Source: Thelephora terrestris
Lineage: Eukaryota; Basidiomycota; Agaricomycetes; Thelephorales; Thelephoraceae
Reading direction: 5' to 3'
DNA length: 64,000 nt
Assembly (NCBI GenBank): GCA_015956445.1
Contig: WIUZ02000007.1
Span: 434,001 to 498,000, forward strand
In this document: one piece after another, positions 1 through 64,000 of the stretch
Position numbering within the stretch: the first letter of the stretch is position 1
Layout: every line of letters begins with the position of its first letter
Notes under the pieces: model-generated
The model's input: only the letters and a program-made list of their open reading frames with translations
What the model was told of the DNA's origin: nothing
Database searches by the model: none
Made by a program: the position numbers and the translations under genes

Positions 1-185
1 TTTGTCGACGATCCTCACTGGTACACCATTTTGCAGCAAGGAGAGAGCCAATACCAGCCCTGCAGGACCAGCGCCGACCTGGGTTGCACCCACATCCACT
101 CAGCCTTTTTGAACGCGCGGCCGAGTAAGACATCACTCACAATAAGGACCTTTGGAGTGAGCTTTGAATCTATGGGGGTAAACAT
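1..185 (-). CDS. FAD-dependent monooxygenase, N-terminal part (runs off the left edge)
   Basis: Class A flavoprotein monooxygenases (PHBH fold, FAD_binding_3) hydroxylate aromatic or polyketide substrates using NAD(P)H and oxygen. The first exon runs 185 down to 141 and encodes MFTPIDSKLTPKVLI. A 62-nt GT-AG intron (140-79) follows. The second exon starts at 78 with VGAGPAGLVLALSLLQ and then VRIVDK, and is still open at base 1. This is the Rossmann dinucleotide-binding motif GxGxxG with its ending acidic residue, placed at the very N-terminus as the family requires. The ATG at 185 is chosen because it gives a short leader before the beta strand KVLIV. The gene is divergent from the alpha/beta hydrolase that starts at 637. 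The substrate cannot be told from 41 residues, and an aromatic-ring hydroxylase is only the commonest option. Confidence 0.75.
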
Positions 186-636
186 GTCGTGCGTAGTGAG
201 AGAGATGGGATTCAGGGGTTGGTGCGCAGGTGGAAGGAAGGTTGACAGTCTCGAGTTATTCCCCTGAAAGCACTGGGTAGACCCACAGAGAGATTCTCCG
301 AGCCGGAGACGGGGTGATGAGCCGCATTGAACAAGTCAAGACTGCTCATCCACAGCCGGTCCCGAGCCTCTCGCTCCCGCCGAAGGAAGCGGAACAAGAG
401 CCGGCCCAAGACGAGTTCACGACCCACAGACTCTCAACGCCGGAGGAGTCCCGGTGGGTCAATTCCAGCGCAACTCAGATCGATGATTGAGAGTCGAAGT
501 GTTGGGCGTCTATTGCAGGGGACTTCTCCGGTCCCATCCAAACCTTCGCTATGTCATCGCTTCAGAACCTCACTATGAAAACTCCCTGACAGTTTCACGG
601 TTGGCTTCACGGAAGCAAACCCCTTCCACCCCCATC
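186..636. promoter_or_regulatory. Shared intergenic region between divergent monooxygenase and hydrolase genes
   Basis: About 450 bp separates two divergent start codons, so both promoters must lie here. I see no clear TATA box. Short open frames across it lack family similarity, and I treat them as chance. Confidence 0.4.
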
Positions 637-1897
637 ATGAGCAACGCGTTCGCCTTCCGTCACGCGCCTCTAAAGGCTCTATGCTTGCTTTCCACAGTCG
701 CCACGCTGTTGGTGAAGCTACCAGGATGGATGGTCCTCTTGGCCTTCCCCTCTGCTCGCCAGAAACATTCTTGGTCATTCAAACGAGCTCTCCTGGTCAC
801 TATATTCCAGCACATCTCACCAGCTCTAAACAAGTGAGACTCTTTCCGTTTTCCTTGACCGGCACCAAGCACTCATGAGCCTTCTCTCCAGAGTTGGGCC
901 GATCAAGGCCTCGCCTGACTTCCAGTCCATCACCAAATCCAAAGTCGCCACAGGCGTCTGGTGTGAACCCAAGCCAGAGCTTATCACCGGCCGCGTCAAG
1001 ACTTGGGCTGAGGCCGCCAAAGTCCAGACAATCCGAGTGCCAGGGTATTGGTACGGCTCTCCCCAGTCTCAAATAGCCACAGGCGCACGAGCCCACTCAG
1101 ACGAAAAGGTTTTCTACCACTTCCACGCTGGGGCGTACATCATGGAGACCGCTCACCCGCAAGGTATCTCGACCCCGGTGATCACGGGTTTATTGGAGAA
1201 GACCAAAACCGTGAACCGCTTGTTCTCCCTTGAATACCGGCTCTCCTCTTCCGCCCCCTTCCCCACTGCCAACCCTTTCCCCGCCGCCTTGATTGATGCC
1301 GTTACCGGATACAATTACCTCATCTCGGAGGTCGGATTCGAGCCAAAGAATATCATTCTCGTCGCCGATTCCGCCGGGGGTCACCTAGCTCTTTCTTTCC
1401 TCCGGTACTTGGTCGACACCTCTGTCCTCCCAGTGCCGGGAGCATTCATCGGCCTTTCTCCTTTGTGCGACATCACCAGCTCCCACCTCGCCAACCATGA
1501 CTCTTCCCTCGTATCTGGAACCGACGTCGTCGGAAGGTTGGACAAGGGTCTCCTCGAATGGGCATGGAAATCGTTCGCGGGACCTCTTCTCGATGATCCC
1601 AACGATGGCCCAACGAAGAACCCGTACCTTTCACCTGCCTCTATCAGCCCTGATATCGAATCCACTATATCCTTCAAGGGCTTCCCCGAAACTTTCTTGG
1701 TCTCTGGTGGGGCTGAGCGGATCCGTGATGCTGTGAGGACGTTAAAGCAGAGGTTGGTACGGGACCTGGGTGAGGAGAAAGTCACAGGGTATGAGGCGCC
1801 GGATGGTGTGCATGATTTCTTGGCGTTGACGTGGCACGAGCCCGAGAGGACAGAGGTCCTAGATTTGCTCTCAAGTTGGGTTGATAGAAATCACTAG
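637..1897 (+). CDS. Alpha/beta hydrolase fold-3 esterase with N-terminal membrane anchor
   Basis: Two exons, 637-833 and 892-1897, with a 58-nt intron whose acceptor is preceded by cttctcc, give 400 aa. Residues about 10-35 and 45-60 are hydrophobic, which suggests a signal anchor of the kind found in fungal steryl-acetyl-hydrolase-like proteins. The catalytic domain shows the oxyanion motif as HAGAY (usually HGGG), the nucleophile elbow VADSAGGHLAL with Ser as nucleophile (the first Gly of the usual GDSAGG is Ala), an acid region around AERIRD, and the catalytic His in GVHDF near the C-terminus. These four elements in this order define the hormone-sensitive-lipase/Abhydrolase_3 group. The likely role is hydrolysis of short-chain esters at a membrane. 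Its divergent partner is a FAD monooxygenase, so the two may be co-expressed, but that is inference. Confidence 0.85.
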
Positions 1898-4800
1898 GGA
1901 CAAGATGAGTCCTTCTCATCGCTCTCTGTTGTTCCCAAGATTTGGTTCCATCTATTCTTTAGTTATGTAATTTAGGCTTTGTCGTGGAGCGCAATCGAAG
2001 GAGGTGCTTGGAGCTGACTTACGTCCGGTGGATCCCCCCCTCGAACCAACCGTGACCTCACTGTGGTCAGTGGGACGATGAAGTCTGGATCATGAGCCGA
2101 CTCGATCGCGGTCCGCCATCTCCGATCATCCCAGAGCGCCTCCACTTGCCGCGGCGGACGGCAAGCCAACGGAGAAAGTATGTCGTATGCCCCACGGCCA
2201 AAGAATGGGATCAAGTTGTTCGTGATACCGAAAGATCTGTGGAGCTTGTGACCACAGTCAACGCCACCAAATATACTCGCCCAACCCTCGGCGCCGGTCT
2301 CTAACGCCGAACGGCGGTAAATTGTGGCCTAGACACTCCCCCGGGGATTACATACTCTCAAACTCAACCGTGGATGAGCGACGTTTCTGAATCGGGCAAG
2401 AAGTCCAGACTTTCTACGTAGTAGACACACGTCAATTTGATTTCGAGGGTCGGGGACTCCAAGTCAGTCCCAATCCTTCGTCGCAGTCGCGATTGAATTG
2501 GACGTAGGAAGGAGGTGGGGAACGTTCGAACGGGTCGGGTGCCCGGATTTGTTCAGGTGAGGTATAGGCAAGTATTCTAATGAACCGATTTTTTTTCAAA
2601 ACGCCGTTCGTGAAGCCAGCTAGCGATTTGAATGGGGTACCTTTGATGGCACCCCCCGGCGCTGGGGAGAGGGAACCGAGGGTCATGTCGTGTCCTTTGC
2701 GTGAACGTGTGAGCGCGTGTCAGGGATCAGCGTCCCGAGGAGTCTGATAGGAAGGGCGAAACCTATCACACCGCTTGAGCGTTCCTTTAAGCCGCAAAGT
2801 GCGCAAGTGCACTGGGTCGGGGATTCACTTGCGTCTGGGGCGACGTCTGTCTGTGACGGTGATATCGGCATCCAACTAGACCAGTGCAGTTCGAACAAGA
2901 ATTTCACATCCAACGCCGGAATGGCGGGGATAAGTTCTCATAGTAGGCATAAACCGCAGAATAAGCTTTTCTCGACCCCCTCGCTGGTGTGGTATGTAGT
3001 GCGGGATCCGGCGGACCACCCGGCGGGACTCGGCACAAGGGCCGTTGCACCGCTACGGGCCGCCAAGGTCGAAGGGAGACCCTGGCGCGTTATATTGCGT
3101 GAGAGTGAGCACGCACTTCGCTCTAAACGGTGTGGCGAGGAAGGACCCGATAAAGTAAGATCGTGTGGACTTCTCAAGTTCGTTGGGTTCGATCTCTGCC
3201 AAAATGAAGAGATTTTCCAGCCTTCTTATTTGGGGACGACGATTCTAATACGTGGATCTGGCTGCGTGTGCGCGACGGTGCTTATAGTGTGTGGTTAACT
3301 TGGTGCCTCGCGGCGTAAGGCGTGCGAGACTTCTCCCGGTATCTGGAACGAAAGCAGATCTTTTCGTGAGTCCCGCCTTCTCCCATGAGAAAAAAAACAC
3401 CAAAGGAGGAGGGAAATTTCCGCCCCCGGCCGCTGAACACATCAGCGAGAGGTTCAGAGGTTCGCTCGAGATAATTACGAGGTCGTGCCGTGGTTCTTGT
3501 ACATTCTTCCTTATCTTCCCTTCATGAAACTCCTACTCGTTGCGACCTCACTACTAGGGCTGCTTTGTTGGGGTTATAAGATTTGAGTACCGGGATGGTC
3601 GCCAACATCGCACACCGCGGGTAACCAAAACCCAAATCTGTTTCGCGGATCATCTATATCCACCACATAAGTAAGACACCGGATTGAAAAAAAAACACAC
3701 ACACACGCACGCACGTTGGGGATCACTGATCGCAGCGATTATCTACCACACCCCTCGAGACGCGATCGCCGACATTTTTTTTTTCCCGCCTATCTCTCGC
3801 GTATGCGACCGCATCGTGATTCATGAGCGCATAATTTGCCTTGCATGTCTGTCGAGGTACCGATATCGCTGATCCGGCGAGGCGGAGGCCTAATGGTACC
3901 TGAGCATTTTTTTTCCTGCTTTGAAGTCACATGTCGTTGTCAGTATACACGTGCACGCGCGATATTGGCAGGCGGCAGATTCTGCGTCAGTGCATTAGTA
4001 CTTACGCCCACAGGCTTGAAATCATTCCTCCCCCTTTGCGAACCGTTCCAGGCTTCCCCCCTTCCTCGGCTGGTCAGCTGGTTAAGCAACGGTTCCTTGG
4101 TAACACACAAGCCCGAGAAGTTCTCTCCTCGGCGGAATCTCGGTCCGAATCTTCCTCAACTAGAAAAACTTTCACAATGTCAATAGCCTCGTTCCTTTCA
4201 GAGAGATCGAAGGCTATTGAGAGGTCTATACTATAGCCCCCGCATTGGTCAGGTTGCATCGTTTGTGTACGTACCCAGGCGCGTCACCTGGTTGGGGTAT
4301 GATCAAGGTATGATCAATGACGAATTGGCTTCGAGAGGTTGCAATAGTAACTCACGAGGGATGACTTCGCTTCGGATGATATAGTGAGGCCAAAACTCGC
4401 TATTTAGCGGTACGGCATCGCTTCTCAGCTTAGATAGGAGTGCCTAGCTTGTTTGATTTCGTTGATTTCGTGATTCGTGCCGTACGCCTCGCGTCGGGCC
4501 CCAGCCTGCCAAGATGGGAAACAGATGCGATTGTCTGTGGCGCGTATGAGCATCTCACAGATATAGGAGGCATGTGACGGGAGGGAAAAAGCCGAGAGGT
4601 ATACGGAAGGCGAGGAACGAAAAGGGCACTAGTACATAGGTAGGGCCGTTCGCCGCGCGTGTGCGCAAGAGGGTCGATTATGGAAAGCATGGAAGCATGG
4701 AGCGTCACTGCTTGAGACTGTACTTGTGGTCCAAGTTCCGGATCTGAGCAGCCCGGAACATCCGTGCGGTGTCGATAAACGGTCAAGCTGGGACGAAGTG

Positions 4801-7214
4801 GCGTGGGGGCGAGTGTTAACCACCAAAGGCGGTATAGCAGTGGCATCGTTCCCAAATTTGAAATACGGTGTCTAAATGAACACCGGGCGACAAAAAAGGA
4901 AGTGGCTCCACATCAGTACCGCGGAGAAAAATGCGGCAAGTTGCATATCCCGGATCATGAAGATCTTGAGATTATATTCATCGATCATCTCGCAGCCCCC
5001 AACACGTCTGCCAAATAAAAGGTTGGCAAGTCGGATCTTGTCCCAGGTAAGACGGTTTTTGAAACAGTTCGCCCAGGATCCGAAGTTCGCACTAAAAGCG
5101 TATGGCCACGGCATGTTCCGGGCGCGTTGGACACGAGCGCTGTCCTGGCCAGAGCCACGTCGCACGAATATGAGGTCTTTTGGCAGGACGAAAACGGTAC
5201 ACTGCGCATCAGGTGTCAAGGCGGGTTGCAGGCCACCAGGGGAGCCAAGACACGTCTGGAACTGGTCCGATGACAGAGAAAGCGGCTCAACCGAAAGGCG
5301 CTCATCTTGATCGCAGGCTTCACGCAACATCAACTGGTGAACCGAGTAACTGTGTTGGGTCAAAGCTCGGACTCAAAGCCCATTCCGTTATCAAAAGCCT
5401 GCATCTCTATCTGGGTCGACGGAGCGGGGGTCCATGCGCAAAAACGAGGAATTCGGGGGTCAGGGTCCACCAGTGGAAAATCTTTGGCTTGTATTGTAGG
5501 CAAAATGTGACGAGCCGTGATGTGCCCAGCCGGATGTCAATTAAAGTCGGTTTAATTGTGATGCGCCACCAGGTTTGACCCTCTTCGTATTATGGTTCCT
5601 CCCGGAGCTCACATCGAACCACACGGCGCGGAGCAGTAAGCATCTGAGGAGAAAGGTAGAGAGGGAAACTGCGACTTCAAGACAAGAACCAATGTAGAAG
5701 AGGGGGTTATTCGGCCAAGACGTGGGTGCACGCGATGGTGAGAACGCGTTACTTGGGTGGGAGAGTGTACGCCGTAAGCGGCGCGAGCCACCGCAGTTTC
5801 AGCCAATGGTAACGCGTAACGGTCGGAAAGGCGTTTGATTGTTCCGAACGGCGAAGGACCCGATGTTGGCCGAAGCTAGGCGGGCCTGAAAGAACCCCGA
5901 TCAATCCGTGTCGATGAACTTGGCAGGTGGAAGTGTCGAGCAAGTTGAGCTTGCAAGAGTGAAGGTCGGACGAGGCTCTCGAAATTGGTCGTGCGAACTT
6001 CAAGGCAGGGGGCAGGGAGGGAAACCTTCTTTGATGCGGAAGCACCGCCCCCGGTGGGTGGCACTGTAGCAGTAGGAAGTCAGCCGCCCTGTTTGTAAGG
6101 TAGAGTGAGGTTTGGGAAATTTGATAAACTGCGGACCGATTGCCCCGTTGACACTTCAAAAAACATGCTAGCGTGTTGACTATGGGTCTCGTAACCATCC
6201 CCTTCTTCGTGATGAGGGTTGTGCTGGGCGTTGTTTAGTAGCCTAAGCCACAAGTGAGCCAACTTGTTGGTGTTATCGACTGTCAGTTTGCAAATCAGAA
6301 CGGAGGTGTACGTTATGTGGGGACAGACGGCGTTTTCCGTCCATTTGATCACGGCAGGGAGCGGCACCTCTCCTTGGTCGTTGACGGTCTGCAACGAAAG
6401 GGTCACTGCCATAGGGGGTTATGGTAGCAGGGGCGACGGCGTATGGCTCAAAGAGTGGGCGGAGGCCTGCGGGGGCCCATCGGAACGTTGGACGTTGGTT
6501 GGGGCCTTATATTTCCCTGTAGGACGCTTTTCACCCGGTTGAAGCTTGAAGCTCAAAGTCCTATCCATTGGAGGTAAGGAGGCTTGTGCCGCATGTATTC
6601 CGGCGTCCATGTTTCGCGGACCATGGGGCGTGATACGAGGGGTGTGGGAATGCTAACGTTATTGATGAATGCGTTGCAAAGTCTGTTATAGAGTCGCGTG
6701 CGAGCTAGCCAGTGTCCCGTGAACACAAGCGAAAGGGAGAAGGTTCAGGTACCGCACAAAGACGGAGAGAATTCCTACGGAGTTGATCTCTTGAACGACG
6801 GAAAATGAAACGGAAATAAGCAAGTCTGGGAAGACAAAGGGTCGATAGGAAGAGTGGGGAAAAATGACGAGAGGCTAACGGAGTATGAAAGATCCGGGAC
6901 ACGTTCTGAGGGGAAGGATGGTCACATGCACGTCATTCCCGTCCAAGGCTGATTTTAGAAAGCCGTGATGGTCTCTTCGGCCTTCGCATCGAGTTTTCTC
7001 CGTCCTGATGTTTGCAGAGGCTCTGGTGAGCAGGGGAGACAAGGAGAGGGAAGGTGGGGAGGGAGATGAGTCGATGAAACTGATAAGAAAAATAAAATAA
7101 AATAAGAAACACGAGTGGAACAGGAGAGCCGGACGAACACGGTCCAGCGAGCCGGTGGATTTCTTCCCTCGATCTTCCCCAGCAGGTCACCAGTCGGGTT
7201 GATTACCATCAAAT
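1898..7214. other. Gene-poor region, no supportable gene
   Basis: More than 5 kb holds only short overlapping open frames on both strands without domain motifs, credible splice chains or consistent codon use. The longest (2717-3298, plus) has no recognisable motif. A stretch at 5019-5270 on the plus strand reads like old coding sequence and is listed as a finding. A (CA)n-like tract lies near 3694-3715, and there are runs of T at about 3775-3785 and 3909-3916. I see no terminal repeats that would mark a transposon. Confidence 0.5.
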
Positions 7215-7461
7215 AATCATTTAATTTCCTTGTCCGACCTCCCTCTTCCTCCCCTGCCTATAACCCTCCCAAGTCTCAGTCCAGACCCTCCGTTTCCCTC
7301 TCCCCCTTCCCAATCGCTGACGTACAGTCTTCCCTTATCCATCTCCTCCGTCTGCTTTTGGTCCATACCTTGTCACTTTCACTGAACCCTTAGACTTACC
7401 CCTCCCTCGACACCACGACGCCCACACGTTTTCAACCCTTCCCCATCGGCCGGGCGCCATC
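7215..7461 (+). promoter_or_regulatory. Pyrimidine-rich promoter/5' UTR of the REG1-like gene
   Basis: The stretch before the start codon at 7462 is strongly C and T rich on the plus strand, with runs such as ctccctcttcctcccc and ccctctcccccttccc, and with tataa at about 7258. CT-rich blocks of this kind sit around transcription starts in filamentous fungi. There is no sharper element to name. Confidence 0.45.
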
Positions 7462-10309
7462 ATGACCTCCAATTACCTCCCACTACTCCTCGTCTCTGTC
7501 ACAGACAATGCGGCTACCCCCGACGACTCCAGCGTTACAACCCTCCCCACCGGCCAGGTAGATTACCTCTCACACCAATGGCGTGAGGAGGATGTCTGGA
7601 GTTCTTGGAAGAGCATGACAAGGCAGAAGAACGCCATCACTAATGGCACTCGTCTCGAGAACGCCAGCTGGAGAACTTGGTGGAAACAGAGGAACAAGCT
7701 CAAGACTATCAACCCTGAGACTCTCAACTGGTTCGCCCTTTCCACCTCTATTCATCGCCCCTCCTTGCTAACTAGTTGATTTTCGCAGGCTCAAAGATTC
7801 AGACGTCACTTGGCTATATGGCCCATTACATCCCGGTTGTGACTGGGAACCCCTACCCAAGCCGACTCCAGAAACACGGCCCTCCTTGGCCCAAGCCAAT
7901 GTGGGTCTCTCGTGCACGAAGCCTATCCTCAAGCATCGGAGCATCACAGAAATCCTCTCTCTCCCCACCCCGCAATTTGATGCCGACCAATCGCCAGAGA
8001 CGCCAGTATCACATGAGCAACAACCACCATCAAACATCTCCCCGCACCCATCCCGCCCGTTCCTCACCCACACCAAAAGCGATACCCATATCCTCCGAGC
8101 GCGCACCCCACGTGATGCCCTCCGGAAAGACTCACCTCCCCGTGTACTATCTAAGGAGGCCGCAGAGTGTGCTTTGTCAATCGATGACTCCACATCACCA
8201 GGGACGTCAACCGGCAGCGAGCAAGACCTCATGGTGCACAACCCTCAATCGGGGAAGAAGAAGCACATCAGTTTCAACACATTCGTGGAGCAACGCATCG
8301 CCATCGAGAACCCGAAACCCAAACGCCCCACGGCGAGATTTGTAGACGAGGTATTTGAGGATGACGGGTCAGTGTCTTTTCCCTCTCCAAGCCTTCTCTT
8401 TTCTGATTGTACCCTGCCTCTTATCCTCCCCGTCTTTTGCCCCAGCAGCTATGATGAGGATACAGAGGGCTGCTTCGATAACCCCAACATTCCGCAATCT
8501 TCCAAGACTTACTATCCTACCAACTTTGACGTGGATTCCGACTCTGACTCTGATGATGTTTTGGAGATGCAAACATCCTCTTCCCGATCAAGATCATCAT
8601 CATCTTCCCGCTCTGGTCCTCCAACCCTCGCTCCCACCCCTCACTCCCCTTCTCCAATTCGAAATTTCACCCTCCACGACGATGATCACCGGTCTATTGC
8701 TTACATCCCCCCCACCATCCTGAAAACCAACGACGTTTACCTTGGTCCACTTGACCCTACCCTTCAGTATCCCGGTGTCGAACTTGTCTACGTCCCACAA
8801 ATAAGGACGCCCAAGTACAGCCCCTACCTTAGGGCCGATAGCCTCTCGGGTACCCCAGACATTTATGAACGACAGATCGACTACTTTGATCCCCGTGGGT
8901 CTAGTTCCCAGTCCTCATCAAGTTCGAACACGAGTCCAAATATCTCCAGCGTTGGCATCCCCCCCTCAAACTCCGCTTCTGACGAGACCGTTAAACCTTG
9001 TGACCGCAACGCCGGTTACCCAGTCCCCCTCGTCAATTCTAGGCCCTTGCCGATACCTAACGGACCAGAGATCGGTCAGAAGGAAGACGCCTTCGACCTG
9101 ATGGAAGAGCCTGACTTTATGGAAGACTTCCCTAGGAAACCCCTTCCCATCGCCAGGTCTAGGTCTATTGATGGACAGTCTGGCCCCGGTTTTGTTCGGT
9201 ATATTCAGGCGGGCGCAGAAAGTACGAACGTTGGACGGTGTAGCCCCGATGATAACCAACCAGGCAAACTTGAACCTGTCAGGCAAGATCCCATCACCCG
9301 TCCCCCTGAGCAGTTGTCGACAGCTGTGTCTCACGAGCCTCCTCTCAAACGTGCCTCATCTTTTGACCACGCCTCCAACGCTGACAACAAGTTGCTGGCT
9401 CCTGACACAATCATACGCGGGAGGTCCTCCTCATCATCGTGTCTCAACTCGGTCAGCGGTTCAACAACGAGTCCTTCTACATCCCATACCAGATCTTCGG
9501 ATTCCAGGTCAGAATCTCGGGGTAGGTCATCGACCAGGAACTCGTCCTACTCGGACAGGGAACGTTCGAATTCTAGATCCAGCAGGAGTGGCGGGTCTCC
9601 GATCGGGAGTATCTCTCCGTGTGGTTCCACAATCGGGATCGGCGGCCAATCTTCCGGACGTGAGTCGAGGTCGGTCTATCGCCAGCCTGGTCGGGAACGA
9701 GGCAGGGATCGGACCGGGCGAAGGATAAACGGCAGTTCCAGCTCATCAAGTCTTAGCCCCCCTGACGTCTCCAGTCCCATCAGGAGTGTCACCACGGAAT
9801 ATGTTCCAGCACATACAGACTCTTACTCTTCACTGCATGACTCAATGTCTCAGTCGATTGTCTCCTCCGCTTGTTCGAGTTCGTCTACCATTGGGCCCAG
9901 TTCGGACTCTACGTCCACGGTTACCCAGGGGAGTGACGATGCCACCGAGAAGGCGCAACCTCAAATCCAGCCACAACCTCAGTTGACCAGTACGGTGGTT
10001 TCCACACCCATGCACACTCGAACGTCGAGGTCCAGTAGGACGGGGCCGATCGCCATTCCAGCCCCGATTCCTGAGGAGGAAGAGATACAGAGGTCAAGGA
10101 ATCCGACACCAGCGAACTCCCCCACTGTTGCCGTCAAACCATTGTTACCTGATCCCACCTCGACCGCTGAAGATGTAATTCACCCCGAGGATAAACGTGA
10201 GCCAATGGGGGAGGACAGTCACCCTGCTGGGCTTGTCGGACGTGCGGTAGGGATGGTAAATTCTGCCAGGGGTCTCATTGGGTCCTTCTGGCATCCTGGA
10301 CCGCTATAA
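7462..10309 (+). CDS. REG1: REG1-like protein phosphatase 1 regulatory subunit (DUF1752/GATA-like N-terminal domain)
   Basis: Exons 7462-7730, 7789-8367 and 8449-10309 give 902 aa. Near the N-terminus (about residues 33-100) lies the conserved DUF1752 block, with DYLSHQWREEDVWSSWK, TWWKQRNKLKTINPETLNW and, across intron 1, LKDSDVTWLYGPLHPGCDW. About residue 240 is KKHISFNTFVEQRIAIE, the segment that in yeast Reg1 docks the phosphatase Glc7. The rest is a long Ser-, Pro- and Arg-rich low-complexity tail typical of the family. In yeast, Reg1-Glc7 dephosphorylates Snf1 and so keeps glucose repression on; a similar role here is inferred from family membership. Intron 1 has a clear branch site (gctaac). 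Intron 2 is a multiple of three, has no stop and ends in a tandem CAGCAG acceptor, so retained and alternative forms would stay in frame. Confidence 0.88.
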
Positions 10310-13212
10310 ACGGCCTTTCCACCTCCCCTCCTATCCTCGCTGCGGGGTAGGACATACACATGCGAAGATGGTACTCTTCTTGTCCAAGGTCCCCTTGCGT
10401 GTGCTTTACGCCTTTTGCAAGGTTGCCTTGGAGGCATCTCGTTTTCCCCTCCTGTTTGTCCCTTCTGGTTTATGCCATCCCCCTTGTACCATCCTCGCTG
10501 TGCACGTTCCGATATTTTATATTTCCTCCACTGTCGCCTTTCTCTCCCTTCATCTGTGGGTTCCCCGATCCACTGTCTCGTCAGCGTTCTACCGCTCTGA
10601 CTGTTTTTTTCCTTTCTTGCGACGGTCTTTACCATGGACCCCCATCGTATAATCTTATTACCTTTTTCTTCGCATCGTCAATTTGTTATAATTCCGAGCA
10701 CCGTTCCTGTTCTTCACCTCACTCTGCTTTCGTTGAACCCCCCTGTAACGTTTACTCATCCTTCCCGCTGTTCTCTATGAGCTACTACCGGCCACGACGC
10801 AATCGACAAAGATGATTATCCCTTTACCCTCCCCCCTGGTGCCTGTACATCTCCATGACCCTCATCACTCCCTTTTCCATCATCTGACCCCATGGTCGTC
10901 TTTTCCTCGGTTCCAGTGGACCCTTTTGTTCGTGTTACATTTCCCTCGCTTAGTAGCTGGCTCGCGTACCCCTCCCCCCTCTGCATACAGCCGTACAGAT
11001 GTGTCTTTTGAAATTTCTGTTCATTTGTTTTGTGTTCTTTCCTGCCACCCTTTTCTACCGCCATATATCACGCACAGCCCACACACATTATATGCATACA
11101 GTGTACAAAATGCCAACGCCCCATGCTCCGAAAATTCCTGTGCGAATTTTGAAAATCTAATTATCTGTTCCCGTGGCGCAGACCACGGGGCAGTGAACCA
11201 AATATCACGTGAAACGCCCCGTAAAGAATAACATGTGTCTAGTATAAGTATATAGGGTTTCAAGTATACCTTGAAGCTCCGAGCTGGAAGCATCTAGATT
11301 TCGGAAGCGGATCGGGAGTGTGAGATGCGTCTCTGTACGAGTTTTAGGGTCTTTTGGTGGCTCGGTCTTATTCGCATGTTTCGAGGGCTTGGTGGGATCT
11401 TCTGTGGGTGGATCTGTGTATGACGTGTAGATCGGTTGGATGTGGACTAGTGCTGTTGAGGATCCAGCCGAGCTCTGAGGTCCGTGTTAAACCATGAAGC
11501 TGTAGATATCACATGCGGGGTCGTATCCGGGGGTCAAAAACGTTAGCGAAGCACCGCGCACGCCTTGTGGGAGAAGGTGGTGGGGATTTTTACGTCTCGG
11601 TAAACGTCTCTTGTTGCACATGGCAGTGGGGTTGGATAACCGATAGAATTGATATACACTTACGCGGGGTGAAGCTGTGATTTCACGAACGGCGAAGTGC
11701 CCTTATTTTTCTTTTCACCTGACGTGTTCGCGTGACTGGCTTTATTTGTGATTTCTGGGGAGAGTTTTTTTTGTCTCCGGGTCCCGGGGTGTGTGCATAC
11801 CTTGTTGATCACCCTGTAGGTTGGTGTTTGGGTTAGGAAGGGGTGCTCATTGTGTTGCCACCTTTCCGTGCTCCGTGCGTGTGACTGCCCCGCGGAGATT
11901 CAAGGAATCATTATCTCGGGGCCAAGATGCCACGCAGGTTCAGCAAACGACTGTATCGTTTCTGACCTTGTGACGCCGACGTAGCTGGGAGCCGGATATT
12001 TGTGGAAGCTTCGGGTTCCCAGCGTTTACTTCCGTGGGCGCTGCGCTATTTTTCATTTAGCGGAAGAGTATCGCCGGAAATGAAAACGGAATGGATGGCC
12101 AGAGGAGGTAGCGGTCGTGGGAATTGGCCAGGGATCCCATATATTGCGATCGCGCCCCACCGCTGTGCCTTCTTCTTTCTGTTCTTCATTTCCCTCGACT
12201 CTCGACCGATGGACTTGACATTGACCCTCGTTTGACTTCGACTTTAGATTCATCCACCTCGAGCCAAAGGAGCGCCTGGTACGCTCGTCAACTTGAAGTT
12301 TCGGGATGGCGCGCCTGGGGCGAAGGCGATCTACGGTGACTTGCTTGGCCCCAAAGCGGGTTCGCCATCCAATTGAGGCAAAGTACAGTCACAGTTATAC
12401 ACTCGTGCGCGATCTACACGCCAACGAAGTAAGATCACTGGGTAGAGGGTGCAATGAATGGGAACAGCCCATGTATTCAACGAGTGGCTGTTTGTAGGGT
12501 TTACACTGGGTACATACGAATCCAGATGAATGGCGATCCCTTATAAGGAAGCTATCAGGACCCCGACTGCTCTGTAGGGCCAGGAATACCGCGAAATGCG
12601 GCGATTGGCACCCTTCTATGACGGATACGTGTATTTGTTGTCTAACCTCTCCATGCGGACAGTCACTCACTGAGGGACAATTTCTGCCTGAAACCCACCA
12701 GGCTGTGTGTTTTGAACTGGGCGTTGTACTTAGTGGGTTTCAGATCATGGATTCAGACGTGATGCAACGGTTTGGTCCAAACATTCCCCTTATGCGGGAA
12801 AATTTGGCACTGCCTGCTTCTAAACCTACTGTACCGAGGATAGGGCCTTATAACCTTCCCCAGCGATATCGATAAAACATCTGATATCTGTACGCATGCG
12901 TGTGCACGATGTGGCCTTTCATACACGGTAAATGAAACGACAGCCGTAGTAGGCACAAACTAGGATCCACTCTTAAACGCTGTCGCTGGTTCATTCAAGG
13001 CTCTTTTGTTGGGCGGACCCTATTACCTGAGCGGTTGAGTGGAGGCCTTGGCTGAAATCTTACGATATCTCCGCGGACCCTGGCGGCCAGAACCGTTGAT
13101 GTTTTTTTGGAGATAGTTGGAATCACAACCAATGTTGCCGTCCAGGTTGAACATAAGTACCGGGCGTTGTGCCAGCCCCTTCCTGAGTTCCCCAAATTTC
13201 CGCCCTCACAGG
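10310..13212. other. Intergenic region with no supportable gene
   Basis: The first several hundred bases are T and C rich and probably include the 3' UTR of the REG1-like gene. The remainder shows only short unrelated open frames on both strands and no splice-linked motif. I see no RNA gene and no terminal repeats. Confidence 0.5.
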
Positions 13213-15187
13213 ATGGCCACCAGCTCGACGACCCCCCAGCCGAGAGTTATCGTCCTCTGTTTCGACGGAACCGCTGATCAGTACAGTGCAGCGGTCAGTT
13301 GCGCCAGTCATCCCGTGCATCTCCTACGTAACGGTCGACTCGATACTGATACGCGCAACAAAAAACCCCAGAACACGAACGTCATCAAGCTTTTCGGTTT
13401 GCTCGACAAGCGTCGCCCCCTCGAGCAGATCGTGTATTACCAGGTCCGTGGGGGCTCGGAGGCGGAAGGCGTTTTACCTTCCGTCTCGATCGTGTCGGAT
13501 TTTTTGATCACGGCTGACGTGCCCTGCAGCCCGGCGTCGGGACTTTCATCAATCCAGGAGTCGTCAGTTCAACCTTGACATGGCTCGCGAAAAAGGCGGA
13601 TGAAGCCATTGCGTGGTACGATGCCCCCCATCGCTATTTTCCTGAATCTCATGGTGAGGTCCGACCGCTGCCAGGTATCTCAATGAGCACATTCTAGAAG
13701 GATACAAGTTCCTTATGCAGAACTATCGTGAGGGAGACAAAATCTGTCTGTTTGGTGTGTGGATCCTACGATCCTCTTGCGAAAGTGAAACCAAAGCTTA
13801 GCAAACGTGATTGCCGCCGCCCTGCGGAACCACTCGCGAAATAGGGTTTTCTCGAGGTGCCTACACTGCGCGTGTCGTGGCCGGATTCCTTGCCAAGGTG
13901 TGCACTCCCCCTCAAGAGCTAAACTCGGGTATTGATTTCGTGACGCTCTTCGTTCTTTGTAGATTGGGTTGCTACCGCGAGACAACGATGCGCAAGTCCC
14001 CCTTGCTTACGGCCTCTTCAAGCGCACGGACGAGGCTGGACACGAGCTTGCCGCCGGATTCAAACGGACGTTTTGCGCACCCGTGACCGTCGATTTCTTG
14101 GGAGTATGGTCGGTGGTCAACCTTTCGTTTGTGATAAAGCACTGACGGCCCTCCGCCTCAGGGACACTGTCGCGAGCGTCGGATTTATTCGTAATCGCGC
14201 ACCTCCGCTCACCTTTGCAAATTCCGCTGTGAAAGTGTCCAGACATGCTCTGTCCTTAGACGAGGTATTCATTCATCAACACAGAACCTGAGGTCTCCCT
14301 CACCTAGACTATTCCAGCGTCGAGCGCGATTCCAGCCCAGCCTGTTCCCTCGCGAAGAATCGCAATACGCCACCAACCGCGAGGAATTCAGATCCTACGA
14401 TCTCGCGAGCACACCCAACGGTATACTTCCAGGAGACCCTAAAGTTTTCAGTCCAGGGAGCGTTGGCTCCGAGCCGACATCAGAGATATTGATGTCGCCC
14501 GAACCCGTTATCCCGCCGGTGTTGGAGGTCTGGTTCGCTGGGTGTCATTGTGATGTTGGTGGTGGTGCGGTTGAGGATGTAGCCCCTTACAAGCTTGCGG
14601 ACATTCCCCTCCGTTGGATGGTCGAACAAGTCATGCGTTCCCAGTGTGGAATCAAGTTCGATGATGCAGCTCTAAGGAGAGTCGGTATAGATGTTTCGTT
14701 CGTCGCGCCAGTTGCTCCCACAATACCAACTGTGGGGGAGGAACCAGAGGCTGATGCTGAAGCTGCCCACTCAAGTCCACAGGAGTCACAAATCTCACTC
14801 GGAAACGATGACAACGGAGAGTATGTTGTTCAGGACGGAAAACCCAGGAGGGTCAAAGAGCGGACCTGGGACCGAGAGCAGGACGTTGAGACTGATATCA
14901 ACGATCAGCTGAAAGCAAAACCGGGGTGGTGGCTCTTGGAGTTTCTCCCGATGCGGTTCACGTGGCAGGAGGATGACGGGAAGTGGAAAACCAAGTGGGG
15001 GTAGGCATTCATCCTCGAATCCAGCTGATCTCTACTGACCAATGTTAACCCTAGGCTCAATTATGGCAGAGGTCGGGAAATCAGGGGCAAGAGTCCAAAT
15101 TTCCACGTCTCCGTGCGGCAGAGGATGGCAGAACTCGACTACAAGCCCAGAGCAACATGGAGGGGGGCGGAACGATACGTTCATTGA
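13213..15187 (+). CDS. DUF2235 alpha/beta hydrolase (Tle1-type phospholipase-like), nine exons
   Basis: Exons are 13213-13293, 13372-13443, 13530-13615, 13675-13754, 13845-13897, 13963-14108, 14162-14264, 14318-15000 and 15055-15187, giving 478 aa. All eight introns are 53-90 nt GT-AG and every junction restores a conserved block. The order is VIVLCFDGTAD at the N-terminus, NTNVIKLFGLL, VYYQPGVGTF, WYLNEHILEGYKFLMQNY, the nucleophile elbow CLFGFSRGAYTAR, VDFLGVWDTVASVG with the probable catalytic Asp, ALSLDERRARF, and EVWFAGCHCDVGGG, where a catalytic His would be expected. This is the DUF2235 fold, whose bacterial members are T6SS Tle1 phospholipases; the substrate of the fungal paralogues is unknown. 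An acidic, Ser-rich insert lies near residues 320-370. It is followed by a co-directional carnitine acyltransferase, with no evident functional link. Confidence 0.88.
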
Positions 15188-16112
15188 AACGCGTTTTACA
15201 GTGGTTGGTCGGCCTTATCTGTTGATATTACTGGGTATAATTCTACTGTGGGCGAGATATGGCGAAGGCGACACCATCCCACTTCTGTATCACTAGCGAA
15301 ATTTAGTTCTTCTGTAGTAGAGCATCGTTGAGTACTTCACGGTGATTTTTGCGGATAATCTTTGTGTGTCGATAGCGAACACGGGTCGAAATGGCTGACT
15401 ATTGCAGAGTGTGGGATTGGGAATCCGTGAGGTCGAGTATCACATGTTATGAACCCCCTCGAGACGAAGAATCGCCTTGGCAGGAACTCTGTTTTTTTCA
15501 GCCGATTCGTCGTGATTCCCGTGGGACGATTCTTCCGGGAAACGCATCTCCCGCAGGTCTCCTCCCGTGCATATGTTGTGTGCTGGAGGTATTGGGGGCA
15601 TTTGAGGGTTCGGCGCCCTTTCGAGACTATGAACACAAGCTGAGGTTTGAACCCAGTATGTATGCGTGCATTCGTTCATTCGGAAAGTGGATCGGGGAGA
15701 TGAAAATGATATGAAAGAGGTAAGCAGTCGTGAGAATCGGTTGGGGTCCGGAAGTTCACCGCCTTCAATAACTCAGCGCTTCGGCTTCCTTTCCTTCTCT
15801 CGTCCAATTCCTATCGCCATCCCTCTTTCTCTCCTCCCCTCGCCGAGCTCGACGCCCACCTTCGTTTGGCTCGAACTCACCCGCCATAAGTCAAAAACGC
15901 CAAGTAAGTCAGAAGATTCCACTTGACGATCATGTCTTCGGTAAGACCACACAAACACGTGAAATTCGCGTCAGACGCCCGATGCCTGGAGACTCACATC
16001 ATTCGTCCCCTTCCGGTCGTTTCTGTAGGCTTCAAATTTCCTGACGAGCGTCCGGTCGGTTCGGTTCGGGTCCAAAGTCCGTGGGATTGCATCTCTATCG
16101 ACTCCCACGAGG
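15188..16112. other. Intergenic region and 5' flank of the carnitine acyltransferase gene
   Basis: No gene is supported. The part from about 15770 is CT-rich and looks like a promoter/leader. An ATG at 15932 is followed directly by a good donor (tcg|gtaaga), which suggests a spliced leader, but no acceptor here joins it in frame to the next exon. Confidence 0.4.
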
Positions 16113-18303
16113 ATGCCCCCACCAAACTGGAAAGCCAAAGCTCCGCTGTCCCTGCCTGGTCCAACTTTTGCCGCTCAGGCAAAGTTACAGAAGCTACCGG
16201 TACCGGAACTTGAACAGACCTTTAGGAAGCTTAGGGAATCTCTGAAACCGATAGCTCATTCCAGGGAGGAGTACGATGCGACCGTGGCCAAGGTCGACGA
16301 TTTCGCTAGAGGGCTTGCTCCAAAGCTTCACGAACGTCTGTTGAGGAGGCGCGATGAGACCGATCATTGGCTGGAAGAGTGGTGGGATAACGATGCGTAT
16401 TTGGCCTACAGAGACTCCGTGGTTGTCAACGTCTCGTACTTTTGTGAGCCCTTGGCCTGATCGCCGCTTGTGGGGCTAATGTTGGGTACCAGATGGTTTC
16501 GAGGATCAACCATCCCATTTACCCCAAACTCAAGCATCCCGGGCTGCGAACTTGATCAGAGCGACGATGCTCTTCCGAAAAAAGTTCAAGCTGGGTCAGG
16601 TCCCGCCGGAAGGTCCCAAAGGTGATCCTTGGTGTATGGACACTTGGAGGTACGTTTTCAGCCACATCCATTTTAACCTTCAATCCCGATGTTCACCTGT
16701 CGTGTTTCTAGGTGGATGTTTGACTGTTGTCGCATTCCCGGCACTGATGGCAAGGACTGGAGCGTGTCCTACGCTAAGGAGGGTGATACCGGAGACACTG
16801 GACATGTTGTTCTCATCAGGAAAGGGCGTTTCTGGCGGTTAGATCCGTTCAAAGATGGGAAACTGCTTAGCTCGCAGGATCTAGAGAGGTAAGGCATGGT
16901 CTGGTATCGATAAACTCGACCGGGGCTAATTCCTCAACAGACAAATTAGATACGTCTTGGATAGTACCACCCACGAATACCCCGCTATCGGTACGCTTAC
17001 CGCGTCAAACCGGGACGTATGGGCTAGGGTACGCGTCCCCGTTTTTTGGCTGTACTTATTTGTGCTGATTTTTTTTAAGGATTATGACCACCTACGTTCC
17101 GATCCTTACAACGCTAACATCATTGATGACATTCATTCCTCGGCATTCATCGTCTGCCTTGATACCGAAAAACCCTCAAATGTTATCGAGTTCTCTCGTA
17201 GTCTATGGCATGGTGCCATCACCCTGACCGATGAGGGCGTTCAGCTCGGTCTCCGTAACCGTTGGGTGGACAAGCCAGTCCAGCTTATCGTCTTTGACAA
17301 CGCCAAGGCCGGACTCATGGGCGAGCACTCTGTAATGGACGGAACCCCCACAGTAGGTCCCCATATCACCCCAGATAGGAATACACCTCATTTTTCTCTA
17401 GGTTACGATGTGCGACCAAGCGGTCAGGATGATCAAGGACCCTTCCTTCGATCATGGCGTTGAGATCTCCAGTGCTGTCCCGGTGGCCCTAGATTTCCGC
17501 GTCACCCCTCAAACAGAACAGGCTATCAAGGCTGCCACCGTTGCCGCTTTTGAACTCGTTGATTCACAAGCCATGTCATTCCACCTCACCAAGTACGGGA
17601 AAGCTGCGATCAAGAGATTCCAGACCTCCCCGGATTCGTGGGCTCAGATGACCATTCAGCTCGCCTACGCCCGTCTCCTCGAGTCACTCGGCCAGAAGCG
17701 TCAAGGTGGCACCTACGAGTCCGCTACGACTCGTAAGTTTTACAAGGGACGAACTGAGGTCATCCGAACAGTCTCTTCCGAGTCGGATGCCTTCGTTGAG
17801 TCCATGCTTGACCCGCACGCTCCTTGGAGCGAACGCAAGGATTTGTTCAGAGAGGCGGCTAAGAAGCATATAGAGACTGCCAAGGCCGCTGGCTCCGCTC
17901 AAGGCATCGACAGACATCTATTAGGATTGAAGAAGATGATGGAGAAAAATGAGGTCGGAACTGTCGCAATGTTTGACGATCCGGTTTTCAAGAGGAGTCA
18001 GCATTGGGCGTTGAGCACCTCTGCGGTCTTCAGTGGTATTTTCGAGGCGTACGGGTGGGGAGAAGTCGTTCCGGACGGGTTCGGAGTGGCTTATATGACT
18101 GGATTCGATGGTACGTGCCCCTCGATCGATCGATCTTGGCCTCTGCTGTTCCTCTGGTGCTCATATGACGGTCATTTGCAGATCGTCTCATGTATACCAT
18201 CACGTCGAGGAAGGAAATGCCGAACAAGCAATTCTGCGAGGAAATCGCGAGAGCTGCTGAGGATCTGTACGAGTTGTTTATGGTGGAGGACGCAAAGATG
18301 TAA
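16113..18303 (+). CDS. Carnitine O-acyltransferase (acetyltransferase type)
   Basis: Exons 16113-16443, 16493-16649, 16712-16888, 16941-17028, 17080-17352, 17402-18110 and 18182-18303 give 618 aa, the usual length for yeast-type carnitine acetyltransferases. The product moves acetyl groups between CoA and carnitine so that peroxisomal or cytosolic acetyl units can enter mitochondria. Visible family blocks are YGFEDQPSHLPQTQASRAA, MDTWRWMFDCCRIPG, the catalytic His in AGLMGEHSVMDGTP, and the late LSTSAVF carnitine/CoA-contact motif. The start at 16113 gives MPPPNWKAKAP, matching the normal N-terminal block; no mitochondrial presequence is apparent. The C-terminal tripeptide AKM is close to, but not, a standard peroxisomal signal. 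Intron 4 (17029-17079) is 51 nt, stop-free and in frame. Confidence 0.92.
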
Positions 18304-18457
18304 TAGGGTTGGAGGAACAAGCTTGTATCTTGTGTAAAGCGGGGGGATGTTCCTCAAGTAGACTCAAACTGTACCGGAGAACCTCCTCGAAACTGATTTT
18401 CGAGGGCCATGACTGAGGGGGTGGAGCCTCCGAGCTTAACATCGTTGAAAGATCGCC

Positions 18458-18540
18458 CTCACCATAGCTCAGTTGGTAGAGCGTGAGACTGTAATTGGAT
18501 AATCATCTCAAGGTCACTAGTTCGATCCTGGTTGGTGAGA
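18458..18540 (+). tRNA. tRNA-Tyr (anticodon GTA) with a 10-nt intron
   Basis: A full cloverleaf can be drawn. The acceptor stem ctcacca pairs with tggtgag, with discriminator A at 18540. The D arm is gctc/gagc, the anticodon stem tgaga/tctca, and the T arm actag/ctggt around ttcgatc. The loop reads ct-gta-a, then a 10-base intron (18495-18504) directly after position 37, where eukaryotic tRNA-Tyr introns sit. The first pair is C1:G72 with A73, the identity set of eukaryotic tRNA-Tyr. The gene lies 155 bp after the carnitine acyltransferase stop codon. Confidence 0.93.
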
Positions 18541-18546
18541 TTTTTT
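18541..18546 (+). terminator. RNA polymerase III T-run terminator of tRNA-Tyr
   Basis: Six T residues follow the discriminator base directly, the standard Pol III stop. Confidence 0.85.
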
Positions 18547-18747
18547 CTTCTTTCACCTTCACATCCAATACGTATACATGGGCATTACATATATTCATCA
18601 GCTAGACACAGACGTGAGCAAATAAACTATCGAGATACCAACAAGTGAGCTCTGGGAGATATTCCTGCATAAGATATGGGGCACGGGAGGGGTATAAACA
18701 AATAGTATGTATGAGCATGACCCGGGGCGGGACCAGAAGAAACCGAG

Positions 18748-19107
18748 TCAATAGCAGTTCGGCAAAACTTCGTGGGGATCGACTTCTGTTGCATTGCCTT
18801 CTCCATCCGGAGCAGGACAAGACTCTGGTCGCATATCTCAGTTTCTAGAGACCGATACAGTGCGAAGGAAGGGAACAAGACTGAGGGAGACGTACGACGA
18901 CGTGAAATATCGCTGGGACTCCTCCGAAGAATATCTGACGATACTTGAGATGTCAGATAACTCTGGATCTGTCCGGTCCCTCGCGCGATCGGCATGATAG
19001 GGAAATCGCTTACCGCCTCGTCCGTCAGCTTCAGGAGTTGGTAGCGCCGTTATCTGAACTGCGGAGATGACAAGAGACAAGACGACGGCTTGAGAGAGGA
19101 CCTTCAT
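18748..19107 (-). CDS. Small secreted protein candidate
   Basis: From the ATG at 19107 the first exon encodes MKVLSQAVVLSLVISAVQI followed by TALPTPEADGRG. This is a clear signal peptide with a likely cleavage after TALP, and it ends at a good donor (gcg|gtaagc) near 19014. A later block on the same strand, down to 18748, reads ESCPAPDGEGNATEVDPH and ends NCY-stop, with two cysteines and one N-glycosylation site (NAT). A possible middle exon (DPELSDISSIVRYSS) lies between them. Joining the first and last blocks directly gives about 56 aa. I cannot decide the middle splicing. No family is recognised. It is convergent with the tRNA/acyltransferase side and lies upstream of the carboxypeptidase on the same strand. 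Confidence 0.45.
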
Positions 19108-20158
19108 CTCTGCGCGGCTGGAGAAAACAGGAAATGATCTGGGGGGGGGACCGAAGGAGATAGCATCCCCATCGACCCTCGGAGGATGTTTTATAGCCGA
19201 CGTAAATGTGGTTCCACGAGGGAACACCATAGGCAACTGAAACCTTGGTTGCATCTCATGAGGGGGGCCCTGCTGTGCAAAATGCACCAACTATGCACCG
19301 TGCATCATACCTTAGTTCATCTCCGTCTGAAGTCCATTTAAAAATTGAAAATCAAATTTGGAGAGAGAGACGGCAATTTCAGACCAGGTCAGTAAGGGTT
19401 GCGACCTCTAATCTTGAATCACGAATCATCAGGACTGTTTCAGCGAGCGAGCCCCGTGTAAGACTAGATTGGAGGATAAGGGAGCCCATCTCTGAGCTCT
19501 AAGCTCATGAGTTGTGGGAAGAGCGACGAAGGTCTCTCTGGGCGTGCCAAGTGATACCACATGTGGTCGCGGCGCAGCATAAGCGCGGCTGGGAGACTTT
19601 GAAAGGCTTCCCTTCCAGTCTAGAAGTGGGGAAATGCCCGCAGCATGGGCGTCCACGGGGTAGGGTTGAACTTCAAAGATCATAGCTACCACAACTTCCC
19701 CCAAACGTTTGTAGTTCGATGCTCGGTTCCCACCCGCCGTGCCACAAGAATGAACCGATGTGAGAGTGTTTAGAAATGGGGATCAGCTTGGGCGGTGATC
19801 CTGAATGATTTGGACGATCGCCGGAAATTTCCGTCATGGAGATCATCTTCTAGCTAGTGCTACTACACGAGCAATAGGAGGAAGTATGGCATCTTGATTC
19901 TGGATCTGATGTGGGCCTTGCACACAGAAAGGGATTTGCTGCCGGGGCATGTTCGGCTGATGTTCGAGATGCGCTCAATGCTATTCGGATTCCGCGCCAA
20001 GCATATGCCTCTGACATATTTATGCTTGCGGCGCGCCCGCCGCGTGAAAAGTTGGTTCTCGCGGTGAATATCATACATTCAGTGTGCACTAATACCAATG
20101 TGCGAAAGTCACAAGATCGGAGATTATATAGATGATGGTATGGGGTTCATGCCGCAAA
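19108..20158. other. Intergenic region, nothing supportable
   Basis: Only short open frames without motifs. The left end should hold the promoter of the small secreted protein candidate and the right end the 3' UTR of the carboxypeptidase. Confidence 0.45.
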
Positions 20159-22076
20159 TCACTCCGTGAGAGGTAGGTTCTTTACCCATCTCGTGATCAT
20201 TTCCTAAAATGAACCCCGTCAGAGCCCGAAAACAGTCAGTGACTAATTTGACGAACGAGGGATTCTGCAGGTTTATCATAGGGTGCCATGTGACCAGCTT
20301 CATGGATGGTAACAAAGGTAATGTTTCCAGCGGTTGACCCATCGCCTCCAACGGTTCTCACCGTGCCTGCGACTTCCCCAGTCGACCTGGCCCTCCAAGC
20401 GAGGGTAGGGACCTGGGAGTACTCCCCGCGGAAGATGCTAGGGAGTTTCTCGACCCATCGCGACTGACCCAAGGCGTTACAAGCAGCGTCTGCGTGAAGG
20501 TGAGCCAACAGACTAAAGCGCCTGAGAATACTGCCCCTACCCGTGTCCCCGGCATACACCAAAAGCCTGATGCCGTCGTTGACTAAGTCCGTGAGGAGTC
20601 CAGCAGAATAATGCATCAAATCGCCCGAAGAGAGGAAATCCTTGTAAACCTTTGGGCTGGTGCTTGTAAAGTTTATTGCAGGGTTTGCTCCCAACTCCTT
20701 TTTAACGTCCACGCCGTTCAGCCAGACCGGTAGCCACTCCATCTCCTTGTAGCATAGAGGACCGTCTTTGTCCGGGGATCTGTCGCATGACTTGCGGACG
20801 TCGTACATGTTGATTGGGAACTCTAAACACAAGGTGTGAATTGGTGGGTTTGGCGCTCCCTCTGCATCAAGATAATGGCATGAGCCTACTCTCAAATCCC
20901 GTGATGAAACTATCCCAGCAGTATTTCTCCGCGCTGCTGCAGACAAATCTTGTTCCGAAGGTATAACACGCTTGCGTCCACTTGGAGCATATTTGGGCCT
21001 TACGCCGCCAAATCCTGCATTGCGGATCGTTCGGATCCTCAAAGATCGCATACGGCCCCTCGCACAACCATTCTCCGAACGTGGTGAATTGGATGTATGG
21101 ATCGGAAAACCCGTTCGCGAGGATCACCGAGGCAAGGTTGAGTTTCCTCAGCCCTGGGATTGGTTGGGCGTCGAGGGCCTTGTTGTGCTTGTAAACCACC
21201 GCAGCTGAGTTTGGAATATAAGTTCCCCCGTAGCTCTCTCCGGCCATGTGGAAGTTTGAATCGGAGTATTTCGGGAATCGAGAGAAGAAGAGTTGGAAGA
21301 AGGCGTACATGTCTTCGCCTGCCTGCCAACTCCTGTCAACTTTTGGTCCACCTGCGTCTTCGTAGGAGAACCCAACGCCGACAGGTTGATCAACGAAAAG
21401 GATGTTGAAATTTTCGTTCCAGCTATAGGGGTTCCGCGTAACGTTCTTTCCTTCGTTCGCGATACGACAAGGTCCAAGCTCAAATAACAACCCGATAAAT
21501 GACGAGCCTCCAGGTCCACCTGGGAGCGGACGGTGCTTTTGCGTAAGATGGTTTGGCGTGATCATGTTAGAGTAACCTCAGTGCGTACCATTTGTCCAGT
21601 ACACGAAGTCAGAGGTTTCTGGAGAGTTTCTCGATTCAAAGAACCTAGACACGGGGTTATAGATGATTCGAAACACGGGTTTTAGCGAGACTCGCCAGAA
21701 GAAGAGGTGTTTTCCGCCGACAATATCAAAGTAACCAGAGTATTGTTTCACACCAGAGTCACAGATTTTGGGTTCCGCGATACGGAGGCGATGGTCATTG
21801 AACGCGGGGTGTGTGACCACCTCATCTGGCAAATAAGTGAGTGGGCCAATGATGTCAGAGTTTCAGCTGCTTGCTAGACTTACAGGTCAACCCATCGCAG
21901 TGAATAAAATCCCGGTCGTTCTGTGTCCAGTGCGTCGTGTTGTCTCCAATCTTGTCGATCGCAGGCGAAATGGATTCTCCTTGAGTGGTTTTGAATGGGG
22001 TTTGACCGTCGTAAACCGGAGAAGCAGTGGTTGCAAAGACCGCTGCTAATACGACCAGAAGTAACTTTCTCACCAT
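20159..22076 (-). CDS. Serine carboxypeptidase (peptidase family S10, carboxypeptidase Y-like)
   Basis: Exons in gene order are 22076-21884, 21825-21696, 21644-21589, 21519-20890, 20822-20541, 20489-20257 and 20203-20159, giving 522 aa. Residues 1-20 (VRKLLLVVLAAVFATTAS) form a signal peptide, and a propeptide-like stretch follows. Family blocks in order are VKQYSGYFDIVGGKHLFFW, FVYWTNGGPGGSS, FNILFVDQPVGVGFSY, the nucleophile in HMAGESYGGTYIP, VYAGDTD with the catalytic Asp, and HEAGHMAPYDKP with the catalytic His. S10 enzymes remove C-terminal residues at acid pH in the vacuole or outside the cell. The second intron (21695-21645) needs a GC donor to join KHLFFW to FFESRN in frame. The last intron is needed to reach the normal ending SLEMITRW. 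The fifth intron is a stop-free multiple of three. The join around 20890/20822 is the least certain. Confidence 0.9.
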
Positions 22077-24116
22077 CACGCTGGAGGTGTGGGGATTGTA
22101 AGACCTCGTGTGTCCTAGACGGCAGTGGACGACGTGTCAATGATGTGTATATGTATCGTTTACCACACGCCACTTGATGCGCAGCTAGTCAGGAGCGATG
22201 ACCGTTCCGCAGCGGGTGGTGGTGATTGAAGGTGGTTGGTAAACTATAGTACGCAGCCCATTGAAGTGGACGGATGTCAATCACGATCATCGCGTCTAGA
22301 TACTACTTACGTCGGAATTGGACGGATCAAAACGGGCCTGGGCATGGCATTGCATGGCACCAGAACCTCTGCCGTCTGGAGAAGCTTGGGAGCTATAGAC
22401 CAGCGAACGCAGTGGGTCGGTGGATTGCGAGGGACGCCTCCACCAGCACCTGCTGAGCACCTGGTTGTTCCTCTCGTTGAAATCCTGCTCGTTTCTCCTT
22501 GGATGTCCAGAATACCCCGCATGCAGTTGTCGGTTGCAGGGTTCTGTGATTCATTTCGGCACCCTGGCTCTGCTTTGACATCCAATATCCATCAACTATC
22601 CCCTCTTGCACCGAATGATGGTGCCTTCAGCCCACTCATCTCTCCATACCCTCAACCTCGGGTTCCCATAGCCTGTCTGGCGTAGGCCACAACTCACGGT
22701 TGACCCGCGATGGAGAGACAACCAACAGATTGTGCGTCAAGCCAACCGCTGTCCCCTGCGTACAACTTTTCATAGCAGAGTTTTCCCCTATCACTTTTAG
22801 CTCTGAGACCAATGTGTCGAAAGCATCTCTTCAAGCCGTCTCGGGACAAGTCAAAACCATCGCGCCGAGTCTTCTGGGAAAATTCGGCGCGTGGCCCCAC
22901 GGACCCGACCGTCACGATGACGAGAGATACGATGAATATTTGTATGCCGCATCGGTGTTTGTGAGGATTTCCTCGTACTCACATTGAGCTTCATGTGAGT
23001 TCTGTCGGTCCGAAAGAACAGGCCGGTTAGTCCGCTGCGCTAAAATCTACCTCTATCGTTGACGTTCAAAACCAGGTCGGACGGGGTGGTTTCCGAGAAA
23101 TGGACCATGCCCGACTTAAGATTGTCGCTAGTGCCGCGCTCGAGAAGGCCCCAACTGGCGCAGATGCTGTATTTCCTCAATGGAGTGGCCCAGATCCAAC
23201 CACCGTCCGCGTCCAAGCCATACTCGAGCTTGTATACTTCCCACCTTGCTGCTTTCCTTGCGACGCTGAGGAACCGCACGTTCAATCGCTATACGCCATA
23301 GACCTTTGGTTGAACGCGGCCGAGAATAGAAGCGTAAGAGAGCCACGGTATGGGAACCTGAAAGTTCGGCCTTGCGATACAACGCCTTTGGTACCCCTCA
23401 TGCTGCAAGCCACTTTCCTTCTCGGCTATGCTCTCAGACCACCCCCACTTCATAAACACGTTGCTAGTGTTGCCATTTATATCACGTCATTTGGTCTTCC
23501 ATCTTCTCGTCGGCTCCGCAGCCACCTTTTTCTGCAACCACCCTTCCAATCCCACTCCTCCCTTATCTTTCGACTTTCGATTCGCAGCGATAGCGAACAC
23601 CGTAGAATCATCGGAAGCGATTTACAGAGTGATTCGGAGACCTATTCCCAGATGAAGGAAGGGTGGCTTAGGTGGACTGGGATGGCTTTGCGTTATACGT
23701 GGATTAAATCAGCTGGGTGTTTGAGAATTCAATGGACACAGACTTCTCGTCTTTCCCTGTAGTCGTATCACTTTCAAGTTCATCTTGGTCTGTGTATTTG
23801 TCCATTCGAAGGGTTTTCCATTCTCCTGTTACCAGACTCCCACGAGCGCAAGTCTCCGAACGCTAACAAAGAAAACCGTTACATGCGCGCATCGTATGGA
23901 AATTTCACGCTGTTTAGTCAGATGTTTGTCGTGACGGTGCGGGGGAATCCCTCGTCGCAGCGTCTGTTTAGAGGCCCGAGGTGCGTAACCGTGAGTATTT
24001 GAATTCATTCTTGCATTTCTAAGGGGTAAAATTACACAAACAGTCAGCGTTTCTTATTAGTTTTTGGTAGGGGATGAAGGTAGCGCCCAGTTTCTTGGAA
24101 TCAGCTGTCGGGTACC
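22077..24116. other. Intergenic region with one coding-like island
   Basis: No gene can be modelled with confidence. The part next to 22077 should hold the carboxypeptidase promoter, and the right end should hold the phosphoglucomutase 3' UTR. A coding-like island on the minus strand is listed separately. The plus-strand open frame 23100-23762 is antisense to it and lacks motifs. Confidence 0.45.
22859..23285 (-). other. Coding-like island, unrecognised product
   Basis: Minus-strand frame 23285-23040 reads smoothly as protein (for example YSICASWGLLERGTSDNLK and MVHFSETTPSDLVLNVNDR). It ends at a usable donor (gag|gtagat). A later in-frame block from about 22990 to 22859 (CEYEEILTNTDAAYKYSSYL) begins after an acceptor in the right phase. 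No domain is recognised, and no convincing first exon is seen upstream. It may be a short unknown gene with missed exons or a decayed one. Confidence 0.3.
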
Positions 24117-26086
<1,970 letters not shown>

Positions 26087-26966
26087 GGTGGATGTTGAAG
26101 ATCAAGAGGAGAGAAGGGCTTCCGAGGGCGTTTTACTCCGGCGGGTAACGCGATTTCTTCACTAATACGTCACCCGGGAGAACGGGTACGCACGCCAGTT
26201 TATCGTCCGTGAACGCAACGGGGATGATCATCGGCAAGGTTCCCGTATCTTTCCATGAATCTATCTACCGGGGAAGATCGTGTCTAAGACATCATGCTGG
26301 GTTTCTTACGAATTGCGAAATCTTCCTGGACAATCATTTTCCGGAACGTTCGTGGATTCACCGCTGGGAAGATCTGGATTGCGTGGGTCATCCACCCGGG
26401 ATCATCGCCCTCACTGCCTCAATATGCACCGGAAGTATTTGTTTGAGGATCTATCTCATCGTGTGCATGGCGTTGGACCTTCAGAGAGAGAGAGGTAAGG
26501 GGCTGAGTGAACGTATTAAAAAGACGGGTGATGAGAAGGCACTTCTTGGGGACCTTGGTCCTGGTGATTACCATCGCCGCAGCAGATCAGAGAGCACCGA
26601 GGCTATGTATTGGTTATCGTTTGAGAGGGTCAAAACCTCTGGCCAGTGACAGGGGAAGGTGTGAGATGGACTCGACCAACGAGTGATCCAGAACAGGCTT
26701 AGAGGCAACGGACGCGATCTGGGATCCCCGTGAATTGAGTCGTGATTTCCCCATTATTCTTCCACCTTTTGTAATTTTGCCAGTGACTCGGTTAACCCCA
26801 TGTCAACTATCCGCGAAAAGGTGCAGCATAAACCTTGTGGGCCTCGACGCGGGTCGGTTGAGAAATGGCGGTTGATCACGTGCCGTGTTGTTCAAACTTC
26901 GTTGGACGCGACGGTGACTGACGGTGACGCGACTGGTCAACGTTCGGAACCGATATCTCCACTACA
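26087..26966. promoter_or_regulatory. Intergenic region between divergent phosphoglucomutase and PACT-protein genes
   Basis: The 880 bp must contain both promoters. An open frame at 26209-26649 has no motif and is judged chance. No TATA box or repeated operator stands out. Confidence 0.4.
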
Positions 26967-29900
26967 ATGGCTGGGCTTATGCTCGAGACTCCATCTCGCC
27001 TGCTGAGGCGCATAGATGCCTTCGACGATGACGATATGCCATCGCTACCTCCCGTACCTGACTTCGAAGACGATACCGGCATCCTCTCTTCGTCCCAGAT
27101 CTCCTCGCACTCGGCCATTTCCCGGGAACCCCCTCACATAAGCAGAAGCTCAGATGTCCTTCACGCAAGCGACGAATCTTTACCCTACCAATCGACACCC
27201 ACTTTCTCTCATTTACAAAGAACAGTTTCCACGGTCCGGCCACCTCCAAGCGCCAGGAGCTCTGCTCGTTTCGCCCAGTCATTAGCTTCGTCACGTTCCC
27301 GGTCAACGCGATCTGCGGCTTCGCAGTCGAGGAACGGGAGCGGAAAGCATTTGAGGGACGAGACCTTTGATGTCAGCGAGATCAAGCCTGTCCCACCAGA
27401 TGCCAGTATCGATTGTGACGATGACTATGCTGGTGCGATGAGCCTGGAACTCGCGAACAGCAAAGCTAGCATCCCTGTGAATTATCAACCTCAGGCCCCC
27501 TCACTAGACGAAGAAGAGCTCGACCTGACTGAGGCGATGGAAGACATTGGTCGGAGCCGCTCGCCGTTCCAGCCTGAGGGTCGCAGCGCGGACGCTCCTT
27601 CGAGGAAGGGAGGGAAGTACTATGATTATGAGGTCAGCCTGAAATCAGAGGCTAAGGTGAGTCCGCATTCGACGATTTCTGATGAGGCGCTGGACTCAGG
27701 CTGCTCACGTAGACACCTGCTCCGAAGACGCCTCGTGTTGGTCTCGACAACTCCACGTATCGAAGGCCGCTCGATAGGACTCGCACCCCCTCATTAACCC
27801 GCACAAGTACCTCACTGGCATCCTCCCTCTCGTCAGACCATGAGGACCTACCGCGAGCTAGCACATCAAATTATATCGAATGTCCCAGGACCGCCTCACC
27901 CATGTCAGCCGACTCTCTGCCACTCCCCCGTAGCTTCTTGGCTTCTCCCAACCCCACCCCTCGACCAGCGTCTGCTCCCCCGGTTTCATGCCCGTCCGAC
28001 CGATCCATACATTCCGATGATTTACACTCCAGCGATGCTTTGCCTCCTTCGGACGTCAGCGACTCTCACAGTAGTAACTACCGGCATGAAGTCAGCACTA
28101 TACAGGAGGTCCAAGAAGAAGATCTCGTTTCCGAGGAAGGAATGCAATCCTTCACTTCTGAATCGCGACGGACTGTATCAGAGGCTGACCCCCATGAACC
28201 TACCCATGGCTCTGAAGCGACGCCCAGGCAGATATATGGAGTCGATGGCATAGGAACTGTCCCAGAGTCATCGCCCGCTCCTTCTGCCACCTTCACTCCA
28301 ACCCCGGCTTTCCAGCCTCGTCCGAGAGCCAGGTTCCAAGTTCCTACCCCTACCTTCACCCCGCAACAGCCTGCGGCGACGAGATCCTCAGACCATGAGG
28401 TCACTGGGGGCGAGGACACAATCGACAACCACATGCCTCCCCGAGAAGACCTTGACCCGGTCACTCCTTACTCACAGAAACGGTCGTTCCTTATGGATGT
28501 CATCAACTCTACTGCTCGTCCCCGCATGAAGTTCCCCACCCCCCACCCCAACCGTGGCAAGGTTCCGGAGACGTCAATGCATCAAGACTCCCAATCCTCT
28601 TCTTCCCCATCCACAGCAGCCACTCCTGCTCCCGCCCCACCCGTTGCCCGACTCACAAATGTCTTCGCTGGGGCAACCCCTCGGCCCAGAGCCGCTTCAA
28701 ATCCGAGGCCTCGGTTATCTCACCCTTTATCTCAGGGCTGGACGGCCACCGATGCAGAGTCCGACGGCGGGCACGAATTTCAGTCTGGTTCGCCCGAATA
28801 CGATCCCCTCCAGGACCGGGCTTCCTTCATTTCCACCGCCTCTTCCCACGACTTGACGGTTCATGCTAGGGCAAATACCTCTTTCGACCCAGCGATGGGC
28901 CTTACCGCTCAAGGTGCAGGCGTCGGAAGGTTCAACGCGAAGAAACTGAACTCGTACTTGTATGGTCTCAACAAGCGACTGGAGGATGAGAACAAAGCCC
29001 TGGTAGACCGGATCACTGAACTTGAGGCCAAGGGAGCGAGTACCTCACCTGCAACTTCATCAAACTCTTCCATTCCCGGAAGGTTCGTGAATGCCGGTCG
29101 TGGACGAGCGCGGGTGAGCGTAAGTCCCGGAGGGTTGGGAAATGTCGAAGAGGAGGAGGAGGATGGAGACTATTTATCGGAGAAGGCAGAGTTGGAAGCA
29201 GTTATCCAAGGCCTGCAAGATGAATTGGAGAAGTCCAACAAGGAGAAGGAAGAGTACGAGGCCAAGTTCAATGCAGAACGCGCTTTGGATAAACAGCGGT
29301 GGCGCGACAGGATGGCTGAGGTTGAGAAAGGCGTCGAAAATATAGTCCGGGACCTCGAGCAGAAACTCGACAAAGCCGAAGCTGATGCAAAGGAAACCGC
29401 TCGACGCGTCGAGGCCGTTGAAGCCGAGAGAGATGTCGCGCTGGAGAAGGTCGAGATTGCGGAGCGAGCATTGGCGGCGGAGGCTGACATAGGGAAGGAG
29501 ATGAACGTTGTCAACGAGGAACTTGGTCGACTATCTGGCGAACTCAAGAAGACTAATATTCGCGCGAGAAATTTGGAGGATGACCTTGGAGAACGCAATA
29601 TCAAAGTGGCTCAGCTCGAGGCCGAACTCAAGGACGAGAAGGACATCGTTGAAGGCTTGGACCAAGAGCTGGCCACCCGCCTGGACGAGATTGAGAACCT
29701 TCGCAAGCAGGTCGAGGAGCGATCCAAGAAGCTGAAGGCCAACGCTGACGAACTTCGCGATACCAAGGGTTATGTGGCTGAGTTGGAAGCCGAAGCTGAG
29801 GTTGCTGCAGAGAGGATTCAGGCTGTCGAGGCTGAGTTTGAGTCCATGCAAGCTCGCTTACGAGAGACCGTCAACGAAGGAATCCATGCTCAGGAGCGGG

Positions 29901-32726
29901 TGGAAGAACTGGAGGAGGAGATCGGAAGGCTCAACGAACTCGGACATCAAATGCAGGAAGCTCTCGAGGTTGCTGACGGAAAGGATAGATCCCACGACGA
30001 GGAAATTGCGGAGCTCAAGGGAACTATCTCTGCCCTTGAACGAGAACTAGAAAGGGAAAGGGAGAAATCCAGGTCCCTTTCGAGAGTCACAGCGCCACCT
30101 GGAGTCTCGAGCGCGGATATCGAGGCGTTGGAGAACGAATTGGACGATGCACACAAGGAAATTTCCCGACTCAAGGCTCTTATGCAACAGTCCCCAGCCA
30201 GGAGAGCGATGGAAACTGCAAAGGACAACCGGATTGAGATGTTACAGAAGGAACGGGACGATCTCTTGAAACGTGTTCAAGTCCTCAGGGATGGGGTAAA
30301 CGGCACCCCAAGTAAGGCCATGATTGATATCACCGTCGCAAGCGCAGCATCCCCCTTCCGTCGCCCAACGGTTTCTATGCTAAGTCCGAAAACTCCTGGT
30401 GGCCCCCTCCGAGACGTACGTGGCGCATTCCATTTTCTCTTGATCAGTCCATAGAAGCTAAATACCCGTATTCAGGCTTCTTGGTTAAATGCAACCACGA
30501 ACGACCCGACCTCTCCCTTCTTCTCGGAGATCGCGCGTCTCCGTCAGGATCTGGAGCGTGCTAACCAAAGTATTGACGATAAACTGGGGCAGATCGAAGA
30601 GGCTGGGATAGACGTCATAAACCTTACGCGTCAACTTGAGGACGGACGCGTTAGGATCGCCTCTCTGGAAGATGACGTCGCTCGACTTTCGCGAAAGGAT
30701 GACCGTAGGACCCGTAGGCTGCAGAAAATGCGTTGTGGGAAATGCCGAACTAAGATTGATTTCCGGAGTATTGATGCAGACGAGAGGTATGTCCCGTGTG
30801 AAGAAATTATATGATAGGCTCGAGTCTGACTCAGGGATGGTGCAGCTTACCGGACCTTTCGACCTCCTCCCTCCCGTCTAATCCTCCAACTCCACCAACC
30901 CGCACCAGCGAGGTTCTGAGGGCCGATCTTCAAGCTGCGAATAAACAACTCGAAGGGCTTAAAGAACAATGGGAAAGGGAGAAGAGGCAATTGCTCGGAG
31001 AAAAGGCTATCCTTCAAGATACTGCTCACAAGCTAAACTTGCAAATCCGGAACGCACAGGATGAGGCTAAGTGGTCCGCCGAGAGCGGCAAGGCAGCCCA
31101 GAAAGCAAAAGTTTCTGTTCAGGCTGTAAGCTTGATTCTACCCGTGCCTCAACGTGGAGCGTGATCTCATGTTCGTGCGATGCGACTACAGGAATTGGAC
31201 ACGGCGAAGCAATCCATTGCGTCGTTGGAGTCAGAGCTAGCAACCGAGAGATCAAAGTTGCGATCTCTACTCACCGAACAAGACCGGTTTGAACGAGAGC
31301 GTGAGAACGTTTTGGTCAAGCTGCGTCGCACCGAATCGGTGTGTCATGTTTCGTCCCTTCACTCCGAAATCTTGAGGCTCACTTCTGCGGGCCACACAGG
31401 ATATGGTCGATGTTAAGGAAAGCCTTGATCGGGTCAAGCACGATAACCATAAGCTGGAAGCGGAACTTCGAGGTATGCAAACTGAGCCTCGGAAAGGTTC
31501 CTTGACTCACGAGCGCACAGCCACCGCGACCGTTGAACAGAAGGCGAGGAACTTGCAAGCGAAGGTAACGGAGAATTCAGGTGCCATTGACAGGCTGCGC
31601 CAAGAACGGTCTATGCTCCTGAACGACCACAAGCAGCTGCAACAGCAATATTCAGACGTTAATGAGGTGAGTCCAATGGGCGTCACGAAGCGAATACTCT
31701 CACCCTAAGTCACCGACTCCTTCAGCGTATGAACGCACTTCGTGATCAACTTCGTACTGCCCAGAGGTCCCACGACGACAGAAGACACGAACTTGACCTC
31801 CATGCACACGAAATCGAAGATCTCCGTCGCGCCCTCACCGATCGCGAGAACGAACTTGAGCGTGCCGAAGCCTCAAAAATTCGGGTCGCCCAAGAGAAAT
31901 CCGAATTTTCGCAGACCGTGCGTCAGCTTGAGGCGGATCTGTCGAGGGTTCGAAAAGACGCTGAGAGGTTCGGAAACGATTTGAAGGCGTTGAGGAGAGA
32001 GCGAGATAAGTTGGAGGAGAGGAGGAAGGCTGAGGTGGAGAGGGCAACGAAAGCTGAGCGTGGGCAGAATCAGCTCAGGTCTGAGCTTAGACTTGTGAAG
32101 GAGGAGTTGGAGGACGAGAAAGGGAGGAGCAGAAATGCCGTTGAGACATGGAAGTCTCACGTTTGTGTTGCCGGGTGCGTTTTCCCTATCATATGGGGTT
32201 ACGATTATGCTGACCACGAGAGTAGGGATGGTGGCGATGTTCTCGCTATAAAGAATCGGCACAAACAAGAGTGCAAAGGACTGATCGTCCAAATCAAGTA
32301 CCTCAAGGCGAAGTACACGAGGGAGTCCACGATGAGGAGCGACCTTGGATTCCAGAAGCATTACCTCCTCGTGTTGCTTGCCAAATTCGAGTCCTCGTGA
32401 GTCTCACTTACCCCTATTTCTATTTACTCTCGCTCATCACTTTTTTTTTTTTCATTTCTAGGGAAACAAAGATCCTCGCGGCGATAGCTCGAATCGGTTA
32501 CGTCGTCGGTGCACCATCTCTCCCGCCCCTGAACTCGTTCAACAGGACTCCCAAGATCAAGTTCCGTGGGGCTGTCAAAAGCGTCTTGTTCACGCTCCGT
32601 GCCAAACGCGCGAGTCAAGAGTGGAAGCAACAAGTTCAGGCGCGGCAAGCGGTGTCTGAAGCCTTTCAAGACGTTAGGAGGCGTAGGGCTGCCACGAACG
32701 CTCCCTCGTCTTCCGAGCATTCGTAG
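26967..32726 (+). CDS. PACT-domain coiled-coil protein, probable spindle pole body scaffold (Pcp1/Spc110-like)
   Basis: Exons 26967-27656, 27713-30415, 30476-30786, 30846-31125, 31192-31338, 31400-31472, 31521-31666, 31726-32174, 32226-32396 and 32462-32726 give 1744 aa. The first third is Ser/Pro-rich and disordered. FNAKKLNSYLYGLNKRLED then opens a very long heptad-rich coiled coil. The C-terminus holds a PACT-type centrosome/SPB targeting domain: HKQECKGLIVQIKYLKAKY, LRSDLGFQKHYLL-like text, then the basic segment FRGAVKSVLFTLRAKR. In fission yeast Pcp1 and budding yeast Spc110 this end anchors to the pole body, binds calmodulin and recruits gamma-tubulin complexes. The function here is inferred from domain order. 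Introns 31473-31520 and 32175-32225 are stop-free multiples of three, so retention would be silent. An embedded CxxC pair (KMRCGKCR) lies near residue 1220. Confidence 0.88.
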
Positions 32727-33188
32727 GCCCCGTCCGCTGCATTTCCGATTGTCCACCTGCCGCTTTGATTATAGCTCTCGTCGTCCTTCGCTCTTCGCAG
32801 TTCATCTAGCTTCCGATTCGGTTCGTTCTTATCGATTATTCTTGGGCCAACCCTCGTCATTCCTTCCCCGTACCCTATTTACACCTTCAATCTCATAGAA
32901 ATAACTCTTATCTTGTAATATTCTCAGAGGCACACACGTAATCTGTTGTACAATAAAGCCCAACGTTTGCCTACTGGTATCGTAAACCCGACACAGGCAA
33001 ACCTCCGAACGTCACATACGATTAACCAAAAATAGGTGTGGGAAGGGGAAGCGGAAAGGAACGTAGATATGAAGTGATTCCTCGATCCAATAAACGATAG
33101 TGGAAGACATAAAGAGCGAAAAGCATGAAGGTCGGTCCCCACACCCAACCTTGTTGATACACGAAGAAACAAAAATGGCTGAATAAGG
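32727..33188. other. Convergent 3' ends
   Basis: 462 bp lie between two convergent stop codons. The stretch should hold both 3' UTRs; nothing else is seen. Confidence 0.45.
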
Positions 33189-35091
33189 TTAAGATCTCTC
33201 CTGAGCAGCAGCGCTGCCCTCACCGGCCTCCTCATTCTTCCCCTCGGCACCACCAAAAGCTGCCCTGACGAATGCTTTAACCTCAGTTGTGGCCCACCTC
33301 CACAGACTGGGCAAGAAACCCTGCGGTGGTTGATAGCTTTCAGTCCTTCGCTTTACCGTGGGCCGGACATCCAAATCCTCGGTCGTCGCACCGGTGGGAT
33401 CCTCGACGTCTTCCCCGCCCTCCCGTTGGCGTTTCTTACCTCTGGAAGGTGAAGAGGTTGCGCCAACTAGGGTTGCTTCCGTGTCAGGGTTCGAAGCGGG
33501 TGGTTTGGGAACAGTACCAGCTACGCTTGTGGAAGGAATCGAAATGGGAGGCGGTGTAGGTGGTATGCATGTCAGTTTGTGTTCGTGCCACTTCACAAGA
33601 CTATAATCGCCGTCGCCTTGTAAAACAACCGGGAGGTGGCATACATTACAAACGACTGCCTCTGCGGTGAAGCTCTTGACTTGCGAGTCGTTCACGAGCT
33701 GCATTTTCCTATTCATAGTGGCTACTCGCCCACTTGGCCTCCAAGGCAACGTCAGCTGCGGTAGGTTGCGTTATATGCGTTAAGCTGAACTTACAATTCA
33801 CCCGAGCACCGACCACAATGCTGGTTCCAGGGCGTGAGGTCATACTTCCGTTGGTTACCGAGTTTGATCCATTTCTGGCAAGCTCGACATTGGACCTCCC
33901 ACTCCTTGGCGACCAACACACGTGGGTCTTTGTTCAAGAACTCTCTACGTTGCTCCTCGTTGCGTCGAGGAGCGCGGTCTGGTGTCCCAGCCACTGACGG
34001 TTGGTCATCACCGCTCTCGCCCCCATCGGAGCCGCTGAAAGGAGCGGCAAATAAATACCAATCGAACTATCGCAAAGAAAGATTCCGTACGCTGGTTCTT
34101 TAGTCTTACACTTTTCCGCGTGTTTCGCCCATTTGTACAAAGGGTACGTCGTCTTTCCACCCATACCAACCCACCGGTTGCATCGTTTACAAAATGCCCT
34201 GTGAGGCTCCAATTCACCACAGTCCGGTTGTTCGCGCAGATATTGAATTCGCTGTTCTTCGGTTCGTCGGATTGCTCCAGTTGTAGCAGATTCAGCAATA
34301 GACTCATTGTCATCTGCCGCTTCGACCGGCGACGATGCGCGTCTGGAGGTGATAGTAGTATTGAATAAGAAAATACAGGAATGAAAGTGGGATCATGAGC
34401 ATACTTGGACTTGTTGAGGGAATTTAAGGAGGCTTTAGTCAGCAGCATTGGAGTTGGCACGGTGGATGTCCTCTTCGGGGTATTCCCTTTGTTCGCTTGC
34501 ACAGGAGATGTTTGCGCGGTCTTGCTAATAGGTTTAGCATTCAGCTCGGTATCTGGTCCATCGACAGCTGCAAAACGTGATCGTTTTGGGGAAGGAGGCG
34601 GAAGGCTGCATACGGCCACCGATCAGTACCGGGGTGGACTTTGGAAGGATTTGACACACAAAACATCGACCCGCTTCGGCCTGTTCTCCGACCTTTTCTG
34701 AGAGATATAACGCGTTTGTCAGTCACTAGCCAAATGTGGTAAGATGGTCGGATGGCTCACAGAGGGAGAAACCTGCTTCCTAGGGGAGCTCTGCCGTGAG
34801 CCCACATCTGACTCTTCTGCTGAACTGCTGTGATATGCGGAAGATCAAAAACAGCTAAGGACGCGTGAGTTGATTGTGTACAGACTCATTTTGGATCACG
34901 TCCCGTATGGCCGACTGTGCAGCAAAGAGGAATTAGGCATATGCATCGAGTAATTGGTGAGGTGAGCACGCGTAATTACCTGTCGCCGGGTGGTGTAAGT
35001 CTTCCTGACAGCACTTATCGCAGGATTTAGAACGGTTAGTTAGCACGATGTATAGAAGAGCAACAACGCACGATGTAGAAGAAGAAACCAT
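33189..35091 (-). CDS. Protein with three CxxC-W-H-C repeats, possibly zinc-binding
   Basis: Exons in gene order are 35091-35072, 35004-34980, 34914-34886, 34827-34761, 34697-34660, 34605-34405, 34342-34091, 34034-33795 and 33738-33189, giving 473 aa. The first five exons are only 20-67 nt. Three copies of one module are visible: FCKRCNRWVGM...WAKHAEKC, QCRACQKWIKL...WNQHCGRC and VCNVCHLPVVL...WHEHKLTC. Each has CxxC, about 20 residues, then W, H and C. Copies one and two are preceded by a charged EEQR helix. The spacing suggests a CCHC-like zinc site. The module recurs in basidiomycete proteins of unknown role (from memory). The C-terminal part is basic and low-complexity (GKKRQREGG), which suits the nucleus. 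The junctions at 34091/34034 and 33795/33738 had alternatives; I chose those that keep the cysteines and the best donors. It is divergent from pirin across 213 bp. Confidence 0.72.
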
Positions 35092-35304
35092 CCCCGACTC
35101 TCGTCAGCTGGATTGCCAATGGGAAAGTTGAGACTAAAGTGGATCGTGACAGTGACAGCACGTTGTAATCTCGTGTGTCACAACATTACAGAGCGTGAGA
35201 AGATACGACCACTCTTAGGGAGGCGTTGGAAAGATATCTATCAAAGTTGACTACGATGCTTAGGAAACCCGGAAGATTAGCCAAGGCCATCTGTAAGCTC
35301 TCGA
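35092..35304. promoter_or_regulatory. Short shared promoter of the CxxC-repeat gene and pirin
   Basis: Only 213 bp separate the two divergent start codons, so the promoters overlap or are shared. If pirin starts at 35401 the gap is 309 bp. No element is recognisable by eye. Confidence 0.4.
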
Positions 35305-36538
35305 ATGCCCGCCTTGTATAAATACGCGTCGACCGTGCTCCTCTTCCTCATCTCAATCCTCTCTGCTTATCTGTTCGTCCCTCAATCACAACCACAAATC
35401 ATGTCCAGTATCACCAGATCCGTCGTGAAGAGCGTCCTCGCCGTCGAAACCCAGGAGGGTGTCGGCGCTGTCGTCCGCAGATCCATCGGGACAGCCGTCC
35501 TCCGCAACCTCACCCCTTTCCTCATGCTCGACCACTTCCGCATCAGCAAGGGTGCTGGCTTCCCCGACCACCCACACAGAGGCCAGGCGACCGTCACATA
35601 CATGCTTGAAGGGTAAGCAGCTTCTTTCTCACATTGCTCAACCTCAACGCGAGGTGATCGGTGCCAATTGACGCTCATTTGCACGGGCAGATCAAGCAGG
35701 CATGAAGACTCTGCCGGACACCGTGGAACCATCGAAACTGGAGGAGTCCAGTGGATGACCGCTGGTAAAGGAAGCGAGTGTTCCTCCCCGTTGTCATGGC
35801 CATCTCCCCGTTTCTAACATTCGTCCTCAGTCATCCACGCTGAAATGCCAGTCCATGAAGCCGGCAAGCCCGACCCCGTTGGTCTGCAACTCTGGGTCGA
35901 CCTCCCGAAACAAGTACGTGAAACCCCAGGATATCCACTACATCGTAACTAATTCTCTATCGAGCACAAAATGGTTGACCCATCTTACCAAGAACTCAAT
36001 GCCTCTGGTATCCCCTCCGCCTACCCGGAGGGTCCCGAGGGTCCCGTCAGGATCAAAGTAATTTCCGGAAAGAGCTTTGGAGTTGAATCTCCCGTGCGTC
36101 CTCTTGGAGGGTGCTGGTACTTCCACGTCATCTTCGACAAGAAATCCAACATCTTCCACGACCTCCCAGCCGGATGGACCTCGTTCGCCTACGTTTTGAA
36201 GGGGCGCGTGAAGGTCGGAAACGAGGAGAAAGAGCACGAAGAGTTCCACACTCTCGTATTCAGCGCAGAACCGGACCAGACCGGTGTGCGCTTGGAAGGA
36301 TTGGAAGATGGCACCGAATTGGTCCTGGTATGTTCACATCCTGATTCCTTCGATGCGACCGTTAACGTACTGTCACCGTCAGATTTCTGGAGAGCCCCTC
36401 GATCAAACCGTTTTCCAATACGGTCCATTCGTCATGACCACCCGTGATGAAATCGAAAAGACCATCATGGACTACCGCATGAGTAAGAACGGTTTCGAGA
36501 AGGCTAGCACATGGAAGAGTGAAATCGGAAACCTCTAA
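35305..36538 (+). CDS. Pirin (cupin-fold iron protein)
   Basis: Exons 35305-35612, 35691-35773, 35831-35913, 35965-36327 and 36383-36538 give 330 aa; starting at the second ATG (35401, MSSITRSVVKSV) gives 298 aa, the usual pirin length. Pirins are bicupin proteins that bind Fe with three His and one Glu, seen here in FPDHPHRG and IIHAEMPVHE. They have been linked to transcriptional co-regulation and quercetinase-like activity. Exon 2 must end before gcgagt (a GC donor) to yield WMTAGKGIIHAEMP; the nearest GT donor would delete conserved residues. The extra N-terminus from 35305 contains a hydrophobic run (STVLLFLISILSAYLFV) that would anchor or export the protein, which is unusual for pirin. 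Confidence 0.92.
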
Positions 36539-36834
36539 AATACTTTTTTGCATCTGCACACATCTATTTACACCTACTTTATCTATTTATCTTAATATCT
36601 CATGGAAACGAGCCCTCTATGGTCAGCGTTTATTGCTCATTGCCCGCAGCTGTACACACCCAGGAGCAACGAGCAAATCGTCGTCGCATTTCACAGGGCC
36701 GTGAACTACGCAAGTCATTCTTAGGATCTTATCATAGCTCATTCCTGGCCAAAGCCGAGTACGAATGCATGGAAATATCCATAGAGGTCGGAATTACTAT
36801 ATCGAGAGGAAGGACACCAGATTGAACATCTAAT

Positions 36835-39691
36835 TTACGAGCTGGCAACGATAGCTTTTCGTCTGACTGGGGGTTTGGCCCTCTTCCTCTTCTTCCCCTC
36901 CACGAACGCGTTAGCGCTTTTGAGGTCTCGTCCCAACGAGTCTTCCTTCTTGACTTGATAAATCCTAACGAGCCAATTCTCTGACGTGAAGGCCTCCTCG
37001 AGGTAATCCAACGTTGGGCCAGTGGTGGGTAGGTGTTGGTTGCGGACGCGGTCGACAGGGGTACTACCTCCGAAAAGGTTGCTGAACCTATGGAGAGGGT
37101 ACGAAGCCATATCAGAAGCCATGCCAGTCAAGGTGGCACCGGAAAACCAACCTGTAGTAGGACATCTTGTACATCAAGCAATCCTTCATGGTTTGCGATG
37201 CTTGAGCATCAACCCGGTACTCTCCCGCGGGGGTGAAATAGTTGGGTTCCTGGATTTCATCGGGCCATACTCCCTGCGCAATCCTAACCATCCACAAGAA
37301 TTTGTTGATGTCATCTCCAGAGTATCCCATCAGCCCTCCAAAGATGATCAGAACGTATTCCACATCATGTTTTCGAAGAATGGGGTAAGCGACTTCCTCA
37401 GTTGAGGACATAGCCTTTCCGACGGTAGCAATGTGGGCTGTGAGTCAGATCGATGATCAGCCTCAGTAAAATAGTTCAAAAATCAAACTAACTGTTATTC
37501 CAGGTGTTGTTGTCAACGAGTGTCGGCCTGTCCGCCATACCAGAGATTTGGTACCCGTAGTCCCACCAGCTCATCACTACCGCATCCTCCCTTGTGTTTT
37601 GCCTCAACCAGTAATAAGCCTCCCGGAAGTCGTCAATGATATGCTGACTTCCGTCTTGGTTCCTCGAAGCCAACACGACTGAAGGTGACGAATAGGCATA
37701 GGAAGTAACCCATGTACAATGCTGAACAAAGAAGACGAGGAGGTACAGAGCAACGCCAACGACGACAATTCTGCTGTCCAAACCCGCAACGCGGGGAGGC
37801 TTGTCTTTTTCCAGAATGGAACCGAGCACCTCGAACCCTGTGGCGAAATCGTTGATGGAAGCCTTCTGGGTAACTTCGGCGGCCGGTGTCTTGTCCTTTT
37901 TCGTCTTCTTAGGAGTTCCCTCAGAGGTAGTAGCGCCAGCGACGGAGACGCGATCAGTGTCGGGGGCGGGCGTATCGGTGGTATCGGGCATCCTCGGGTC
38001 AATGTAGGTGTCCAAGAGCGTCGAAAGGGCAACCGCAGCAGCGACACAAACGCATGGGGTAAGGGTCAACATCAACCGAACCATGACACCAGCGAAATAT
38101 GTTCCGACGAGAGCGTAGATGATAACAAATACGTGCTCGTCCCGAAGTTCCCTGAAGCAAAGAACCACGCCAACCGGGAAAAGGAATACGAGGAACTGGA
38201 GGTCCATGAAGAATGATGGCCAGGCAGTAGGCTGGTGTTCAGACACTGAGGCGATGATTGGGATGTACCTGGGGCCAGACCGGGTCAGTAATCTGGAAAG
38301 GTGAGTCCTGGTGATGTCTCCTTACTTTTTAGCATATCCCGTGTCCCAGAGGGAGTAGAATCTTCCAGTCCAGGGAGCGATATAACCTTTGTACGTCAGA
38401 CCGACGATCCCGAGGGTCCCCAAAATACCAATGGTGACAACCGAGACGAAGAGCAGAGTCTGGAACTGTTTGGAGGAAACGTGGGCCTTCACGAGGTAAG
38501 CGAAGGAAACGATTTGGAGAAGGCCGAAAACACCTAATTACCATATGATCAGCCCAGGGGACGACGTCAAGAAATCGAACTCACCAAGAGCGGCCATATG
38601 CTCACTGGTCCTGACGGGTTGGAAACCAACGAACGGAACTTGCATACTGGCCAGTGTACCGATTGCATACCAGGACGAATAAGCCACGTAAAGTCGGCTG
38701 GAGAACCGACCCATAAGAATCAAGACCAAAGCGTGAAGCGGAATCATGTTCGTGATGAAAGCGTATCCACCTAGGAGTCTCATAGTTTCGGTGAAAAATC
38801 TCAACAGAATCCGGTTGAATCCATACCCCAAGCAGCGACCATGTAGAAGTAGAACAAAGCAGCAATGGTTCCGAAGAAAGCGCTTCCGGTCTTCAGGGCT
38901 TTAATCCAAGAGTAGAAGGTAAACATGAGCAAGAAAATCGCAATCGCTTCGTTGTCGTAGGATCCAGCGACGGAACGCGAGATGTATCCCGGGACGATAC
39001 CGATGAAGGCGGCGGCCAACAAGCCCGCACTCTCGTCCTTCAGCTCTTTGGTAAACCTGTTTTTGTGGGTTTACCCTGGTCGTAGACGACGATAGATAGA
39101 AGAACGTACATGTATGTAGCCCAGGCGGTCAAGGCGCTAAACCCAGGAGCAAGGAGCACACAAACGTTTCGAATATCAACAGGTAAGTTCAGGGCGTGGA
39201 GAATGTTGTAGATGACACCGCTCGTGGCCATTAAACCTGGGTAGATTGTACCTCCAACCACACGACCTAGTGGGTACCAGGCCGTTGGGTCGAACCAGTT
39301 CCAAAATTCCTAGAAGAATATCAGCACGCGAGGCATTCGGGGAGCAAGCACACAACGCACGTAGAATCCTTGGGAGGCCAGTACTTTCGTAGCACGACTA
39401 CCAATGCTCTTCAGCAATTCATGAGAAAGTAGGTGACCTTGCGACAACGTACTAGTTAAACCATGGATCGCTAGCCACGCCACGTTAGCATCCGCTCCGA
39501 TCGTGCTGAGAAGCAACTGGGGATGGGACGTACAACTCGTGAATGACACTCTCAAAGTTAATCACAGCAAACAATCTTGAAGCAATAGCGGCACCAGAGA
39601 TAAACGCAAGGGCAATGATACGCAGGAACGAAGCCGTGTTCTGCACGGTTGACGGGGCCAAATTCGACGGCAGCGAGTATGCCAGCGCCAT
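36835..39691 (-). CDS. STT3: Oligosaccharyltransferase catalytic subunit STT3
   Basis: Exons in gene order are 39691-39534, 39470-39453 (18 nt), 39397-39361, 39309-39110, 39056-38827, 38770-38585, 38533-38326, 38268-37493, 37437-37152 and 37087-36835, giving 783 aa. STT3 is the multispanning ER membrane enzyme that transfers the lipid-linked glycan to Asn in nascent proteins. Visible motifs are the first acidic motif [29 protein letters not shown], the signature [13 protein letters not shown], the glycosylated NNTWNNTHIAT stretch, and the DK-type motif around [16 protein letters not shown]. About ten or more hydrophobic helices precede the lumenal C-terminal domain. An acidic/Lys-rich loop with [12 protein letters not shown] and KKTKKDKT lies near residues 430-480 and is longer than I expect. 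The gene is convergent with pirin (296 bp apart). Confidence 0.97.
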
Positions 39692-40754
39692 GTTGAAGGG
39701 CCGAAGTTTCCTACAACCTATGCCTCTCTTTTCTCAGGTTTCTTCGTACTTCAGCCAGTGACGCGGTCTGCCGAGGGAGCGACGGAGGTGGGCTTGAATG
39801 TGGGCCAAACGTCGTGGTTTGGCTGTAGCCTGATGATGATCGATTCGACTGCGCGACGTGTCCACATCAAATCAACCGATGTAACCCAGTTTACATACGT
39901 TCTCACTCGCTGGTTCTGTCCGTCATCATCCGCGAACAAGAGAACGACAACAGTGTCCCCGCTACGCCCAGTATTTGGCTAATCGCGAATCGTCTTGTAC
40001 TACTCGGAGCCATTTTGGTGCTATGGAAAACGACGAACACACTTCCTGCAAGTTTGACCTCCTATCGTACTGGATCTCGAGGGCAAGTGTGCACCCACTC
40101 TCTGTGCTATGCTGCTGAGCCAGGCACGGAACGTTTCATGTCCTCAGTTGCTCCACCTTGCACGGCATCATCTCTTTACAGGGGTCGTATCCCATCGCCA
40201 TCAAGCAACTCGTGCCTATCTCGTCTCAAGGGACTAGGTGGGCACGCTGGATCTCAACCTGCCCTCAGGCGACTGGTGTACGAGGGGGTGTTCGGACTCT
40301 ACCGTCTACGTGATCGATAGTATGTATAACCAGGCAAAACCGAATATCTTCCCGTAAGAACTCTCGACCAAACGGCAGGATGTTGAGTGGGGATCTGAGG
40401 GCCCATAACGTGGGTTGAAATGCAGTTGTAATACGATCACCTCGTATGTCCACTCTCACGAAGGTGGTCCAGTCCGTGACTTGTAGAAGCTGTCGACTTC
40501 TCAAGCTCAGGCAAACGGTAGCTTGCAAATAATACGTGGAACGAAGAAGACTAAAGAGTTAAACGCTAGATATGTATATCTAATAACCACAGTATACGAG
40601 TTACCCCAAAAAGCCAATGCTATGCCACGGAATCAATGCACGAAGGGTATTATTGCTAAGGCGCGTTACTTATGGGAACGACGTGAGAAGACTACCAATG
40701 AGGGGATAGTTAATGAGCAGGGTCGTTGGTCATGGACGACGGGACGTCAGAATT
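39692..40754. other. Intergenic region, nothing supportable
   Basis: It holds the STT3 promoter side and the 3' flank of the KRE9-like gene. Open frames at 40015-40320 and 40523-40810 have no motifs. Confidence 0.45.
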
Positions 40755-41631
40755 CTACAAGAGTACGGCGGAAGCGGCGACGAGGCCAACCAAAAACGCA
40801 GCGACCTTAGGAACAGCGACGACGAAAGCGCCGCTTGAATTGCCTTGGGTGCTGCCAGTTTGGCTCGGAGCAGGGGAGCCAGTCGAACTCGACTTTGAAG
40901 AATGCGACGTCGAAACCCTGCTGCTGCTGCCGCTACCGGAAAGACTGGAAGATGGACCGGAAGACAGGGAAGAGGGGTTAGAGGAGGGGGGTACAGACGA
41001 GGAGGTACCGTTGCTGAGGAGGTTGCCAGTACCCCAAGGAATCTTGTCTCCGTTAGGCTGGGTGGTCTGGTCGGGAGGGGTGCTGTTTCCGTTTTGGTCG
41101 GTGATGGTGAATCTGGTGGTCCAGTATTTCTCAGTCGAAGAAGCAGTGTTGAATTCGTAGAAATAGATGGCCGAGTTGGGAGAAACCTGCGCGAAGATGG
41201 GATCGGTTTTACTCTAAAGCCAGGCATAAGGGACGGGAGGACACATACGTTGGGACACGGGTATGTATACTGGCTTTGCTTGGTGCCATCAATCGTGGTG
41301 ACCGCTGTTAAATGGTTGTGAGCGGATTGGGCAACACCAAACGCAGGAGGAGGAATTCGGACTCATGAGGGGAACCATATCAAAGTTGTCTCCAGTCTTG
41401 AGCACAATCTGCATGTTAGTCCATTGTCCAGTGGTGTCGGGTTGCCATTGGATTATGCAGTTTCCTCCCTCCTTGTAAGAATCACCAGGGCCTGTACGCG
41501 CCCAGTCAAAATCCCCACTTGATGGCTAGGGAGGCGCGGCGCATATACTCACCTGGGACAATCGGGTTGGGGTCGGCCCTGACCAGCAAAGCCGGCAAAG
41601 CAACGGCAGCGAGGAGTAACTTGGCGAACAT
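40755..41631 (-). CDS. KRE9/KNH1-like GPI-anchored cell wall protein
   Basis: Exons in gene order are 41631-41553, 41491-41363, 41304-41249 and 41186-40755, giving 231 aa. A signal peptide (MFAKLLLAAVALPALLVRA) is followed by a compact domain of about 120 residues with DSYKEGGNCIIQWQPD, WTNMQIVLKTGDNFDMVPL and IYFYEFNTASSTEKYWTTR. This is the immunoglobulin-like Kre9/Knh1 N-terminal domain seen in many secreted fungal proteins. A Ser/Thr/Pro-rich stalk (about residues 135-205) and a hydrophobic C-terminus after NSSGA mark it as GPI-anchored and O-glycosylated. Yeast Kre9 and Knh1 support beta-1,6-glucan assembly; most basidiomycete relatives are uncharacterised, so that role is only a guess. 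Introns are 58-62 nt. Confidence 0.85.
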
Positions 41632-43023
41632 TGCGGTATTTGTGGAATGTGGGGATGATCTGTGGTGTGGAGCGACATAGGTCAATTTTCTGTTCTCTTC
41701 CGTACAAGTTGGCAGTCGCGCGACTTAGACCCACCGTGTGTGTGAGCTGGTGGTAATTTTGCGGTCAAGAAATGAACGACTGGGTAAAATGAATGACTAG
41801 GAGAGAATGTTGAGGTCTCGAAACAAGGGGAGGTTGAAGAGCGAAGAACGGGACGCGCTATTTTTATTTTCCGCGCGTGCGTGCTCGCTCCTCGGCAGCA
41901 ATCTAGCAATCACTCAAACAACGCGCCCAACTTCAAACGCTGGCGACCGTCACTGCGCGGAAATTATGTATTTTCGGGCTAATTACGCTCTACTGTGTCG
42001 CAAACCGATATACATATTTCTGAGAGAGAGAAACGGGACCCAAACCAGCCCGAAATCAATAGAGCGAGCGCTCTTCACGGCCCCCAGGGCCCAGGCACCA
42101 CAGGGCACCACCCATCAATAGGTATTTCAACACCCGGGATTGATCCCCGTCTAGTTTTCGGCTCAAAGGTCTGTCTTGGCACCGCCCCGGCAGGGATGAG
42201 GAGGGTGATGGGTTAGTTGCACGCATCAGCGTTCCACGGTCGATGTTGACGCAGAACACCGACGTTGAGGATTAATACGAATGGAGATCAAAAGACCACC
42301 TGTACCTACGGCCTCCTTCAGTGACCCAACCGGGCGCAAACCAGACGGAGCCCCAGAAATGCAGCTCAGTGACCCCAGCGAAGCGACCCGTATTAACCGA
42401 GGGTGTAAATATATCTCGCGATGACTCCCACACTCTGTCAGGTATCTTGCTGCATCTGAACCCTCCCGCAAGCCATGGCGGTGGTGGTTGGGCCGGAGGT
42501 CTCTGTTTCTGGCAACGTCAGCAGTCCACATGGGTGGTATGTGAGCAGTCACTTGGAGCACCGCACCAGAAAGAGCAAAGAACTTAACCGTGATCATGAG
42601 CCTCGACAAGCGAAGGCACTCAGGAACCGGCTGTATTACGTCTTGACATCATCCTCCGGAGTGCAGCGTTCACCAACTCGACGTTCGTAGGGTCTGCATG
42701 AACATAAGCCTCAGGTCCCGAGGTTCCTGCATTGGCTCACTCAACCTACCGATTGCACAGAGACACATATCTCGTGGACGGATACTCCAAGAGATAGACC
42801 GTCGCTGTATTTATGTGCACAAGACACTGCCACCGCACGTGCAGAAGGTGGATCACGGTGAGGTTGAGGAGGGTGTAGATGAATCTTGTCAGTCACCTAT
42901 GATTAGATGTTTTTCGAGAGAGTCTGCAGATAACCAATGACAATGTGCAGCAATCGTGTATATTCGATGAGGCGATAGAACGCGGTCGAGAGTATGAGGT
43001 CAAGGATTTGGGACTTGTTGTAC
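41632..43023. other. Intergenic region, no supportable gene
   Basis: It covers the promoter of the KRE9-like gene and the 3' side of the RNase H2 subunit gene. A minus-strand frame from about 42597 starts MITVKFFALSGAVLQVTAH, which resembles a signal peptide, but what follows (RNRDLRPNHHRHG) shows no family and no splice chain. I do not call it a gene. Confidence 0.4.
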
Positions 43024-43763
43024 TCAATCCTCGTTGTGGTGTATCTGTAAGACGCGCAGAGTCGTCAGTTCCAACTAGGCGAACGCATGGGAAGCCCAGT
43101 CACGTAACAGACCATTGCAGATAATTTGGTCCACTCAGTAAGAGACCGAGCGTATTCGTCCCTACCCACATCGACAGGAATATCCGGGTTCCAAACTGTG
43201 AATGAATTGAATACAGAAGCCAAAGTAAGCGTCCGGGTGGGTTCCTCTCCCTCCTCTCCATCAGCATCCGTGCCCTCGCTAGCTTCATTCATATCTACGT
43301 CTTGTGGCCCGTCGTCTTCATCGACGTGTATTACGCGTCCTGAACGTCTAGATGGTCGACGGCCTGACGGAGGAGGCGAAGAGTGCTTCGTCTTATTAGC
43401 ATCTGCCCCAATGAGTACCACCCCGGTGTACCCGTGAGGGACGGATACTCTCGTCCCGCGGATGGTGCGCCCCCTGAACGCGGCAATCAACGATTCCTCT
43501 TTCGATGTAACATCGGCCGCTGTCACTGGATCCTTGGATGGTTCTGCGAGATTTGGTGTGTCCGTGGCCGTAGAAAGTTGACTGGTTCCCTCCTGACTTC
43601 CGGCGGCCGCATCAGTCGGAGGATCCCCTTGGACAGGTAACTGTTTAGGCCGGAAATAGGTGGACACAGGAGCGGTCCCAGTATATCTTATGTTGAACGG
43701 CATGAGGTTCAATGAGCGTTCTGGGAGTGACCCCTTTTCCGGGACGATGAGTTGGATCGACAT
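43024..43763 (-). CDS. RNH203: Ribonuclease H2 subunit C
   Basis: Two exons, 43763-43113 and 43044-43024, joined across a 68-nt intron, give 223 aa. RNase H2 removes ribonucleotides from DNA and RNA from hybrids in the nucleus; subunit C is non-catalytic and holds the A and B subunits together. The N-terminal strand RSLNLMPFNIRYTGTAPVS matches the human pattern of a strand followed by GPAPV and F. FRGRTIRGTRVSVPHGYTG is the family signature RGR-L-G---LP-GY-G. The end WTKLSAM plus IHHNED from exon 2 matches the human ending WPSLAAAIH. The central region (residues 50-80) and the acidic DEDDGPQDVDMNEASEGTD loop are species-specific inserts. It is divergent from the TAP-like hydrolase gene. Confidence 0.9.
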
Positions 43764-44527
43764 GACGGTGATCGATGAAAGAAGGTTGATATCAGTGTCA
43801 ACTCGTGCCCACCAGCCAGGGGGTCGGCCAGATCCGGTTCACTAAAATGCGGTGTGGCGAACCCGTGAATACAGAAAAGTACGATTTGTTCATGCTTGAA
43901 GAATGGCGACTATATTCTGGGGGGTTCGGAAGAGATGCTCACCCAAGGCGAATGGCGTCGGTCCGCGTAACGAAAAGGCACTGACTTGGTTGGTGTTCGG
44001 AAATAGCCGCGTGCTTTCCTGCAATCCGCGGACCTTGATCATCATTGATGGCATTCTCCACAATGTTTGCGGAGAAACCAACGCCAGCCTTCCTGAGCCT
44101 CCGCAGTATGGCTCCGACGTGGGGCATCGCTTGACACCGTTCACCGCTACATGAATCCGGGGTCCTCGTCGACGAATCGTCCACATTGTTGCTTTGTGGA
44201 CCCGGCTATGGATCTGACAGCTCTTCATCGCATGATCTCCTGTACGAGTTCTAGAGAAGAGTAGATTGCTGGGTCTCTGACTTTCCTCCCTGTGCGCTTT
44301 CGCCTCCCCTCGGAGGCGCCGCGCCGGATAGTTTCAAAGTACTATACTGGCGATCAGACAAAGTCTATGCACAGCAGCCTGTAGGAAAAGAAAGTCACCA
44401 CTCGAGCACTCGTCATTCCCCGCGGGTCCCGGGGCGCAGTCAATGCACGTGCTGTTCTCAGTGCCGAACCATACGTGGCCCATATAAATGCAGAAGAGAG
44501 AACACAGGAGGTGCCCCAACGATCGAG
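43764..44527. promoter_or_regulatory. Intergenic region between RNase H2 subunit C and TAP-like hydrolase genes
   Basis: The stretch contains both promoters. A minus-strand frame at 44184-43939 reads fairly smoothly (HVGAILRRLRKAGVGFSAN) but has no family I know, no exon partners and no start context, so it is not annotated. Confidence 0.4.
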
Positions 44528-46886
44528 ATGTTCTGCCCCCTCGGTCCCGCGACTCTTCTTACCCTGGGATTACTTGCAAAGCATGTGGTCGCTGCGCGCG
44601 CACCAACACCCAGGAACGACCCATCTGTGAGTCTTCTCTGTGTGTTAATACCTCGTCGATCCTCACGATTATCTTGAAGGTTCTTTGGAGCAGTTGCGAG
44701 AGCTTTGGAGTCAACTCGACAGATTCAAACTTGCAATGCGGGTCCCTCGACGTCCCAATGGACTATCACGACAACTCCGCTGGAACAGCACGCCTTGCAG
44801 TGATCAAGTACTCTGCTACTGCTCCGAATAAGCTGGGTACTTTCTTTTACAATCCAGGCAATTCGATCCATCCATCGTTCATAGCCTCCCACTCATTTCA
44901 AACTTTTGCAGGTGGACCCGGCGAGTCAGGAGTGGAGGCTATCTCGGAATCCGGCCAGGCGTTCAGTCGAGCTTTCCAGGGTGCCTTTGACATAGTTTCC
45001 TGGGACCCTCGTGGAGTTGGCTACACATTGTAGGTCCACGTCGCGGGTTCTTTTTGATTGACTGACTGCATGTCGCCGCCAGCCCCGGAGCTGTTACTTG
45101 TTTCAACTCCTCTGAGGAAGACGCCAATTTTTGGTATCACACAGTGGTAAGTTATATCAACGAAACGATTTCCGGAAGATTCGACCAGCAAGACCTCGAG
45201 GAATTGTACTCGCAAGTTGATTCAACTAAAGAGAAGTTCAAAGCCTTCACGGCAGGTTGTCAGAACGGTCCCGTTGGACCGTATTTGAAGTACATTGGGA
45301 CGAGCTCTACTGTCAGGGATCTTGTGTCGCTGGGAGATGCGATTGTAGGGAAGGGCGAACCGATTGATTACTGGGGTATCTCTTATGGCACCGTCCTTGG
45401 GTTCAATTTCGTTAACAGTGAGATTCCCGCGCTTTTATCCCACATCAATCGACTGAAACTCGTTCCTTGTAGTGTTTCCTGAGGTATGACCAGACTTCTC
45501 CGAATACGAAGCACTGCTAAACAAACGTAGCGCGTCGGGCATGTGATCTTGGATGGCGTAGTGGACCCAACCAGCTGGGTGTCGTTTGAGGTAATTTTTA
45601 ACGCTACTCTAGTGGAAACTTCTCCTCACTTACTGCAACAGCTGGCGTATTCTGCTTTTACGAATACCGAGAAGACGTATTCAGGCCTCACAGATGGCTG
45701 TGCCAAGGCAGGAAGAGTCGGTTGTAAACTCATCGAGTTGACTGGTGATAATGCCAGTGGGGATGATGTGAAGGCCCTCTTAGACTTTGCTCACGATGTA
45801 GGGCATTCTCTTCTAAGCTGGACCATATACCTAACTCCCGTCTACACCGTAGGCGGCTCTGGAGCTTTATCGTGCCGGAGTTGAAGTTCCCGCTGAACCT
45901 GGCTATTTCAAGTGTATGGTACCTGATTATCGCCCATGGGGGGTCGATTGCTGACCCCGCAACAGATTCACTTTACCACATTTTGTACACCCCGATGATG
46001 TGGAGTGATTACGTGAATGGTCCCATTTACCAATTCGTGGCTCTCGCCCTGCAGGCTGCTCAAGCTCACAATATCACGACCGACGGAGGTTTCAAGTACA
46101 ATGTACCCTCGGGGAATATCACGATCGACCAGACCGGGAACCCTCCCTCGCCCAACCTGACTTCTTACACCACAGCGGCTATCGTTGGAGCGGATGACTT
46201 CAACGACGACAAAACCACAATCACGAACTTGTTTGATATCATCGTAAATGTCACCCGACAGGACACCGCCACGTGTGAGTTTCCAACTAGTATCTCTCCC
46301 GTTCGTTTCACTGACCTGCCCATAATAAAGTCGGAACCGTTTGGGATGACGGGTATGTGTAGAAGGGGTCGTATTCGTGGACACTTTCTGATTTTTCCAG
46401 TTATAGCTCGTTTGGGTGGCCCGTCCGCTCCGTTGAACGACTCGCTCCGTTCAGTCCCAAGCAGCTCAAGAACCCGGTGCTCATCATTGGAAACGCCGTA
46501 CGTGCATCTCCCGATGGATTTGTCTTACAACCTGACTACAATAACCGCTAGGCTGACCCGATCACGCCGTTCGCGAACGCGGAAAAGGCTGCAAACCTGC
46601 TTGGTGACAACGCATTCCTGCTAGAGCAACTTGGCTTTGGGCACACTTCCATTGCTCAGTTCTCGTCCTGCACCCTGGGAGTCATGATCAATTTCTTTGC
46701 AAACTCCACGGTTTGTGTTCCTCTAGTATGCGCCGGATGTGGACTTCGTGCTCATCGTTCTACCCCATCTAGCTCCCGAAGGGACGCACCGCACAGTGTC
46801 CGGTTGACAACACCGATCTCTTCCCTGTCCTGAATGGGAGCTCGACCACTTCAAAGCGGTCGACTCTGTTGCGGAGGTGGCGATGA
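44528..46886 (+). CDS. Secreted TAP-like serine peptidase (alpha/beta hydrolase with TAP C-terminal domain), 13 exons
   Basis: Exons 44528-44626, 44680-44857, 44912-45029, 45083-45417, 45473-45483 (11 nt), 45531-45590, 45642-45797, 45853-45913, 45966-46274, 46331-46352, 46401-46497, 46552-46710 and 46773-46886 give 572 aa. A signal peptide (FCPLGPATLLTLGLLAKHV) opens the protein. Family blocks are LGTFFYNPGGPGESGV, DIVSWDPRGVG, the nucleophile in DYWGISYGTVLGFNFVNMF, VGHVILDGVVDP, LIIGNAADPITPF with the catalytic Asp, and GFGHTSIAQFS with the catalytic His. Relatives include Streptomyces tripeptidyl aminopeptidase and fungal secreted peptidases. Two unusual features are needed for this reading: a GC donor after CCA-G at 44857, and the 11-nt exon that supplies MFPE. 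Several N-glycosylation sites are present. Confidence 0.9.
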
Positions 46887-48142
46887 CAGGATTGGATTTT
46901 TTGCTTCTCTTTCCCTTAATCATGAAGCACTCTCGATCCCCCGGCCTCTGGACGCTTGTTATTTACATTATTATATTCGTATCTTGACTCCGTGCATAGC
47001 CCCTACACTTCGGGTGACCTATTCTGGCTATCGTCTGTTTTCGAAAGAGAGTGACCACTGTTGCGCTAGGTGCTAGAACTTCCATACAATCTCTGGGAAG
47101 GGCATACAACACCCTCAATCCAGGTCCTCGAAGCAGGGGTGTGCCAAGGAAAAGGAATGTGAATGGCCAGCCAACGGCAACGCGGTCCGCGAGTCACGTC
47201 GGCTGTTGAGGACGGCACGTGACGATGATTCGATGCAAATCTCAAATCTCAAATCGATCTTTCAATTTCACCCACGACCACCACTTATCGGTCTAGTCTG
47301 GGTTCATCTAGTGCATTGGTTGGGTGCACATCCCAAGAGAATGAGCTGCCGAAGTCCTTGTATATTCTTCATCAAGACTACCGAAGGAGTTCCCATTAAG
47401 CAGGGTTGGAGTTTGGGTTCCCGCTGCGAAACCGTGGAGAATGAACGCCGCCGCCCTAACCTGCGAGACTTCAGCTCGTCAAGCTTGAGCAGAATGTATA
47501 GCAGCCCTCTGCGGCAGCCTATGAACGTCTCCATGGCGACGGTTGTTTGTCCCTTGTCTCCAATTAACGAGCCTTCGTACAGATTGATAACTTCTGAGGT
47601 CAGGTATTCTCGAACGCGAGGCACAATTCGATGCATCCCGCGAAACCCGCGAACCCACAACGGTCGGGTACACTGGATGAGAAAATACCCAGTTATGCTG
47701 CCCAACTTGCGTGTCACTATGTCCCCAGCATGTCCACCCTCAGCGTTTAAACATGGATATGATGAATCATCCCCATTCCCCATCGGCTCTGAGCAGGGAG
47801 ATGTCACCACACGACTACCAACCGCAATCGGTGCTGCTGCCGCGAGACTTGTATACAGGTGCGTAGTTGCAAAGATGGACGGTAAATTTGAAGGGAATTC
47901 CTGGACAAAAATCCGGAGATTACACAACGGCATGTCAATTTAGGCGCTTCCATCGGGGATCATCGATGGTCATCGATGGCCACTCTTCGCCACTGTTTAT
48001 CACTGTGGCAGTGAAGTGGAATGGGATGAGAGAGGATGAGAGACAGTTGTTGCACATGGAATGGGGTGAAGCACTACAGAAACCAGAGGTATGTCGACCT
48101 AGATGGTTCCAGTGAGCCGCAGTGACTGGGGATGAGGTAGAG

Positions 48143-48330
48143 TGGAGATTGATTGTGACTTTGCAATCAATCTCCATTTCGTGTATCAGTCGATGTCTGA
48201 CCAGTGAAATAGAATGGGGATTGATTGCCGATTGCATGTCAACCCCATCCCTAGAGCGAGGGAGAGTGGATATTGATTGCCGACGGTATGTCAGTCCATC
48301 CCCCATCACTTTGTACCACTGGAAGTCACT
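48143..48330. repeat. Degenerate hairpin-forming repeats, three units
   Basis: The first unit is a perfect inverted repeat with 13-bp arms (TGGAGATTGATTG and its complement) around an 8-bp loop, 48143-48176. Two further units, about 62 bp apart, share attgattgccga, then tgtca and ccatcc, and form weaker hairpins. They look like diverged copies of one motif. Confidence 0.6.
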
Positions 48331-48455
48331 CTCGACTTTATCCCAACCCTCAGGCACCCCCAATTTCCCCTTCTGATGTCATGAGTGGTACCATATATAG
48401 GCTTATTCATTGGATAAATGGCAGATCGACAGTAGATAGCCGGTGCCTGGTAGGT

Positions 48456-48513
48456 ACTTATCATTGCAAATAGACCACTTATCATTGCAAATAGACACTT
48501 ATCTTTTCAAATT
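48456..48513 (+). repeat. 21-bp tandem repeat, two good copies and a third degenerate
   Basis: acttatcattgcaaatag repeats with a period of 21 bp from 48456 and 48477. A third copy from 48497 reads acttatcttttcaaat. Confidence 0.65.
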
Positions 48514-49230
48514 GGCGGCTTTTGAGAGGGAAGTTCGTCCCAAAAAGCAAGTCATTGAGTCAAATTAGAAGGCTGCGGAACGGCCTTTGAGAAATTGGAG
48601 TTGACGCTGACAGATTGCCGGTTCTCATGGCCAAATATTGCACTCTATATCATAACCTTCGATGTCCCCTACCTATAGAACGTACATAGGACAGCTGTAT
48701 CCACACCACCTCCCTCTATTTCTCAGCTTTTCTTGCACTTGAATCAGCAGAGGTTGAGAGATGGAAGCGGCTTTAGCTACCCACACTGACGAGGACATTC
48801 ACGTAATTGTAAGACATCGCTAAGCACATATGATTCTGAGTTTCAGGTTGACTGTGGGAGGGAGTGCGGACAACGGGATTACTTTGACATCACACCCAGC
48901 CATCCGCTAACCAAGTAATCTAGATATGGGCCCAATGTTGCAGGGTCAGAGCGGCAGGGAGGGCGGGTTCCGACAATGAGGGAAGCTGGTGGAATTCAAG
49001 TGGGGATGGATACCTTGAAGATGGGCGGAGTGAGGAATGAGGGAAGCGAGGAATCAGAGAAGCGAGTTTCGGATCTCTGCAAACATGGTATCTTTAGCTG
49101 GTAGTAATGTCAAATAAGTGTTTTCAAATAGTACCTAATAACTCATCATTGCCGACAGTGCTGAGAACCCAAAAGCAAAGTTTACGCCCCAATGTTCTGA
49201 TGATCCCCCCTTTCCCTTCAGGTTGCTATC

Positions 49231-51007
49231 ATGGATATTGACCGGCTGGGCAATCTTCGTCGAGCATACGAAGAGCTGGAGAGGCGCGTTCAACGGGCTC
49301 TCAACACGCAAGTGGGCGACAGCGTTCGTTTGACTGAGGCTCAGAATGAGGTCTTGTCGTATAGCCAAGCTGTCGAGCGGGTCTGTAAAATACTCCTCTG
49401 GCTAAAAAAGGTGTAATAACATAAATTTGAACATATGTTGTAGCACTCCCACCTCTTCTTGCCCGAAGAACTCTCACATTGCCGGCAAAACACAGAATCG
49501 ATGACAAATTACTTGGACCGAGCACGGCATGCCTCCAGCGACCCACTGGAAGACGCAGCTATTCCGTTCGTAAGCATCGTTAGAACTGGTAAACGCGGAC
49601 GTCCAAGGGTTGAGATAGAGCCAAATCTGCTCTCAACTGCTCTTTCGTTGCGACCGAAGACAAAGGTTGCAAAGACTGCAAGTTGTTCAGCTCGAACCAT
49701 CCGTAGAAGACAGCTGGACTATGGGATTGAGATGCCCGGAGCAAGCCATCCCCATCCCCAACAGGTTGGCAGAGATAACACCAACTCTCTCCCCCACTCA
49801 GAAGAAATCAGCGATGAGGAACTTGACCGGTGTTTGGCCATCGTCATACAAGATTTTCCCTCTTTTGGACGACGGATGGCGACATCATGTCTTCGAGAAA
49901 ACAGTGTTATGGTTTCGGAGGCACGTGTGAGGGAGTCGTTTCTCCGAACCAGTGGAGTTCCTGGCACATTTGGCGGTCGAAGGGTCCACCGCCGCAGGTA
50001 TCAGGTAGCTGGCGCTAACTCGCTCTGGCATCATGACGGTCAACACGGTATTTGTCGTGCCCAGACGCCAGCATTTGAAAGACTTAACTAGCCCTAGGCT
50101 TAATTCAATGGAAGATTGTGATCCACGCATTTGTTGACGGCAAGAGTCGACTGGTGGTTGGCATCCGAGCCAATAATAACAACCGCGCAGATACAGTGCT
50201 TGGGCTCTTCCTCGATGCCGCCTCCGTCCACGGGATACCCAGCCGTGTAAGGGGAGACCATGGTACAGAGAATGTGAGAGTGGCAGAGTGGATGGAGGAG
50301 AACCAGGGCACAGGGAGGGGGTCTTATATCTGGGGGAGGTTAATTAGCCCGTTTTCTGCCTTTTGAGATTGCAGTTCTCACAACCCTTCCTTGATAGAAG
50401 CGTCCACAACAGTCGGATTGAAAGGATCTGGTACGACGTCACTGAGGGGTTTGGTGGAAAGTGGAAGAACCTTTTCACCGACCTAGAGGCCAACGAAGGG
50501 CTAGATGTCGACAACCCAGCTCACATTTGGCTCCTCCAACACCTTTTCCTGAACCAAATCAACCAGGACTCTCTTTCGTGGGCGGAAGCTTGGAATAACC
50601 ATAAGCTCCAGATTAGAGGTGAACCGCAACAGACCCCGCATGAAATGTTCTTTTTCAGTATGATTGAGGACGGCCCTCGAGGTCTCAACGGCCCGCGTCA
50701 GGGGGACCAGGATGGTTTAGAAGGTGGGGACCTGTATTTGTACAGGGTCGATTGGGAGGTTATGGAAGACGATGAGCTCATGACCAATCACCGTTATTAC
50801 AATCCCACCCCGCCCGACAATCCATTCAGCACCGCTCCCTCTTCCCTATCCGAGGTAGAATGCACCCCCCCAAACTGTCCTCTCTCTGCCGAGGGTGTTA
50901 GTCAGCTGGATCGTTACCTCTCCCAAGTCGCAGACGTTGACTCACGAAGCATGCTCGTCCGAAGAACTATCTGGATTCAAGCCCTCCACGCTTGTAGTCA
51001 GATTTAA
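49231..51007 (+). CDS. Integrase-core (DDE) protein of a mobile-element-related family
   Basis: The region reads as successive protein blocks separated by short intron-like gaps. It starts with a helical N-terminus (MDIDRLGNLRRAYEELERR) and then KRGRPRVEIEPN and a helix-turn-helix-like KVAKTASCSARTIRRRQLD. A DDE integrase core follows: SLWHHDGQHG (first Asp), the strand IVIHAFVDGKSRLVVGIRAN, SRVRGDHGTENVRVAEWM (second Asp) and VHNSRIERIWYDV (Glu). The C-terminal part (WLLQHLFLNQINQDSLSWAE, TPHEMFFFSMIEDGPRGL) is a conserved companion block. Proteins like this recur in Agaricomycetes as integrase core-domain proteins (recalled from family knowledge, not searched). I do not assign a transposon superfamily. 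No terminal repeats were found around it. It is convergent with the gene ending at 51081. Confidence 0.75.
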
Positions 51008-51080
51008 TAGGTTTCTGCCGCCCTGGGGGTTGGTCGATAATATAATCCAACATATGTTTACCGATGTACAAATCTTCGAC

Positions 51081-52379
51081 CTAAGACTCCTCTGCATACT
51101 CCAGACCACCTTGTAAAACAGGTCTGAGCTCAGCACTCGACAACTGACGACCTGATTGAGAGAACTCGGTGCACTTACCTTGGTTGGCTTCCTGCACCAT
51201 TGCTGAAAGCAACGGCTTAAGCTCTGTATTCCCGTACCTCGTTGTGGTCCAATCTACAGGAAGCAGCTTGTCTCTGTCCCCCACCCACAAACCCACTACA
51301 CTCCAAGCAGCTCGGTGTGCATCAAGCCCAAAACTTGCCCCACCCCTGTGCTCAACATAAGATTGGAGGGACATGATCCTGTTGTACATAGTCAACTTAT
51401 TTCTCCAGGTGGTCGACGAGTAAGTTAGACCCATGCTGTCTATGAAATAATCCAGAGTAAGAGGGTATCGACCCCCTGCGCTGGTGCAAAACTCTCCCTT
51501 GCTGATTCTGTTATTGCTCCGGACCTTGATTCCTAGTGCTTCCACTGCGTGAAGTAGGAGTACAGAATCGACAAAGTCCCTGTAAGCAGTGCCCCACCCG
51601 GTATCTTGGTTGTCCCGGATCATTTGAACCAGCCATCCAAACTGGGCTCGCATCTCTGCCACTGTCTGACGTTCCTCCTCCTCCTCCTCTTCGTTGACAG
51701 GAAGAGACACAACAGGAGAAGGTGGACCCCAACCTGTAATTGACGAGTGTTCTGGAAATAGATCAGGGGCCGGAGAGGGAGACCTTCTATCCAAAACAGA
51801 GCTGCCTTCCAAGAACAAAGGAAGAGGTGAACAGCTGGATCTTTGTTCTCCAGCCGGCGGGTCTGGAAACAAGATCAACTTTCATTCCTTCAACGAGGAC
51901 CTGAGAGTCACCTTCAGCGGAGGATTCCATTGGCCCTGGCCAGTCTGTGCCGTAGGTAAAAAGATTCTCAAACAGAGAGGAAGCGGTCATTGAGGTTGGG
52001 ACGGCGCCTTCGTGAGTGTGAGACTCCAGTATCTCGGAAGGGGGTTCCTGGGGATTCGGAGAAACTTGGTTGGGATTTGAAGAGGCTTCCTCGGGCTGCG
52101 AAGCTGTTTCATCGGGATGCGAAGCTGTTTCATCGGGATGCGAAGCTGTTTCATCGGGATCTGAAGCTGTTTCTTCAGGATTCAATGGAGTTCATAGGAG
52201 CGAGATGTTATCCTGAAAAGCTCCGGGGTAGTCGAGAACTGTGCTTCCATACCATCCGCCCGGGCGCGTTCTACCTGCGCTTCTGTCAGCGTAAAAGCCT
52301 CCCGACGGTTGATGTTTTGCCTTCGGCGGCGACTAGATCTTCTTAGGAGAGGCTCATCGGATTGTTCTCCACCTTGCAT
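51081..52379 (-). CDS. Unrecognised gene in the integrase neighbourhood
   Basis: Three minus-strand open stretches overlap or abut: 52379-52182 (MQGGEQSDEPLLRRSSRRRR), 52185-51787 with a repeated HPDETAS motif, and 51878-51081, the best conserved-looking part (AEMRAQFGWLVQMIRDNQD, RYPLTLDYFIDSMGLTYSS, HRAAWSVVGLWVGDRDKLL). The last part is globular and ends at 51081. I could not place introns that link all three cleanly, so the 5' structure is uncertain and the gene may be damaged. The basic RRSSRRRR start and acidic Pro/Ser middle look nuclear. It lies tail to tail with the integrase gene (73 bp apart) and on the same strand as the MITE-bearing gene. Function unknown. Confidence 0.45.
52100..52183 (-). 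repeat. 21-bp coding minisatellite, four copies
   Basis: Units begin at 52100, 52121, 52142 and 52163 and encode HPDETAS-like heptapeptides on the minus strand. The first two are identical, the third differs by one base and the fourth by several. Confidence 0.8.
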
Positions 52380-52986
52380 TTTGACTTTTGGTGGGGTGCC
52401 GGGGATGGGAGATACGCAGAAAATGGCACTATTCCCTGACAGCCCAAAATGAAGTCACGTGAGCCTGTGAAGTTTTTGGCCGCCAGGAGCCTTTGTAGGT
52501 CACAGAGGAAGTCGGAAGGCCGTTTCAAAAATGCAGTCTAAGTGAAGAGGAGATCCGTCGTATCTGCTGGCTGAAAAAATTAGGGGACTGGCAATGCGTA
52601 TGTACTTGAAAATTGAGGGGGGGGGGGGGAAACCAGGGGCGAGGTGGAAGATATTCTAGACAATCGCAGGAAAGTTACAAGGTTGCTATTGAACACTCCT
52701 TTGTCAAAAATTCCCTCCCGATGATCCTCCACTTATCGAAAAACTGCTTTGTTTGGGACTGGTATCTCAGGTTTTTTGCCCATTGTCTCGTAGCATATGG
52801 TTGGGTTCTGCCCTCTTGGATTTTCTTGAGATGCCCCTGGAACCATCTTTCACACAACGGCGTCCAGCACCCAAAATCAAGACCGGATCCTTCCCAGGTG
52901 TTAACCTTGGGCCACCAAGACAAGTCCTTCGTCTGATTCCCCTTCCCTGCTCCAGGGTGAGCTCGACGAAGTTGGTTGAAGTGAAA
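52380..52986. other. Intergenic region, nothing supportable
   Basis: A run of about 13 G lies near 52617-52629. Short frames on both strands have no motifs. It should hold the 5' flank of the gene at 51081-52379 and the 3' flank of the next one. Confidence 0.45.
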
Positions 52987-55773
52987 TCACCAACCGGTTA
53001 GGATCTCGTAACCTCCGACAAGGTAAAACCACTCGCCCTCGGTAAGCTCGTGACGCCAGTACTCCTTCTTCTCCACCTTCAAAGAGGACCCTGAGTCGGG
53101 ATAGGTGTCGAGTATGATGTCGAAGGACCCTTCTATCCCGAGCACCTCTATAGCAATTCGCCAGGCAATCCCCCCCCGAGAAAAGGCCGCTGCTGCAACG
53201 TAAGGACGTTCATGGAAGAGGGTCCGGACCCTCGACATGTAGGCCCCGAAATCCTCTGGGTTGAGCTGCCAATTTTCTTCCCGGACAGGAAATGTGAGGA
53301 TGTTGAAGTTTGGGGGAACAGAAGGTCCGGCAGCTGGGTACAAGAGGGTGAACTTTGAACCGTTGAGCAAAAGGTAGTTCAAGTGGCTTTCGAGCTTCGC
53401 CGCAGTCCCTGCTCTCCATACCTCAAGAACGGACAAGGGATGGTGGAACACCAACTGCCTCGAGTCGCCCGCATCGATGAAAGTGAAAACTTCGCCCTGG
53501 GTGGAAAGCTCGACTGAACTTGAGACAATCATCGTGTTTCTGATTCCATTCTTCCAGGTCTGTTGAAACCTCTCATCGTGGGGAGAATTTTTGCTGAGGT
53601 CAGAATGTCCATCGGGGAGCTGGCCAGAGAGGATGCAGGTGATGAAATTATTGAGGTGTTCTGCCTTTTCTTCGGACGGCTCCAAACCGAGGATTCGGTG
53701 TGATTGTGCCTTATCGAATGGAAAGATGACAGGGTGGGTCGAGGTGGGATCGCAAGTTAGATAACCGTATCGGCGGTATAAGAACTCGAGCGGCGAAGGG
53801 TTTTGGTCAGGGAGGGTGGCGGGCGGGCCGGGTTCTGCGTACCAGCGCCCCAGACACTGGGGGCAGGGGCACCTGGAATCAGTGATTGCATCTTGACTAT
53901 ATGGTGAGTTCATGTGCACTTTTCAATGATTGTAATTGCTGATTCCAGGTTGATTACATTTCAAATGTTACCTTGACATGTAACTCAACTGTTGCCACCA
54001 ACTCCATTTGAAATTTCCTCAAGATGTTCCCAAGCAATGTTTCCTGAATGTGCCCAGTGGGTACATTGTGAAAACATCTCATGTTTTTGAGCGCATTTAG
54101 ATTACATCTTGGATGATTGAAGAACATGCTGATTACATTGCAGTATCATTCTTGCCAACAGGTCAAAAGCATCCCAGAAACATTTGTTGAGAACATTTCA
54201 AATGGAATTGGTGGACATTGGTTGGATTACATGTCAGGGTAACATTTGAAATCTAATCAACCTGGAATTGGTGATTACAATCATTGAAAAGTGCACATGA
54301 ACTCACCATGTAATCAAGATGTAATCACCAATTCCAGGTGCCCTTGCCCCCAGTGAGAATAAGGGGGTCGTTGTTGTTTACTCCTTCGTCCAGGTCATCC
54401 GGTGGTCCAGTCTCAACTGCGGGTGCCCACTTGAAAGGACAGTAGTCCCAAAAGTTACGTCGTGGATCGAAGACCATCGCCTCTTCGTACCAAAGTTCCC
54501 AGCTCTCTGCAACTACGGACCGGTCCTGTAGAATTCTAAAAAACCCACCAGAATCGCAGGCCTCCCAGACGTAGACCCTTGCTCCAGACTTTCCGGGAGC
54601 ATGAAACTTTAGGGCGTTCCGTTCCCGAGACAGCCAGGCCTTCTTCTCGTCATCGGACGCAGTCTCAAAATGATTCTTATCAGCTTCCTCTCGTTCTCGG
54701 AAGAAGGATTCCCAACTCCTGTACCATCGACCGCCAGTTGGAATGCGAGTGGGGGGGGTCGGCGATTCGGGACGGACAGGGGTGTTGAGGTTGACATCGT
54801 TGGTCGACAGCTCTGAGGGTGGGTTGTTGCAAGGAACCGGCAAAGAATCTGTTGGGTTGGCTGGAAGGGAGGGAGCGGCGGCAGGTTTGGCGATCAGGGC
54901 TTCGTTGTGCTCAGCTGCCGCTTTGCGTTGGGCGTCGTAAACCTGCTGCCCAGTCGGCAACCAACTGTTTGCCACAACAAAGCCCCCGTACAATCTTTCG
55001 TAGGAATTGTGTTCGGGGAATAAAACCCAGATTGGAACGCCGAAGTTCAACGCATTTGAAAGCCATCTGACCGAGGTCGTACGGGGACGGACCCTCACGC
55101 CGACGAAATTCCTTTCCTTCCATTGCCTATAAACCACATCCCAGACACTGTCTACCCAAACTGGCCCACATCGGGCCAAAAGGGCCTTCCACCAAAGCTG
55201 ATCGACCAAGTTTTCGCCCCATTTGTACTGCATAGAGACCAAGTACACAAGGTACGCAAGCCTGTGGACAAATCCCTTTCTGCTCTTCTCCGAGGATATA
55301 CTTGCTCCGCGCTGGGTTTTATGGCCTCGAGTGAACCCGAAGCGAACGGGCGATTCAGGTTCTACGTGGCCGAGCTCCACTAGCATTCCCCCGCTGACTA
55401 CTTCGATGGAAGCGGTTAGCTTGTCGTCCAGAGATGCCCAGAGTATACGAGTGTCCTCGTCCAAGAACCACCGCCCGTCTTTTTGAACGTAGTCCCGGGT
55501 TTGGCGCTTGAGGGGCTCCAGAAGGTGACTTTGGAACGGACGTTCCTTTGGGAGGTATGCGTGGTAGTCCATGCCCTCCTTGATCCAACTAAGTCTAGCC
55601 GGCAAGTTGGGGCTTACTCCAGGGGCCTCGGCAACAGAGGCAGGCAGATAGCTTTCGAACGATGTCACAACATCTTTCATGTTTGGGCAAAAGACCCGGA
55701 GGGATGACTTTTCTCCTGAGGGGAAGAGGGTCAATTGATTAGGCATGACAAGAATCTGCCATTCAAGCGTCAT
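52987..55773 (-). CDS. Unrecognised large gene carrying a MITE that can be spliced out
   Basis: Two long minus-strand frames flank a 501-bp MITE. The 5' part (55773-54329) has a globular domain (YKWGENLVDQLWWKALLARC, NFVGVRVRPRTTSVRWLSN, GVPIWVLFPEHNSYERLYG) and then a Pro-rich linker with WYRSWESFFREREE. The 3' part (53872-52987) continues with RWYAEPGPPATLPDQNPSP, FLYRRYGYLTCDP, AAAAFSRGGIAWRIAIEVL and the end YLVGGYEILTGW. If the MITE is removed as an intron (54328-53873) the frame is kept and the product is 776 aa, with 16 codons drawn from MITE ends and target duplication. Removing the element and one duplication also leaves one continuous frame, so the gene was whole when the MITE landed. 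No family is recognised. Its neighbours suggest a mobile-element passenger or a fast-evolving accessory gene. Confidence 0.55.
53855..54355. mobile_element. 501-bp MITE with 129-bp terminal inverted repeats, CACTA-like ends
   Basis: Both ends start CACTGGGGGCARGGGCACC, and the inverted repeats cover 53855-53983 and 54227-54355. I count about 12 mismatches in 129, mostly transitions. The flanks are AGA on both sides (53852-53854 and 54356-54358), a 3-bp target duplication. CACTG ends with a 3-bp duplication are typical of the CACTA (EnSpm/CMC) superfamily. There is no coding capacity. Inside, the word gattaca and its variants recur many times in both orientations, like subterminal repeats. Each terminal repeat contains cacctggaattggtgattac, which supplies a GT donor at one end and, inverted, an AG acceptor at the other. 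Confidence 0.88.
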
Positions 55774-56104
55774 CAGCCACGTACAACCCCTGCCGATGCA
55801 AGGATCAAAGACGAACCTTTATTTGGGGTTTGAAATTCTGTGGGGCTGGTTTCGGTCAAAGTTTTTCGCATCCTACGAATCAGAGGCACGGGGAGGGCGG
55901 AAAGGAGATGTCGGGCCAAGCAGGAAGCAGCGAGCTTAAATCGGGAGGAGGGCACGGTCGTCACGTGAACCGTAGGCAAATTGCTTCAGAGTCCGAGTCC
56001 GTAAATATTACTCATTACATAACGATACGAGGGGAGGTCGGTTTTGTGAATACAGAAAATGCCATTCTAGAAGACGACATAAAACGAGCTCGTGAGGAGT
56101 TCAG
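55774..56104. other. 5' flank of the MITE-bearing gene
   Basis: It should contain that gene's promoter (minus strand). Nothing else is visible before the first repeat unit starts. Confidence 0.4.
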
Positions 56105-59100
56105 GGAGGACTGGTTGTCAGGAACATGGTATTTTTAAACTTTTTTATAACACGCTCTTTCTTCGAAACTCTTCTTACCAATTCTTATGTTTGAATGCTT
56201 CACATTCCTTATCCTTCACACCAATCATTCGAAACACACACACGCGCGTACTATTCCCAGCGAATCCACAACGAGCTATACAAGTGCTATCTCGGTCCCA
56301 TCAAAAGTCGACTCTATCTACGGCAGGCCTAAAGGTCACCAAACGTCCATCCCGGAGATCGTAGTGCTGGCCCCTCCTCGCTAGGACCTCCCCGAACATG
56401 GCGTCACCATCTTCGGCACTCAGCTGAACGACTAGTTCAAGCCGATAGGAAGAGAGACCTTCGAGCGGACCGATCAGCCTCCCAGATGTCACTGAACTCT
56501 GGAACACCTGGTCCCACATCGCCATCACCGGGTGACTGCTCGACAGCACTATCGACGTAGTCGGCGAGCGACCCTCCGTCTCCCTCGTCACACCCCTGGG
56601 TGGGATCCTCTCTTGCGAGTCGAAGCTGGTGGCGAAGCTGGATCTCCGACTCGACCTGTCGGTAGGGACGGTTGATCCGATAGTGGAACTCTCGTCCCCT
56701 ATCTCGACCAGACTGGTCACCATCCGACTCAACTGGACGCGGGTATGGGTAAGCCGAAGGAGCCATGCGATGAGCAGGACGGCGTCGAGAGCGCTTGCAA
56801 CGTTGCCCCTTAGTCACCGGACGTACCTCGGCGACCCTCGGAGCATCTTCGGCTCGGTCAACCTTCATGACCTCATCCTCGATCTTCACCAACTGATGGA
56901 TCGGCTGCAAGACGCAGCGCCCACAGTTCTCCTTGTCGGAAGCGGCCAAGGTGGAAGCAGGACCTGGAGTCGGAACGGGAACCGAGTTCTCGATCGGAGG
57001 CGTCGCATAGGACGACGGGTTAGGAGAAGGGAGTACCACCTCGTCGGCGTACTCCAACTCGAACGGAACATCGGCGGTCCCCTGACCAACCAATTTGGGA
57101 CCCTCCTTGCAGTTACAGGTCTTGTCCTGCAAGGACTCGACCTGCGCTGTCAACACGGCCACCACGTTCTCGAGTTCTTCGGTCTAGGAAATGTCAGCTT
57201 CCATCATCTTAAGCAATGATGAAAGCGGCATTACCTTTTCATCCCTCTTGGCCAACGCCCCCTTGATGTTGTTGTCCCGAACCTTCAACCCAGCGATCAA
57301 CTCTTGATGGTTGGCGACCATTGCCTCCAACGCCTCGTTCGTTCCCTGTTGAAAGGCGGCCAGAGTCTCCTTCATCTGAAGACCCTCTGCCGACAGACGA
57401 AGGACGTCTGCCTTCGCCTCCTTCACCTCGCGCTCCAAACGTTCAACCTAGGCAGTTTGATTAGTCGAGAGTCATACTCGAATATTCAAACGAAGGACCT
57501 ACTTTACTCTCCCCCTCCCGAACGAGCGACCACAACAACGACGTGGCGGCAGTGGCATGACGGACGGCCCGAGGAACGGTTGCTCCGTGTTCCAATAGGT
57601 CCTGATCGTAGATCCCCCTCTGCAGGGTGTACCAGAGCTCCTTCTTGATCGGATGCTCCAACTCTCCGAACCTACCCCTCATTCGGAAGGCTACCTTCTC
57701 GGCGATGATTGTACGAACCCAGAGCTCATCGTCCCAGGTCAACCCCATCAAATGAGGCATCGTCTCCCTGAGACGTTCGGCGTCCACCTCCGTGACGACC
57801 TCCAAGATCTAGAAGCCGTTAGCTGGACATCAACGCCCAAAAGAACGTAACCTCTACCTAGAGGAAGGCGTTAGTGCGAACACACGAAGCTCTAAGTCTC
57901 CCCCATACCTGGTCATCCGTGGCATAGGGAGTCCCAGCCGCACAGGCATAGGTCTTGCGAGCGGCAGCACGACGGTCGATACGGGAGATGGTGGAGATAC
58001 CATTGGCGACTTTGTAGGTATGGTTGTTGGGGAAGGACATGTTTTGGTAAGATGATGGGGAAGTTGCTGGTGTTGCTGATCAAGGATGGCTCCAAGAAGA
58101 CGTCCTTCTTATAGCCTAGATCGGTGATCCTTCACGTGACCTACCTCGACGAACCTCATTGGTCCGGGTCACATCAACTTCCGCCCCTGTACCATCATCG
58201 TTGGCTTACTACATCAAGCTGACACCTCGGCCCGCGGGACGGCCTTGGAAGAACTTCGTTCCGGAACGCCTAGAACACGCGCGCACTAAAAATAGGTCTC
58301 AAGACCCTGATGACTCCTTTATGACATCACGAACCCCTTTACGACCCCTCATGACTTTACGATTACGAACAACCCTGGACCCTGATCACACACGTGGACA
58401 GTCACATCACAGTCTCCTAACCGGAGGAAGGACTCGCCGCTATTCGGAAGCATCGCCTTAGGATCCTTCTGGTTAGCCCAGCGCATGTGGAGTAGCCGTT
58501 AGCGTGAAACACCGGCGAATCTGTAATCCCTCATGTCCCATGAGTCTAGGCCTGACCTCCTCATGTTCGGACGTACGTTGAGGTTGCCACTAGTCCGTGA
58601 TGCTGTTACCGCCTACAGACAACAAGGGATGTTGCATGGCTCTACTCCCGAATCCGCTGGCATAGCTATGTAAAGGGAGATTGCTACCTGGCCCTTGGGT
58701 GTGATCCCCAGGTACGAACTTTCATGACCCCATGCCCCTTTTTCTTTTAGGACTAGTGTTATCTTTACCCCTATGTTTCATGCGGACATTCCTTATCTTT
58801 TATGCAATCCTTCACACGCTAGTAAGGCCCTTTGTCCTTTATTCTCCCACGCGTCACCTTGTTCGCTTCCCTTACTTAGCGTTCTCACACTCCTTATCTC
58901 CCTTTGTTCTGGACTTGATAAGGGTATATTAGGGTATTGACGTCATGGCCACTCCTTTAGTATAAGTAGCAACTGTGGCTGTATCGTAGTACCTTAGTTT
59001 TGTTACCTCAGGAAATCCTCTGCCCTTCTCAGCCCAGTTGCAGTTAAGGCCAAGTCAGAGTTTCTTGTTTGATCCAAGACATCCCCATCTGCTCTCCCTC

Positions 59101-59340
59101 CCGCTCTGCGCGTCAACTGCGCCTCGTAACTATAGACTCCCAGCAGTCATATTAGAACACCTCGAGCGTCCAGTCGATCAACTGGTGGAGTCATCAATCC
59201 TGCTGTAGGGATCAACCCTTGCTTGTTAAACCGAACGAAGTGCGGTTTAGGTTGGGTTTCTCTTCAGGATTTCGACCTGACTTGTAGTGACCTCGGACAA
59301 CCTACCGGAAGAATAGAGACGTGATCGTTCTCTCACAAGC
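56105..59340. repeat. Duplicated unit, copy A (about 3.2 kb)
   Basis: It begins tgtcaggaacatggtattt, as does copy B at 60780, and the two match closely for more than 3.2 kb apart from a divergent block near 58650-58700. The left flanks differ just before this point, so this is a real boundary; the right boundary is unknown because copy B runs off the window. The left half carries a minus-strand gene. The right half (58041-59340) is non-coding and shows a plus-strand tataa-type box at about 58960-58970 followed by a pyrimidine-rich leader, reminiscent of a long terminal repeat. No polymerase, protease or integrase is seen inside. The family is unassigned, and an LTR-type or other non-autonomous element is possible. 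Confidence 0.7.
56437..58040 (-). CDS. Gene inside duplicated unit, copy A; coiled-coil protein of unknown function
   Basis: Read from MSFPNNHTYKVANGIST at 58040, four blocks separated by three short GT-AG, phase-0 introns give about 465 aa, and the copy looks whole. Block 2 is globular (MGLTWDDELWVRTIIAEKV, HPIKKELWYTLQRGIYDQD). Block 3 is a coiled coil (ERLEREVKEAKADVLRLSAE). Block 4 begins ELENVVAVLTAQVESLQDK, has two Cys pairs (CNCKEG, CGRC), an Arg-rich segment (KRSRRRPAHR) and an acidic C-terminus (DEGDGGSLADYVD). A structural, Gag-like role fits the coiled-coil plus basic pattern but is a guess; no family signature is recognised. The same gene is present in copy B. Confidence 0.6.
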
Positions 59341-59604
59341 TAGTTAGACTAGTGAGTACTCTGCGGAGTCGGCTCAGTGCACTGGTAGTTGTTGGGGTAG
59401 AGTGGCCCTGACACTGGTAGGCTGCCTAAGTGACGATCGGGAAACAACCGAGAAATACCATTCAACGGACACGAATGGACAATACTTGCTGACAATAAAG
59501 CCATGTCGTCGGCTAGGTAGACCCCAAAGTGGAAAAACCACCCAAGAGGACCTAGAGCAGTTGGCAAGGATGAGAGAAACCCTCTGACAAGATATCGCAT
59601 TGTT

Positions 59605-59911
59605 GACAAGCTGAAAGCCCCCAGAACCCACAGCAGCCAGAGCCGCGCAAACCGACAGGCGGTGAACACGGACAGAAGCAAACCTCCGACGAGATAGCAA
59701 CGTCGTTGACGAGGCGAAACCCCCAGAACCCACAACAGCTAGAGCCGCGCAAACCGAGAGGCGGTGAACACGGACAGAAGCAAACCTCCGACGAGATAGC
59801 AACGTCGTTGACGAGGTGAAAGCCCCCAGAACCCACAGTAGCCGGAGCCGCGTAAACCGACAGGCGGTGAACGCAGACAGAAGCAAACCTCCGACGCAAC
59901 AGCGTCTCTTT
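59605..59911. repeat. 102-bp tandem repeat, three copies
   Basis: Units begin at about 59605, 59708 and 59810, with shared text such as gacagaagcaaacctccgac and cccccagaacccaca. Because 102 is a multiple of three, several frames stay open across all copies, which explains the overlapping open frames here. Confidence 0.85.
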
Positions 59912-59935
59912 GACGAGGTACAAAGTTCCAGCACA

Positions 59936-60024
59936 GTTCACACCTGATATATCAGGTGAGAACGAGTGCGACGGGGAGGTGCGAGATCCAGTTCACACCC
60001 GATAATTCAGGTGAGAACGAGCAC
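59936..60024. repeat. Palindrome-containing direct repeat, two copies 55 bp apart
   Basis: gttca then CACCTGATATATCAGGTG (a perfect 18-bp palindrome, 59941-59958) then agaacgag. The second copy has CACCCGATAATTCAGGTG at 59996-60013 in the same context. It may be a protein-binding site or a remnant of element ends. Confidence 0.7.
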
Positions 60025-60779
60025 AATGGGGAGCGGATGACGCACAAAGCGTTCAAGAAAAGGGGGCACAGACGACGGGCAGGAACCCTCTTGAGGAGGG
60101 GTAGAAGTTGTTGCCATCCGACAAACCAGAGGCAACACCAAAGGGGAGGAGAAGGCGGGATATGGATTTGAAGAGGGAATTGCCGAGTTTCGATTGGCGA
60201 TCGGTGCCACGAGGCTCTGAGCCATGCCAGAGGTTAAACACTGAGAGGGGAGAAGCCTCAGGAGGGGCGGGACTCGGGTGGGACTTCAAGCTTCACCGGT
60301 TGCCCGTCAACGTAAGAAATAGCCGAGCCGAAGTCCCGTTGATCGGTGGCCATGGTGCCATTCTTGATTTAGGTAATCGGAAGCGCCGGTTTGCCGATTC
60401 ACATGATGTTGTCGTTTTAGCCACTTGTCGGCGGAATGAGTACTTGTCCATGGTCCGGCAGATACAGAGTAGCAAGCTGGCTGGGAGAGAAAATGTAAGA
60501 ACTGCCATTTTAAGCACCTTATCCCTCGAGGAGGAGGACGGAATGGACTGTGTTGAAGAGGGAGACGGAGCTGGGGAGAAAATAGCCGAGCGAAGTTTGA
60601 TAACCGGCGCTGCATGGTTCTCGGCGCTCCACAGATCAGGAAGCCAACCAGAGGGAAGCGGGTGCCACGCTGGGATGTTTGCGGTCCCCTGAGAGAGGCT
60701 GCACCAGTGAATCTGTCCAAGACAGTAAAGGATGTTGCTGTCCAATAGATCAGAGGCAAGTTTTTGGAGGAGGGGAGGG

Positions 60780-63700
60780 GTGTCAGGAACATGGTATTTT
60801 TAAAACTTTTTATAACACGCTCTTTCTTCGAACTCTTCTTAACTATTCTTATGTTTTGAATGCTTCACACTCCTTATCCTTCACACCATTCATTCAAAAA
60901 CACACACGCGCGTACTATTCCCAGCGAAGCCACAACGAGCTATACAAGTGCTATCCAATCCCATCAAAAGTCGACTCTATCTACGGCAGGCCTCATGGTC
61001 ATCACCCTTCCATCCCGGGGATCGTAGTGCTGGCCCCTCCTCGCAAGGACCTCCCCGAACATGGCGTCACCATCTTCGGCGCTCAGCTGAACGACTAGTT
61101 CAAGCCGATAGGAAGAGATACCTTCGAGCGGACCGGTCAGCCTCCCAGATGTCACTGAACTCTGGAACACTTGGTCCCACATCGCCATCACCGGGTGACT
61201 GCTCGACAGCACTATCGACGTAGTCGGCAAGTGACCCTCCGTCTCCCTCGTCGGACCCCTGGGCGGAATCCTGTATTGCGAGTCGATGCTGGTGGCGAAG
61301 CTGGATCTCCGACTCGACCTGTCGGTAGGGACGGTTGACCCGATAGCGGAACTCTCGTCCCCCACCTCGACCAGACTGGTCACCATCCGACTCGACTGGA
61401 CGAGGATAGGGATTAGCCGATGGAGCCATGCGATGAGCAGGACGGCGTCGAGAGCGTTTGCATCGTTGCCCCTTAGTCACCGGACGTACCTCGGCGACCC
61501 TCGGAGCATCTTCGGCTCGGTCCACTTCCATGACCTCATCCTCGATCTTCACCAACTGATGGATCGGCTGCAAGACGCAGCGCCCACAGTTCTCCTTGTC
61601 GGAAGCGGCCAGAGTGGAAGCCGGAGCCGGAGTCGGAACGGGAACCGCGTTCTCAATCGGAGGCGTTGCATAGGACGACGGGTTAGGAGAAGGGAGTACC
61701 ACCTCGTCGGCGTACTCCAGTTCGAACGGAACATCGGCGGTCCCCTGACCAACCAATTTGGGACCCTCCTTGCAGTTACAGGTTTTGTCCTGCAAGGACT
61801 CGACCTGCGCTGTCAACACAGCCACCACGTTCTCGAGTTCTTCGGTCTAGGAAATGTCAGCTTCCATCATTCTAAGCAAATGATGAAAGCGGCATTACCT
61901 TTTCATCCCTCCTGGCCAACGCCCCCTTGATGTTATTGTCCCTAACCTTCAACCCGGCGATCAACTCCTGATGGTTGGCGACCATTGCCTCCAACGCCTC
62001 GTTCGTTCCCTGTTGGAAGGCAGCCAAGGTCTCCTTCAATTGAAGACCCTCCGCCGACAGACGAAGAACGTCTGCCTTCGCCTCCTTCACCTCACGCTCC
62101 AAACGTTCAACCTAGGCAGTTTGATTAGTCGAGAGTCATACTCGAATATTCAAACGGAGAACCTACCTTGCTCTCCCCCTCCCGAACGAGCGACCACAAC
62201 AACGAAGTGGAAGCGGTAGCGTGGCGAACGGCCCGAGGAACGGTCGCTCCGTGCTCCAATAGGTCCTGATCGTAGATTCCCCTTTGCAGGGTGTACCAGA
62301 GCTCCTTCTTGATCGGATGCTCCAACTCTCCGAACCTACCCCTCATCCGGAAGGCCACCTTCTCGGCGATTATCGTACGGACCCAGAGCTCATCGTCCCA
62401 GGTCAACCCCGTCAAATGTGGGATCGTCTCCCTGAGACGTTCGGCGTCCACTTCTGTGATGACCTCCAAGATCTAGAAGCCGTTAGCTGGACATCCACGC
62501 CCAAAAGAACGTTCCTCTACCTAGAGGAAGGCGTTAGTGCTAGCGAACAAAAGCTCTAGGTCTCCCCCATACCTGGTCATCCGTGGTATAGGGAGTCCCA
62601 GCCGCACAGGCATAGGTCTTGCGGGCAGCGGCACGACGGTCAATGCGAGAGATGGTGGAGATGCCGTTGGCGACTTTGTAGGTATGGTTGTTGGGGAAGG
62701 ACATGTTTTGGTAAGATGATGGGGAAGTTGCTGGTGTTGCTGATCAAGGATGGCTCCAAGAAGACGTCCTTCTTATAGCCTAGATCGGTGATCCTTCACG
62801 TGACCTACCTCGACGAACCTCATTGGTCCGGGTCACATCAACTTCCGCCCCTGTACCATCATCGTTGGCTTACTGTATCAAGCTGACACCTCGGCCCGCG
62901 GGACGGCCTTGGAAGAACTTCGTTCCGGAACGACTAGAACGCGCGCGCACTAAAAATAGGTCTCAAGACCCTGATGACCCCTTTATGACATCACGAACCC
63001 CTTTTACGACCCCCCATGACTTTACGATTACGATCAACCCTGGACCCTGATCACACACGTGGACAGTCACATCACAGTCTCCTAACCGGAGGAAGGACTC
63101 GCCGCTATTCGGAAGCATCGCCTTAGGATCCTTCTGGTTAGCTCAGCGCATGTGGAGTAGCCGTTAGCGTGAAACGCCGGCGAATCTGTAATCCCTCATG
63201 TCCCATGAGTCTAGGCCCGACCTCCTCATGTTCGGACGTACGTTGAGGTTACCACTAGTCCGTGATGCTGTTACCGCCTACAGACAACAAGGGATGCTGT
63301 ATGGTCTCTATCTTTGGCCTCTCCAAAGGAAGCATCCAAGAAGATTCTCACCTAGCCCTTGGGTGTGATCCCCAGGTACGAACTTTCATGACCCCATGCC
63401 CCTATTTCTTTTAGGACTAGTGTTATCTTTACCCCTATGTTTCATGCAGACATTCCTTATCTTTTATGCAATCCTTCACACGCTAGTAAGGCCCTTTGTC
63501 CTTTATCTTCCCACGCGTCATATTTGTTCGCTTCCCTTACTTAGCGTTCACACACTCCTTATCTCCCTTTGTTCGGACTTGATAAGGGTATATTAGGGTA
63601 TTGACGTCATGGCCACTCCTTTAGTATAAGTAGCAACTGTGGCTGTATCGTAGTACCTTAGTTTTGTTACCTCAGGAAATCCTCTGCCCTTCTCAGCCCA

Positions 63701-64000
63701 GTTGCAGTTAAGGCCAAGTCAGAGTTTCTTGTTTGATCCAAGACATCCCCCATCTGCTCTCCCTCCCGCTCTGCGCGTCAACTGCGCCTCGTAACTATAG
63801 ACTCTCCGTAGTCATATTAGAACACCTCGAGCGTCCAGTCGATCAACTGGTGGAGTCATCAATCCTGTTGTAGGGATCAACCCTTGTTTGTTAAACCGAA
63901 CGAAGTACGGTTTAGGTTGGGTTTCTCTTTAGGATTTCGACCTGACTTGCAGTGACCTCGGACAACCTACCGGAAGAATAGAGACGTGATCGTTCTCTCA
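60780..64000. repeat. Duplicated unit, copy B (runs off the right edge)
   Basis: It starts with the same tgtcaggaacatgg boundary as copy A and follows it to the last base. Differences are scattered substitutions, small indels and one replaced block at about 63295-63355. High similarity, including introns and non-coding parts, points to recent duplication or transposition. Confidence 0.7.
61100..62704 (-). CDS. Gene inside duplicated unit, copy B
   Basis: It has the same four-block, three-intron layout as copy A, starting MSFPNNHTYKVANGIST at 62704 and ending FLSA at 61100, and also looks whole. Amino-acid differences from copy A are few (for example EVITEVDAERLRETIPHLT against EVVTEVDAERLRETMPHLM). 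Conservation of the frame and of all splice sites in both copies suggests the protein is, or was until recently, under selection. Confidence 0.6.

Follow-up and report, generated by a model that had tools for sequence, protein, structure and literature searches.

A probable CACTA-type miniature transposon with splice-like terminal repeats interrupts an exon of a predicted gene

The element and its host gene

Within the 64-kb stretch of DNA analysed here (the window), a gene is predicted on the minus strand between a start codon at 55871 and a stop codon at 52677-52675 (52675-55871). In a model built by eye the gene comprises four exons and two native introns, of 101 nt (55816-55716, GTTCGT...CCTCAG) and 48 nt (52994-52947, GTTGGT...GAGCAG). 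A 501-bp element with the ends CACTG...CAGTG, beginning with CACTGGGGGCA and ending with TGCCCCCAGTG, splits exon 2 at 53855-54355. The element is flanked by an exact target site duplication, AGA, at 53852-53854 and 54356-54358, seen at this one insertion only and expected by chance in 1 of 64 cases for a given triplet; a 501-bp element with an AGA duplication in a minus-strand open frame is what the original prediction had placed at this position. With the element and one AGA removed, the gene reads through 848 codons to a single terminal stop, giving a protein of 847 amino acids, and the empty site of the insertion would read ...DPLILGRWYAEP....

The host exons are open on both sides of the element, an observation that splicing would explain and that a recent insertion would explain equally well. 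The two long pieces of the host open reading frame gave no Pfam match at E 0.01 (the last exon lay outside this search), and the window contains no paralogue of exon 2 or of the exon 3 and exon 4 pieces, apart from one weak match to exon 3 (E 0.18). The host protein pieces had no match in a viral-contig collection, where three stretches fit a pattern, none of them encoding a relative, and Rfam had no match in 53000-55900. The 48-nt intron (52947-52994) would remove an in-frame TGA at 52989-52987; if this intron were not real, the host gene would be interrupted twice and could be a pseudogene.

The arms of the element (left, 53855-53989, plus strand; right, 54221-54355, minus strand) form a terminal inverted repeat of 135 nt that is 90% complementary, so that the long inverted repeats originally proposed are real, while their length, put at 129 bp, is revised. 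The symmetry extends nearly from end to end, with 74% identity over 527 columns when the full element is aligned with its own reverse complement. This inverted repeat is the strongest of five pairs detected in the whole window, three of which lie within the element, and the RNA of the element is predicted to fold as a single long hairpin (-288.7 kcal/mol, z = -22.8), with none of 100 shuffles as stable. Because it is the strongest in the window and because of the z score of its fold, the inverted repeat is no chance event.

Also evident is a repeated subterminal motif. Counted on both strands, the heptamer GATTACA is present seven times in the element, whereas shuffles lead to an expectation of 0.098 and none of 1000 reached seven; the remainder of the window has five. 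A 20-nt motif, ACCTGGAATyrGTGATTrCA (ACCTGGAATTGGTGATTACA and variants), is present near the element ends in four copies of alternating orientation: an outer copy (53871-53890, plus) and an inner inverted copy (53931-53950, minus) in the left arm, and an inner inverted copy (54260-54279, plus) and an outer copy (54320-54339, minus) in the right arm, the last of which contains the proposed splice donor discussed below. GTGATT is kept in the outer copies of both arms, and its GT is lost in one of the two inner copies, a difference that counts against reading the element as an ordinary MITE. Both copies of the right arm (54260-54339) read AATTGG and both copies of the left arm (53871-53950) read AATCAG; since each two-base state is common to the two copies of an arm, a small stem within the arm stays paired while the arms differ, and this agreement is a sign of conversion or templated change inside the arm.

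Classification and copy number

The subterminal repeats of CACTA elements are binding sites for the transposase, and the inverted repeats of these elements are short. A 2025 survey of fungal DNA transposons describes CAC...GTG termini and 3-bp duplications as consistent with EnSpm (PMC12730594), and the present element shares with the fungal EnSpm/CACTA (CMC) group both of these features as well as terminal inverted repeats with subterminal repeated motifs in both orientations. It differs in being non-coding, in its length of 501 bp and in inverted repeats that are much longer. By its ends and the length of its duplication the element would be assigned to a non-autonomous EnSpm/CACTA type, a name that rests on the anatomy of a single copy; the CACTA assignment of the original prediction is thus supported by the ends and the 3-bp duplication, with the element lying inside an exon and the neighbouring genes having short introns. 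PIF/Harbinger elements, for which a 3-bp duplication is possible, were dropped as candidates since their termini differ from CACTG..CAGTG. PlavakaB elements of Agaricomycotina, described with CA...TG ends and a 2- or 3-bp duplication (PMC12730594), were likewise dropped, their ends being CATCA..TGATG.

The element contains no transposase and has practically no coding capacity, and would consequently need a transposase supplied from elsewhere. No member of the EnSpm/CACTA transposase family was found among the 30 open reading frames of the window that were run against Pfam. BLAST of the element against the 64-kb window returned only the element itself and short matches, one of them an ordinary 18-bp match in a long open frame at 28402-28419, so that the element is single-copy in the window. 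Exact element patterns had no match in collections of viral contigs and genome contigs, and blastn had none against plasmids; as these are not fungal genome sets, absence from them says little. With neither a transposase nor a second copy found in these searches, membership of a mobile family rests on the anatomy of the one copy. Approximately 3 kb from the element, an open reading frame at 50348-51004 matches the Pfam rva_4 integrase core (E 7e-21) and is likely a mobile-element remnant.

Candidate splice signals in the terminal repeats

On the minus strand the right arm reads TGGAATTG/GTGATTAC, with a potential donor at 54328, and the left arm reads GATTCCAG/GTGCCCC, with the last potential intron base at 53873. 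Excision of 54328-53873 (456 nt, GTGATT...TTCCAG) would, as originally calculated, keep the frame, add 16 codons and join the two long frames without a stop. The remnant of such an excision consists of 27 and 18 nt of the element plus one 3-bp duplication, 48 nt in all, and its 45 element-derived nucleotides are free of stops in all three frames and in both orientations (the codons at the junction vary with the target), so that it would be frame-neutral wherever it was inserted. The outer 27 and 18 nt have a G+C content of 63% and 78%, respectively, compared with 37% for the 456-nt proposed intron, a suggestive step. The frame-neutral, stop-free remnant and the G+C step are the best points in favour of an introner, that is, of an element that carries its own splice sites into every gene it enters.

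As had been pointed out, either orientation of the element offers a donor from one arm and an acceptor from the opposite one; however, whenever a terminal repeat contains both GT and CT, one arm must supply a donor and the opposite arm an AG, and the arrangement is by itself no evidence of selection for splicing. The chance expectation was estimated from dinucleotide-preserving shuffles placed at the same site (2000 of each kind, with the whole arm shuffled or with the outer 30 nt shuffled apart), in which the arms are mirrored perfectly while the real arms are 90% complementary. A frame-keeping GT-AG pair within the element arose in 56% of the whole-arm shuffles and in 81% of those with the outer 30 nt apart, and one near both ends in 31% (at most 30 nt, whole-arm) and 59% (at most 35 nt, outer 30 nt apart). 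A frame-neutral remnant open in three frames was obtained in 19% and 57%, respectively, and when the 45-nt remnant was shuffled with its dinucleotides preserved, 76% of 5000 shuffles had all three frames open. Against these shuffles the frame-keeping splice pair in the element appears to be nothing special.

The strength of the sites was assessed against 22 introns of nearby genes, predicted by a simple codon-usage script that is blind to splice motifs beyond GT-AG; the donor model was built from the 14 of them not longer than 75 nt (44-71 nt), some of which may be wrong, the eight longer ones having been dropped beforehand. The proposed donor GTGATT scores -0.24, a value equalled or beaten by 26% of all GTs in the window, and is outscored by 10 of the 14 short predicted introns in a leave-one-out comparison (12 of 14 in-sample) and by 17 of 22 when the model is built from all predicted introns. 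It lacks the G at +5 found in 12 of the 14 short predicted introns (14 of all 22). In contrast, a GTGAGT at 54306-54301, 22 nt inside the proposed donor, scores 2.82 and ranks in the top 2% of window GTs. Since this stronger donor lies behind an in-frame TGA at 54327-54325, its use would give a truncated protein.

Together with AATTCCAG at 54262, the GTGAGT delimits a 45-nt intron-like stretch in the right arm (54262-54306, minus strand, GTGAGT...TTCCAG) that does not restore the frame. When the 522 GT-AG pairs were ranked ad hoc by a summed score favouring introns of up to 120 nt, this stretch tied for first place and the proposed pair came 99th. The GTGAGT block of the arm is perfectly conserved, and 54262-54306 resembles a complete 45-nt intron within the terminal repeat. 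The region from 8 to 45 nt ahead of the proposed acceptor contains no CTRAY branch motif; the sole candidate there is a YTNAY at 32 nt, with TATAG and CAAG between this motif and the acceptor. In the predicted fold both proposed sites, as well as GTGAGT, have a pairing probability near 1, an arrangement that argues only mildly against splicing, because the hairpin might also bring distant sites together.

Interpretation of the insertion

The element is probably an ordinary non-autonomous CACTA-type MITE that interrupts a host exon, its cryptic splice sites possibly giving a partial rescue of the kind described for maize dSpm. A transposase from elsewhere would presumably have recognised the element ends and the repeated subterminal motifs, and the element would then have inserted at an AGA within one exon of the 847-aa gene. 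Transcribed with the gene, it would bring a TGA one codon beyond the proposed donor, and a transcript retaining it is predicted from the sequence to end translation at amino acid 481. GT and CAG are present in the terminal repeats by composition; if the stretch between 54328 and 53873 were excised, the frame would be restored at the cost of 16 extra residues. Splicing of the element is nevertheless expected to be weak or nil, so that the allele would be mostly disrupted and perhaps rescued in part by cryptic splicing. To call the element intron-making is not yet justified, because the splice sequences have little strength and similar ones often arise by chance. As it stands, the element offers a lesson in how readily a transposon with terminal repeats resembles an intron, given that mirrored shuffles often do as well.

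A single insertion might also have been converted incidentally from exon to intron, being spliced well enough, by its own cryptic sites or by donors in the host exon, to keep the host gene working, and its family would then not be an introner family; we regard this as unlikely. Such a conversion would have material to draw on at the locus, where 18 GT-AG pairs keep the frame, two of them with both sites within the element and several with donors in the exon, for example GTAAAC at 54381 with the CCCCAG ending at 53857. However, the pairs that score highest in the ad hoc ranking leave the frame broken, and the best frame-keeping pair, with its donor in the host exon at 54381, is only 32nd of the 522.

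According to the title of Menssen 1990, splice sites in the termini of maize En/Spm give rise to a novel intron. CACTA ends are described as sometimes mimicking splice sites (PMC4219821), and together with that title this gives the mechanism proposed here a direct plant precedent among CACTA elements, whether as an incidental conversion or in an introner family. The maize dSpm resembles the present element in that its CACTA ends contain splice sites able to form a novel intron (Menssen et al. 1990; PMC4219821), and differs in that its splicing was observed in RNA, while that of the present element is only predicted.

The original prediction had suggested that the element may belong to a CACTA-type introner family. 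Such a MITE family would have spread as new introns, each genic copy using the same terminal-repeat donor and acceptor in either orientation and leaving a stop-free 16-codon scar. Support for such a family comes from the donor and acceptor available in both orientations, the remnant that is frame-neutral and open in all six frames, the exon-like G+C of the element ends around an AT-rich interior, and the host frame that is intact on either side. Introners with inverted repeats and target duplications, both also present here, have furthermore been described in protists and algae, and one family in Aureococcus, similar in architecture, brings its own donor and acceptor and lengthens the transcript by 12 bp (PMC9860276). 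Those introners, however, are families of similar introns, whereas the present element is one copy; its donor is weak, with a stronger competitor leading to a stop and a 45-nt intron-like pair within the arm; the acceptor is preceded by a YTNAY instead of CTRAY; the 456 nt to be excised compare with 44-71 nt in the 14 short predicted introns (cut-off 75 nt); the predicted RNA fold pairs both sites and GTGAGT too; and shuffles often equal the element in keeping the frame. That the element is a splicing-competent introner is consequently not supported, and a family of this kind has, in our judgement, a low probability.

Doubtful as well is the more specific proposition of a basidiomycete CACTA-type MITE family acting as an introner by DNA transposition, with G+C-rich, exon-like ends of 27 and 18 nt and a frame-neutral 16-codon scar in either orientation. 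A basidiomycete-like host is plausible in view of the short introns and the rva_4 integrase core. Of three papers mentioning both introners and Basidiomycota, none reports a basidiomycete introner in its title or at the start of its abstract. A DNA-transposon introner with inverted repeats and a duplication in a basidiomycete would, if true, be new among fungi. If splicing of the family were established, this would be a case of fungal introners that move by ordinary DNA transposition, and it would link the introners of today to the intron formed by maize dSpm.

Very improbable, finally, is a symmetrical introner-like or stwintron-like intron of the ascomycete type, spread by an RNA route (reverse splicing), with the inverted repeats as intron structure rather than transposon ends. 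The introner-like elements of Dothideomycetes and Hypoxylaceae and the symmetrical stwintrons are, like the present element, fungal, symmetrical and intron-like, and the long internal symmetry recalls the Hypoxylaceae introns with their inverted repeats of 45-55 nt; however, the latter are described as inserting seamlessly with no flanking duplication (PMC8469720) and come from a different phylum if the host of the present element is a basidiomycete. The AGA duplication is at odds with seamless insertion, for which reason an RNA-spread introner-like element was dropped as a candidate, and the proposed splice sites are set 27 and 18 nt inward from the element ends.

Further repeated sequence lies elsewhere in the window, where a 3.2-kb direct repeat (56113-59335 and 60778-64000, 94.3% identity) is present in two copies 1.4 kb apart, the second of which reaches the window end, and between them a tandem array at 59602-59896 contains 2.9 copies of a 102-bp unit.
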